Positions 1 through 46,664 of a stretch of 46,664 nucleotides of DNA are shown piece after piece; position 1 is the stretch's first letter, and each line of letters opens with the position of its first letter. The stretch covers positions 1 to 46,664 of the forward strand of contig JALHMG010000041.1 of the NCBI GenBank assembly GCA_022844135.1, given 5' to 3'. The translations under genes and the position numbers were made by a program. The notes under the pieces were generated by a model. It had not been told where the DNA came from. It made no database searches and saw nothing but the letters and a program-made list of their open reading frames with translations. Source of the stretch: Lysobacterales bacterium. Lineage in GTDB: Bacteria > Pseudomonadota > Gammaproteobacteria > Xanthomonadales > SZUA-5.

Positions 1-117
1 GGTCCGGCCTGGCGGCGCAGCCGCCAGTCGTTCGAGAGGGCGCATCGCATGCGATGCAAGCTTGCCCTCTCTCACCCTTCGCGATCTTCCGCGTTCCCTC
101 ATGAAATATGCGGGCTA
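1..117 (-). repeat. Modular hairpin repeat, copy 1 (cut by window start)
   Basis: Read on the minus strand this matches 17536-17654 almost base for base. It begins with TTAGCCCGCATATTTCAT (terminal repeat), runs through the nested palindrome module (GAGAGGGC arm, GCATCGCATGCGATGC core, GCCCTCTC arm) and ends in the CTGGCGGC-TGC-GCCGCCAG hairpin at the window edge. One clear difference from the 17.5-kb copy is CCGCAT against CCGGAT. The rest of the element lies outside the window. Confidence 0.9.
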
Positions 118-257
118 AGTCCATTGCCTCGACGCGCAAGTTCGACGAGTTCGGCGATTGGCACTACTTCGGACTGATGTGGCAAGGCATGAGGCATCTG
201 CTGAGACGCGGCGATACCGACTTCGCCGATCGCTACTGGTATCGGCCAAAGCGTTGA
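108..257 (+). pseudogene. Short ORF, possible C-terminal gene remnant
   Basis: This 49-codon frame starts at an ATG inside the repeat and ends TGA at 255-257. Past the first residues it is rich in aromatics and charge (FDEFGDWHYFGLMWQ, then a basic R-R-G-D stretch and a YWYRPKR end), which looks like the tail of a real protein and not random frame. An in-frame TGA at 102-104 blocks upstream extension. The likely reading is that the repeat replaced or interrupted the 5' part of a gene. I do not recognise the family. It is convergent with the cytochrome gene, with only 23 bp between them. Confidence 0.3.
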
Positions 258-280
258 GTCCTGACGCCAGTGCGAGCCGC

Positions 281-916
281 TCAGAACGCCAAGCGTTCGA
301 TCGGCTTGCTGTACGCCACTCCGTCGGCAGTGAACGTCAGCGTGCCGCGCCGGTGATCGGCGAAGACGATCGAGAAGGAACCGATCTGACTCGTAGTGAC
401 CGAGTTGGCGTTGAATCCCGTGGGCGGAAATCCATTCGCTGCGGCGCGTAGCAGCACGCCGCGCACTTCCAGCGGATTGACCCAAACAGCGCCCGTCATC
501 AGCAGCCACACAGGCTTGCGCTCGGCGTCGTAGATGTACAGCGTACCCACGGTGCTTGCATTCGGCCGCTGCGTGAACGTCATGCCCCAACCCGATTCGG
601 CTGGATTCCACCAAAGATCGGAGAAGTCGATGCCCGGCGCCCACAGGTATTGCAGCGGCGCGCGCAGGTATGCCTCAACGTCGAGAATTTGCGCAGGCGT
701 CAAATTGACCTTGACCATTGCGGGGATGTTCGCCAAAGCGCCGCGGATGCGATCGGCACTGAAACCGGTGATGTTCGGTGTACCTGCCTGGCGTTCTTGC
801 GGCGGGCTGCCGTGGCAGCGCGCGCAATTCTGTTCGTACCAGAACTTGCCCGCCACGGGATCGGCGGCATGGGCGATGTTGGCGGCAACGATGGCGAGGA
901 TGGCGAGCGCGCGCAT
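281..916 (-). CDS. Secreted c-type cytochrome fused to a WWNPAESGWG-type domain
   Basis: The start is placed at the ATG at 916, which gives a clean signal peptide (MRALAILAIVAANIAHA); a GTG at 934 would add six residues. A single haem site CARCH lies at about residues 31-35, with the class I fold to about residue 88 (an M in 'NIPAMVKV' could be the axial ligand). The second half starts at about residue 95 with DFSDLWWNPAESGWGMTFTQ, a tryptophan-rich beta domain that I know from many secreted Xanthomonadales proteins and that has no assigned function. The protein should be periplasmic and could pass electrons, but partner and pathway are unknown. It is divergent from rimO and not in an operon. 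The cytochrome call is strong; the role of the C-terminal half is open. Confidence 0.8.
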   Translation of the reverse strand: MRALAILAIVAANIAHAADPVAGKFWYEQNCARCHGSPPQERQAGTPNITGFSADRIRGALANIPAMVKVNLTPAQILDVEAYLRAPLQYLWAPGIDFSDLWWNPAESGWGMTFTQRPNASTVGTLYIYDAERKPVWLLMTGAVWVNPLEVRGVLLRAAANGFPPTGFNANSVTTSQIGSFSIVFADHRRGTLTFTADGVAYSKPIERLAF

Positions 917-1031
917 TGCGAAGTCCGTGGACACTGATGTCCGTCAGGATCGCGCCGAAGCATTGCAGCCCGATGACCGCGTTCAGTAGCGGCGCCTATA
1001 CTCCGCGGCCCGATTTCAACCGCCCTCCCCC

Positions 1032-2357
1032 ATGACCAACATCGCACCCAAAGTGGGCTTCGTCAGTTTGGGATGCCCCAAGGCGCTCGTCGATTCCGAG
1101 CGCATCCTCACGCAGCTGCGCACCGAGGGTTACGACATTGTGCCCACGTATGCGGCTGCCGACGTGGTCGTGGTGAACACGTGCGGCTTCATCGACTCTG
1201 CAGTGGAAGAGTCGCTTGAAGCCATCGGCGAGGCGATGGCCGAAAACGGCAAGGTCGTCGTCACCGGCTGTCTGGGCGCACGATCTGAGCTGATTCGCGC
1301 CCGCTTCCCGCAGGTTCTCAGCGTATCGGGCCCGCAGGACTATGAGTCGGTGATGACCGCAGTCCACGCGCAACGCCCGCCGCCACACGATCCGTTTCTC
1401 GATCTGGTGCCGCCGCAAGGCATCAAGCTGACGCCGCGGCACTATGCGTACTTGAAGATTTCCGAGGGATGCAATCATCGCTGTAGCTTTTGCATCATCC
1501 CCTCGATGCGCGGCGATCTGGTGAGCCGACCGATCGATGCAGTACTCACCGAGGCCGAGCGCCTCGTCAAGGGCGGCGTGCGCGAGCTGCTGGTCATTTC
1601 CCAGGACACCAGCGCGTACGGGGTGGACCTGAAATATGCGCCCCGCTCCTGGCATGGACGCGAATGGCAAACACGCTTTGTCGATCTGGCGCGCGCACTC
1701 GGCGAGCTGGGCGTGTGGGTACGCATGCACTACGTGTATCCCTATCCGCACGTCGACCAGGTGATACCGCTGATGGCGGAAGGCAAAGTGCTGCCGTACC
1801 TGGACATCCCGTTCCAGCACGCGAATGCGCGCGTGCTCAAGCGCATGAAACGTCCCGCGAGCGGCGAGCGCAACATCGAACGCATCCGCGCCTGGCGCGC
1901 GATTTGCCCGAACATCACGCTACGCAGCACTTTCATTGTCGGCTTTCCGGGTGAGACTGAGGCCGAGTTCGAGGAATTGCTCGCGTTTCTTGAGGAGGCG
2001 CAACTCGACCGTGTAGGCGCCTTCGCCTATTCGCCGGTCACTGGCGCGGCCGCGAACGAACTCGATGGCGCCGTTCCCGAGGAAGTGAAGCAAGAACGCC
2101 TGGAGCGCTTCATGACCACGCAAGCGGCGATCAGTGCCAGGCGACTGCAAGCGCGCGTTGGCGGGCGCGAGACGATCCTCATCGATGAGGTGGGTCCCAG
2201 CGTTGCGATTGGGCGTTCACGCAGCGACGCTCCAGAAATCGATGGCAAGGTTTACATCAAGCTCCGCAAAACCGATCCCAGACCCGCCCCAGGCATGTTC
2301 ATCGATGCGCTGATCAAAAAGGCGGATGAGCATGATTTGCATGGGACCCTGGCGTGA
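1032..2357 (+). CDS. rimO: Ribosomal protein uS12 methylthiotransferase RimO
   Basis: RimO uses radical SAM chemistry and two 4Fe-4S clusters to methylthiolate an aspartate of ribosomal protein S12 in the cytoplasm. The 441-aa length is normal for the family. The N-terminal UPF0004 domain carries the three auxiliary-cluster cysteines (C15, C51, C80). The radical SAM triad is C147-x3-C151-x2-C154 in GCNHRCSFC, followed by IIPSMRG, a RimO/MiaB signature. The remainder is the TIM-barrel part ([13 protein letters not shown]-like stretch near residue 300) and a C-terminal TRAM domain from about residue 375. The N-terminus [17 protein letters not shown] fits RimO better than MiaB. No obvious Shine-Dalgarno precedes the ATG. 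The DUF3025 gene overlaps its 3' end. Confidence 0.96.
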
Positions 2358-3276
2358 AGCGGTTGCGGGTTGCGCGTTGTTTTTTTGGCAGGCGGACCCA
2401 TGGTCCGCACAGTTGGCGATCGAGCCTGCTGGCTGCGGACCAAAGAACAAGCCGCTGCCGCGTGCGAACAACTTTGGTGATTGCAGCCGTCGCTTGAGCA
2501 TCGACTTCACTACCCCGCCCTTCACGCAACTCGCGGCCTATCGCGAGCTGTTGATGTTGGAGGACGAGCGCTTTATTGGCGACCTCAACCTGCGCTGCGA
2601 TTGGCCATCCTTCGCCAGCTCTCTCAATTGCAACGATGATCTGCACTACGAGGCGCGCGTCGCGCGGGGCGTGGTCAGCACTCGGCCAGGCAGCTGGCAC
2701 GATCGCTTCGGTGCCATCGCGTGGCTGGAATTTCCGCGCATCAAGCGAGTTCTGAACGAACTGCAGATCGCCGATCTTGCCCGGGTTGGACCGAAGACCC
2801 GAACGCGCCACCAGCAAGCACTGACCCACGTCGACGAAGCGGGATTGATTGTCGCCAGTCGCGATCCGGGGTGGATCGACGCGATGCAGGATCATCAGTG
2901 GCACGAACTTTTGACCGACCGCCGCCGGCAACTCGGGTTGGATGTGGAGATCTGGGTACTCGGCCATGCGTTGTTTGAGCTGAAGCTGACGCGCAGCGAT
3001 GAATTGCTGGCGGGCAAAGTGCTGCCGGTCATCGTGCCGCGGGATTTCTTCGAACTGACCGCAGCGCAGCGACGCGAGCGACTGGATGCGCGAGTCGCCC
3101 AGGCCCTCGTTCGGCGCGAACTGGGCGCCGATCCCAAGGATTTATCCACGCTGCCGCTCGCGGCGCTCGCGGGCTGGCATCCGCTCAATGCCATCGAGGA
3201 ATTTATCCGCAACGCGCCTTGTTTTCGTCCCAAACCGCCCGGACGCGTGTATGCGCCGGCAATTCAGTTGGGGTAG
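2326..3276 (+). CDS. DUF3025 family protein
   Basis: The central part matches DUF3025 as I know it: [10 protein letters not shown], then [13 protein letters not shown]-x-[23 protein letters not shown], and a closing G-W-H-P stretch. The family is cytoplasmic with no established function; the conserved H-D and G-H-A residues could mark an active site. The start is uncertain. The ATG at 2326 overlaps rimO by 32 bp and yields 316 aa with an unusual first ~56 residues. A TTG at 2494 would give about 260 aa, starting just before the conserved part ([18 protein letters not shown]). Position and overlap suggest co-transcription with rimO. Confidence 0.78.
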
Positions 3277-3337
3277 GTTTGTCCGACATCGTCAGCGTGC
3301 AGCGCAATGCCTGGATCGATCAGTTGCTCACCGTCCC

Positions 3338-3437
3338 CCGTCACTCCCGCGAAAGCGGGAAACCAGTGACTTTGCTTTGAAGTCAGACATCTCCAAAACC
3401 AAAAGGCGCTGGATGCCCGCTTTCGCGGGCACGACGG
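3338..3437. repeat. Palindromic dispersed repeat (PAKAGIQ-type)
   Basis: This imperfect inverted repeat of about 100 bp has arms CGTCACTCCCGCGAAAGCGG and CCGCTTTCGCGGGCACGACG around an A-rich centre. Read in the wrong frame it encodes the 'VVPAKAGIQ' peptide seen in many proteobacterial annotation artefacts. It lies between the DUF3025 gene and pbpC and runs into the proposed pbpC start region. Confidence 0.8.
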
Positions 3438-5716
3438 TGTTTTTGCTTGGCCTCGCCATCGCATTCTTTCTTTTCCCACCACCCTTAAATCGCGTTCTCG
3501 CCCCCGGCAGTGTGCTCGTCGCCGCGCGCGATGGCACGCCCTTGCGGGCGTTCGCGGACGAACATGGCGTCTGGCGCTTCGCGGTGCGTATCGACGAGGT
3601 GGCAACGGTCTACATCGACACGCTGTTGGCCTACGAGGACCGTTGGTTCTTCCGCCATGCGGGCGTGAATCCGGTATCGCTCTTGCGCGCGGGCTGGCAA
3701 GGCTTAGTCAGCGGCGAGGTGGTGTCGGGTGGGTCGACCTTGACCATGCAGGTGGCGCGACTACTGGAGCCGATTCCACGCACGGTACCCGGCAAACTCA
3801 AGCAGTGCTGGCGCGCATTGCAGCTGGAAGCGCGTTTCAGCAAACGCGAGATTCTGGAGATGTATTTGAATCTCGCACCCTTCGGCGGCACCATCGAGGG
3901 CGTACAGGCGGCGAGCTACGCGTACCTCGGCAAACCTGCGAGCCGACTCAGCGACGCTGAAGCCGCGCTGCTGGTCGTGCTGCCGCAGGCGCCTAGTCGC
4001 TGGCGCCCAGATCGCCATCCGGCGCTTGCGCAGGCAGCGCGCAACAAAGTCATCGCACGCATGACTGCGCTCGATCGCTGGAGCGAGGCGCGCGCTACTG
4101 ATGCGCGCATCGAATCCGTCGCAGCGCGGCGCCTGGTCCCACCCATGCGTGCGCCGCTGCTGGCGGAGCGGTTGCGCGGCAGCGGCGGTGCTGTGGTGCA
4201 ATCGACGATCGATGCCGGCATCCAGGCGCGCATCGAAGATCTGGTGCGCGCGACTGCACGGCGTCTGCCGGAACGCAACTCCATCGCTGCGCTGGTGGTA
4301 CAGACGCGCTCCATGGAGACGTTGGCATACGTCGGTTCAGCCGCGTTGAATGATGAAGAACGCGCCGGACACGTGGATATGGTTCGCGCCACGCGCTCGC
4401 CCGGCTCCACCCTGAAACCGATGCTCTACGGCCTCGCTCTCGATACCGGCCTGATCCACTCGGAAAGCTTGCTCATCGATGCGCCGCAATCCTTTGCCGG
4501 TTATCAGCCAAGCAATTTCATGGAGCGCTATCAGGGACCGGTGAGCGCGGCGCAAGCGCTGCGACTGTCGCTCAATGTTCCGGCCGTGGATCTGCTCGAT
4601 CGCGTTGGCGTGGTGCGTTTTGCCAACGCGCTGGAAAACGCCGGCTTGCGGTTGCGCCTGGCGGCTGATGCCGAGCCCAACCTGTCGTTGATACTCGGCG
4701 GCGGCGCAACTTCGCTGGAAGAACTGATCGGCGCCTACGCAGCCTTGGCGCGCGCAGGCTTGGCTGCAAAGCCAAGATTCCGGGCCGACGAGCCACTCGT
4801 TGAGCGGCATCTGCTCAGCCCAGGGGCGGCATGGATCACGCGCCGCATTCTGGAGCGCGATCCGTCCGACAGCTTGTCGGCAAGTGTTTTCGATGGCGCC
4901 AGTCGCGTATCGCTGGCCTGGAAAACCGGCACCTCCTACGGTTTCCGCGACAGTTGGGCGATTGCCGTGGCGCCGGAGCACCTGATCGGCGTTTGGATCG
5001 GCCGCCCCGACGGCACGCCGCAACCGGGTCAGTTTGGGGCGATCACCGCGTTGCCGCTACTCGCCGCGATTGCCGACGGCCTGCCCTCGCCGCGCGCAGA
5101 CAGCTCGCCCGCACCCAGCGGCGTACGCGAGGTCCGCATCTGTTGGCCGCTCGGGCTGGCGGAGAGCGCAACGAAATCTGAGCACTGCCATCGGGCGCGT
5201 GATGCCTGGGTGCTGGATGATGTGATCCCGGCCACCTTCGCCGATCGCGAAGGCGACACCTGGCAACCGCCGATCCTGCAGATCTGGCGCGATGGCCGGC
5301 ATCGCCGCAACGCAAGCTGCGTTGCGTCCAGCGCCGAGTTGATCCAGATCGCGCGCTGGCCGACGTTGGCGCATCCGTGGTTGTCTGGAGAGCTGCGAGA
5401 ACGCGCCAGCCTGCCGCCGCTGCATCCGGAATGCGTTGGCGACGATCTTCGCCAGGGCCTGCGTATCGGCGGGCTCAGCGATGGGATGGTGCTCCGCAAC
5501 CCCAGTAATCGCAAAGGTCCGATCGAGATCGAGCCGCAGGCACTCGGCGGCAGCGGCGTCGTGCGCTGGTTGCTCAATGACCGCCATGTCGGCAACACCT
5601 CCAACCTGGCGCCGATCCGCATTCGCTTGCAGCAGGACGGCGACTATCGCATCGTCGCCATCGACGATGGCGGCGCGTGGGCCAGCGTGTCGATTCGGGC
5701 GCTGGGGGTCGAATGA
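3413..5716 (+). CDS. pbpC: Penicillin-binding protein 1C (bifunctional glycosyltransferase/transpeptidase)
   Basis: This class A PBP polymerises glycan strands and crosslinks peptides in the periplasm. From the ATG at 3413 (AGG six bases upstream) it has 767 residues, normal for PbpC; a TTG at 3377 is the alternative. A single TM anchor (about residues 9-25) precedes the GT51 domain, with its glutamate in YEDRWFFRHAGVN (E75) and the GGSTLTMQ motif near residue 107. The transpeptidase motifs are S332-T-L-K335, S-L-N (SLNVP) and K504-T-G. The C-terminal ~90 residues fit the BiPBP_C domain of PbpC. Unlike E. coli, no alpha-2-macroglobulin gene is adjacent. The first residues, MPAFAGTT, are translated from the palindromic repeat. 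An upstream ATG at 3086 would overlap the previous gene by 190 bp and is unlikely. Confidence 0.93.
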   Translation: MPAFAGTTVFLLGLAIAFFLFPPPLNRVLAPGSVLVAARDGTPLRAFADEHGVWRFAVRIDEVATVYIDTLLAYEDRWFFRHAGVNPVSLLRAGWQGLVSGEVVSGGSTLTMQVARLLEPIPRTVPGKLKQCWRALQLEARFSKREILEMYLNLAPFGGTIEGVQAASYAYLGKPASRLSDAEAALLVVLPQAPSRWRPDRHPALAQAARNKVIARMTALDRWSEARATDARIESVAARRLVPPMRAPLLAERLRGSGGAVVQSTIDAGIQARIEDLVRATARRLPERNSIAALVVQTRSMETLAYVGSAALNDEERAGHVDMVRATRSPGSTLKPMLYGLALDTGLIHSESLLIDAPQSFAGYQPSNFMERYQGPVSAAQALRLSLNVPAVDLLDRVGVVRFANALENAGLRLRLAADAEPNLSLILGGGATSLEELIGAYAALARAGLAAKPRFRADEPLVERHLLSPGAAWITRRILERDPSDSLSASVFDGASRVSLAWKTGTSYGFRDSWAIAVAPEHLIGVWIGRPDGTPQPGQFGAITALPLLAAIADGLPSPRADSSPAPSGVREVRICWPLGLAESATKSEHCHRARDAWVLDDVIPATFADREGDTWQPPILQIWRDGRHRRNASCVASSAELIQIARWPTLAHPWLSGELRERASLPPLHPECVGDDLRQGLRIGGLSDGMVLRNPSNRKGPIEIEPQALGGSGVVRWLLNDRHVGNTSNLAPIRIRLQQDGDYRIVAIDDGGAWASVSIRALGVE

Positions 5717-5898
5717 TGTTCGAGCCAAAGTTTCCTGCGGAAGCTTTGACACCGTTTTCAAGCAGGGCGGCCCCGCGGAGCGAAAACGTGGTTGCGCGTC
5801 GAGTATCGGCAGTCGAATGCGCTGTTACGGGTCGCGCCATCGCACGACGCTATTTCACGTCCCCGGCCGTTTGCAAAGACTGGCTTCAGGAAAACACG

Positions 5899-6462
5899 AT
5901 GTCGCAATCACCTTACGCGCCGCCAAAGGCCATTGTCATCGATGACGCCAAAGGTTACCAAACCGAATTCGAGCGTGTTCGCCGCGAGCACTTAACGACA
6001 GAAGCGCAATTGAAATCGCTTGGAACGCTCTATTGCTTGGGCGGCACGGTGATGGCGGTTGCCGGACCGTTGATGATCGTCGGCGTGGGCGCAAGGTCAG
6101 CAAATGAACTTGCGTCCATGCTGAGAATCGGCATTGCGACCGTGATCATTGCAGCGTTGTGTATCTGGCTTGGCTATGGCTACCGAAACGTCAAACCGTG
6201 GGTCAAGATTCCTGGCACGATCGTCGCGGCTATCGGTCTCATCAACATCCCGATTGGAACCGTGCTCGGCATCGCGATTCTTTACTGGATGTACTCTGCG
6301 CAGGGCCAAACGGTTCTCAGTGCTGACTATCAGAACATCATCGCATCGACCCCGCACGTGAAGTACCAGCGCTCGGTGCTCGAATGGATCATGATAGGTG
6401 CCGTGTTGGTCGGATTGGCGTTGTTCGTGGTCATTGTGTTCATCATCCCGGCTTTCCAATGA
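5899..6462 (+). CDS. Small four-helix inner-membrane protein of unknown function
   Basis: This 187-aa protein begins MSQSPYAPPKA, a proline-rich start common to small membrane proteins in this bacterial group. A cytoplasmic segment of about 45 residues leads to four hydrophobic segments at about residues 45-68, 78-98, 108-135 and 163-186. The start is set by a CAGGA ribosome-binding sequence about nine bases upstream of the ATG; in-frame codons back to 5677 look non-coding. Its TGA overlaps the ATG of the EamA transporter (ATGA), so the two are probably translationally coupled. I see no catalytic motif and cannot assign a function. Confidence 0.75.
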   Translation: MSQSPYAPPKAIVIDDAKGYQTEFERVRREHLTTEAQLKSLGTLYCLGGTVMAVAGPLMIVGVGARSANELASMLRIGIATVIIAALCIWLGYGYRNVKPWVKIPGTIVAAIGLINIPIGTVLGIAILYWMYSAQGQTVLSADYQNIIASTPHVKYQRSVLEWIMIGAVLVGLALFVVIVFIIPAFQ

Positions 6463-7349
6463 CTCAAACCCGCGCCACTGGCCTGGCACTCGCTGCGCTG
6501 TCGGCGATTCTGTTTTCCGGCAAGGCGATCGTCGTCAAACTCATGTATCGGCACAACGTCGATCCCGCCACGGTGATCGCGCTGCGCATGGGCATGGCGG
6601 CACCAGCCTTCGCGATCATCGCGTGCTGGCAGGCGCAGCGCGGGGCGGCGCTGTCGCGGCGCGACTGGGGCACCATCACGCTGCTCGGGTTTCTGGGTTA
6701 CTACCTGTCCAGCCTGCTCGATTTCTGGGGATTGCAATACGTCTCTGCGGCGCTCGAGCGCCTGATTCTGTTCCTCACGCCAACATTGGTGCTGCTGATC
6801 TCGGCCGCGGCACTGAAACGATCGATCACGCGGCGCCAATGGTTGGCGATGATTGTCAGCTACATCGGTATCGCACTGGTGTTCGTCGAGAACCTTCGTT
6901 GGGGCGGCGGCGACGTGTTTTTTGGCAGCGCGCTGGTGTTCGGTGCGGCACTGTCGTACTCGCTGTACCTGATCGTCTCGGGAGAAATCGTCCAGCGCAT
7001 CGGAAGTACCAGGCTGGTCGCCTACGTGATGTGCGTCGCGTGCGTTCTGTCGCTCGCGCACTACGCGCTGGTGCATCCACTCGGCGACTTGCTGACGCAC
7101 AACCGCTCCGTCCTCGGCTTGTCGGCGATCAACGCCGTGTTTTGCACGATTCTGCCGGTGTTCCTGACCATGTATGCGATTGCTCGGATCGGTGCGCCCA
7201 GCGCCTCGCAACTGAGCGTGCTCGGCCCGATCTCTCTGCTGTTTCTCGGCGCCGCCATCCTCGGCGAGCCGATCACCGGGCTGCAACTGCTCGGCACCGC
7301 CGTAGTACTCATCGGTGTGATGTTGGTCTCAACGAGCAGACGGGCGTAA
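6459..7349 (+). CDS. DMT-superfamily permease (EamA family)
   Basis: This 296-aa integral inner-membrane protein has about ten hydrophobic helices in two repeated EamA halves. The first starts TGLALAALSAILFSGKAIVVK; the second ends with the typical LGAAILGEPITGLQLLGTAVV segment, including the G-E-x-I/P motif near the last helix pair. EamA members export or import small metabolites such as amino acids or nucleotides; the substrate cannot be told from sequence. The ATG at 6459 overlaps the upstream stop by 4 bp, so I chose it over the longer frame. No regulator is adjacent. Confidence 0.88.
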   Translation: MTQTRATGLALAALSAILFSGKAIVVKLMYRHNVDPATVIALRMGMAAPAFAIIACWQAQRGAALSRRDWGTITLLGFLGYYLSSLLDFWGLQYVSAALERLILFLTPTLVLLISAAALKRSITRRQWLAMIVSYIGIALVFVENLRWGGGDVFFGSALVFGAALSYSLYLIVSGEIVQRIGSTRLVAYVMCVACVLSLAHYALVHPLGDLLTHNRSVLGLSAINAVFCTILPVFLTMYAIARIGAPSASQLSVLGPISLLFLGAAILGEPITGLQLLGTAVVLIGVMLVSTSRRA

Positions 7350-7392
7350 GATCAGGCTCTATGTCTCGTGCAATCAGGCAGGGAGCGGAGCG

Positions 7393-7764
7393 ATGGGACG
7401 TTACGTGGATGGTTTTGTGGTGCCGGTGAAAAAAGATCGGCTGGACGAATACAAGAAGCTCGCAAAACTGGCGAGCCAGGTGTGGCGCGATCACGGCGCT
7501 CTCGAATACCTGGAAGCCGTCGCCGACGATGTGGATGTTGGCAAGCGCACGTCGTTCCCGCGCAGCGTCAAACTCAAGGACGACGAAGTGGTGATCTTCG
7601 CGTTCATCACCTACAAATCGCGCGCCCAACGCGACAAAGTCAACAAAGCCGTCATGGCCGATCCACGCTTTGCGGACATGCTGGAAAACAAGGATTTGCC
7701 GATGGACGGCAAGCGCATGTTCTGGGGCGGGTTCAAGGGTCTGGTGGAAGCCGGGTTCGCGTGA
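7393..7764 (+). CDS. DUF1428 family protein (ferredoxin-like dimeric alpha/beta barrel)
   Basis: This 123-aa protein matches DUF1428 along its length: MGRYVDGFVVPVKKDRLDEY, then W-R-D-H-G-A-L-E-Y-L-E, E-V-V-I-F-A-F-I-T-Y-K-S-R, D-P-R-F, and K-R-M-F-W-G-G-F near the end. The family (including E. coli YbaA) has unknown function; some databases mislabel it as RNA signal recognition particle protein. It is cytoplasmic with no signal. A strong GGAGCGGAG precedes the ATG. It is probably transcribed on its own or as a tail of the EamA transcript, 43 bp away. Confidence 0.88.
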   Translation: MGRYVDGFVVPVKKDRLDEYKKLAKLASQVWRDHGALEYLEAVADDVDVGKRTSFPRSVKLKDDEVVIFAFITYKSRAQRDKVNKAVMADPRFADMLENKDLPMDGKRMFWGGFKGLVEAGFA

Positions 7765-7803
7765 AGCTGGTTGTCCGGTTCGTTGCCGAGATTGTGCGGG
7801 TTG

Positions 7804-7837
7804 CCCCCCTGCCCCCTGCCCCCTGCCCCCTGCCCCC
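7804..7837. repeat. C-rich 7-bp tandem repeat (CCCCCTG)
   Basis: Between the convergent DUF1428 and TonB-receptor genes there are about five tandem copies of a CCCCCTG unit. It is a simple low-complexity repeat that may vary in number. It spans the point where two transcripts converge. No further function is visible. Confidence 0.85.
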
Positions 7838-7846
7838 GCCTCCGGA

Positions 7847-9745
7847 TCATTCAAATCGCCACCCCAGCGAAAGATAGGCCACGCGATCCTGATACAGATT
7901 GGACGTCGACCCCGTCGGGCCAGTCACGATCTGCACGGTGCGAGCATTGCCGAGATTATCGATGCCGGCGCGCAGGTCGACCGGCCAACCGTAAACGTCG
8001 CGCCAGTTGAGCGCGATATCGATGCGCTGGTATTCGCCATCGCCGATGGTCGCCGTGTCTCGCGAACCGACGTGGTTCAAGTCCACTCCCAGGCTCAAAT
8101 CGTCGCGCGGCTGCCAGATGACGCCAACGCCACCCAGCCAATTCGGGCTGCGGCCGATATCCTGCACGACGAGGTTGAGGTTGCGGCTGTCGCGGGCCTG
8201 CACGTAAGACAGCGACCCGCTCCAGCGCCATTGCGGCCCGAGCACGCCTTCCCATTCGAATTCGACGCCGCGGCTCCGCGCAATTGGGGCATTGCGGAAC
8301 GCCGGAATGCGCGCATCCAGGAACACCATATCGTCGATGTCCGCGCGATAGGCGGTGGCGCGAAAGGTCTGCTGCGCGCCGCGCCAGATGTAGCTCAGCT
8401 CGCTCGTGGTGTTGACTTCGAAATCGAGACTGCGATTGACGCTGCCATCGCCATACAGCTCGAAGAACGTCGGCGAGCGATAGCCCTGCGCATGTTGCGC
8501 TTTGAGCACATGCTGTTCGGCTGGCCGCCAGACCAGCGAGGCGCGCGGCGTCAGGCGACTGCCGATGTCGCGATTGGCGTCGTAACGTGCGCCTAGCGTG
8601 ATCTGTAGCGCATCGATGGGCGAAAGTTGCGCTTGCGCGAACGCGCCCACCACGCGCCGCGATTCGCCTTCGACGACCACCGGCCGCGGCGGCAGGCCTG
8701 GACGGGGCGGCAGACCGCGATAGGACGCGCGCTCGATCTCGCCCCACAGGCCGTCGACGCCGAACAGCCAATGGCTGCGCTCGCTGTCCACCGCGATCTC
8801 GGCCCCGGCGCGAATCTGGCCGCCCTTGAATCCCAGCGCAAAACTGTTCGGGCCCAGGCGCACTTCGCCAGAGTCGTAATCGTTGTGCAGATATTGCGCG
8901 TGGGTACGCAGGTTGACGCGCTGGCCGAGCGCATGGGCGTAGTCGCTGCCGACGGTGTAGGAGACATCGGCCTGCCCCGGATCGCGGATAGTGCCGCCAA
9001 TCTCCCCAAGCCGGCGGCGCTCGCCCTGCGCAATGACGCGAAGGCCGCCGCGTTCGGCGCGCAGCACCAACGAACGCGACTGCTCGCGGGCCAGGAAGCC
9101 CACCGGCAAAACCGCCTCGCTGCTGTTGCGCCAGCCGAGCGCCGACGACAATTTAATCTCGCCCAACTCCGCATGGTGCAAGGCATCCAAAGTACGCCCA
9201 CCATGATTGTCGATCCCGGCAACGATTTCGCGCACACCACTGCGGGTGACGATATTGATCATGCCCTGGAAAGCATAGTCGCCATAAATCACCGAGCCTG
9301 GGCCACGTACGAACTCGATGCGCTCGACCAGCGTCATTGGCAGAATCAAGGCCGAGCCGTTGGCGCCGATATCTTCGCGGCCGATGGCCAGACCGTTCAG
9401 AAGGATCTGGATGCTGCCGCTGTTGAACGGAAAGTAGATGCCGCGCGCGGTCAACGTCGGCACTCCGCGTGCGTCGATCTCGGTCTGCAGGCCGGGTGCG
9501 TGCGACAAAGCCTCCCAAACCGTTCGCGCCCCTAAATCGCGGAGTACGGCGCCTTCAAGAACGGTCACCATGCCAGGCACAAAATCGCGGTTCATGCGCG
9601 TACGCGTTGCGACCTCGGTTTCCTCCTCCAGCGTTTGCATCAATTCTGCGAGCGCTGCAGCGTCGTCCGATTGCGCGCTCGCTGGGGCGGCGAACGCCGC
9701 CCACAGGGCCAACGTCAGTGCCTTCGCTTTGGCTTTTGCGCTCAT
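7847..9745 (-). CDS. TonB-dependent outer-membrane receptor of the YfiR/kinase/GGDEF operon
   Basis: This 632-aa protein has a signal peptide ([25 protein letters not shown] cleaved near residue 25), a short acidic lead, and a plug domain starting near residue 55 (VPGMVTVLEGAVLRDLG, then R-I-E-F-V-R-G-P-G-S and I-N-I-V-T-R-S-G). A 22-strand-type barrel ends in the aromatic residue pattern LSLGWRFE. Siderophore and cobalamin receptors share this layout, but the ligand is not evident. It is the last gene of a four-gene minus-strand operon; its ATG overlaps the stop of the REC-GGDEF gene by 4 bp. That coupling suggests the receptor is part of, or regulated with, a c-di-GMP signalling unit. No iron-box was identified. 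Confidence 0.88.
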   Translation of the reverse strand: MSAKAKAKALTLALWAAFAAPASAQSDDAAALAELMQTLEEETEVATRTRMNRDFVPGMVTVLEGAVLRDLGARTVWEALSHAPGLQTEIDARGVPTLTARGIYFPFNSGSIQILLNGLAIGREDIGANGSALILPMTLVERIEFVRGPGSVIYGDYAFQGMINIVTRSGVREIVAGIDNHGGRTLDALHHAELGEIKLSSALGWRNSSEAVLPVGFLAREQSRSLVLRAERGGLRVIAQGERRRLGEIGGTIRDPGQADVSYTVGSDYAHALGQRVNLRTHAQYLHNDYDSGEVRLGPNSFALGFKGGQIRAGAEIAVDSERSHWLFGVDGLWGEIERASYRGLPPRPGLPPRPVVVEGESRRVVGAFAQAQLSPIDALQITLGARYDANRDIGSRLTPRASLVWRPAEQHVLKAQHAQGYRSPTFFELYGDGSVNRSLDFEVNTTSELSYIWRGAQQTFRATAYRADIDDMVFLDARIPAFRNAPIARSRGVEFEWEGVLGPQWRWSGSLSYVQARDSRNLNLVVQDIGRSPNWLGGVGVIWQPRDDLSLGVDLNHVGSRDTATIGDGEYQRIDIALNWRDVYGWPVDLRAGIDNLGNARTVQIVTGPTGSTSNLYQDRVAYLSLGWRFE

Positions 9746-10698
9746 GGCAAGCTCACCACCGTCGGATTTTCCGGCTCACGTCGAATGACCACCCGGCGCC
9801 CGGAAATCTGGTCGTCGAGATGGCCCTGGTCGCGCCCGGCTTCCTTTGCCGCATACAGCAAGCGATCGGCGGCCGACAGCGCTGTGTCGGGCTGCGTCAA
9901 ATCGGGGCGCGTTACGACCGCGCCCAGACTGACGCTGACGAACACGCTGGCGTCGGAGCGCGCATGCGGGATCTCCAGATCGGCGATGGCATCGATAACG
10001 CGACGCGCCGCAGTTTCTCCCTGGTCGCCAGCGATCAGCAGCGCGAACTCCTCGCCGCCATAACGCGCCGCCAGATCGTCGCCCCGGGAGAAAGCATGTT
10101 CCAGCGCATGGGCGATGCGCCGCAAACATTCATCGCCTGGGCTATGCCCGTAATAGTCGTTGTAGCGTTTGAAGTAATCGACATCGATCAACATCAGCGT
10201 CAATGGCTCGGCGCTGCGTTGCGCTGCCCGCCATGCACGCGCCAGCGACTCATCGAATCGACGTCGATTGGCGATCTTGGTCAGGCCGTCCATGGCCGCA
10301 TGCTGCTCCAGCAGATCGCGCTGACGCTTGATCTCGATGTGCGTACGCACGCGCGCCCGCGTAATCGGCGGACTGATGGGCTTGACGATGTAGTCCACCG
10401 CGCCCAGATCGAAGCCGCGGGCCTCGTCGTTAACGTCGGTCATGGCGGTGATAAAGATCACTGGAATGTGCTGGGTCTTGGCCTCGCTTTTGAGCCAGCG
10501 CAAGACTTCGAAACCATCCATATTTGGCATCACTACATCCAGCAGGATCAGATCGAACGGCTGGCTGACGGCCATCTGCAGTGCCCGCGCGCCATTGGTT
10601 GCGAAGTACAAATCGAAGCCCGCCAGGGCCTCGGCGACCACCTGCACATTGGCCGGTTCGTCGTCGACGATCAGAATTTGTGGACGCGCGCTGGTCAT
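9742..10698 (-). CDS. Response regulator with GGDEF output (diguanylate cyclase)
   Basis: This 318-aa cytoplasmic protein has an N-terminal receiver (acidic pocket VDDEP, phosphoacceptor D54 in [11 protein letters not shown], conserved T in FITAMT, K in YIVKPIS). A short helix links it to a GGDEF domain ([13 protein letters not shown] through [13 protein letters not shown]). The active site is intact (RYGGEEF), and an RxxD (RGDD) five residues upstream forms a product-inhibition I-site. It should make c-di-GMP when phosphorylated, most simply by the hybrid kinase whose stop codon overlaps its start by 4 bp. It overlaps the downstream receptor gene by 4 bp. Domain calls are certain; the phosphorelay partner is inferred from gene order. 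Confidence 0.93.
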
Positions 10699-13436
10699 AA
10701 ATTGGCTCCTTTCGAAGAGGTGTTGGCAGACGCCAGAATGGACAAGGCGTCATCGAATGCGAGGCGATCGATGGCTGCACGTAGTCGCCCGGCGGTGTCG
10801 GTATCGATGTTTGCAGCGCTCAGGAAATCATCAGCGATGCGACCTGCGAGCAAACTGTTGGCTTGCAGCGCGGCCGTCAGCGCCGCGCGCTTTTCAGCCC
10901 CGGCGGCCGACTCCACCGAAATCACGCTGGGCGCATTGGGCAGCGCCGCGCACACCAGCGCCGCGAGTGGCGCGCTCAGCGCATCGAGCGGCACAGTGTG
11001 TCCATTGCGCAGCGCCAGTTCGATCTTGGCCGCCGCATTGGCGATGTCGACGAGCGCCAGCGTCGACGCCGCGCCTTTGAGCGTGTGCAACAAGTCGAGC
11101 GCAGCGCTGCGCTCATCGGCAGCGAGATGCGCAGCCAATGCTTCAGCCGCACGAGCATGACGTTGCCGGAAGTCGTCGATCAAACGCCACAGCAGAGCCT
11201 CGCGACCGACGCGCTGCAGCGCGGTGGGCAAGTCCAGGCCCGGCACATGATGTTGCGGCGCCGATGGCGTCGCGCTGCGCCGCGCATCGATGCTGAGCCA
11301 ACGGCCGAGCACGCGTTTGAGTTCGGCCTCGTCGATCGGTTTGGTCAGATAATCGTCGAGCCCGGCATCCAGGAAGCGCTTGCGGTCGCCCGCCATGGCG
11401 TGCGCGGTCAGGGCGATGATCGGACATCGGGCGCCAATGGCACGCAGCCGCGCGCTGGTCTCGATGCCGTCCAGACCCGGCATCTGGATATCCATCAGCA
11501 CCACATCAGCTTGCGCGGCGGGAAACATCTCCAGCGCAGCAGCGCCGCTGTCGGCGGTACGCACATCCAGTCCCAGATCGCTCAGCAATTCGCCGGCAAC
11601 GATGCGGTTGATTTCGTTGTCCTCCACCAGCAATACGCGACCGTTCAATCGTGCTGCCGGAACGTTCGCGCTTTGTACGCGTCGCGCCATTCCGAGCGCC
11701 TGCATGGCGCCGTCGAACAGCGACGATGGACTCACCGGCTTGTGCAGGAACACGTCGATGCCGACACCCTGCGCATCGCGCGCCAGCCGCTCATCGCCGT
11801 AGGCGCTGACCATCACCGTGGCCGGCCGCGCCGTGCCGCGCTCGGCCAAAGTGCGCACTGTCTCGATACCGTCGAGGCCCGGCAGTTTCCAATCCAGGAT
11901 CATCAGGTCGAACCGTCTGGACGCGAGCAGCTCAAGCGCTGCCTCTCCGGATTCGGCGAGCGCGACGTCGAAGTTCATGGATTCGAGCATGGTGCCGAAG
12001 ACATCGCGCGTGGTTGGATTGTCGTCGACGATCAGCGCCAGACGGCCGCCGCCGCTGGGCGGTCGCAGCGGTTGCCGACGGTCGACGGCGACGCGCACGG
12101 TAAACCAGAACGTACTGCCCTGCCCCAGCTCGCTGGTGGCGCCAATCTCGCCGCCCATCAGCTCCACCAGGCGCTTGCAGATGGCAAGGCCCAAGCCCGC
12201 GCCGCCGTGGACGCGGGTATCGGATTCGTCGACCTGCGTGAACGGCTGGAACAGGCGCTGCAACTGCGCGGGCGCAATGCCGATACCGCTATCGGTCACT
12301 GCCACCTTGAGCAAAAAATCGTTGCTGTCGGCGTTCGCGCGCGTCACGGCGACGACGATTTGCCCCCGCTGGGTGAACTTGAGCGCATTGGTGACCAGAT
12401 TGATCAGCACCTGCGACAGCCGCGCGGCATCGCCGATCAGTGCATTCGGCACATCGGGCGCGACCTGGAACAGAACGTCGATGCGCTTGCTCCGGGCACG
12501 ATCGCCCACCACCGCAATCAGGTCGTCCAGCACGCGATTGAGGCCGAACTCGCGCGCCTCGATCGTCAGCTTTCCGGCTTCGATGCGCGACAAGTCGAGG
12601 ATGTCGTTGATCACGCCGAGCAGCAGCCGCGCCGACGTGGTCACTTGCGCCACCATGCCGCGCTGACGAGCCGTCAGATCGGTGCGTTCGAGCAGCGTCG
12701 CCATACCGATCACGGCATTCATCGGCGTGCGAATCTCATGGCTCATGTTGGCAAGGAACTGGCTCTTGGCGCGATTGGCGGCCTCGGCCTGATCGCGCGC
12801 CTGCTCGAGATCGCGGCGGAAGGCCTGCTCTTTGGCCGCCAGATCGCGCTCGGCTGCGAGCCGCTGTTCGGTGTTGCGCTCGGCGATACCGAGCTGCACG
12901 GCCAGCACGCCGCCCAAAATCAGCATCAGCACGGCGATCACGAGTCCCTGGATGAGCAGCTGATTGCGCAGATCGCGGCGCAGATCGGCGTGGAACTCGC
13001 CGTTGACGACGAACGTACCCACGCCGAGCAACTCGGCGCTGTCTTGATCGTACAGTTCTACTTCGACGCGCTGGTGCTCGCTCCCGAAATCGCCGGCCCG
13101 GCGGTTGAGCAACAACGCGGCACGGCCGACGACGTCCGAGTCGAGCTCCAGGCCGACGTCGAGAAAAAACGCGGCGTCGCGCCTGACGCTGCGGAGCAAC
13201 AGGATCTGATCGATCGCTTGCAGCATCGATGCCTGCTGGCTGTCGATGTTTTCCTGCGCGAGCGCGTTGGCCAGCAGCACCGATTGCGATTGCGCCATCA
13301 CTTCGGCTTGTTGCGAGGCCTCATCGAGCAACCGCGGCTGCAGAAAGAACAACCAGAACGCCAATAGCGAACCTTCCAGCAGGACGGTCAGAACCGCACA
13401 TGCCGCCGCGATCGCCATTGCCGAGCGGCCGATCAT
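10695..13436 (-). CDS. Hybrid sensor histidine kinase (HisKA-HATPase-REC-REC-Hpt)
   Basis: This 913-aa inner-membrane phosphorelay kinase has TM1 at about residues 9-32, a periplasmic sensor of about 125 residues without a family I recognise, and TM2 at about 158-182. A coiled coil to about residue 225 is followed by the H-box (H233 in [11 protein letters not shown]). The ATPase has its N-box near 350 ([10 protein letters not shown]) and G boxes DSGIGI and GGAGLGL. Receiver 1 has phosphoacceptor D515, receiver 2 D649 ([13 protein letters not shown]), and a C-terminal Hpt has H784 ([10 protein letters not shown]). All phospho-residues are present. It overlaps the YfiR-like gene upstream and the REC-GGDEF gene downstream by 4 bp each, so the natural prediction is a His-Asp-His-Asp relay ending in c-di-GMP synthesis. 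Confidence 0.94.
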
Positions 13437-13993
13437 CGATACACCTTCGCAACGCGCAGAAAAAACGGCTTCAATTCGACGCCGGCAGCGTCCAGCGCGT
13501 TCTCGTTCAAGTAGGGCTGCACCGTCGCCTCGATCGCCAGCCCTGCCATCACGCCGCGCTCGACATCACCCTCGAAAGGCGAATACAGGACCACTTGCCG
13601 ATCCTGGCAATACTTCACCCAGCGCGCCAGCGACTGAGCATCGAGTGGCGAGGCGATGAAGATCCCCGCAGGTACCTGCTCCGGCAGTTCCGAGACCACT
13701 TTCGCCAGGACCGGCACATCGCGAATCGCACCACCCTTGTCGCTCGGCGCGATCAGTGCCGCCACCGTCGCGCCGAGCGCGACGTCGCGACTGTAAATCG
13801 CCACGTGCAGAACGCCATCGGTGGCGCGTTCGGTCAGTCGCAGGTCGGCTGCCAGCAAGGTGCGGAATACCCGCGCGCCGGCGCGAATGCGACGCGCGCT
13901 TTGATCGTCAGCGCGCGCCGCGAAGGCAAAGGACAGCGTCGCCGACGTCAGCAGCAAAAATTGTCGGCGCGACATTGTCTCGTGATCGGGCAT
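13433..13993 (-). CDS. YfiR-like (DUF4154) periplasmic protein with Tat-type signal
   Basis: First gene of the operon, 186 aa. The N-terminus has an S-R-R-Q-F-L twin-arginine motif (residues 8-13) before a hydrophobic stretch and ADD, suggesting folded export by Tat; a start at the second ATG (13975) would begin right at that motif. The body fits DUF4154/YfiR: a conserved core with '[22 protein letters not shown]' spacing and the closing [14 protein letters not shown]. aeruginosa YfiR restrains the diguanylate cyclase YfiN from the periplasm. Here the partner is probably the periplasmic domain of the co-encoded hybrid kinase, which is inference. Only 35 bp separate it from a divergent response-regulator gene. 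The 4-bp overlap with the kinase supports coupled expression. Confidence 0.75.
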
Positions 13994-14028
13994 AGTTCGC
14001 GATCATCGCCCAAACCCGTGCAGGTTTG

Positions 14029-14703
14029 ATGGAGACACGGCCTACTCTGCTGCTGATCGAAGACGACCCGACCTTGAGCGAACTGCTGTCAGTGCGCCTG
14101 GCTGAGGCTGATTTCGATGTGGTTGCGCACAGCGGCATCGCCGATGCGGTCGCCTGGCTCGACACGCACGTCGCCAGTGCCGTGGTCCTCGACTTGACGC
14201 TCCCGGATGGCGACGGTATCGAGTTGTGCCGTCGCATCCGCGCCCGTTCCAAGCTGCCATTGATCATGATCTCAGCGCGCGGCGAGCTGGCCGACAAAGA
14301 ACGCGGGCTGGATGTCGGCGCCGACGATTATCTGGCCAAACCGTTCGACCCGGCCGAGTTGGTTGCACGCTTGCGAGCGCTGCTGCGGCGCTGGCGCGAT
14401 TGGCAAGGCGCAGCGCCGTCGCGTGCGCTGGCGATCGACGAGATGGCCTTGCTGGCGCGCGTTGGCAGCGAGCCGCTGCCCCTCACACCGATCGAGTTTC
14501 GCCTTCTGCGCACGCTTGCCAGGCATCCCGGCCGCGCCTTCTCGCGCAGCCAGCTTCTCGATGCGATTTACAGCGCCGACAAAGTCGTCAACGATCGCAC
14601 CGTCGACTCGCATCTGAAAAACTTAAGGCGCAAGCTGGTCGAAGCTGGCCTCGACGACCCGATCAGCGCGGTCTATGGCGTTGGATATCGCTTCGAACGG
14701 TAA
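14029..14703 (+). CDS. OmpR/PhoB-family response regulator
   Basis: This 224-aa two-domain regulator has a receiver with acidic pair EDD near residue 12, phosphoacceptor D55 (VVLDLTLPDGDG), conserved S in MISARGE, and K in YLAKPFDP. A C-terminal winged-helix DNA-binding domain follows (LPLTPIEFRLLRTLARHPG to HLKNLRRKL and VYGVGYRFE). The ATG at 14029 is preferred over a TTG one codon earlier. No orthodox sensor kinase is beside it, so it is either an orphan or served by the hybrid kinase of the divergent operon, whose first gene starts 35 bp away. Overlapping divergent promoters would let it control that operon and itself; no direct repeats are clear enough to name as its operator. Confidence 0.93.
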   Translation: METRPTLLLIEDDPTLSELLSVRLAEADFDVVAHSGIADAVAWLDTHVASAVVLDLTLPDGDGIELCRRIRARSKLPLIMISARGELADKERGLDVGADDYLAKPFDPAELVARLRALLRRWRDWQGAAPSRALAIDEMALLARVGSEPLPLTPIEFRLLRTLARHPGRAFSRSQLLDAIYSADKVVNDRTVDSHLKNLRRKLVEAGLDDPISAVYGVGYRFER

Positions 14704-14775
14704 CGATGTCAAGACAGTCCGAACGGTCCGCTTACCGGTCGCGCCACGACCGCGGCGGCGCGCTATGTTTGCCCG

Positions 14776-15477
14776 ATGCGCGCCCGAATTCGCCCGATCA
14801 TCGCCTTTGCTTTACTCGCCCCCGCTGTCGCGGCGGCGGGGCCCACCATTGAGCAGCGGCTGGCGCGCCTTGCGCCCGATCTGGACCGCGACGTGCTGGC
14901 CCTGGCTTTGCAGGCCAAGGACTGCCGGTCCGCCGACGAATCGGGCCATCGTCTGGCCATCATCGATTACTCCAAACCCTCGACCGAGAAACGGCTCTGG
15001 GTGTTCGATATCGACAAGCCGCGTTTGTTGTTTCACGAGCATGTGGCCCATGGCCGCGGCAGCGGCGAAAACTACGCGACCCGTTTTTCCAACACCAGCG
15101 GCAGCTACCAGAGCAGCCTGGGCCTGTATCGCACCGCCGACACCTACGATGGCGGCAACGGCTACACGCTGCGACTGGAAGGTTTAGACCCCGGCTTCAA
15201 CGATCGCGCTCGCGAGCGTTACATCGTGATGCACGGCGCGCCTTATGTGGATCCGGATTTAGCCAATACTCAAGGCCGGCTGGGGCGCAGTCTGGGTTGT
15301 CCCGCGCTGCGCCCGCAAATCGCCCGAGAGATCATCGATACTCTGCGCGATGGTCAATGGCTGTTTGTCTACTACCCGGATGCCTCATGGTTGAATCAGG
15401 CGGCAAGTCTGTCCTGCGCGACATCGCGCCTGGCGGCAGAAGCGATGCAACGCTCTGCGTTCGCGGCTACACCCTGA
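14776..15477 (+). CDS. Secreted L,D-transpeptidase-like protein (YkuD_2 / catalytic domain family)
   Basis: This 233-aa protein has a signal peptide (MRARIRPIIAFALLAPAVAAAG). The mature part matches the 'murein L,D-transpeptidase catalytic domain' family: L-A-I-I-D-Y-S-K-P, FDIDKPRLLFHEHVAHGRGS, T-R-F-S-N-T-S-G-S, Y-I-V-M-H-G-A-P-Y, and the cysteine motif GRSLGCPAL (C175), with H in VMHGA as the likely partner. It is expected in the periplasm acting on peptidoglycan stems or a related substrate; activity has rarely been tested for this family. Its 3' end overlaps the upstream-extended frame of the next L,D-transpeptidase, suggesting an operon of two wall-remodelling enzymes. Confidence 0.88.
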   Translation: MRARIRPIIAFALLAPAVAAAGPTIEQRLARLAPDLDRDVLALALQAKDCRSADESGHRLAIIDYSKPSTEKRLWVFDIDKPRLLFHEHVAHGRGSGENYATRFSNTSGSYQSSLGLYRTADTYDGGNGYTLRLEGLDPGFNDRARERYIVMHGAPYVDPDLANTQGRLGRSLGCPALRPQIAREIIDTLRDGQWLFVYYPDASWLNQAASLSCATSRLAAEAMQRSAFAATP

Positions 15478-17141
15478 GGCGGTACATCGCTGCCTTCCCT
15501 CGCACGGGGAGAACTCGCCCCAGCCTTGCGCTGGTTGCGTGCTTGTTGGCGCTGCTGCTCAGCGCTTGCGCGCCGAACCGCCCGCGAGTCGAACCATCTC
15601 CACCGGCTGCGCCGCCGCGAGCACTGAGCGCCGGTGAAGTTCGCGACGTGCTTTTCCGGCACGAGCCGATCATCTTCTCTGGTTCGACTGTCGGCGATGT
15701 GGCAGCCGTGCGCGCGTTTTATGCGGCGCGCGACTACCGCACCGCATTCACCGGCGCCGACTGCGAACGACGCATGCCGGCGATGGTGCAAGCGATCAGC
15801 CTCGCCACCACTCACGGACTGAACCCCCAGCACTATCACGCCGACGTACTTTCCACACAAAACGCGTGCGATCCCACCAACGAGCTGCTGGCTGCGGACG
15901 CCTGGTTGAGGCTGGCGCAGCATCTGCACGCCGGCAGCATCGACCCTCGTACGGTCGAACCCGACTGGACCGCCGAGCGCCCCGCACTGGATCGCGGAAC
16001 CTTGCTCGAGCAGGCGCTGACCAGCGATTCGCTCGCCGCCGGCCTCAACGCCTTGGCCCCGCAGGACGGCTATTACAAGGCATTGCAACGAGCGCTCGTG
16101 CAGTGGCGCGAACTGCAAGCACGCGGCGAGTGGCCACAACTCGATGATGGCCCGACCTTGCGGCGCGGCGATGCCGATGCGCGCGTTCCACAGATACGCG
16201 CGCGACTCGCCATCGAAGGATTCCAGGCCGACGCTGTCGCCGAACCGACGCTGTTCGACGCCGAACTCGAACGACAAGTCAAACGCTACCAAACTGCCGC
16301 GCACCTGGATGTCGACGGCGCCGTGGGTCGCGAAACGCTGGCGGAACTGCGCCGCACACCGGCAGAGCGCGTGGCGCAGATACGCGCCAATCTCGAGCGC
16401 TGGCGGTGGCTGCCCGATACGCTGGGCGAACGCCACATTCGCGTCAACATCGCCCACTTCCAGCTGGAAGCCCGCGCCGGCGGCAAAATCGAACGCGTGC
16501 ATCGGATCATTGTCGGCAAGCAGCTCCGGCGCACGCCGAGCTTCTCGGCGAATATGCGCTACATTGTCGTCAATCCCTGGTGGGAAGTGCCAAGGCGACT
16601 GGCGGTGGAAGACAAGTTGCCCTTGTTCCAACGCGATCCGGAGGCCTTCGCTCGGCTCGGCTTCCGCGCCGTCGGCGCCGACAACATCGAAGTCGATCCT
16701 GCGGGCATCGACTGGAACGCCTTTACCAAACGCAATTTCCCCTATCGCTTGCGCCAACAGCCGGGCCGCGAGAACGCGCTTGGCGAGGTAAAGCTCATGT
16801 TCCCGAATCGCCACGATGTTTATCTGCACGACACGCCTGGCCGCACCCTGTTCGAGCGCTCGCGGCGGAATTTTTCCTCCGGCTGCATGCGCACCGAATT
16901 CCCGCTCGAACTGGCAGCCTGGGCGCTGTCGGACAACAGCAACTGGCCCCTGGAGCGGTTGACCACAGTCGCCGCAGGCGAGGTCGAAACCACGATCCGA
17001 CTCAAAACGCCGTTACCAGTGCACGTCCAGTACCTGACCGCCGTCGTCGACGAGGGTGAGGTGCGTTTCGTGTACGACCTTTATCAGCGCGATGCAGCGC
17101 TGATCGACGCCATGGGCCTGGGCGCAACGCAAGGCAGATAA
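15387..17141 (+). CDS. L,D-transpeptidase of the YcbB/LdtD type, probable lipoprotein
   Basis: This enzyme makes meso-Dap-Dap (3-3) crosslinks or related bonds in periplasmic peptidoglycan. From the ATG at 15387 it has 584 aa. A hydrophobic stretch ending LLALLLSAC resembles a lipobox, but it lies unusually far (about 60 residues) from this start, so a non-ATG start closer in is possible. Domains are the LdtD scaffold (about residues 90-290), a peptidoglycan-binding repeat (VPQIRARLAIEGF and VDGAVGRETLAEL), and a YkuD catalytic domain. Motifs are VNPWWEVPRRLA, H-D-V-Y-L-H-D-T-P and the catalytic cysteine C500 in NFSSGCMRTE; the usual S-H-G-C is S-S-G-C here. The start overlaps the previous gene by 91 bp. 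A strong terminator follows. Confidence 0.88.
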   Translation: MVESGGKSVLRDIAPGGRSDATLCVRGYTLRRYIAAFPRTGRTRPSLALVACLLALLLSACAPNRPRVEPSPPAAPPRALSAGEVRDVLFRHEPIIFSGSTVGDVAAVRAFYAARDYRTAFTGADCERRMPAMVQAISLATTHGLNPQHYHADVLSTQNACDPTNELLAADAWLRLAQHLHAGSIDPRTVEPDWTAERPALDRGTLLEQALTSDSLAAGLNALAPQDGYYKALQRALVQWRELQARGEWPQLDDGPTLRRGDADARVPQIRARLAIEGFQADAVAEPTLFDAELERQVKRYQTAAHLDVDGAVGRETLAELRRTPAERVAQIRANLERWRWLPDTLGERHIRVNIAHFQLEARAGGKIERVHRIIVGKQLRRTPSFSANMRYIVVNPWWEVPRRLAVEDKLPLFQRDPEAFARLGFRAVGADNIEVDPAGIDWNAFTKRNFPYRLRQQPGRENALGEVKLMFPNRHDVYLHDTPGRTLFERSRRNFSSGCMRTEFPLELAAWALSDNSNWPLERLTTVAAGEVETTIRLKTPLPVHVQYLTAVVDEGEVRFVYDLYQRDAALIDAMGLGATQGR

Positions 17142-17155
17142 ACGCAAAGCCACCG

Positions 17156-17182
17156 TCCGCCCCGTTGGGGCGGTTCTTGTTT
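17156..17182 (+). terminator. Rho-independent terminator after the L,D-transpeptidases
   Basis: A perfect CCGCCCC-GTT-GGGGCGG hairpin is followed by a T-rich run (TTCTTGTTTTT), starting 15 bases past the LdtD stop codon. It is the expected end of the transcript that carries both L,D-transpeptidase genes. Confidence 0.8.
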
Positions 17183-17218
17183 TTGGGCTCGTCCCAGGGT
17201 TGCGCTCGTTCCTCGCTT

Positions 17219-17480
17219 CACCCTTCGCTATCACCGTCCATGCCGTTGGCATGGAAACTCCAGTGCGTGTCGAGGCGCAAGGAATTCCCCTCTTTCTCCG
17301 TCCACGCCGTTGCCACGGGAAATCTCGGGCGCGCCGGGGCGCCTGCGAACGGGGCGGGCACGGCCCCAAAGGGGCCGACGGTGATAGCGAAGGGTGGAAC
17401 CCTGGAACAGGGTGGAACCCTGGAACAGGGTGGAACCCTGGTATCGACGCCCCCAATCACCATGCGCCCCAACGGGGCGC
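17219..17480. repeat. Hairpin-rich non-coding segment with 20-bp inverted repeat
   Basis: The arms CACCCTTCGCTATCACCGTC (17219-17238) and its exact complement (17377-17396) enclose about 140 bases. Inside or next to them are short perfect hairpins with 3-nt loops: TCCATGCC-GTT-GGCATGGA, CGGCCCC-AAA-GGGGCCG and GCGCCCC-AAC-GGGGCGC (17464-17480). I find no convincing gene in it. It could be a structured RNA or another degraded repeat unit. Confidence 0.6.
17393..17441. repeat. 18-bp tandem repeat, 2.7 copies
   Basis: The unit GGTGGAACCCTGGAACAG occurs at 17393-17410 and 17411-17428, with a 13-bp partial copy at 17429-17441, all identical. The unit holds its own small palindrome (CCAGGGTTCC on the complement). 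There are no spacers, so it is not a CRISPR array. Confidence 0.9.
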
Positions 17481-17535
17481 ACGAATCATTCGCTTCACGA
17501 TGGGTGAAACATCCGCGCGGCCGACCGTCAAGCTT

Positions 17536-18005
17536 TTAGCCCGGATATTTCATGAGGGAACGCGGAAGATCGCGAAGGGTGAGAGAGGGCAAGCTTGCAT
17601 CGCATGCGATGCGCCCTCTCGAACGACTGGCGGCTGCGCCGCCAGGCCGGACCTTTGCGCCGGAATCGAGGCGGGAGGAGGGTGAGAGCGGGCAAGCTTG
17701 CGCCGCATGCGGCGCGCCCGCTCGAACGGGCGGCGGCTGCGCCGCCGCACCGGGCGGAATGGTTGACCCGGCCCGTCAGCGTAGCTGCCGGGCGCTCGGA
17801 GCATCGCGCGCTGCGCGCGCAAACGATGCCCCTCTCCCATTGCGACGACGAGCAACGAAGAGTCCGGCGCAAAGAACGAGCGAGGGCCGCGTTAGCGAGG
17901 AAATGGCCGCTGACAGTCTGTCATTTCGGTCAAGCCGTGGAATTCCTCGCCGTTACAACGAAATCAAGCCATTTCCTCGCGACCTCGTGAAATATCCGGG
18001 TTAGA
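17536..18005 (+). repeat. Modular hairpin repeat, complete copy 2 with terminal inverted repeats
   Basis: The left end TTAGCCCGGATATTTCAT and the right end (complement CTAACCCGGATATTTCAC) form imperfect terminal repeats matching at about 19 of 22 bases. Between them are several modules. Module A (17583-17620) has GAGAGGGC arms around the palindrome GCATCGCATGCGATGC; module B (17686-17723) has GAGCGGGC arms around GCGCCGCATGCGGCGC. Each is followed by an 8-bp hairpin with a TGC loop. Module C is a GCATCG stem around GCGCGC-TGC-GCGCGC (17801-17828), and a distal 12-13-bp pair joins GCGAGGAAATGGC to GCCATTTCCTCGC near the right end. No plausible protein is encoded. The layout resembles a MITE-like or structured non-coding element. 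Confidence 0.8.
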
Positions 18006-18090
18006 CCCGCCATCGATGACACGATCTGATGCGGCCCGATTTCAAGACGCGCGGTTAATCTTGGACGGCCTGGGGCCTTGGTACGAGCCG

Positions 18091-18720
18091 TCAGGGATTC
18101 AGAGGATCGTATCCGACATGCCGATTCAATTCTGTATCGAAGCGATTCAGCAGTTGCAGGAGCGTCTGCGCTTCCTCGACATAGCTGTGATAGTCGTATT
18201 GCCGCATCGCCATGACCCCGACACTGCTCGACGGCGGCAGGCGATCGTCGCGCAGCATCTGTCGCGCGTTGGGCAGAAACACGCATTGCAGCCAAAGCTC
18301 GAAGCTCGGCGCATCGAGATAAGACTGGATTTCGCCACTGGCGCAACGCGCCAAAAGATCCGGTGGATCGCTATGCCAGTAACCGATGCGGCGCATTTCA
18401 TTCTCAATCTCATCGAGCGTTGCGGCCATCTCGGCCCGTGCCGGTGCGCTGCTGGCGCCGCGATTCGGTTTGCGACTTCGGAAAATGCTGTTCGACGCCC
18501 ATTGCAGGACGCGATCTGCGCTCCATAGCAGCAGAAGCGCGGCGCCAGCGCCTGCGCCGGCGTAGATTCCAATGCGCACGCTGAGTGGCCACTCGGCCCC
18601 GGAAACGAAATGCAGCAACGGCGGCAGCGTAAAAATACAAACCAGGGCGGCGCCGAGTGCAATACGAAGAGCGCGACGAAAGCTTGCCGCAGCGACGCCA
18701 CGCCCGGCTGGGGGAACCAT
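18091..18720 (-). CDS. Membrane protein with C-terminal YqcC-like (DUF446) domain
   Basis: The ATG at 18720 gives 209 aa (a GTG lies one codon upstream). Two hydrophobic helices (about residues 19-39 and 49-69) precede a linker and a C-terminal domain that looks like YqcC/DUF446: E-I-E-N-E-M-R-R-I-G-Y-W, then F-E-L-W-L-Q-C-V-F-L-P-N-A-R, L-P-P-S-S-S-V, and a final helical segment. E. coli YqcC is a small soluble protein next to truC whose role is not established. The N-terminal membrane anchor is unusual for the family. It is monocistronic, flanked by repeats on both sides. The C-terminal match is good by motif; the function is unknown. Confidence 0.7.
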   Translation of the reverse strand: MVPPAGRGVAAASFRRALRIALGAALVCIFTLPPLLHFVSGAEWPLSVRIGIYAGAGAGAALLLLWSADRVLQWASNSIFRSRKPNRGASSAPARAEMAATLDEIENEMRRIGYWHSDPPDLLARCASGEIQSYLDAPSFELWLQCVFLPNARQMLRDDRLPPSSSVGVMAMRQYDYHSYVEEAQTLLQLLNRFDTELNRHVGYDPLNP

Positions 18721-18811
18721 CACGGAGAAACTCGCACAGGCGTGATCGTTTCAAATCCCGCTTCGGCGGGCTTTCGAAGCCCGCTGTAGCGAAGCTGAGG
18801 ATGGTTCGCGC

Positions 18812-18841
18812 ATGGATCAGGCACGTAGGCGCTTGATCCAT
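18812..18841. repeat. 30-nt hairpin with GTAG loop, relative of the 34-kb hairpin array
   Basis: ATGGATCA and TGATCCAT form the outer stem; inner bases GGCAC/GCGCT pair around a GTAG loop. The preceding GGATGGTTCGCGC matches the right arm of hairpin 2 at 34 kb, so this is a partial copy of the same array. It sits in the 267-bp gap between the YqcC-like and S8 peptidase genes. That gap also holds a CCCGC-TTCG-GCGGG hairpin at about 18766-18780. Confidence 0.75.
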
Positions 18842-18987
18842 CGCGTATCAGGGCAAGGCCGACAACTGCTGCTCTGTCGCCGCCCCTTGAATCAACGGGG
18901 CGGCGCAGAACCAAAGCCACTTCGATCGACGCTCGACTCAAGCGAAGCCGTTCGCCTCCTTGCGCTCGTTGCGGGCGCCGATGGCGC

Positions 18988-21900
18988 TCACGGGCCCGGC
19001 GGCGGAACGATGCGACGGCGGGAAACGGCAGTCGACGCGCTAGCGGTGTTGTTGCTGTTGTTACTGTCGTTCGTCGCGCCAGCGGTGACCGTTGCATTGA
19101 GCGTACCGCTGGCAGTGCTCCGGACAGTTGCGACGATGGTTGCAGTGCGCGTTGCGCTGGCAGGTACTGCGCCGGCCCACGTGCACACGACCGTTGCGCC
19201 ACCGCTACAGGTTCCACCGTCGCTAGCGACGGCCGACACGAAAATCGTCGGTGCCGGCAGGGGCAGCGAAATGCTTGCGCCGTTGGCGCTTGCTGGCCCG
19301 CTATTGGTCAGCGTCGCGACATAGGTCAGCGCCGCGCCGGGCGCCACTGGGTCAGGGCTGTCGCTCAGCGTTACGCTGACATCGCTCGTTGCCGTGCAAT
19401 TTGTGGCGCACACTGGCACCTGTGCCGTAACGCTGATGCTCCAGCTTACAAAAGAGCCAGAGTCGCCAGACAAATCATCCAAGACATACAGCGACCAGAT
19501 ACCGTTGGGGTTTGTCCCGTTGAATTCGCTCAATGCAGTACCGTACGGCGCTCCTGGGGCCGGCGCGTTAAAAGTGTCGGCACCGATAGCGTTGATGTTG
19601 GTTGGGCGGAACGTCCCCGAAACCAATGGGCCAGCGTCCGGCATCGCGCTGGCCGCGCTGTCGCGTAAGTTGAGGCTCACGTTCGCCACGTCGCCTGGAC
19701 CGCCCACATCCGACATAATGATCACGCGCTGGCCGCCCGGCCCAACCAACAGTACGTCGACATCATCCGGGAATGTGTGCGTGAAGCCGTTCAATGTGAC
19801 CACCACTTCCGATACCGTCCCGCTCATACCGCTCACCGAGATGTTGCTGGGGTAGGGGTTGGCGGTTCCCACACCTGGGATCACGATGGGAACGGTGTTG
19901 GAAAAACTGAGCGTAGCGTTCGCCGCTGCTCCCAGCGTGAAATTGAAGCTTACGGTTCCGAGATTGAGCGGGCCATCCTGCAGGGCCAGCGTTGCCGTGA
20001 TCGTGCCGCCGCAACTGCCACTGGCGGTAAAAGTAAAGGGGCGCGTTACAGCGGCGCCGCCGGCGACCACGCTGCCATAGGACTGAGCAGCGCTCGGCGA
20101 GCCGACGCCGCCGCCGCTTTGCAGCGTAGCGACGAGGTTGGTCGTGTTCGCCAAACCAACGTTCTGCAACGAGAAATCCACGGTGACCACTTCGGTCGGA
20201 TCGATCGCCCCGTTGTTTGGTGTGCAACTGCCAGTCGCCAAACTGGCGCCTGCTGTGGATATCACCGGCAGGCTCCCTGCGTTGGCGTTGTGGACGACCA
20301 AGGCGTAGTGCTGATCGGTGGCATCGGCATTGCCGAGCACACCATCGCCATTGAGCGCGGTGGCTCGAACCCTGACCGAAATCGGCGAACCCGCAGCCGT
20401 TCCAGCTGGCAGCAGGACCTGCTCGACGTTGTTGCGCGTATCTGCGATGCCGCCCGCGGTACTCACCCCGGCAGCAAAGACGTTGCCTCGGTAGGTGTTG
20501 CCGCCGACAGACACCTCCAGATCGAGGTTGTTGACCAACGCCGGATCGGCAACGGCGGGCGGATCGGTCCAGACCAGCGACACCCGTATCGGCGCAGCTG
20601 TCGACGCCACGGTGCCGACAAAGGTACTGGCGTTGCCGACATTCTGCAGCGTCGTGGTTTGATCGATGTATTGCGTGGCGATTCCGGTATTCAGGACGCG
20701 ACGGAGATTGACGCGCCCCCAGCCCTCAGTGCCATTGGGTATGGCCGCAGCAGTAGTGCTGCCGGTCATCTCGGTGGCCCCGTTCAACAGCGCGGCCTTG
20801 ACCATCGCCGGCGATGGATTGGCGCCGGCATTTCCCATTTTCCACCACTGCGTGAACAGCGCCGCGGCGCCCGCGACTTGAGGCGCGGCGTGCGAAGTGC
20901 CGCTGCTCCAGCGATGATTCGCGTCGATGTTGCCGAACAAGACATCTGGCCCGGAACGTCCGCCGGTGACTCCCTGTCCGGGGGCCGTGATGTCAGGTTT
21001 CACTCGACCATCGGCCGCCAGCCCGCGCGATGAAAAGTCCGACACTTCTTCCAGATTGTTTGCAGCAGGGTCGATTTCTGTGCGCAAGTTGTCCGATGAG
21101 GCAACCGTAATCACGTTCTTGGCAACTTTGGGACGCGTGAGGCCGTTCGTCCCTTGATTCCCGGCCGAGAAGATAATGCTCAGCGGATCGATGCTCGCTG
21201 CGGAGGACGCGTCGCGCACGAAACCGTCGAACTGCGCGGCAAGCGCGTCATACGCATTGCCGTTCGTTCCCGAGCCCCAGCTGTTGTTGCTCAGGTTACT
21301 GATAACGCCATTCGGGCCAGGGGTCGTCACCGCGTCGTTCGCGGTGTCGGCCTCCAGGCCTGAGTAGCCGAATCGCAAAAACGGAATATTGACGATGTGC
21401 GCGTTCGGCGCGATGCCTAGACCATAGTTGTAGCCAGTGGGATCGAGCGTCGAGAACGGCGCAGTGCCGGCAATGATGCTCGCCTGCAGGTGTCCGTGGC
21501 CTTGTGCGCCAGCGGTTGCGCCGCGCAGCGGTCCGTTCACGGTGTTTGCGTTAGTCACGTAAAAACCACCATCGCCGGGAATGCCAACGCCATCGTCGAC
21601 AACCGCCACCGTCACGCCGATGCCAGTCACGCCGAACTGCGTCAGTGGGTTGTAACCAGGCGCGTTCAGCACATTTCCGACGAAATTGCCGGCCACGATT
21701 TGCGCCGCGCGTTCGTCTTCGCGGGTCGGCGCGATGTACGGATCGATGGCAATCACACCCGGCAATGCCGAAACGGGCTTCAGATCCTCCGGCGCCAGGA
21801 ACACCCGCAGTACGTTGAAGTAGTTGTTGGGCAGGATCGCCTGGGAGATCACTTCTGGCTGTGAGCCAAGCTGCTCAACCGTCTGACGCACCGATTCCAG

Positions 21901-22566
21901 ACTGAAGCTCTCCAGCACAGCGATGTCGTAAGGCGCCTTAGTACTCTTGCCGAAGTTGCCCGAGGGTTTGTCGCTCTCCGCCGCAAACACCCAATCGAGT
22001 GCAGGCGCGAGCTTGGCAGCGGCCGGCAGCACGCCCACCCAGCGTACCGTTGACAGATCGGCGGCGGCCTCAACGGCGCTGCGCCGAGCCTTCACCAGAA
22101 ACGCCTGCTGCGGAAGGTACTGCAATACGTCCAGACCGCGCTTGCTCAGATCGGCCAGCGTTGCATCGCTCGCCGGCGCTGCGAGTTGCAACACAAACAC
22201 AGCTTCGCTGTCGGTCTTGACCCCGGCACAAGCGGCTCGCACAGCGTCGGGAACGTCGCTGGCCGGATCGAAACTGAGATTGCGCAACTCGATGCGCGTG
22301 TCCAGCGGCCGCACGCGGCTTTCGATGAACTGCCCAGGCAACGCCTGGCGCCCGGCTTTGGCGAGACCCGACACGACCACATAATGGCCATGATCGGCCA
22401 CGACTGGACCCAAAGACTTGGCAAATGCGCGATCTGCCGCAGTGGTTGTCTCAACGACGCTGAGCTGCTTCAGCGACGCAACAGGCGGCGCGCACAAATT
22501 TCCGCCCGCCGCTGTTGAACTTACCAGTACCACCAATCCGCCAATCCACCATCGCAACTGAACCAT
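18988..22566 (-). CDS. Secreted S8 (subtilisin-like) serine peptidase with P and DUF11 domains
   Basis: This 1192-aa protein has a signal peptide (MVQLRWWIGGLVVLVSSTAAGG) and a propeptide-like region to about residue 285. The S8 domain carries the triad D324 (VAVVDDGV), H357 (GHGHLQASIIAG) and S558 (SSGTSHAAPQVAG), with the oxyanion asparagine in FSAGNQG. Next come beta-sandwich segments, a proprotein-convertase-type P domain (about residues 880-1035, with F-P-D-D-V-D-V-L-L-V-G-P-G-G and N-G-I-W-S-L-Y-V-x-D), and a C-terminal DUF11 repeat (SDVSVTLSDSPDPVAPG onward). It is expected to be an extracellular protease with cell-surface or matrix-binding tails. It stands alone on the minus strand. 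The domain calls are firm; the substrate is unknown. Confidence 0.92.
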   Translation of the reverse strand: MVQLRWWIGGLVVLVSSTAAGGNLCAPPVASLKQLSVVETTTAADRAFAKSLGPVVADHGHYVVVSGLAKAGRQALPGQFIESRVRPLDTRIELRNLSFDPASDVPDAVRAACAGVKTDSEAVFVLQLAAPASDATLADLSKRGLDVLQYLPQQAFLVKARRSAVEAAADLSTVRWVGVLPAAAKLAPALDWVFAAESDKPSGNFGKSTKAPYDIAVLESFSLESVRQTVEQLGSQPEVISQAILPNNYFNVLRVFLAPEDLKPVSALPGVIAIDPYIAPTREDERAAQIVAGNFVGNVLNAPGYNPLTQFGVTGIGVTVAVVDDGVGIPGDGGFYVTNANTVNGPLRGATAGAQGHGHLQASIIAGTAPFSTLDPTGYNYGLGIAPNAHIVNIPFLRFGYSGLEADTANDAVTTPGPNGVISNLSNNSWGSGTNGNAYDALAAQFDGFVRDASSAASIDPLSIIFSAGNQGTNGLTRPKVAKNVITVASSDNLRTEIDPAANNLEEVSDFSSRGLAADGRVKPDITAPGQGVTGGRSGPDVLFGNIDANHRWSSGTSHAAPQVAGAAALFTQWWKMGNAGANPSPAMVKAALLNGATEMTGSTTAAAIPNGTEGWGRVNLRRVLNTGIATQYIDQTTTLQNVGNASTFVGTVASTAAPIRVSLVWTDPPAVADPALVNNLDLEVSVGGNTYRGNVFAAGVSTAGGIADTRNNVEQVLLPAGTAAGSPISVRVRATALNGDGVLGNADATDQHYALVVHNANAGSLPVISTAGASLATGSCTPNNGAIDPTEVVTVDFSLQNVGLANTTNLVATLQSGGGVGSPSAAQSYGSVVAGGAAVTRPFTFTASGSCGGTITATLALQDGPLNLGTVSFNFTLGAAANATLSFSNTVPIVIPGVGTANPYPSNISVSGMSGTVSEVVVTLNGFTHTFPDDVDVLLVGPGGQRVIIMSDVGGPGDVANVSLNLRDSAASAMPDAGPLVSGTFRPTNINAIGADTFNAPAPGAPYGTALSEFNGTNPNGIWSLYVLDDLSGDSGSFVSWSISVTAQVPVCATNCTATSDVSVTLSDSPDPVAPGAALTYVATLTNSGPASANGASISLPLPAPTIFVSAVASDGGTCSGGATVVCTWAGAVPASATRTATIVATVRSTASGTLNATVTAGATNDSNNSNNTASASTAVSRRRIVPPPGP

Positions 22567-22948
22567 CGCATCACCCCCTGATTGTGATTGATGTCTAGGA
22601 TATGCGGTTGACGATCACGATGTCGCGAAGATTTGGCCAAGCCAAGGCAATAAAGTTGACGGCGCAGGGGCAAAATCCCGCGCGCGGTCGGGCTTGCCGA
22701 GTGGCCGTTTCGATTCAGCGCGTCCACCGGCGGCGCAAACAGTTCGTCAGCCGACACCGACGCAGCAACCAGAGCAGCCCCCCCCCGAACCACCATCGTC
22801 CTGAATTCACCGAAAACACGCCCTTTTCTGTCACGCCTGAATGATGGCGCGGGAGTTCCATAACCCAAGTACAGCTGCAGTCGCTGTTGCCAGTTCGGCC
22901 GAGGACTGTCCTAATACATGGCGAGCTTCGGCCCCAAGACCTGACGAC
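22567..22948. other. Intergenic region between divergent S8 peptidase and GT2 genes
   Basis: These 382 bases hold no convincing gene; short frames through it lack initiation context and conserved sequence. It must contain both divergent promoters. A poly-C run near 22780 is the only simple repeat I see. Confidence 0.6.
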
Positions 22949-23731
22949 ATGTCCAACGCTTTGCACCCCAAGTTGCCACTGAGCGGCGTCGTCATTGCGT
23001 GTAACGAAGCGGATCGAATAACGCGGTGCGTAGCCTCGTTGGTCGCCGTATGCGACGAGGTGCTGGTGCTCGATTCGGGATCGAGCGATGACACCATCAA
23101 GCTCGCGCAAGCTGCCGGCGCACGCGTCGAGCATCAACCCTGGTTGGGGTTCGCAGAGCAGCAGAACGCAGTCATCGCGCGCGCGCGGCATCCCTGGGTG
23201 CTGTTGCTGCATGCGGACGAATGGCTTCGCGAGGGCGCCAGCGAGGCGCTGCGAGAGTTATTCGCAGCGGCGAATGGTCCGGCGCCGATCGAATCGGCGG
23301 ACATCTGGCAGCTCCGACGTACGACGCATTTTCTGGGCAAGGCTCTGCGATTCGGCGGCTGGGGCGATGAGAAAATCATGCGACTGATGCGCAACGATGT
23401 GCGCTTCCTGCCATCGCAGATTCATGAGCGTGTCGACAAGGCGGGCAAACGCTCACAGCTGAGCGCGATACGAGTCGATCACGACACCGCGCGTTCATAT
23501 CCAGAGTACTACCAAAAACTGCAGCGCTACGCGGAGCTTTGGGCCGGGCAAAACCGCGCGCGGGGCAAACAGGCGGCGGCGTGGTCGCCGCTCGTGCACG
23601 CCTTTGGCTACATCGTCAAGAACATTTTGTTGCGCGGTGGCATCCTCGATGGTGTTCAGGGCTGGCGTTACCACTACTGCCACCTGTGCTACGTTTATCG
23701 GAAGTACCAATTGCTACGCTCGGCGAAGTAG
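22949..23731 (+). CDS. Family 2 glycosyltransferase (WaaE/KdtX-like)
   Basis: This 260-aa cytoplasmic or membrane-associated enzyme transfers a sugar from a nucleotide donor. It shows the GT2 start (L-S-G-V-V-I-A-C-N-E-A-D-R-I) and D-E-V-L-V-L-D-S-G-S-S-D-D-T. The metal-binding acidic motif is L-L-H-A-D-E-W, followed by F-G-G-W-G-D-E-K-I-M-R-L and H-E-R-V. This set is typical of the WaaE/KdtX branch, which adds a hexose to the inner core of lipopolysaccharide. No other LPS genes are adjacent, so the acceptor is inferred from family only. The ATG at 22949 is favoured because conserved sequence begins about ten residues later. It ends 15 bp from a convergent gene. Confidence 0.87.
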   Translation: MSNALHPKLPLSGVVIACNEADRITRCVASLVAVCDEVLVLDSGSSDDTIKLAQAAGARVEHQPWLGFAEQQNAVIARARHPWVLLLHADEWLREGASEALRELFAAANGPAPIESADIWQLRRTTHFLGKALRFGGWGDEKIMRLMRNDVRFLPSQIHERVDKAGKRSQLSAIRVDHDTARSYPEYYQKLQRYAELWAGQNRARGKQAAAWSPLVHAFGYIVKNILLRGGILDGVQGWRYHYCHLCYVYRKYQLLRSAK

Positions 23732-23746
23732 CCGAAGCGCTGCGAA

Positions 23747-25210
23747 CTACTCGAAGCCATTGGCAAACACGCCGTTGTTGCCATTGCGCATGATCAGTAC
23801 CACGTCGTCGACCTCGTCGGCGAGCATCATGTCGAGATCGCCGTCGTTGTCGATGTCGTAGAGCGAGGCGCAGGAGGCGTTGGCGGTGGCCATGATCTGG
23901 CTGATCTGGGTGAAACCGCCGACACCGTTGTTGCGCAGCACATACCAGCGCGAGGCGCCGTAACTGGACGTCACCCAATCCAGATCGCCATCGCCATCGA
24001 GATCGCCCAGATCGCTGGCTACCATCTGGCCGTTGAACGCATACGTTGTTGCTGCCGATAAACCGCCGCTGCCATTGCCGAGCAGGATCGCGCCGTTGTT
24101 GCTTTGGCCGTTCACCGACGCTACGTCGAGGTGGCCGTCGCCGTTGACATCGCCGAGCACGAGTTTCCACAGCAGGCCGCCGCCTGCGACGTTGGCGCTG
24201 CTGGTGAAGGAGCCATTGCCGTTACCGACGAGTACGATCACGCGGTTATCGTTGCGCGTGCCGACCACCAGATCCATGATGCCGTCGCTGTTCATATCGC
24301 CCGTCGCCAACGCATATTCGCCGTTGCCGCCCGAGTTGAAATCGACGCGATTGCCAAACACGCCGCTGCCGTTGTTGGTGAGGATCGAGAGCGTGTTTCC
24401 GATCTCGGTGGCGACCACCAGATCGCTATCGGCATCGCCGTCGATATCCAGCGCTGCGATGCCATGCGGCGTATCGGCTACGGGCACTTGCGCCAGCACA
24501 TTGAAGCGGCCGTTGCCCAAACCTAAGGCCACCGAAATCGAATCGCTGCTGGTATTGCTGGTGACGATGTCGATCAAGCCATCGTTGTTGAAATCGCCGA
24601 GCTCACTGGGACTGGCCTCCAATCCGATCGCCGGTGGCGGCACCAGCACCGGACCGAGCAGACCCGTGCCATCGGCGCGATTCAGCATCACGCGCAAGTC
24701 GGCGCTGATTTCGTTGATCGCCACGTAGTCGACCCAGTTGTCCCGATTGAGATCGGCAAACGCGCCGCCGTACAGCCTGGTGAGCGCAGACGAAGTGCGC
24801 ACCGAGACGTTGTCGATCTGGGTGAAGCTTGCAGTCGCGGTGCCAGCGCGCACCGTGAACGAGTAGCCGTAGCCAGCCTGGCGAAGCGGCGTATTGTCGG
24901 CGCCGCGCACGCTATTGGCCAATTGGATCCCGACTACCTCGCCTGGGAAGAAAGCTTGCGCTGGCACGAAGTTCAGCCGCGTATTTCCGGCGCTGAAACT
25001 CAAGGTGCCGGCCACCGGACCGCGCTGTTGGCCGAACACACGAAAACTCAGCGCAGTGATCGTTGTCGGATCCAGCGGGCGATCGAAGTCGATGCTGAGC
25101 GCTACGTCTGGCGCCTGGTTGAGGGCATTGCGCGCCGGCAAGTGGCTGGATACCGAAAGTGCGTGCGCACAAGGCGCCAGAAAGAGCGAAAGCAGAACGA
25201 TCAGGCGCAT
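23747..25210 (-). CDS. Secreted seven-repeat VCBS/FG-GAP propeller protein with Ig-like domain
   Basis: From the ATG at 25210 it has 487 aa with a signal peptide (MRLIVLLSLFLAPCAHA). Residues about 20-125 look like an SbsA-type Ig-like domain (F-D-R-P-L-D-P-T-T-I). Then come seven calcium-loop repeats of D-x-[ND]-x-D-G type (such as GDFNNDGLIDIV, GDVNGDGHLDVA, GDLDGDGDLDWV and YDIDNDGDLDMM), enough for a closed seven-bladed beta-propeller. It ends GVFANGFE, the same terminal pattern as the FG-GAP protein at 40.5 kb, possibly a sorting tag. It is extracellular or at the surface, and the ligand is unknown. It is probably followed in transcription by nothing, since the next gene is convergent. 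Confidence 0.87.
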   Translation of the reverse strand: MRLIVLLSLFLAPCAHALSVSSHLPARNALNQAPDVALSIDFDRPLDPTTITALSFRVFGQQRGPVAGTLSFSAGNTRLNFVPAQAFFPGEVVGIQLANSVRGADNTPLRQAGYGYSFTVRAGTATASFTQIDNVSVRTSSALTRLYGGAFADLNRDNWVDYVAINEISADLRVMLNRADGTGLLGPVLVPPPAIGLEASPSELGDFNNDGLIDIVTSNTSSDSISVALGLGNGRFNVLAQVPVADTPHGIAALDIDGDADSDLVVATEIGNTLSILTNNGSGVFGNRVDFNSGGNGEYALATGDMNSDGIMDLVVGTRNDNRVIVLVGNGNGSFTSSANVAGGGLLWKLVLGDVNGDGHLDVASVNGQSNNGAILLGNGSGGLSAATTYAFNGQMVASDLGDLDGDGDLDWVTSSYGASRWYVLRNNGVGGFTQISQIMATANASCASLYDIDNDGDLDMMLADEVDDVVLIMRNGNNGVFANGFE

Positions 25211-25313
25211 CTTGCATCTTCCCCGCGACCGGCTTGCGCCGACGCATTGGCTGCCCCCTGCCGATATAGATTCGAGCAAATGCCGATCTGCAAACCGTGT
25301 TTACGCGCACGCT

Positions 25314-25829
25314 TCAGCGTAGCGATTCGAAATTGCCCAGGAATTGCCGGTCGGTTCGCGTGGCGGGCGTGCTGCCGCGCATGATGGAACCCAACGCGAC
25401 CCAGTCGTTCATCAGCGCTTGCAGGTCAAGACCGGTGGGCGTTGGGCCCGGCGGCATGCGCGGAATAATCGCGTCGGGCGTTCCCGCGTTGCTGCAGTTG
25501 ATGCGCAGGAACACCAGGCTCTGCTGCGGACTGCCCGGCACGATTCGGCGGAATCCGGGGTAGCCGGATTCTGCGCCGGACTCGTCGATGCCCAGCATGC
25601 TCTCTTTGGCATTCTCGACGAGCACGTTGAAATTTCCGAGACTGATGCTCGTGTGGCAAGACGCGCAGCGTTGCTCAAGCAGCGGCTGAATGTCGGCAAA
25701 AAAGTCGACGTTGTAGTTGATCGGCACCGGTGCCAGCGATTCGCAGCCTTCTGCTTTGCTCGGCGGCGACCAGGCGCTGAGGTCTGCAGCAACACAAAGC
25801 AGCAACACCGCGGTCGATATCCGACGCAT
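25314..25829 (-). CDS. Secreted mono-haem c-type cytochrome-like protein
   Basis: This 171-aa protein has a signal peptide (MRRISTAVLLLCVAADLSA). F-A-D-I-Q-P-L-L-E-Q-R-C-A-S-C-H gives one haem site (C55, C58, H59), followed by P-G-S-P-Q-Q-S-L-V-F-L-R-I and R-M-P-P-G, ending in L-x-x-L-M-N-D-W-V-A-L-G. That order fits the cytochrome C domain often found at the start of planctomycete-type (PSCyt1) proteins and in many gammaproteobacteria; M in the R-M-P motif is the likely sixth ligand. It is periplasmic. It lies 103 bp upstream of the propeller gene on the same strand, so they may be co-transcribed. Confidence 0.8.
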   Translation of the reverse strand: MRRISTAVLLLCVAADLSAWSPPSKAEGCESLAPVPINYNVDFFADIQPLLEQRCASCHTSISLGNFNVLVENAKESMLGIDESGAESGYPGFRRIVPGSPQQSLVFLRINCSNAGTPDAIIPRMPPGPTPTGLDLQALMNDWVALGSIMRGSTPATRTDRQFLGNFESLR

Positions 25830-25926
25830 GGCTCAGCTCCCGAATCAAAATCGATGACCGATCTTATTCCAGGCGGGTTATCAGCAACTGCGCAATGGTC
25901 CACGACAAAGACGCGCCGACGAGCGC

Positions 25927-26691
25927 CTACTTCTTTGACGTGTGGCGTTTGCCATTTGAGGCCGTCGGTTTCGCCGCCGTCACCCAGCGCCGAACGAACC
26001 AACCCAATCCCAGCCCACCCACGAACACCAGCCAAAATGCAAGGTAGGGCAGACGCTCAAGGCCGCTTTGCAGATTCATTCCGAACACCGCCGAAACGCT
26101 CATCAACGGGAAGGCAACCGCAGCTAGGATGTTGAGTTTTTGCTGTGCGCGGTTGCCAGCCTCCGCAGCGCGCGTTTGCTCCTCGCCGCTGCGCGCCACA
26201 CGAAAATCCAGCGCCAGACGCGCATCGGCGAGCAACAGCTCAAAGCCGCGCGCAACATCCACGCTGCGATCGCGCATGTCGATGATGAAGGCATCGTTGC
26301 CGAGCGCTTCGCGCGCCGTCTGCAGCGCCAACTTCATGTTCGCAGTGGACCGCGCCAGCGGAATCAAGCTGTCGATGACGGCGAACAGTGCCTCGATATC
26401 GGCGGCCTTCTCGAAACGCGTCTCCAGCGCGTCGAGCAAAACTCGGTAGTCGTCCATGAACTTGGCGAGCGTGCGCTCGCCATGTTCGAGACCTTTGTAC
26501 AGCCATTTGCCCGTCGGTTGACGCAGAAAAATCTCATGCTCGCGTTCGTTACCGTCGGCCTTCGGAGGCGCGTGCAGGATCAACAAAAGATGGCCGGCCT
26601 CGAAGATCGCCCGCTGCGCTCCCCAGCTTTCGCTGCCAAGCCGCGCGCTGATTTCAACCGGTAACGCCCATTTGTATTGGGTGCGTGCCAT
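25927..26691 (-). CDS. CorA-like divalent-cation transport protein (short form)
   Basis: This 254-aa protein has a soluble, largely helical N-terminal part with a long helix at about residues 120-185. Two C-terminal TM helices follow (about 187-204 and 214-232), with the CorA hallmark G204-M-N at the end of the first, then a basic tail. That fits the CorA superfamily, which forms pentameric Mg/Co/Zn channels, but the protein is shorter than classical CorA and the N-terminal sequence differs, so ion specificity is open. No neighbour suggests a role. It is separated from the upstream secreted-protein gene by about 115 bp. Confidence 0.75.
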   Translation of the reverse strand: MARTQYKWALPVEISARLGSESWGAQRAIFEAGHLLLILHAPPKADGNEREHEIFLRQPTGKWLYKGLEHGERTLAKFMDDYRVLLDALETRFEKAADIEALFAVIDSLIPLARSTANMKLALQTAREALGNDAFIIDMRDRSVDVARGFELLLADARLALDFRVARSGEEQTRAAEAGNRAQQKLNILAAVAFPLMSVSAVFGMNLQSGLERLPYLAFWLVFVGGLGLGWFVRRWVTAAKPTASNGKRHTSKK

Positions 26692-26806
26692 GACCGTGCT
26701 CCATCGAAGTTGCTGGAGTCTACGTTGGCGTTGTCAGGCACAACAGGTGTGAGCGACAGGAGGGCGCCATTCCCGCCCGTCGCCGGGTGATGCGCAACGA
26801 TCGAAA

Positions 26807-27328
26807 TTACTTGCCCTTCAGCGAACGCAGTACGGCAATCGCCGCCGCCTTGCCAGCCTGATCGCTGTCGTCGACGTTGTACCAGAGTTCGCCGATCTGA
26901 CCGCCAGCGAGAATGAACCAGCCGGCGCCGAGGTCGCGTTTGACCTCGTCTTCATCCAGTGCCTTCGCGGGCATCAGCAACGCGTCCAGGCCGTTGATCT
27001 TGATTTCCTTGGCCTCCTCAGCCTGGACCTCCGAGAAGTTCTCCTCCAGGTAATCGACATGATCCTGGACCGCCTGTTTGATATCCGAACCCGGAACCAC
27101 GCGGAACGACAGCTCCAGTCCATTCGGACCGGCCACCTCGAAATAGCCTTCCGCGTCCTCCTGCGGCGTCATCTCCCAACCGGTCGGCACATCCACGGTG
27201 AACGCCATTTGCGCTTCGTTCGGATAGAACACGCGCGTCAGGTCGCCTGCAACCGCAGCGCCAGTTCCGACGATCGATATCGCGAACAAGGCCGCAGCTT
27301 TGAGGTACAGCTTGGCAAAAGATTTCAT
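26807..27328 (-). CDS. Secreted protein of unknown function
   Basis: The ATG at 27328 has AGGGAG six bases upstream and yields 173 aa with a clear signal peptide (MKSFAKLYLKAAALFAISIV to AVAG). The mature chain is acidic, with an alternating strand pattern: FTVDVPTGWEM, G-P-N-G-L-E-L-S-F-R-V-V-P, an amphipathic helix Q-D-H-V-D-Y-L-E-E-N-F, then I-N-G-L-D-A-L-L and a final helix. The layout recalls PsbP/DcrB-like folds (strand, 'PxGW', helix), a weak resemblance. It is periplasmic. It is likely monocistronic. Confidence 0.75.
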   Translation of the reverse strand: MKSFAKLYLKAAALFAISIVGTGAAVAGDLTRVFYPNEAQMAFTVDVPTGWEMTPQEDAEGYFEVAGPNGLELSFRVVPGSDIKQAVQDHVDYLEENFSEVQAEEAKEIKINGLDALLMPAKALDEDEVKRDLGAGWFILAGGQIGELWYNVDDSDQAGKAAAIAVLRSLKGK

Positions 27329-27603
27329 GAGAACTCCCTGTTTGAGGAAAACGCAACCGACGCTTTCAGCTGGTGGAGGCGGCAGCATCGAATCGGCAGC
27401 GCGGCCATCGTAGCGCCGGATTGTGCAGGTTCGCGGGAGATCCACCCGAGGTCCATCAGTGCCGAGTGCGACTGACCCCTGCGACCCGTTCGGCGCGCTT
27501 GACTCCGTTCCTGGTAGAGATCCGATGGTTTGCGGCCCCTTGCGAAGGCATGCGCGGTCGAAGCTTCAGGCAAACTTGCGCGGTCGTCCTATGGACATCA
27601 AAC

Positions 27604-27957
27604 ATGGTCAAGCCAAAGGGCCTGTGCTACGTGACCTACGTCGATTCCGATGTCATCCATTTGATGGGTGCGGATCGCCGTTGGCGAGCTTGGTTGCGGG
27701 CGGGAGGATTGCCTGTGTCCTGGTGGCGAGATGGCGTACCCTTCGAGCAGTCCAGTTCGGAAGACCTCAGCGATTTCCTGCCGAAAATGATCACGCTGGC
27801 GCGCCTCGGCGTTTGCTTTTCGGAAGACTACAAACAGCAGATGGCGCCCGCCGACATCATGCGCGATCTGCAAGCGCGCGGACTGCTGCGCGAACCTTTC
27901 GTTGCCATCGGTTGGGGCGACAACGGGCGCCAACAGATCCAGCATGATCCGCCGTAG
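27604..27957 (+). CDS. Hypothetical protein
   Basis: This 117-aa soluble protein starts at an ATG at 27604. There is no signal, TM segment or known motif. The composition is normal for a folded protein (CYVTYVDSDVIHLMGADRRW, several tryptophans, D-I-M-R-D-L-Q-A-R-G-L-L). The upstream extension of this frame to 27373 is antisense to the secreted-protein gene and was not used. I do not recognise the family. It is convergent with the pseudouridine synthase gene, 58 bp away. Confidence 0.55.
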   Translation: MVKPKGLCYVTYVDSDVIHLMGADRRWRAWLRAGGLPVSWWRDGVPFEQSSSEDLSDFLPKMITLARLGVCFSEDYKQQMAPADIMRDLQARGLLREPFVAIGWGDNGRQQIQHDPP

Positions 27958-28015
27958 GCTGCGCACAGACCCAGGGCGAAGTCTTGCCGGGCATTAGCGA
28001 ATACACAGTCCCGAG

Positions 28016-28936
28016 TTAGAACAGTTCAGTGCGGCGATTGCACGGTAACCTCAGACCACTGTCGAACGATCGAATCTGCTGGGTCACGGGATCCAGAAAC
28101 GCCAGGCTACTCGCGAGCAGGCGCAAGGGGTTCTCGAAATCATCCGCCGCCGTCGGGCGGGCCGTCGGGTACCAGACATCATTGGCGATGGGCGCGCCGA
28201 GCGCGCACAAGTGCACGCGCAACTGATGCATCTGCCCGGTCTTCGGAACCAGTGCGTAATGCCAGAGAGGGCCGGTGGCGTCGATCACGTCGATGCGCGT
28301 GAGCGCATTGGGCGCGCCCGCGACCTCCACCGAGCGGAAGCCGTCGGCATGGCGCTGCAGGCGCGAACTGCGTTCGAGCGGAAACTGCAGGTTCGGCAAC
28401 GGCGGCGCAAGCGCCTCATAGCGCTTGGCAATCGCGCGGTCGCGAAACAGGTTTTGATAAGCACCGCGCGACGCGCGATTGCAGGAGAACAACACCAGAC
28501 CCGCCGTGGCGCGATCGAGACGATGCAACGGCGATAACGCCGGATTCCCGAGCCGTTCGATGACACGCGCCACCAGCGTTTCTTTCAAGTATTTGCCAGC
28601 CGGATGCACCGGCAAAAAGTGCGGTTTGTCGACCACAACCAGGTGCTCATCCTGAAACAAGATCGTCTCAGTGACCGGCAAGGGCGTTTCGATGAACTCG
28701 CGGTAATAGTGGATTTCCAGCGGCGCGCGAAATGGCGCATCGGCGCGCAGCGTCTGCCCGTGCTTATCGAACACCTGGCCCTGCCCGAATCGTTGCAGCC
28801 AGTCGTCGCGGTAAGCTTCCCCATAGTGCGCGCACACGGCATCGATCAGGCAGCCATGCAACGGCGCGCTGAGCACCTTTCGACAGCGCAGGAATCCCTG
28901 GCGTTCTTGCAATCCGAATCGCGCAGCGACGCTCAC
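28016..28936 (-). CDS. RluA-family pseudouridine synthase
   Basis: This 306-aa cytoplasmic enzyme isomerises uridine to pseudouridine in rRNA or tRNA. The catalytic aspartate is D141 in P-L-H-R-L-D-R-A-T-A-G, preceded by V-V-D-K-P-H-F-L-P-V-H-P (motif I) and followed by the K-R-Y-E-A and Q-M-H-Q-L-R-V-H-L motifs. The first 85 residues include a stretch that could be an S4-like remnant. The subfamily resembles RluA-like proteins annotated only as 'pseudouridine synthase'; the target base cannot be deduced. Its ATG overlaps the stop of the COG2509 flavoprotein by 4 bp, so the two form an operon. Confidence 0.9.
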   Translation of the reverse strand: MSVAARFGLQERQGFLRCRKVLSAPLHGCLIDAVCAHYGEAYRDDWLQRFGQGQVFDKHGQTLRADAPFRAPLEIHYYREFIETPLPVTETILFQDEHLVVVDKPHFLPVHPAGKYLKETLVARVIERLGNPALSPLHRLDRATAGLVLFSCNRASRGAYQNLFRDRAIAKRYEALAPPLPNLQFPLERSSRLQRHADGFRSVEVAGAPNALTRIDVIDATGPLWHYALVPKTGQMHQLRVHLCALGAPIANDVWYPTARPTAADDFENPLRLLASSLAFLDPVTQQIRSFDSGLRLPCNRRTELF

Positions 28937-30531
28937 GCCGTCATCGCCAACGCCACCGCCTGCGCCACTTCGATGCCATCGATGGCGGCCGAATAAATGC
29001 CGCCCGCGTACGCCGCGCCTTCGCCGGCCGGGTACAAACCGCGGGTGTTGATGCTCTGGTAGTCCGCACCACGCGTGATCCGAATCGGCGAAGACGTGCG
29101 GGTTTCCACACCCGTGAGCACCGCATCTTCCATCGCGAAACCTTTGATTTGCCGATCGAAGGCCGGCAGCGCTTCGCGCAGTGCAACGATCGCGTAATCG
29201 GGCAAGGCCGTGCTGAGGTCGGTGGGCAATACGCCCGGCGTATAGGACGGCTCAACGCTGCCGAACGCTGTACTGCGACGTTTGGCCAGGAAGTCGCCCA
29301 CGCGCTGGCCAGGCGCGTTGTAGTTCTCACCGCCGAGCTTAAAGGCTTGCCGCTCCCAATGACGCTGAAACTCGATGCCAGCGAGCGGGCCGCCGGGGTA
29401 ATCCTTGGGCGTGATACCAACCACAATGCCAGCGTTCGCATTGCGCTCGTTACGCGAGTACTGGCTCATGCCGTTGGTGACCACCTGCCCTGCTTCCGAG
29501 GTGGCCGCCACCACCGTGCCACCAGGACACATGCAAAAGCTGTACACCGAACGCTGATTGCGGCAGTGATGCACGAGCTTGTAGTCCGCCGCGCCGAGCA
29601 GCGGGTGCCCCGCAAACTTGCCGAAGCGATCGCGATCGATCAGCGATTGCGGATGCTCGATGCGAAAGCCGATCGAGAATGGCTTGGCCTCGATATGCAC
29701 GCCGCGATCGAACAGCATCTGGAAGGTGTCGCGCGCGCTGTGGCCCACTGCCAGCACCACATGCTCGCAGGCCAGCTCCTCGCCGCTCGCAAGGCGCAGA
29801 GCGCGCACTTTGCCAGCGTCGATCAGGACATCCTCGACGCGCGTGCCGAAGCGAATCTCACCGCCCAGCGACTCGATCGTGGCACGCATTTTTTCCACCA
29901 TGCTGACGAGCCGAAACGTCCCGATGTGCGGCTTGCTCACATAGAGAATTTCCTCCGGCGCGCCGGCCAGCACGAACTCCTGCATCACCTTGCGGCCGTA
30001 ATGCATCGGGTCTTTGATCTGGCTATAGAGCTTGCCATCGGAAAAGGTACCCGCCCCACCCTCGCCAAACTGCACGTTCGACTCAGTCTCAAGCTTGCTC
30101 GTGCGCCACAGGCCGAACGTATCCTTGGTACGTTCGCGCACCGCCTTACCGCGCTCAAGCACGATCGGCCGAAAACCCATTTGCGCCAGAATCAACGCGG
30201 CAAACAAGCCGCACGGACCAAAGCCGATGACCACTGGCCGCGATTTCAACGTCGCCGGCGCGCGCGCAACGAACTTGTATTCCATGTCCGGGCTGGTCGC
30301 CACGTGCAGCAAGTTATTCAGCAGCGCTTGCCGCTGAGCCGAGGCAGGCAGCTCAACATCGATGGTGTAGATCAGCGTAATGGCCGCGCGCCGACGAGCA
30401 TCGTAGCTGCGTTTGTACACGGTAAAGCCGGTCATCGCCGGCGCCACCGCACCCAGCCGCTCGCGAACCGCCGCCTCCAGCGCCTCAGGCGGGTGATCCA
30501 GCGGCAATTTGATCTCGGTCAGGCGCAGCAT
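28933..30531 (-). CDS. NAD(P)/FAD-dependent oxidoreductase (COG2509 family)
   Basis: From the ATG at 30531 it has 532 aa. A small N-terminal alpha/beta domain (residues 1-95: RLTEIKLPLDH to TIDVELP) precedes the FAD Rossmann motif V-V-I-G-F-G-P-C-G-L-F (G103, G105, G108). Then come E-R-G-K-x-V-R-E-R, N-V-Q-F-G-E-G-G-A-G-T-F-S-D-G-K-L, V-L-A-V-G-H-S-A-R-D, and a C-terminal F-A-D box Y-P-A-G-E-G-A-A-Y-A-G-G-I-x-S-A-A-I-D-G. These are the signatures of the uncharacterised FAD-dependent dehydrogenases of COG2509. The 59 residues upstream in the longer frame are low-quality sequence and were excluded. Translational coupling to the pseudouridine synthase is suggestive but not informative about substrate. 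Confidence 0.9.
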   Translation of the reverse strand: MLRLTEIKLPLDHPPEALEAAVRERLGAVAPAMTGFTVYKRSYDARRRAAITLIYTIDVELPASAQRQALLNNLLHVATSPDMEYKFVARAPATLKSRPVVIGFGPCGLFAALILAQMGFRPIVLERGKAVRERTKDTFGLWRTSKLETESNVQFGEGGAGTFSDGKLYSQIKDPMHYGRKVMQEFVLAGAPEEILYVSKPHIGTFRLVSMVEKMRATIESLGGEIRFGTRVEDVLIDAGKVRALRLASGEELACEHVVLAVGHSARDTFQMLFDRGVHIEAKPFSIGFRIEHPQSLIDRDRFGKFAGHPLLGAADYKLVHHCRNQRSVYSFCMCPGGTVVAATSEAGQVVTNGMSQYSRNERNANAGIVVGITPKDYPGGPLAGIEFQRHWERQAFKLGGENYNAPGQRVGDFLAKRRSTAFGSVEPSYTPGVLPTDLSTALPDYAIVALREALPAFDRQIKGFAMEDAVLTGVETRTSSPIRITRGADYQSINTRGLYPAGEGAAYAGGIYSAAIDGIEVAQAVALAMTA

Positions 30532-30849
30532 CCGTAAAGCCCAGTCTCGTCGCGAGCGCGGATGCTCCGCGACGCCGTGCTCGGGCGCAAGCTTCGCCCA
30601 AAAGCGGCGGCGAGATCCCGCACCTGCTCGCCAAAGAGGTGTTTGTGAGAATCTGCGAGATTTCGTTGACGTCACTCGCTGATCGCCAGCGGAGATACTG
30701 CTACCCAACCCGGCCTTGGGGATAGTTGGCGTCCGGCCCGTTCCGCTTCCGCGACCCGCTGAACAAGGAGCGCCGCTTGCTTCGCCTGCGCCTCGACGAC
30801 GCCTCCAGCAAATGCCCTACGTCACTAACTTAGAACGCGTAGACACGAC
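30532..30849. other. Intergenic region before the DUF4062-STAND gene
   Basis: These 318 bases hold no gene I can support. They carry promoters for the divergent flavoprotein and STAND genes. This is also where the chromosomal part gives way to the accessory part; I see no clear attachment site or tRNA here. Confidence 0.55.
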
Positions 30850-33800
30850 ATGCCGAAGAATATTTCTGATAAACCGCTCCTTGTGCCGCAAGTGATGGTC
30901 TCCAGCACCTTCACGGATCTGACGGTACATCGGAACGCCTTGATCCTAGCCATCGGCAAACACGACATGCATCCCGTGGGCATGGAGTTCAGCGATGCGA
31001 AACTTAACGGAGATGTGATCGACGCCTCGCTCGCCATGGTGGCGAAGAGCGCCGCATACATCCTGATCATCGGCCGCAAGTATGGCCAGATGCCCGAGTG
31101 TCCGAAGCGCAATCCCGAGGAGTTGTCCATCACCGAACTGGAATACCGTGAAGCGGTTAGATTGAAGCGTCCTGTGCTCTTGTTCCTGATGGGAGACAAA
31201 CACCCTCGCATCGAATCGGAAATAGAACTCGACCCCGACAAACGCGCGAAGCTCGCCGCCTTCCGTGAGCTGGCAAAGAAGTCTGCTCCTGGCTCAGCCG
31301 TGAACCGCGTTTATGGCACCTTCGAAAGCCTGGACCAGTTCAAGGACATCATCGGTGCTCCGCTGTCCGAAATGCAGCGCCAGTTGGAACCAAGACCATC
31401 CGTCGATCCTGCAGCGTCCACTGACGCAACGTCTTCTGACTCACTGGCCTCTATCCCGAAGCCCCCCGCCTTCTACGCCGAACCCCACTACCTCGGCTCG
31501 CACAAGTTCGTCGGACGCGCGCGGGAACTCGAAGAACTCACCGACTGGGCCAATCCCGCCGACCCCACGAATCTCCTGCTCTTCGAAGCCATCGGCGGCA
31601 ACGGCAAGAGCATGCTCACCTGGGAGTGGACGAAAAACCACGCCCTCGCCGCGCGCCCGGCGGACAAGCCCTGGGCTGGGCGCTTCTGGTATTCGTTCTA
31701 CGAGCGCGGCGCCATCATGGCCGATTTCTGCCAGCGCGCCCTTGCCTACATGACGGGTCGCCCGCTGGAGGACTTCGCGAAAAGGAAAACCGCCGAGCTG
31801 AAGGACGAACTGCTCGCCCAGCTTCATGCCAAGCCGTGGCTGCTCATCCTCGATGGCCTCGAGCGCATCCTCGTGGCTTACCACCGCATTGATGCCGCCG
31901 AAGTCCGCGATGAGGAGGCCAACGCTCCCACCGACAAAATCGTCAACCGCAACCCCTGCGATGCCATCCGCGACGAGGACAACGACCTGCTCCGCGCCCT
32001 CGCCGCCGCCGCCCCGTCGAAGCTCCTTGTCAGCTCCCGCCTCACACCGCGCGTACTGCTCAATCCCTCCGGCCAGCCCATCCCCGGCGCGAAGCGCATC
32101 ACCCTCCCCGGCCTGCGCCCGCCGGATGCCGAGGCCCTGCTGCGCTCCTGCGGCATCGAGGGGAACAGCGACGCCATCCAGAGTTACCTCACCGCCAACT
32201 GCGACAACCACCCGCTGGTCATCGGAATCCTCGGCGGCCTCATCGCGAACTACCTGCCCGCGCGCGGCGACTTCGACGCCTGGTCCGCCGCCACCGACGG
32301 CGGAGCCGCGCTCGACCTAGCCCGCCTCGATCTCATCCAGCGCCGCAACCACATCCTTGAGGCTGCGATCCAAAAGCTGCCCGATGCCAGCCGTCAGCTG
32401 CTCTCCACGCTCGCCCTGCTCACCGACGCTGTGGACTACGAGACGCTCAAGGCCTTCAATCCCCATCGGCAGCCCGACCCAAAGAAGCTACAAGACACCG
32501 TCAAGGACCTGGAGCAGCGCGGCTTGCTGCAATGGGATGGCCGCATGCGGAAGTATGACCTGCACCCCGTCGTCCGCGGCGTCGCCTCGGGCGCGATGGC
32601 GGCGGCGGACCGCGAACGCCACGGCCAGCGCGTGGTGGACCACTTCACCGCCCAGCCCCACCGCCCCTACGAGGAAGCCGAGACACTGGAGGACGTGCGC
32701 AGCGGTCTGCACGTCGTCCGCACCCTGCTCAAACTCGGCCACTACCAGCAGGCGGCGGATGCCTACTCCGGTGCTTTGTCTGAGGCGCTCGAGTTCAACC
32801 TCAATGCCTATGCCGAAACCTTGTCCTTGCTGAAGCCCTTCTTCCCCAACGGATGGGGCATACTGCCGAAGGAGGTGGCAGCCAGCGACAGTTCCTATCT
32901 GGCGAATGACGCAGCGATAGCCCTGGAAAATTGCGGAGAACCGGCGGCCGCCCTCGCCGCTTACGGCGCTGCCCTCCGAGCGGGCTTGAACACCGAGGAC
33001 TGGACCAACACGGCGACTCGGCTCCGCAACATCTCGGGCAATCTGATGGGCCAGAATCGGCTCGCCCAAGCGCTCCGTGCGGATTCCCTCGCCTTGGAGG
33101 TCGCCGCCTTGAGCGAAAACAAGCAAGGCGTTTTCATGGGCCGCCTCTTCCTGTTCGCCGACCAGTCGAGGCTGGGCCAATGGGCGGAGGCAGCCGCCAC
33201 CTGGCGCCTGCTCGACCCCATGGGCCGCGCTTGGGACCGCGCCGTCTATCGGCCCGGATGGGCGGAAGGGTATTACGCACAGTTTCACTTCTGCCAGGGC
33301 AACTTGCAGGAGGCGCACCTAGCCGAGGCACAGCGCCTGGCGGCCCAGGGCAAAGACCGCGGCATCATCCGCGCTCTCCACCGTCTGCGAGGCGACTGGC
33401 GGCTCACGCAAGGCGAGTGGGCGCTGGCGGCGGCGAGCTACCAGGAGGCCGTGCGCCTGGCCCGTGATACCCGATCGGTCATTGATGCCGACTCCGAGAC
33501 CGGCCTTGCCCTGGCCAAGCACCGCCTTGGCCAGCTCACCAATCCCCGCGAGGAAGCTGAGCGACTGGCCCAACTCCGCGACCCCGCACATCGCCTCCTC
33601 GCCCGGCTCTGGCTCGCCCTCGGCGACACCGCGCAAGCGAAGCACCACGCCCTCGCCGCCTACCAATGGGCCTGGGCCGACGGCGAGCCGTATGTGAACC
33701 GCTACGAACTCACCCAGACCACCGCACTGCTCCAGCAACTGAACGTCCCCATCCCCAACCTCCCGCCCTACGACCCCACCAAAGACGAGAAGCTGCCGTG

Positions 33801-33855
33801 GGAAGACGAGGTGCGCGCCGCCATCGAAAAACTGCGCGCGGAGAAGGAAGATTGA
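30850..33855 (+). CDS. DUF4062-STAND ATPase-TPR protein (candidate anti-phage defence gene)
   Basis: This 1001-aa cytoplasmic protein starts with a DUF4062 domain (about residues 10-120: V-M-V-S-S-T-F-T-D-L-x-x-x-R and Y-I-L-I-I-G-x-K-Y-G), a TIR/SIR-like fold. It continues with a STAND-type ATPase (F-V-G-R-A-R-E-L; Walker A G-G-N-G-K253-S; Walker B L-L-I-L-D335-G-L-E-R; sensor-like L-L-V-S-S-R-L-T-P-R; winged helix to about residue 590). The last ~400 residues are TPR-like helical repeats. Such tripartite proteins act as NTP-driven switches in which the repeats sense a trigger and the N-terminal domain is the effector; several related STAND proteins defend against phage. The ATG is used despite a weak ribosome site. 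It sits at the border of the mobile region, as defence genes often do. Confidence 0.85.
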   Translation: MPKNISDKPLLVPQVMVSSTFTDLTVHRNALILAIGKHDMHPVGMEFSDAKLNGDVIDASLAMVAKSAAYILIIGRKYGQMPECPKRNPEELSITELEYREAVRLKRPVLLFLMGDKHPRIESEIELDPDKRAKLAAFRELAKKSAPGSAVNRVYGTFESLDQFKDIIGAPLSEMQRQLEPRPSVDPAASTDATSSDSLASIPKPPAFYAEPHYLGSHKFVGRARELEELTDWANPADPTNLLLFEAIGGNGKSMLTWEWTKNHALAARPADKPWAGRFWYSFYERGAIMADFCQRALAYMTGRPLEDFAKRKTAELKDELLAQLHAKPWLLILDGLERILVAYHRIDAAEVRDEEANAPTDKIVNRNPCDAIRDEDNDLLRALAAAAPSKLLVSSRLTPRVLLNPSGQPIPGAKRITLPGLRPPDAEALLRSCGIEGNSDAIQSYLTANCDNHPLVIGILGGLIANYLPARGDFDAWSAATDGGAALDLARLDLIQRRNHILEAAIQKLPDASRQLLSTLALLTDAVDYETLKAFNPHRQPDPKKLQDTVKDLEQRGLLQWDGRMRKYDLHPVVRGVASGAMAAADRERHGQRVVDHFTAQPHRPYEEAETLEDVRSGLHVVRTLLKLGHYQQAADAYSGALSEALEFNLNAYAETLSLLKPFFPNGWGILPKEVAASDSSYLANDAAIALENCGEPAAALAAYGAALRAGLNTEDWTNTATRLRNISGNLMGQNRLAQALRADSLALEVAALSENKQGVFMGRLFLFADQSRLGQWAEAAATWRLLDPMGRAWDRAVYRPGWAEGYYAQFHFCQGNLQEAHLAEAQRLAAQGKDRGIIRALHRLRGDWRLTQGEWALAAASYQEAVRLARDTRSVIDADSETGLALAKHRLGQLTNPREEAERLAQLRDPAHRLLARLWLALGDTAQAKHHALAAYQWAWADGEPYVNRYELTQTTALLQQLNVPIPNLPPYDPTKDEKLPWEDEVRAAIEKLRAEKED

Positions 33856-33989
33856 AGCTTGCCAGTTTTCCGAGAAGCAGACTCTGTCCCGCGCTGATGG
33901 TGCTGCTGCATCACAGCGATCCGTTAGCGCAGGGCGAGCTTTAGCGTTCCCCAAAGCCATCACCGCCACCGCACTTAACTGGCGCGCAT

Positions 33990-34056
33990 CGACTACTCGA
34001 TGGTGACCCGTGGCGAGTACTACCAGGAATCTGGCGCCAAAACCTATGACAACGCC
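33990..34056 (+). pseudogene. Transposase-like C-terminal fragment (weak)
   Basis: A short in-frame stretch reads RIDYSMVTRGEYYQESGAKT, similar in pattern to the fragment at 36190-36382 (Y-[ST]-M-[VI]-T-[RK]-G-E-x-Y). Both look like tails of one transposase family that I cannot name. It ends where the hairpin array begins. The preceding 130 bases, after the STAND gene, hold nothing else I can support. Confidence 0.3.
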
Positions 34057-34059
34057 TTT

Positions 34060-34206
34060 AGCAGGCTGTTGAGAAACAGCCTGCTAGCGCGAACCATGGA
34101 TGGTTCGCGCATTGATCAAGCACGTAAGTGTTTGATCAATGGAGAGCGAGTCCGGACATGCGCCGGACTCGCGACTTGAGAAACGCACAGGAAGTGCGTT
34201 TCTCAA
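34060..34206. repeat. Array of five consecutive perfect hairpins
   Basis: Stems in order: AGCAGGCTGTT with GAGA loop (34060-34085); GCGCGAACCAT with GG loop (34087-34110); ATTGATCAAGCAC with GTAA loop, one G-T pair (34111-34140); GCGAGTCCGG with 7-nt loop (34146-34172); and TTGAGAAACGCAC with AGGAA loop (34176-34206). Gaps between them are 1, 0, 5 and 3 bases. The sequences of the five stems are unrelated except that hairpins 1 and 5 share GTTGAGAAAC. No gene is encoded. The right end abuts a GTTAGGG, an attC-like core, downstream of the first cassette gene. Confidence 0.9.
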
Positions 34207-34248
34207 CATCGTGTTAGGGATGGCGTATTGCCGATCTCGACAGGGCCT

Positions 34249-34650
34249 TCATAGCAGAAGGCCCAGTTGATGAAGCGTCAGGACTACCTCCATTTGAGAG
34301 TTTGAGCGTTTATCCATTTCTGCTCCAACTTTCTCCAGACTCATCAACCAAAGCTCCTGGGCTCCGCGCGAAGCAACTTCCCGATTCGCACGAATAATAT
34401 CTGCCGCAGCTATAGCATACGCGGCGTTCTTTCCGACACTTCCGCTTCCGTAGTCTCCCGAGGGAACTCCACGAATGAGTCCCGCACCAGCCAGCCCGAG
34501 AAAGGCGCCCTTCGGGCATCCCTTCTTTTGCGATGTCTCTGAAAGCGGAAAGACCGCTTCCGCAGCTTCGGCCCAAGCCTGCGGTGGAGCGATTTTTCTC
34601 TCGACGCACTTCCGCACCGCCAATTCAGCAACTTCGCCGTACTTGCCCAT
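34249..34650 (-). CDS. Cassette gene: DUF6979-like protein
   Basis: This 133-aa soluble protein starts MGKYGEVAELAVRKCVERK and contains W-x-x-A-A-E-A-V-F-P-L-S-E-T-S-Q-K-K-G-C-P-K-G-A-F-L-G-L and N-S-Q-M-E-V-V-L-x-L. I recall this as the DUF6979 family, which is repeatedly found as an integron cassette product; its function is unknown. A good AGTGAGGGTGGGG site precedes the ATG, 21 bases from an attC-like site. Its 3' flank carries CCCTAAC, the usual start of its own attC, which is cut by the hairpin array. Lower GC than the flanking chromosome supports acquisition. Confidence 0.65.
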   Translation of the reverse strand: MGKYGEVAELAVRKCVERKIAPPQAWAEAAEAVFPLSETSQKKGCPKGAFLGLAGAGLIRGVPSGDYGSGSVGKNAAYAIAAADIIRANREVASRGAQELWLMSLEKVGAEMDKRSNSQMEVVLTLHQLGLLL

Positions 34651-34670
34651 TACCCCACCCTCACTTCAAG

Positions 34671-34752
34671 CATATCGTTGGAGTTCAGCGGACGGCTGCG
34701 AATCGCGCGAAGCGCCTTGCAGACGGTCCGCTGGAACGTTTCGTTCGGCGTC
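34671..34752 (-). repeat. attC-like recombination site 1
   Basis: On the minus strand this follows the stop of the 153-aa gene and precedes the DUF6979-like gene. GCCGAAC opens it and CAACGATATG closes it (degenerate cores). The inner arms GTTCAGCGGAC and GTCCGCTGGAAC pair except for one extra G, the extrahelical base typical of attC. The length is about 80 bp. Confidence 0.65.
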
Positions 34753-35214
34753 TTACATGCCCAAGACCCATAAGCATTTACTTTCCTTCGTTTTTGATTG
34801 GATGAACTCACACATCTTCTCGCCGCACTGATGAACAGCCGGGGCGAGAACTTTGGTTTCGACGGCGGTCCAGATGTCCTGCGCGAATATCGACGCGTAA
34901 CGTGAGAAAAGTAGCTCCCGTGTGGGCTTCGTCGCTACGCCGTCCAGGAATGCACGGAGTTCTTGAACCAGTCGCTCAATTTCTGCTTCTCCAAACCGCT
35001 GAAAAGAGAAGTAATCGAAGGACTCGCTTGCAGCATGAAAACACTCAGCGAAGAAATCAAAGGCAGCATCCCTTATAAAAAATGATCCCGGAAGCCAACA
35101 GGCATGCGCGCGCGGAAGCTCTTTGGGATGAAACTCAAAATACGACGAGCTATCACGGGCCTCAGGTCCTGGCAGGGGTACAAATACCGAAAGATCCACT
35201 ACGCCGTAGCTCAT
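34753..35214 (-). CDS. Cassette gene: hypothetical protein, 153 aa
   Basis: This soluble protein of moderate size (MSYGVVDLSVFVPLPGPEAR, an aromatic-rich middle, and a C-terminal helix with C-G-E-K-M-C-E-F) has no motif I recognise. The ATG lies four bases from an attC-like core and its stop is next to another attC, which is the defining layout of a mobile integron cassette. The gene is AT-richer than the chromosome genes to the left. Confidence 0.6.
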   Translation of the reverse strand: MSYGVVDLSVFVPLPGPEARDSSSYFEFHPKELPRAHACWLPGSFFIRDAAFDFFAECFHAASESFDYFSFQRFGEAEIERLVQELRAFLDGVATKPTRELLFSRYASIFAQDIWTAVETKVLAPAVHQCGEKMCEFIQSKTKESKCLWVLGM

Positions 35215-35217
35215 GAA

Positions 35218-35307
35218 GCCGAACGCCGCGTTAAGCCGCCGCGGTGCCGAGCGCCACGGTCAATGCGAAGGGCCTGTTCCGCAATCGGCTTGATTGATGG
35301 GTTGAAC
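35218..35307 (-). repeat. attC-like recombination site 2
   Basis: GTTCAAC (R'' core) starts it at 35307 on the minus strand. The arms TCAAGCCG and CGGCTTAA pair, and the site ends CGGCGTTCGGC, a close relative of the GCGTTRRRY core. It is about 90 bp. Its R'' core is the exact junction with integrase copy 1. Confidence 0.65.
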
Positions 35308-35413
35308 CAAGCCGCTACGCGGCAGGAACAGCCATCGTAGCTGAAAAATCCCGGCCATCGGCGCACCTTTTCTCGCGCACGCAATCTCGCGTGCGCACAG
35401 AGGGAGAAGGACG
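35297..35413 (+). mobile_element. IS91-like element end, copy 1 (non-coding leader)
   Basis: Homology with the two other copies begins at GATGGGTTGAACCAAGCCGC and continues through a GCCGC-TAC-GCGGC hairpin to the GCGCACGC-AATCTC-GCGTGCGC hairpin and a GGGAGAAGGA ribosome site. The junction GTTGAAC|CAAG matches the GAAC/CAAG target preference known for IS91. No transposase gene is left in the window. Confidence 0.55.
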
Positions 35414-35504
35414 ATGGAAGCATCGGAGCGGGTCCGTTTCGAGGCGCCGTATGGACTACATCTTAGGGCTTTGAAGCTGCAAGGCAAAGCGCCTCAGACC
35501 GTCG
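35414..35504 (+). pseudogene. Tyrosine recombinase fragment, copy 1
   Basis: Only the first 30 codons remain (MEASERVRFEAPYGLHLRAL, then KLQGKAPQT), the start of the SAM-like core-binding domain. The frame then joins GTGTGGGCGCTTACCC, the right end of the palindromic RAYT-type element. It is non-functional. The same leader precedes copies 2 and 3. Confidence 0.75.
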
Positions 35505-35534
35505 TGTGGGCGCTTACCCAGGGCTTGCGCCCTA
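35504..35534. mobile_element. Palindromic RAYT-type element, right-end fragment
   Basis: TGGGCGCTTACCCAGGGCTT followed by GCGCCCT matches the right end of the complete elements at 37.7 and 39.8 kb. The remaining element and its left end are missing, so it marks an old insertion and deletion inside integrase copy 1. Confidence 0.65.
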
Positions 35535-35775
35535 TGCACCGCAGAGCTGGACGACTCCTCGAATCGATAACGATTTGGGTCTCTTTACCGTTCGTGCTAC
35601 CGCGCAGTCCACCATGGCCTACGCGACGCGAAAGTCGGGGGTGCGAGCCAGCTCGATGGAAGTCCGGTTAGGCAACGGGGTCGAGCCTTCATTCGAATTG
35701 CGATCTCAATGCCCTTGCGCTGCGCCCACTCGGGGCTTTCATGCTCGGGGGGCGATTGCACAGAATCATGAGAGG

Positions 35776-36177
35776 TTAGGTTTGCCGCGCGAATCCGAAC
35801 CGCGCTCTGTACGCGTACGATGCTCCAGGTATGCCGATGAATATGAGGTACAGAACCGCGTTTAGCACTGAAGGCTGCGCTCGAGAGCCCGATATGGCGG
35901 GACCAGCCATGAGCTCATGGCCCAAGTAAGCGATTCCAACGAGAAATGTCAGCGTTCCGATGATGCTTCCTACAAACTGGCGGGCCCGTCCTGTAGTTAC
36001 GCACGCGACAGCGATCAGAATGCAAAATACACCGAACCCCACGACGCCCACCGGATGCAGGGAGTCCTTTCCCACCAGTACCATCATCAAGCCAAACAGC
36101 GCCGCGATTGAGCCTAGAAAGATCCGTGCGCCGAGGCTCAGACCTTCGTTGATGGTTTCGTTAGCCTGTTCGTACAC
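35776..36177 (-). CDS. Cassette gene: small membrane protein
   Basis: The GTG at 36177 gives 133 aa starting (M)YEQANETINEGLSLGARIFL; the ATG at 36201 adds eight residues that overlap a transposase relic. Hydrophobic helices lie at about residues 14-33, 41-59, 65-82 and 104-120. The end reads P-S-V-L-N-A-V-L-Y-L-I-F-I-G-I-P-G-A-S-Y-A-Y-R-A-R-F-G, a pattern I recall from a common integron-cassette membrane protein family of unknown function. Its TAA overlaps ACCTAAC, the R'' core of an attC that is cut soon after. Confidence 0.65.
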   Translation of the reverse strand: MYEQANETINEGLSLGARIFLGSIAALFGLMMVLVGKDSLHPVGVVGFGVFCILIAVACVTTGRARQFVGSIIGTLTFLVGIAYLGHELMAGPAISGSRAQPSVLNAVLYLIFIGIPGASYAYRARFGFARQT

Positions 36178-36189
36178 AGCAACCTCTCT

Positions 36190-36382
36190 CGGCAAACCCA
36201 ACGCGCAGCTGGAGCGATGGGTCTACACCATGATCACCAAAGGCGAGCAATACGTGGATCAAGGCCAAGCCTACTTCGAACAACAACACCGAGGCCGCGC
36301 CATCCGCAACCTCATGCACCGCGCCGCCCAACTCGGCATGACCCTCGTTAACCTTGCCGTCGAACAGGCCAAAACGGCATGA
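36190..36382 (+). pseudogene. Transposase-like C-terminal fragment
   Basis: About 63 codons read N-A-Q-L-E-R-W-V-Y-T-M-I-T-K-G-E-Q-Y-V-D-Q-G, then Y-F-E-Q-Q-H-R-G-R-A-I-R-N-L-M-H-R-A-A-Q-L-G-M and a stop. This looks like the C-terminal helices of an IS transposase; I cannot name the family. It is intercalated between two cassette genes and abuts the 5' end of the membrane-protein gene, so it probably replaced that gene's original upstream site. Confidence 0.4.
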
Positions 36383-36392
36383 GCAAAATCAA

Positions 36393-36830
36393 CTACTTGG
36401 CGGTTGTTTCCTGAGAGGCGGCATACGGCGCTGGCATTTCTCTGCAGACGGTTACCTCGTCTGCCCACCACTGGCCTCGCTCGAACGAGCAAAGCAATAG
36501 CCGTGCTGAACCACAAGAGACCTCAAGAACTTGGTTGTCTGCTACCACGAAGTTGAGGGCGACGTCTTTACCAAGAGAATCTGTCCAGGTGGCGGACGCA
36601 GAAACGTCGTGCTCTACAAGCGCTGCATCAGGGATGAAATGGGTTGCCTCGCTGAGGCCGATGGCGTACTGAACAGGTTCATCGACCCACGAAACGAACA
36701 CTCGGCGCCCGCCCTCGAACGTTAGAACTAGCTCGCCTCCAAAATCGTGCACTCTGTTGTGCGACGCATCTTGAAGCGCTTCCTCCTCACCATCCAAGAG
36801 CCTGTAAGAGACCGCGACAAGGATTGGCAT
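36393..36830 (-). CDS. Cassette gene: hypothetical protein, 145 aa
   Basis: The ATG at 36830 is directly against an attC-like core (CAGCGTTAGCT), so I start there (MPILVAVSYRLLDGEEEALQ). The frame continues far upstream but only through repeat sequence. The soluble beta-rich body has F-G-G-E-L-V-L-T-F-E-G-G-R-R-V-F-V-S-W-V and later W-T-D-S-L-G-K-D-V-A-L. No family is recognised. GC is lower than in the chromosomal genes. Confidence 0.6.
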   Translation of the reverse strand: MPILVAVSYRLLDGEEEALQDASHNRVHDFGGELVLTFEGGRRVFVSWVDEPVQYAIGLSEATHFIPDAALVEHDVSASATWTDSLGKDVALNFVVADNQVLEVSCGSARLLLCSFERGQWWADEVTVCREMPAPYAASQETTAK

Positions 36831-36920
36831 GACAGCTAACGCTGCATTAAACCGCGCCGGCCACAGGACCGGTTTTGGGGTAGAAACAGATCCGGCGTCC
36901 GCTTGAATGATGGGTTGAAC
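36831..36920 (-). repeat. attC-like recombination site 3
   Basis: Minus-strand GTTCAAC (ending at 36914-36920) opens it. The arms TTCAAGCGG-A-CGCCGG and CCGGCGC-GGTTTAA pair imperfectly with extra bases, and CAGCGTTAGCT closes it immediately before the ATG of the 145-aa gene. It is about 90 bp. Confidence 0.65.
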
Positions 36921-37026
36921 CAAGCCGCTACGCGGCAGGAACGGCCATAGTAGCTGAAAAGTCCCGGCCATCGGCGCACCTTTTCTCGCGCACGCAATCT
37001 CGCGTGCGCACTGAGGGAGAAGGACG
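36907..37026 (+). mobile_element. IS91-like element end, copy 2 (non-coding leader)
   Basis: This is nearly identical to the leader of copies 1 and 3, starting GATGGGTTGAACCAAGCC and ending with the GCGCACGC/GCGTGCGC hairpin and GGGAGAAGGA site before the recombinase ATG. The left junction again falls on the attC R'' core. Confidence 0.55.
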
Positions 37027-37481
37027 ATGGAAGCATCGGAGCGGGTCCGTTTCGAGGCGCTGTGTGGACTACATCTTAGGGCTTTGAAGCTGCAAGGCAA
37101 AGCGCCTCAGACCGGCGATGGTTATGCCCGCGCGGTGCGGCGCGTGGCGGCGTTTTTCGACCGCTGTCCAGATCGATTGTCGGCCGAGGACTGCAAGAAC
37201 TACTTCGCGTGGCTCATCGACACGCGCTCCTGTGAGCCTCGTGAAAATCGAGCGCTGCGGTTTGCAGTTCTTCTACCGTCACGTGCTGGAGCGCGAGTGG
37301 CCGTGGGTCGAGATGGTCAAGGCGCCGGTGGTGAAGTCGCTGCCCGATGTGCTCACGCTGGATGAGATTGCGCGCATCGTGCTGGCCACGCGCGAGCAAC
37401 GCTATCAGACGTTCTGGTGGACCACCTACAGCATGGGATTGCGCCTCTCTGAGGCGCTTAACCTGTGCCTGCAGGCGTAAA
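37027..37481 (+). pseudogene. Tyrosine recombinase, copy 2 (frameshifted, truncated)
   Basis: This is the longest copy. The first frame encodes the core-binding domain (MEASERVRFEALCGLHLRAL to WLIDTRSC). One extra base at about 37231 (CCTGTGAGCC against CCTGGAGCC in copy 3) shifts the frame, and the second frame continues K-I-E-R-C-G-L-Q-F-F-Y-R-H-V-L-E-R-E-W-P-W to L-P-D-V-L-T-L-D-E-I-A-R-I-V and T-T-Y-S-M-G-L-R-L-S-E-A-L-N-L. That contains the start of the catalytic domain with its first arginine (G-L-R-L-S-E). The remaining catalytic residues are lost at the palindromic element. The sequence looks like the integrase that accompanies IS91-type transposases and not like IntI. Confidence 0.75.
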
Positions 37482-37483
37482 GT

Positions 37484-37756
37484 GACAAGCCCCGCAGGGG
37501 CGCAATGAAATAGCCCAGGGCGCAAGTCCTGGGTAGGCTCGCCCGCGTCCGGGAGAGCCCCGAAAAGGCGAAACGATGTCGCAGCCGTTCGAGGAGGAAC
37601 TCGTGATCTCGACCAAGATCCAAAAGCCTGTTCTGGCCGGCCGCTTTCGCGACGTGCCGATCAGATTTCGCCCTTTCAGGGCTCGATCATGTGGGCGCTT
37701 ACCCAGGGCTTGCGCCCTGGGCTATTGCATTGCGCCCCCTCGGGGCTTGTTCTTGC
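37484..37756. mobile_element. Palindromic RAYT/IS200-type element relic, copy 1
   Basis: The left end CAAGCCCCGCAGGGGCGCAA with AGCCCAGGGCGCAAGTCCTG is mirrored at the right end (CAGGGCTTGCGCCCTGGGCT, then GCGCCCCCTCGGGGCTTG), giving inverted ends of about 50 bp. The interior holds a short frame MSQPFEEELVIS, a decayed start of an IS200-like (REP-associated) transposase. It interrupts recombinase copy 2. Confidence 0.65.
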
Positions 37757-37890
37757 ACACCGGAAACAACCACGCTTCCTTTTTCGGCCTGCAACTATTG
37801 ACCTGCTCACAGCCAACCGCTACCGCGCCAGCCAACAGCCAAAGCGCGAAATTCTTTCCCCTATAAAGATCGCTCTGCGAGAACGGGCTT

Positions 37891-37944
37891 GTTCAACCCG
37901 GGATCAGATCGCGGCTTTGCGCGATCTATCCCTGTTCGTTAGAT
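37891..37944 (-). repeat. attC-like recombination site 4
   Basis: This is the cleanest site, 54 bp. On the minus strand it opens with ATCTAAC (RYYYAAC) and closes with GTTGAAC (GTTRRRY). The arms GGGAT-A-GATCGCG and CGCGATC-TG-ATCCC pair with unpaired extra bases. The opening core lies inside the last codons of the lipoprotein gene. Confidence 0.75.
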
Positions 37945-38375
37945 TTGCCCACGTTAAGCAATAAGAGATCGTTCTTTACGCACGTAAGCTTATACTTGCC
38001 CGGGCGCTCAAAGACAACCCATTTAACGGTCTCGTAAGAATGGATCTCGGCTGGACAACCGTACGTAATTTCGTACCTTCCAGGCTGTACCCACATCGGG
38101 GATTCAATAGACTGATAGTCAGTGACAAATAACCCGCCCCGATCCCCGCCGATACTCCAGACCTCCACCGATTCCCATTTAATGACATCTAAGACAACTT
38201 CGGCGTAATCTTCCGAGTTGTCTGGTTTGACGGTTAGCACCGGATTAAACTTTGCTAGTTCTGACCGAAGGAGGCTACCAGAAGTGGGCTTGGGAGGACC
38301 TGCAGCGCCTTTCGTTACTTGACCGGTGCAAGCGGCTATAGGTATCGCGAAGAGAATCAAAGCGAATCGTTTCAT
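37926..38375 (-). CDS. Cassette gene: lipoprotein
   Basis: The ATG at 38375 gives 149 aa with a lipobox (M-K-R-F-A-L-I-L-F-A-I-P-I-A-A-C). The mature part has about 130 residues with beta-strand character (V-E-V-W-S-I-G-G-D-R-G-G-L-F-V, W-V-Q-P-G-R-Y-E-I-T-Y-G, P-G-K-Y-K-L-T-C-V). I do not recognise the family. It is membrane-anchored in the envelope. The 3' end overlaps attC site 4, and the gene is AT-richer than its chromosomal neighbours. Confidence 0.65.
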   Translation of the reverse strand: MKRFALILFAIPIAACTGQVTKGAAGPPKPTSGSLLRSELAKFNPVLTVKPDNSEDYAEVVLDVIKWESVEVWSIGGDRGGLFVTDYQSIESPMWVQPGRYEITYGCPAEIHSYETVKWVVFERPGKYKLTCVKNDLLLLNVGKSNEQG

Positions 38376-38510
38376 TGGCAAATCTATCGAGACTGTAGAA
38401 AAAGCACTTGAGATCCCGAGCGCCAGTTACTTGGGCGCATCGAGCGCATGTTCGGTCGAAGGAACCCAGCAAAGCGGCGGTCCGCTCGAGCATGAAATTG
38501 GCCGCCAACA

Positions 38511-38700
38511 CTAACGCCGCTGCTGTTTGAGCGAGGCCAGCCTGCGGCAAAAATACTCGCCGCGCCAGCGGACCAGGGCCTTTGCAAGTAATACAAACCC
38601 AAGCATGAATGTGGCTCCTTGCAAAGCGAAACTCAATGGTCTCAGTTCGCTTGACGCTAAGTCGGATCGGAAGTTGAGACATGCAGACAAGATCGCAAAA
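38511..38700 (-). pseudogene. Possible frameshifted tail of the zinc-ribbon cassette gene
   Basis: In another frame this segment encodes W-F-F-A-I-L-S-A-C-L-N-F-R-S-D, then a hydrophobic helix (L-S-F-A-L-Q-G-A-T-F-M-L-G-F-V-L-L-A-K-A-L) and a basic end, and stops in CGGCGTTAG, an attC-like core. It may be the original C-terminus of the neighbouring zinc-ribbon protein after a frameshift, or a separate remnant. Confidence 0.35.
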
Positions 38701-38989
38701 AACCAGAGGCGACCAACGCCGCAACGATTGTGGTGGGCTCGGGTTCTGGTGATATGGGGAGAAGTTCGGCTTCCGGAGCCCAGCCGACGGGTACCATCGA
38801 TTGCAGGTGGGCGTAGGAGTGACAGCTTTGACACCACTCCCACAAACCTCGACGCCCGTTGTGCCAGCGGTAGAGCTGCGCGTGGCCGCACTCGGGACAG
38901 ACTGAGTCAACGCGGATCTTGGTTGGCGATGCCGAAAAGGCGGAGCGCCACGCAGCCCAGTGCTCTTCGGAAACGCTGTGCCACTCCAT
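38657..38989 (-). CDS. Cassette gene: zinc-ribbon protein
   Basis: This 110-aa protein starts at the ATG at 38989, five bases from an attC-like core (a start at 39010 would lie inside the attC). It reads MEWHSVSEEHWAAWRSAFSA, then V-C-P-E-C-G-H (first pair) and W-C-Q-S-C-H (second pair) about 20 residues later, a four-cysteine zinc ribbon, followed by an acidic proline-rich tail. A similar small zinc-ribbon protein is, as I recall, a common cassette product of unknown function. The 3' end may be frameshifted: a hydrophobic tail lies in another frame. Confidence 0.6.
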   Translation of the reverse strand: MEWHSVSEEHWAAWRSAFSASPTKIRVDSVCPECGHAQLYRWHNGRRGLWEWCQSCHSYAHLQSMVPVGWAPEAELLPISPEPEPTTIVAALVASGFLRSCLHVSTSDPT

Positions 38990-38994
38990 TTGCG

Positions 38995-39066
38995 ATCTAA
39001 CGTTGGACATAACCGGCGGGCAAAAAGCGCAGCTTTTTGACCGTCCGGTTGATGGACGGGTTGAAC
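38995..39066 (-). repeat. attC-like recombination site 5
   Basis: The minus strand opens with GTTCAAC (39066-39060) and ends ACGTTAGAT (38995). Outer arms contain ACCGG pairs and the centre is a perfect AAAAAGC-TGC-GCTTTTT hairpin. It is 72 bp. It directly precedes the zinc-ribbon gene and adjoins recombinase copy 3. Confidence 0.7.
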
Positions 39067-39172
39067 CAAGCCGCTTCGCGGCAGGAGCGGCCATCGTAGC
39101 TGAAAAGTCCCGGCCATCGGCGCACCTTTTCTCTCGCACGCAATCTCGCGTGCGTAATGAGGCAGAAGGACG
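39057..39172 (+). mobile_element. IS91-like element end, copy 3 (non-coding leader)
   Basis: The same leader as copies 1 and 2, beginning GACGGGTTGAACCAAGCC and ending in a degenerate version of the CGCACGC/GCGTGCG hairpin before a GGCAGAAGGA ribosome site. The junction is again at the GTTGAAC core of an attC. Confidence 0.55.
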
Positions 39173-39584
39173 ATGGAAGCATCGGAGCGGGTCCGTTTCG
39201 AGGCGCTGTATGGGCAACATCTTAAGGCTTTGAAGCTGCAAGGCAAAGCGCCTCAGACCGTCGATGGATATGCCCGCGCGGTGCGGCGCGTGGCGGCGTT
39301 TTTCGATCGCTGTCCAGATCGATTGTCGGCCGAGGACGTCAAGAACTACCTCGCGTGGCTCATCGACACGCGCTCCTGGAGCCTGGTCAAAATCGAGCGC
39401 TGCGGTTTGCAGTTCTTCTACCGTCACGTGCTGGAGCGCGAGTGGCAGTGGGTCGAGATGGTCAAGGCGCCGGTGTTGATCTTGACCGACACTTGGTGTC
39501 AAGTCGCTGCCCGATCTGCTCACGCAGGGTGAGATCGCGCGCATCGTGCGGGCCACGCGCGAGCGCCGTTATCAGACGTTCTGA
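39173..39584 (+). pseudogene. Tyrosine recombinase, copy 3 (inactivated by small insertion)
   Basis: The core-binding domain is intact in frame (MEASERVRFEALYGQHLKAL to V-L-E-R-E-W-Q-W-V-E-M-V-K-A-P-V). At about 39475 three bases of copy 2 are replaced by 25, containing a GACAC-TTG-GTGTC hairpin. The frame is lost, although the following DNA still matches the catalytic-domain start. The alignment ends at CAGACGTTCTGA, where the palindromic RAYT-type element begins. Confidence 0.75.
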
Positions 39585-39863
39585 GACAAGCCCCGCAGGG
39601 GCGCAATGAAATAGCCCAGGGCGCAAGCCCTGGGTAGGCTCGCCCGCGTCCCGGAGAGTCCTGAAAGGGCGAAACCGATGGCGCAGCCGTTCGCGGAGGA
39701 ACTCGTCCATGTCGTGCGCTGGACCAAGAACCGAGAGCCTGTTTTGACCCATGCGGGGCGTGCCGATCAGATTTCGCCCTTTCAGGGCTCGATCATGTGG
39801 GAGCTTACCCAGGGCTTGCGCCCTGGGCTAATGCATTGCGCCCCTTCGGGGCTTGTTCTTGCG
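39584..39863. mobile_element. Palindromic RAYT/IS200-type element relic, copy 2
   Basis: It has the same inverted ends as the 37.5-kb element. The interior frame at 39678 reads MAQPFAEELVHVVRWTKNRE, close to the N-terminus of IS200-like REP-associated transposases (M-x-Q-S-x-x-x-x-x-V-H-x-V-F-S-T-K-N-R-E-P). The catalytic histidines and tyrosine are missing. It sits at a different position in its recombinase host than copy 1, so the insertions were independent. Confidence 0.65.
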
Positions 39864-39880
39864 TACCAGAAGATCGCGCA

Positions 39881-39932
39881 CGCGGCAGGAGCGGCCATCG
39901 TAGCTGAAAAATCCCGGCCATCGGCGCACCTT
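39881..39932 (+). mobile_element. IS91-like leader fragment, copy 4
   Basis: CGCGGCAGGAGCGGCCATCG, then TAGCTGAAAAATCCCGGCCA and TCGGCGCACC match the leader of the three recombinase copies. Both ends are cut: the left by the RAYT-type relic and the right by the next hairpin repeat. Confidence 0.65.
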
Positions 39933-39938
39933 CCCATC

Positions 39939-40125
39939 GCTTTGGCAAGCGCAGCTTTTGGATCGCCGAGTTGCACTCGGCGCTTTTCGTTCCGAGTTTC
40001 CTGGTGCCACTTGCAAGCCCGCTTGCCGAGTTGAACTCCGCGTTCCAGCGAAGTGCCACTTGCAAGTCCGCTTGCCGAGTTCAACTCGGCGTTCCAACGA
40101 AGTGCCGAAACTAATCGCTGGCAAC
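39939..40125. repeat. GCTTTGGCAAGCGCAGCTT repeat, copy 1, with 49-bp internal duplication
   Basis: This starts CGCTTTGGCAAGCGCAGCTT and contains a CGCCGAGT-TGC-ACTCGGCG hairpin (39964-39982). Two tandem 49-bp units (40004-40052 and 40053-40101) follow, the second with a GCCGAGTT-C-AACTCGGC hairpin. Related copies lie at 42.65 and 45.17 kb. The 375 bases from here to the FG-GAP gene contain no gene, only a near-repeat of CGGCTATCCC at about 40377 and 40404. Confidence 0.75.
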
Positions 40126-40500
40126 AACGTTGGCGCCGCGCTGCGCGATGTGTCCGAAGCGCGACTCCTCGGCGTCGAATGCGCTGCGCGCGATGGCATC
40201 GCATCGGCTTCGATGGGTGATGCCCGGTCTGGCCTGGGAACGCCGACGTCCTCCTCGGCACGTATGTCAGGGATCGGGAACAACTCTCTCTGCACTTCCA
40301 GCCCTGCCCGCGATCGGCCACAGCTGCTGGCTGTCTGGCGACAGGCGGCGTCAGTGGCGCAGGTACTGCAACAAATCGGCTATCCCCAGTTCATGCGACA
40401 AGTCGGCTATCCCCCATTCATGGGACGACACCCGGCAGCGCCGATTGGACACTTTGCCTGTTGCTTTGCGCGACGCTTCCTATCCCTGCTGAGAACAACG

Positions 40501-42474
40501 ATGACCGCGTTATCGATGCTGCGCCATGGCGCATTGTGCTTGTGCTTAATCGTATCCGTCCCCGGCCAGTCGCGTGCGGCGGTCGAGGAACTGCCCACTC
40601 AGGTGCTGGAGTCCATCGCCGCGCGTGAGTACCACGCGAGCGTGCATGCCAGCGAACTTCAGGCGCCGAACCGAGCGCAGGGTTTTCGCACCAAGTTTCG
40701 CGAGCACGGGGTCGAGCTTGTCGACCGGGATCAGGCGGCGCAGCCTCTGCTTCGACTGAGCCTCGTGCAATGGGGCCGCGTCGATCGCCTGCAGTCGGCT
40801 GAACCTGGCGTTCTCATTGCGGATGGGGTTCGCGTCGAACGCCGCAGCAAGTCGCTGACCGAGTGGTATATCAACTCCTCGGACGGCCTCGAACACGGCT
40901 TCGATCTTGCCCACTCGCCGCCCGGTCGCGGCGAACTTGAGTTTCATCTGCAGAGCGATCGTCCAGCGCATCTGGTGCACGCCGATCTGATCGAATTCGG
41001 CAGTGGCGACGACAAGCTGCGCTATAGCAAACTCAAGGTATGGGACGCTGACGGCCGAATCTTGCCGGCGCACATGCGCGTGAGTGGTACGCATCGTGTG
41101 GTGATCCGTGTCGACGATGCCGGCGCACGCTATCCGGTCACGATCGACCCGCTGCTGCAGCGCGCTGCCGACATCGTCCGCTCCGGAACCCAGAGCGGCG
41201 CTCAATTTGGGGTTCGCATTGCCAACGCCGGCGACGTGAACAACGACGGGATAGACGATTTGGTCGTCGGTGCCTTCCTCTGGGACAACGGCCAAACCGA
41301 CACCGGCGCGGCGTTCGTTTACACCGGTCCGAGTTTCAATAACCCCGTCTTACTGAGCCTGACCCAAGCGGGGGCCGCTTTCGGCGGCGGCGTCGGCGGT
41401 GCCGGCGATTTGAACAACGATGGTTTCGACGATGTCGTGATCGGCTCACCAAGCTTCGATGGCGCCGCAGGCACCAACTCGGGCGCGGCCTTCGTGTACT
41501 TCGGTGGTTCGGGCGCCTTCGATCCCACGGCCGATGCGACCATCAGCTCGCCGTTGTCGGGGGCGAACATGGGCTCTGCGGTGCGCGGCGTGGGCGATGT
41601 GAACGGCGACGGGATCGATGATCTTGCGGTCGGTTTGTCGCGTTACAACCCCGGCGGCAGCCCCGACCAGGGCGCGGTCTTCATCTACTACGGCAGCACT
41701 AATTTCAACTCGACATCGGATGCGTTGCTCACCCTCAACCAGATGTCCGTCAATGCGGGCGCCGCGCTTGCCGGTGGCGATGTCAACGACGACGGAGTCT
41801 CCGACGTGATCGTTGGAGCGCCAGGTTATGAGTCAACGAGCGCTCTGGTCAATGAAGGCGCGGCGCTGGTGTTCTTCGGGGGCTCCGGCGCGATCGACAC
41901 GACGGTCGATGCCATTCTGCGCACAGCCCGGGCCAACGCCGCAGGCGGTAGTTCGGTCGCGACGGGCGACTTCAATGGAGACAATATCGATGACGTGATC
42001 TCCGGTGCCCCTCTGAATTCCGTAGCGATCAGCGAAGGCGGCACGGCGCAAATCTGGTTTGGTGGAACCGGTCCCTTCAACACCCTGGTCGATGTCACGT
42101 TTTTCGGCAATGCGGACTCTGAGGACCTCGGTCGTAGCGTCGCCGCCTTGCCCGACTTCAACGGCGACAACCGAGACGAGATAGTGGTTGGCGCGCCCGG
42201 TGCTGCCAACGCCAGCGGGCTGATCAGCGGCGCAGTCAAGCTCTACTTTTCCGCACCGAACGGATTCTCCTCCAACCCCAGTCTGGTGCTGCTCGGCACA
42301 CAGACCAGCGACATTTTTGGCACCACAGTGGCGACCGGACGCTTCAACAGCGACGCCCTGTACGACGTCGGCGTTGGCGAGCCTGGCGTCGACATCAGTC
42401 CGGGCGCAAACAACGGTGCCTTCCGTCTCTACTTTGGCCAGAGCGACGACGTCTTTCGAAACGGATTCGAGTAA
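40501..42474 (+). CDS. Secreted seven-repeat FG-GAP (integrin-alpha-like) propeller protein
   Basis: From the ATG at 40501 it has 657 aa and a signal peptide (MTALSMLRHGALCLCLIVSV to SRA). Residues about 25-225 form a beta-rich N-terminal domain ending H-R-V-V-I-R-V-D-D-A-G-A-R-Y-P-V-T-I-D-P. Seven FG-GAP repeats follow with calcium loops (GDVNNDGIDDLVVG, GDLNNDGFDDVVIG, GDVNGDGIDDLAVG, GDVNDDGVSDVIVG, GDFNGDNIDDVISG, PDFNGDNRDEIVVG and a weaker seventh), enough for one propeller. It ends SDDVFRNGFE, as does the VCBS protein at 23.7 kb. It is extracellular or on the surface; a binding role is likely but the partner is unknown. The 181 codons upstream in the same frame run through repeats and were excluded. 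Confidence 0.88.
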   Translation: MTALSMLRHGALCLCLIVSVPGQSRAAVEELPTQVLESIAAREYHASVHASELQAPNRAQGFRTKFREHGVELVDRDQAAQPLLRLSLVQWGRVDRLQSAEPGVLIADGVRVERRSKSLTEWYINSSDGLEHGFDLAHSPPGRGELEFHLQSDRPAHLVHADLIEFGSGDDKLRYSKLKVWDADGRILPAHMRVSGTHRVVIRVDDAGARYPVTIDPLLQRAADIVRSGTQSGAQFGVRIANAGDVNNDGIDDLVVGAFLWDNGQTDTGAAFVYTGPSFNNPVLLSLTQAGAAFGGGVGGAGDLNNDGFDDVVIGSPSFDGAAGTNSGAAFVYFGGSGAFDPTADATISSPLSGANMGSAVRGVGDVNGDGIDDLAVGLSRYNPGGSPDQGAVFIYYGSTNFNSTSDALLTLNQMSVNAGAALAGGDVNDDGVSDVIVGAPGYESTSALVNEGAALVFFGGSGAIDTTVDAILRTARANAAGGSSVATGDFNGDNIDDVISGAPLNSVAISEGGTAQIWFGGTGPFNTLVDVTFFGNADSEDLGRSVAALPDFNGDNRDEIVVGAPGAANASGLISGAVKLYFSAPNGFSSNPSLVLLGTQTSDIFGTTVATGRFNSDALYDVGVGEPGVDISPGANNGAFRLYFGQSDDVFRNGFE

Positions 42475-42651
42475 GGCTCCACTTGGAAATAAGCCACCAG
42501 CCGATTGAAAATTGACCATCAAAGCGCATGCGGGGCTTCCGTGGTGGACGGAGCCCCGATGTGGGTTCCGGAAGCGGCTGGAGGGCATCGGCGCTCAAGC
42601 CCATCGATTCGCAGCCCGTTGCCTGGTGCGCGTTCATCCGACGCTGACGAT

Positions 42652-42757
42652 TTGGCAAGCGCAGCTTGTGGAGCCGAGTTGCACTCGGCGCTTCTGGTTC
42701 CGAGTTTCCTGTTACCACAAGCTCGCTTGCCGAGTTCAACTCGGCGTCGGCACGCCT
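42652..42757. repeat. GCTTTGGCAAGCGCAGCTT repeat, copy 2
   Basis: TTTGGCAAGCGCAGCTTGTG with a GCCGAGT-TGC-ACTCGGC hairpin and, after a shortened middle, GCTTGCCGAGTTCAACTCGG. It lies in the 445-bp gap between the FG-GAP and beta-helix genes. The rest of that gap shows only a GGGGCT-CCGT hairpin near 42532-42557. Confidence 0.75.
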
Positions 42758-42919
42758 CCTGACGACTCGTTATGAGAAACGCCAGGCGACGAGAACGTCG
42801 GCGCTCCCGGCGGCCGCAGTTCCTTGCCCGGCACCAGGCCCTCTTTTGGCAAAAACGCCGTATGCGCTGATACGGATCTCTGCCGAGCTCCGAAGACCAA
42901 GCATACGGAGAGCAAAATC

Positions 42920-43951
42920 ATGCGCCATCGCACTTCCCCCCAAACGACGGTCGGTGCTGCCCGTCTGACCTGGAAACGCAGCGTGCTCGGGTTGTTGGTT
43001 CTGGGCCTCAGCTCAGTGAGTCAAGCTGCGCAGTTCTGCGTGAGTTCGGATACCGGGCTTTACAGCGCGTTGCTGACCGCGAGCGCGTCCACCGAAGACG
43101 ACGAAATCCGCCTGGTGAAAGGATCGTTCAATGTCAATTTCGACTTCGGGTCCAGCGGAAAAATCACGGGCGACCTTGCGCTGCGTGGTGGCTACGACGC
43201 AGGCTGCGCGACGCGATCGACAGCCGCTGCGATGACCAGGCTGAACGCACAAGGACAAGGTTTTCGCTTGTTTCCCCGACAAGCCAGCGATCTCACCATC
43301 GAGCGCATCGATTTCGATGGCTTCAGCTCCATCAAAATTGTCGACAACGTCGCGGAGCCTGCAGGCCCCTATGGCCTCGTGTTGGTATCCCGCAGCGCTT
43401 TTCGCAATGCGCAGATGGGCCTGGGGGTCAGCCTGCTGCGCCACGATGTGCACATCGAAAACAGCCTTTTCGTCAATAACCAGACCTTGCCCACAAGTCG
43501 TGGCTTGTTGCTGGAGACATTCCACAATCCGGGCACGGGTCAAACATCGATAGCCAGCGTGGTCAACTGCACCCTGCGTAACAACTCCGTAGGCCTTACG
43601 CTGGGCGAAGGAACAACTGGCGCTGCCTCTCCGCCGACGTTGATTGCCAACACCATCGCCAGCGAAAACAGCCAGACCGACATCGAGTTGTTTCAACCCG
43701 CGGAGCTGCGTTACAACCTTTACTCGACGCTGGCTCTTCACCAGACAGGCTCGCTCGCCGCTGCAAGCACAAATAACCTGAGGAGTCCGGCGCTGCTGGA
43801 TCCCAGTCATCGACCGCTGCCGGGCTCCAGGGCTATCAACAGCGGCGAGAACAGCTATTTCCCGACGCCGCTAAAAGTACGGGACTATTACGGAAATGCG
43901 CGTATCGCAAACGTGGTTATCGATCGCGGTGCGGTGGAGTCGAACTTGTGA
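42920..43951 (+). CDS. Secreted right-handed beta-helix protein
   Basis: The ATG at 42920 has GGAG upstream and gives 343 aa. A long signal (MRHRTSPQTTVGAARLTWKR then a hydrophobic run to SVSQAA) precedes an N-terminal segment with two cysteines (F-C-V-S-S-D and G-C-A-T-R). Then come short repeated beta-turn units (I-E-R-I-D-F-D-G-F, V-L-V-S-R-S-A-F-R-N-A, I-E-N-S-L-F-V-N-N, V-V-N-C-T-L-R-N-N-S, L-I-A-N-T-I-A-S-E-N), as in pectate-lyase-like parallel beta-helices. The end R-D-Y-Y-G-N-A-R-x-x-x-x-V-I-D-R-G-A-V-E is typical of secreted 'choice-of-anchor' beta-helix proteins. No catalytic residues are evident. Confidence 0.8.
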   Translation: MRHRTSPQTTVGAARLTWKRSVLGLLVLGLSSVSQAAQFCVSSDTGLYSALLTASASTEDDEIRLVKGSFNVNFDFGSSGKITGDLALRGGYDAGCATRSTAAAMTRLNAQGQGFRLFPRQASDLTIERIDFDGFSSIKIVDNVAEPAGPYGLVLVSRSAFRNAQMGLGVSLLRHDVHIENSLFVNNQTLPTSRGLLLETFHNPGTGQTSIASVVNCTLRNNSVGLTLGEGTTGAASPPTLIANTIASENSQTDIELFQPAELRYNLYSTLALHQTGSLAAASTNNLRSPALLDPSHRPLPGSRAINSGENSYFPTPLKVRDYYGNARIANVVIDRGAVESNL

Positions 43952-44038
43952 TCGCCGAACTCGTGGGCGAGATCGATCGCTGGGGCTCAGCGTGCCTAAG
44001 CCTGTTCCTGTCCCGCAGAGTAGACGGTCGTCGCGATC

Positions 44039-44317
44039 GTGATTTACGACAGGATCGACGAAGCACCCAGTGAGCTGGCACGGCAATACGAGCAGACAGG
44101 CTCAACGGTTGCCGACGAGAACAATGCCTGGTTGGCGCTGGTGGGCATCGGAGCCGCGGCAGATCAGGCGCCGCTCGATTGGGCGCGCCAATGGGTCGCG
44201 GCGCAGAATGAAGGTGCCGATATGCCGCCGGTGCCGTTGCCGTACCAGGCGCCTGACTTTGGGTTGTATGGCCTCACCGAGCATTGCCCACAGCGGACGC
44301 AACAGCCGTCGAACAGC
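44039..44317 (+). pseudogene. Truncated gene, internal fragment of a hypothetical protein
   Basis: A frame of about 93 codons, opened by GTG at 44039, reads I-Y-D-R-I-D-E-A-P-S-E-L-A-R-Q-Y-E-Q, E-N-N-A-W-L-A-L-V-G-I-G-A-A-A-D, then P-Y-Q-A-P-D-F-G-L-Y-G-L-T-E-H-C-P-Q. This is protein-like and resembles Xanthomonadales proteins beginning 'E/D-N-A-W-x-A-L-V-G'. It is cut at 44318 by a RAYT-type element and probably lacks its true N-terminus. The preceding 87 bases look like a frame-damaged continuation. Confidence 0.45.
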
Positions 44318-44412
44318 GACAAGCCTCGCAGGGGCGCAATGCAATAGCCAGGGCGCAAGCCCTCGGCAGGCTTTGCGGAGAAGCTCATCCACGTCGCGTT
44401 CTCCGTTGACTG
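44318..44412 (+). mobile_element. Palindromic RAYT/IS200-type element relic, copy 3 (left part)
   Basis: GACAAGCCTCGCAGGGGCGC with AGGGCGCAAGCCCTCGGC is the left end. It runs into F-A-E-K-L-I-H-V-A-F-S-V-D, a decayed IS200-type transposase start. The right end is absent. Confidence 0.55.
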
Positions 44413-44419
44413 GGCCGCA

Positions 44420-45028
44420 CTACCACGAATGCTCGTACCGCTGGCTCCTGTAGCCCAGCCACAGCCCCGCCTTCGCTGCGCGGCGCATCAACCTTGCCGT
44501 TGTTTCCAGCAGGCAAAAGATCGAGTAGTCGAGATCATCTCTCAGATATACTCCACCGTCTCTACTCAGATCCTCGCGCAGGCGCAACCTCTCGGCGAAG
44601 TAGCGCTCCATGGTGTTATCAGCTCGTCCATATAGGGCAATTGTCATCTCTACCGGTCGCTCAGCACACCACAGAAGAATGCTCTCCAGTTCCGCGGCAA
44701 GTTCGTTTAGCTCCTTCTGACTGCTCACGATCGAGTAGTGAGCAACCTCCATCCAGTGCTCGTCCCCTTCCGAGTACTCGATCTGCCATTGCTCATCGGA
44801 GAACAGTCGCAGACGGGACTTGCATCCAACTGCGGCGAGAAGGGCTTTAGTACTCTCGGGAAAGCAGTAGGCATCCGAATTGAAACTTACGGAGCGGCCC
44901 GGCTCTGTCGCCAATGGAATCTCACTGGAAGACGAAAGGCCGAGGGCCATCAGTCGTTCCGGTGGCGCTGAGGCGAGGAAGTGCTTCGCGTTGAACACAG
45001 AGATCTCGTGATGCGAGGAGTCAGACAT
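44420..45028 (-). CDS. Hypothetical protein, 202 aa, possible cassette gene
   Basis: The ATG at 45028 gives a soluble acidic protein (MSDSSHHEISVFNAKHFLAS). A central part has W-Q-I-E-Y-S-E-G-D-E-H-W-M-E-V-A-H-Y and L-N-E-L-A-A-E-L-E-S-I-L-L-W-C, and the C-terminal half is helical, ending R-L-M-R-R-A-A-K-A-G-L-W-L-G-Y. It may be an immunity-like or unrelated orphan protein; I do not recognise it. Its orientation and AT content match the cassette genes, but no convincing attC flanks it. Confidence 0.6.
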   Translation of the reverse strand: MSDSSHHEISVFNAKHFLASAPPERLMALGLSSSSEIPLATEPGRSVSFNSDAYCFPESTKALLAAVGCKSRLRLFSDEQWQIEYSEGDEHWMEVAHYSIVSSQKELNELAAELESILLWCAERPVEMTIALYGRADNTMERYFAERLRLREDLSRDGGVYLRDDLDYSIFCLLETTARLMRRAAKAGLWLGYRSQRYEHSW

Positions 45029-45169
45029 AGGTCTTCCTGTGTGGCCAAGCTCAGGCTAAGCGGCCGCCGTTTAGGGATGTTTGGTCGAAGCAACCCAGCA
45101 GTGCGGCGGGCCCTTGAGCTTACTGTTGGGCTACGGTACTTGATGCGCATTTATCTGCCCGATGCCAGC
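45029..45169. other. Non-coding segment with a 33-bp match to 38.45 kb
   Basis: ATGTTTGGTCGAAGCAACCC at 45076 resembles ATGTTCGGTCGAAGGAACCC at 38448, followed in both by AGCA and a GCGGCGG run. Together with an AGCGGCCGCCGTTTAG stretch it may be a degenerate recombination site. No gene is seen. Confidence 0.45.
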
Positions 45170-45307
45170 GCTTTGGCAAGCGCAGCTTGTGGAACGCCGA
45201 GTTGCACCCGGCGCTGCTGTTCCCGAGTATCCTGGTGCCACTCGCAAGTCCGCTTGCCGACTTCAACTTGGCGCTCCAACCAAGTGCCGAAGCTGATCGC
45301 TGGCGAC
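45170..45307. repeat. GCTTTGGCAAGCGCAGCTT repeat, copy 3
   Basis: GCTTTGGCAAGCGCAGCTTG, then CGCCGAGTTGCACCCGGCG, GGTGCCACTCGCAAGTCCGC and GCTGATCGCTGGCGAC. It aligns with copy 1 over its whole length but without the 49-bp duplication. The following 250 bases to the diguanylate cyclase gene show no further feature. Confidence 0.75.
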
Positions 45308-45555
45308 AGTCCGGAAGAGATTCGAGACAAACGCAGCACCTCACATCCTCTGCCCAAGGCAGCTGGTTGCCGCGCGCAGTCGTCCGAGCTCGCCGCATGT
45401 CGCGGGCAGCCAGCGCCTGCCGCCCCACCGACGAGCTTACGCCGCGTCGGCCTGATCGCCGCCATCTGCGAAGGTCTGGCGTCGGTTGCAAATAGTGTGT
45501 GCAGAGTCGCGCGCCACCGTTCTCGCGTAGCAGGCTGGCTGTACTATCCGCGCCG

Positions 45556-46365
45556 ATGGAATCGCGTAACCCCTTGCTCAGTAAATCTCTCTACGCGCCC
45601 GCCAATGTGGGCGTCGGCGATGCGCACCGTTGGCGAAACGTGATCTTGCGGATGGGACACAAACCGACCGTGGCCGTCATCACGGTTGGTTCGATTCTGA
45701 TGTCGATGGCGCTGACGCTGATCATCAGCGTGGCCGTCGGCAACATCGCGAATCTGGCGCTCGACCTTGTGATCGCCTTTATTGTTCCGCTGGTGGTCGC
45801 GCCGCTCGCAAGCTACTACGCCGTCGGACTTTTGTTCGAGGTCGAACAGGCGCGTGCGCTGCTGCAGATGGCCGCGATCCGAGACAATCTGACCGGACTT
45901 TTCAACCGCGGCTACTTTCTGGCTCGCTTGCGCGAGGAAATCGAGCATTGTCGGAACGAGCGGCGGGCGTTGGCGCTGATCCTGATCGACGTTGATCACT
46001 TCAAGGCGGTTAACGATTCCTTCGGTCACGCTGCTGGCGACGCCGTTCTAGAACGGCTCGGACAGGTACTCGCCGACACGCTGCGACCGCATGACCTCAT
46101 TGCGCGCTACGGCGGCGAAGAGTTTGTCGCGCTCCTGAATGGCGCCGACCTGGGTGAGGCGAACGGTGCCGCCGAACGCATCCGCGCGACACTTGAATCG
46201 ATGACTTTCCAGTGGGCGGAAGGACGTGGCGCTGTGACCGCAAGCCTCGGAGTGACGTTTCTGAGAGATACCGAGGATACTGCCGATGCGCTCCTGGCGC
46301 GCGCCGATCGGGCGATGTACGCGGCCAAAAATGCTGGCCGCAATCGATCCGTCGCATTGCCTTAG
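45556..46365 (+). CDS. Membrane-bound diguanylate cyclase
   Basis: The ATG at 45556 gives 269 aa. Two adjacent TM helices (about residues 37-62 and 68-93) leave almost no periplasmic domain. After a short helix comes the GGDEF domain (D-N-L-T-G-L-F-N-R-G-Y, I-L-I-D-V-D-H-F-K, N-D-S-F-G-H). The active site is intact, with G186-G-E-E-F190 and an R177-x-x-D180 I-site exactly five residues before it. It should synthesise c-di-GMP at the inner membrane. It stands alone between repeats and is the second active diguanylate cyclase of the window. An upstream extension to 45499 is not needed. Confidence 0.92.
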   Translation: MESRNPLLSKSLYAPANVGVGDAHRWRNVILRMGHKPTVAVITVGSILMSMALTLIISVAVGNIANLALDLVIAFIVPLVVAPLASYYAVGLLFEVEQARALLQMAAIRDNLTGLFNRGYFLARLREEIEHCRNERRALALILIDVDHFKAVNDSFGHAAGDAVLERLGQVLADTLRPHDLIARYGGEEFVALLNGADLGEANGAAERIRATLESMTFQWAEGRGAVTASLGVTFLRDTEDTADALLARADRAMYAAKNAGRNRSVALP

Positions 46366-46439
46366 CACCGAGTTCGCTGCACGCTATGAGACAGGCGCTT
46401 CTTCAAGCCCGGCCCGGCGTAAATCACAGCAACTTCCCG

Positions 46440-46664
46440 TAGCCCGCATATTTCATGAGGGAACGCGGAAGATCGCGAAGGGCTTTGCGCCGGAATCGAG
46501 GCGCGAGGAGGGTGAGAGCGGGCAAGCTTGCGCCGCATGCGGCGTGCCCGCTCGAACGGGCGGCGGCTGCGCCGCCGCACCGGGCGGAATGGTTGACCCG
46601 GCCCGTCAGCGTAGCTGCCGGGCGCTCGGAGCATCGCGCGCTGCGCGCGCAAACGATGCCCCTC
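46440..46664 (+). repeat. Modular hairpin repeat, copy 3 (cut by window end)
   Basis: TAGCCCGCATATTTCATGAG through CGCGAAGGG matches copies 1 and 2. The GAGAGGGC module is missing: GAAGGG joins directly to CTTTGCGCCGGAATCG. It then follows copy 2 through the GAGCGGGC module (one C-to-T change gives a G-T pair) to the GCGCGC-TGC-GCGCGC hairpin, ending in the same place in the family as the window. Bases 46366-46439 hold nothing else. Confidence 0.9.

What the first reader, a model, noticed from the sequence alone, without database searches (positions are those of the whole stretch)
35297..39172. Three recombinase elements inserted at the same position of three attC sites
Copies at 35297, 36907 and 39057 share about 115 bp of leader plus recombinase sequence, all on the plus strand. 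In each the homology stops at the R'' core of an attC-like site (GGGTTGAAC|CAAG), while sequences beyond differ. Repeated insertion at one site in one orientation suggests an element that targets attC cores. GAAC and CAAG are the known IS91 target tetranucleotides, and the core GTTGAAC contains GAAC.
Basis: partly seen in the sequence, partly recalled or inferred. Interest (0 to 1): 0.66.

Follow-up and report, generated by a model that had tools for sequence, protein, structure and literature searches.

The report
IS91-type transposon inserted into integron attC
The three repeats are worn-out copies of an IS91-family jumping element that tends to insert at one exact point inside attC, the recombination site of integron gene cassettes, and because its own ends imitate halves of that site each such insertion turns one attC into two and leaves the element looking like a cassette.

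Summary
Observation confirmed: three plus-strand copies, each beginning GTTGAAC|CAAGCCGC beside a different attC (35301, 36914, 39060); the genome holds ten such left ends. Relatives show the whole 2.2-2.3 kb element: tyrosine recombinase, overlapping IS91-family transposase, attC-like hairpin end. In E. coli plasmid RCS41_p an intact relative lies inside the aadA1 attC, between R'' (GTCTAAC) and AATTCG; R100 has the unbroken site. So it is an insertion, antisense to the cassettes. The transposase end carries an attC stem plus R', the recombinase end an R'': one attC becomes two. Flanks score as attC in 24 of 38 (random windows 9.1%); nine later ends add two (26 of 47), and one genome's seven mini-copies do not score: a preference, not a rule. 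Whether a 3-bp target duplication exists is unresolved. PMC9229058 mentions one IS91-like element beside an attC; nine searches found no description of this targeting. Copies seen in this genome are decayed.

The parts
35301..35504 (+). Element copy 1: left (recombinase) end, leader and first codons of the recombinase; truncated
35218..35300 (-). attC into which copy 1 is inserted (part beyond R''), integron orientation on the minus strand
   Evidence: score 25.0; 0 under the strict core
36914..37937 (+). Element copy 2, both ends present, 1024 bp, interior deleted/frameshifted, transposase lost
36834..36913 (-). attC into which copy 2 is inserted (part beyond R'')
   Evidence: score 27.0
37891..37937 (-). 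Transposase-proximal (oriIS-like) end of copy 2: attC-like hairpin with R'-like core GTTGAAC (minus strand)
37938..37944 (-). Target R'' box of the host attC (ATCTAAC on the minus strand) abutting the right end of copy 2
39060..39583 (+). Element copy 3: left end, leader and recombinase fragment; right end missing
38995..39059 (-). attC into which copy 3 is inserted (part beyond R'')
   Evidence: score 28.5
39881..39932 (+). 52-bp fragment of the leader, no left core
37926..38381 (-). ORF (lipoprotein-like by eye) between copies 2 and 3, likely a cassette gene; minus strand
34753..35214 (-). ORF before copy 1, likely a cassette gene; minus strand

Best explanation
The repeats are decayed copies of an IS91-family insertion sequence (Y2/HUH transposase plus an overlapping tyrosine recombinase gene). 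The element inserts, antisense to the cassettes, at the 3' edge of the R'' box (RYYYAAC|) of attC. Its transposase-proximal end (oriIS by IS91 analogy) reads, in integron orientation, RAATAAGGATAGRTCGCG-loop-CGCGAYCTTATCC-spacer-GTTGRACAAGCC: an attC stem plus an R' box. Its other end (terIS-like) is a small hairpin followed by GTTCRAC, an R'' box. Insertion therefore splits one attC into two attC-like sites and makes the element a cassette-like unit. SHOWN: gene content, exact insertion in one natural pair of sites, position in attC, constant versus variable sides, hairpin covariation. INFERRED: single-strand cleavage after YAAC at both ends by the HUH transposase without target duplication, as in IS91, and (weaker) base-pairing of the internal GTTGRAC with the RYYYAAC target, as with IS200/IS605 guides. 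If that is right, an element that targets R'' must carry an R' next to its hairpin, which is what makes its end look like attC. The recombinase's role is unknown; accessory resolution or circularisation is my guess.
For: Exact insertion: R100 reads ...AATGTCTAACAATTCGTTCAAGCC...; RCS41_p reads ...AATGTCTAAC, element, AATTCGTTCAAGCC..., no native base lost. IS91 transposase: Y2_Tnp 152 and 145 bits, Zn_Tnp_IS91, NF033538 353 and 344 bits. GTT at the right flank in 30 of 33 ends located without conditioning on the flank: 12 of 14, 11 of 12, 7 of 7. Left flanks score as attC (>=20) in 24 of 38 versus 9.1% of 3000 random windows and 7.3% of shuffles; >=24 in 21 of 38 versus 2.2% and 1.4%. With the stricter R' core used first, 17 of 38 reach 22, the 99th percentile of the random windows. 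G878 holds two full 2277-bp copies, 98.99% identical over 2276 bp, in two different attCs. Hairpin: 7 of 12 stem pairs with two-sided changes; 85.5% of cells paired against at most 42.2% when slid. The end cores are exact complements in 16 of 20 elements, including 4 of 4 with GTTGGAC. Out-group natural empty sites show insertion directly before GATTC, and its left terminus is GATTG. Bipartition between the element clade and the out-group has 100/100 support.
Against: attC is not obligatory: L100, L128 and L131 have no visible attC at the left end, and seven small copies in G623 score below 20, two with GAAC targets. Hairpins are not generally enriched at those non-attC sites (10 flanks, median p 0.33 and 0.63), so structure-guided targeting is unproven. 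Right-flank exceptions: two L069 ends (GAT) and one decayed own copy. 14 of 38 left flanks fall below the threshold; some look like attC to me by eye. The score was loosened between after degenerate cores were missed; copies are not independent (10 of the 38 are from one genome). Since GTT (GATT in the out-group) stands on both sides of the element, a 3-4 bp target duplication cannot be excluded, and the shared terminus/target motif would then be trivial. Three copies with an altered flank but an unaltered left core (L069, L195, L196) speak against duplication, but single mutations would explain them. The three inner AAC/GTT pairs never vary, so they say nothing for pairing; the outer three mostly do not pair. 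One of five covariation measures (further pair types) did not exceed shuffles (431 of 500), and the structure was taken from the same alignment. The element's stem has its extra base on the opposite arm from the native aadA1 attC, so it may be a poor IntI substrate. No intact copy was found in this genome.
Confidence: 0.86

Rival explanations
1. Gene cassette: a cassette that happens to carry IS91 and recombinase genes, duplicated and shuffled by the integron integrase.
For: The element lies between two R' cores, with an R'' (GTTCAAC) complementary to its own R' (GTTGAAC), exactly as in a cassette. I held this view myself until cassette gene orientation was checked.
Against: IntI would move each cassette with the attC that follows it and cut at R'. 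Here the stem at the transposase end is constant and joined to the body in 11 of 12 own ends, while the attC beyond the leader end differs; RCS41_p shows native aadA1 attC split after R''; some copies lie outside attC; no integron integrase passes the family cut-off in this genome.
Confidence: 0.06
2. IS91-type element with only a short YAAC target and no real attC preference; arrays are simply permissive places where copies survive.
For: Non-attC insertions at NAAC occur, and IS91 itself is recalled to use GAAC/CAAG.
Against: By base composition YAAC should occur tens of thousands of times per genome (my estimate, no call), yet 26 of 47 scored ends score as the R'' edge of an attC against about 9% expected. 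Survival alone would not pick R'' out of other YAACs inside cassettes; that comparison was not counted.
Confidence: 0.15
3. The tyrosine recombinase, not the HUH transposase, does the integration, recombining the element's end with attC like an alternative integron integrase.
For: It is an intact Xer/IntI-like recombinase in full copies and hits the integron integrase model (142 and 154 bits, below the 265 cut-off).
Against: The TIGR02249 matches break at about residue 185, so the IntI-specific extra domain seems missing. The out-group has the same gene pair but inserts before GATTC at sites not attC-like by eye. Not decided by sequence.
Confidence: 0.1

Closest known systems
IS91 family, subgroup with an upstream tyrosine recombinase (ISAzo26; Rhizobium/Sphingomonas copies; ISShvi3 named in PMC9229058, its sequence not examined)
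   Same: Same two genes in the same order, Y2 transposase with zinc domain, left end of the same build (GATTGAACGAAGCCGC versus GTTGAACGAAGCCGC)
   Different: Rhizobium copies insert before GATTC, not at attC R''; their right end is not attC-like by eye
IS1111-attC group (IS110 family), seen as citations in PMC9229058 and PMC12444791 passages
   Same: Insertion sequences that insert into attC sites
   Different: DEDD transposase and RNA-guided target choice (title and abstract start of PMC11187229, search listing); unrelated proteins; I saw no account of it rebuilding two attCs
Group IIC-attC introns
   Same: Insert at attC, usually opposite in orientation to the cassettes (passage in PMC9229058)
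   Different: RNA-based retrotransposition; no transposase
IS200/IS605 (HUH, Y1)
   Same: Hairpin ends and cleavage sites chosen by pairing to internal guides (passages in PMC8266576); proposed analogy only
   Different: Guides lie 5' of the hairpins; here the candidate guide is 3' of it; one catalytic tyrosine (recalled)

Membership tests
IS91 family | Transposase with IS91 zinc-binding and Y2 domains | tested here: met
   on L062 and L096 proteins; own genome keeps only fragments (3 matches)
IS91 family | No target-site duplication (recalled) | tested here: inconclusive
   No native base lost in RCS41_p, but AAC stands on both sides; three copies with altered flank favour no duplication
IS91 family | Target tetranucleotide (GAAC or CAAG, recalled) abutting the oriIS end | tested here: inconclusive
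   AAC in 34 of 38 model hits, GAAC in 2, mostly TAAC/CAAC (the model itself favours AAC)
IS91 family | Rolling-circle transposition by the two tyrosines | not testable with these tools
   needs experiment
Integron gene cassette | Bounded by R' cores, with its own attC at the 3' end travelling with it | tested here: not met
   Bounded by R' cores, but the stem that travels with it is at its other end and belongs to the transposon
Integron integrase (the recombinase gene) | IntI additional domain | tested here: not met
   TIGR02249 matches split at about residue 185 and below cut-off
IS1111-attC | IS110/IS1111 DEDD transposase | tested here: not met
   The two genes are a tyrosine recombinase and an IS91 transposase

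The most novel reading that the evidence does not exclude
The element is a transposon that becomes a working integron cassette on landing: both attC sites it builds are IntI substrates, and one-ended transposition from its attC-bearing end can attach an attC to neighbouring DNA, creating new cassettes. Its target is set by pairing between an internal GTTGRAC guide and R'', so attC targeting and attC carriage are one property. This would be a concrete answer to how genes acquire an attC.
Probability: 0.17. Interest if true: 0.88.

Novelty: new variant of a known kind. Interest (0 to 1): 0.68.

Why it matters
The attC invaders named in the papers I saw are IS1111-type sequences and group IIC introns. 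Here a single-strand (HUH) transposon of another superfamily does it, in several proteobacterial lineages and in a class 1 integron on an E. coli conjugative plasmid, and it rebuilds the site it hits. That explains why an IS91 element in an array can look like a cassette, it matters for cassette annotation (its end resembles an attC), and it gives a testable route by which DNA could gain an attC.

Tried and rejected
Cassette reading: held after because the element's R' and R'' are complementary; dropped when the cassette genes proved to lie mostly on the other strand and RCS41_p showed the split aadA1 attC.

Excision scars (element stem with another cassette behind it): looked for in own contigs (11 of 12 near-complete stems continue into the element body, the twelfth, L045, is decayed) and along the 38 model hits of 35 fetched regions. 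One candidate in G878 (L180) proved on reading to look like a small internal deletion of the element. No clean scar, so IntI excision is unsupported.

Hairpin rule at non-attC targets: tested on 10 flanks, not supported.

DNA relatives: 150 other genomes near the window gave four weak matches to the leader/recombinase query, although the end model later found 8 ends in the same-genus genome G001. E. coli complete genomes: no match to the RCS41_p element. Phages: none. Viral contigs: one weak match of 22% identity. Rfam on four loci: nothing.

Rows dropped before counts: of the 38 left ends, loci whose left core was missing or at a contig edge (L061, L071, L073) or not matched by the pattern (L129, L133, L134, L137, L138) are not included; two short matches (18 and 26 nt) and one duplicate place; L087, L089, L092 and L093 gave no end. 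The right-end list was conditioned on GTT or GAT and is not used for the flank count. Three own rows were entered by hand from earlier calls. The labels on the trees were assigned by me.
Full report
WHAT IS IN THE WINDOW. Three plus-strand copies of one sequence begin with GTTGAACCAAGCCGC at 35301, 36914 and 39060. Copy 1 keeps about 200 bp; copy 2 is 1024 bp with both ends and a broken interior; copy 3 keeps the leader and a recombinase fragment. Blastn in the whole genome gives 14 places; ten have a left end, all ten reading GTTGAAC. IS91 transposase remains are three fragments. No integron integrase passes the family cut-off (the best hit reads like a Xer recombinase). The cassettes therefore form an integrase-less cluster as far as the assembly shows. 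The copies I saw here look dead; several contigs end inside copies, so an intact one could hide in a gap.

THE FULL ELEMENT. A protein scan of one genome per species found 24 loci, 14 of them (L061-L074) at 44-79% identity. In 8 of those 14 both genes were recovered at length; the others are truncated or cut by contig ends. The build is: leader of about 75-120 bp, tyrosine recombinase of about 300 aa, overlapping transposase of about 350 aa, roughly 250 bp, then a conserved hairpin end. Pfam and NCBIfam call the second protein an IS91-family transposase with zinc-binding and Y2 domains, and the first a SAM-like plus phage-integrase protein whose match to the integron integrase model is split where the IntI extra domain would be.

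ORIENTATION AND TARGET. The ORFs between the window's copies lie on the opposite strand, as do the cassette genes next to the element in L096, L097 and, downstream, L101; on some Photobacterium plasmids genes on the upstream side run with the element. The decisive case is E. coli IncC plasmid RCS41_p, where the element stands between aadA1 and qacEdelta1 of a class 1 integron. R100 carries the unbroken site. In RCS41_p the native attC is opened right after GTCTAAC and continues with AATTCGTTCAAGCC; no native base is lost. At the transposase end the element abuts GTT in 30 of 33 ends (12 of 14, 11 of 12, 7 of 7), that is, AAC in integron orientation. Among 38 further ends found with a covariance model, 34 show AAC there (the model contains AAC, so this count leans that way).

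IS THE SITE REALLY attC? I scored each left flank for an R' core preceded by an arm complementary to the first bases after the insertion. With a strict core, 17 of 38 reach 22, the 99th percentile of about 1500 random windows. After seeing that degenerate cores were missed I loosened the core: 24 of 38 reach 20, against 9.1% of 3000 random windows and 7.3% of shuffled flanks; at 24 it is 21 of 38 against 2.2% and 1.4%. Ten of the 38 are from the window's genome and a few others are close relatives, so these are not 38 independent events. Nine further ends add two (L183 in the window's own genus, L203) and seven non-scoring mini-copies from one genome (G623): 26 of 47 in all. L100, L128 and L131 also lack a visible attC. 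Some low scorers (for example L099, L101 and the two C51 copies) look like attC to me by eye. The own copy on C1 sits in what looks like the L' box of an attC. So the R'' edge of attC is strongly preferred, not required.

WHY NOT A CASSETTE. The element's R' and R'' cores are exact complements in 16 of 20 elements, which is what a cassette would show. But IntI cuts at R' and moves a cassette with the attC that follows it (recalled). Here the stem that stays the same lies on the other side, joined to the transposase end, and the attC following the leader end differs at almost every own copy (C22 and C4 resemble each other). In G878 two 2277-bp copies, 98.99% identical, sit in two different attCs. 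This fits transposition, not cassette shuffling.

THE ENDS. An alignment of 16 right ends shows invariant AAC, then AA, a stem, and GTTG-AC with AGCC. Seven of the 12 stem pairs show two-sided changes; the whole structure pairs in 85.5% of cells against at most 42.2% when slid, and four of five measures exceed nearly all shuffles. The four inner R''/R' pairs always pair, but three of them never vary; the outer three mostly do not pair. In Rhizobium relatives (about 37% recombinase identity) the left end is GATTGAACGAAGCCGC, and natural empty sites show insertion directly before GATTC; Sphingomonas and Sphingopyxis copies have the same left build. So in each lineage the bases at the left terminus repeat the first bases of the target: GTT or GATT. 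Either the enzyme must cut the same motif at target and terminus (my reading, IS91-like), or these 3-4 bp are a target duplication. Three copies with an altered flank but an intact left core (L069, L195, L196) favour the first; it is not settled. The guide idea borrows from IS200/IS605 (passages read in PMC8266576) and is not proven.

WHAT IT WOULD DO. After insertion the host R'' plus the element's stem and R' make one attC-like site, and the element's R'' plus the rest of the host attC make another. The second keeps the native stem. The first folds as a hairpin, but its extra base is on the opposite arm from the native aadA1 site, so IntI use is uncertain. No clean excision scar was found.

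LITERATURE. Nine full-text searches were run. [quoted passage not shown] This may well be a member of the family; its sequence was not examined here. PMC12444791 (passages) cites IS1111 elements targeting attC and does not contain the word IS91. PMC7923331 and PMC8876359 (passages) mention IS91/ISCR near integrons but the passages shown do not describe attC insertion. PMC12901181 (passages) does not contain the word IS91; in PMC11023631 the hit is IS911. I found no description of an IS91-family attC-targeting group in these searches; subscription papers and ISfinder pages were not available.

Noticed in passing
window 37485-37750 and 39586-39856 (partial 44319-44349): A roughly 270-bp unit with 54-56-bp inverted arms (ACAAGCCCCGCAGGGGCGCAAT...) sits inside element copies and elsewhere; in C22 a similar unit stands at another place of the copy. 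Looks like a REP/BIME or MITE-type repeat.
   Followed up: no
G623 loci L189, L190, L192, L194, L195, L196, L202: Small derivatives with both element ends and about 100-320 bp between the conserved right-end segment and the left end, too short for either gene: non-autonomous mini-elements; none scores as attC-inserted.
   Followed up: partly
L061, upstream of the recombinase: The left core is replaced by sequence that, by eye, resembles the start of a group II intron in reverse orientation, as if an intron had hit the element's own R'' box.
   Followed up: no
L096 / L109 (E. coli plasmid RCS41_p): Full-length copy of the element inside the last cassette's attC of a class 1 integron on an IncC conjugative plasmid; no match in 20,395 E. 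coli RefSeq records.
   Followed up: yes
G001 loci L183, L184, L186, L187 (same genus as the window): A second subfamily of right ends (GAATAAGCTTAGATCGC...) next to the window's subfamily.
   Followed up: no
L179 (G878): Three element right ends within about 2 kb, each followed by different sequence after a short element-like stretch.
   Followed up: no
window 40500-42474 and 23747-25279: FG-GAP-like repeat proteins (by eye) both ending in F(A/R)NGFE, perhaps a shared C-terminal signal.
   Followed up: no
window 39934-40126, 42638-42747, 45159-45308: Dispersed repeats (GCCGAGTTGCACTCGGCGCTT..., GTGCCACTTGCAAG...) at three places.
   Followed up: no
window 30850-33855: 1001-aa plus-strand protein before the cassette cluster, possibly a STAND-type ATPase with repeats (by eye only).
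   Followed up: no
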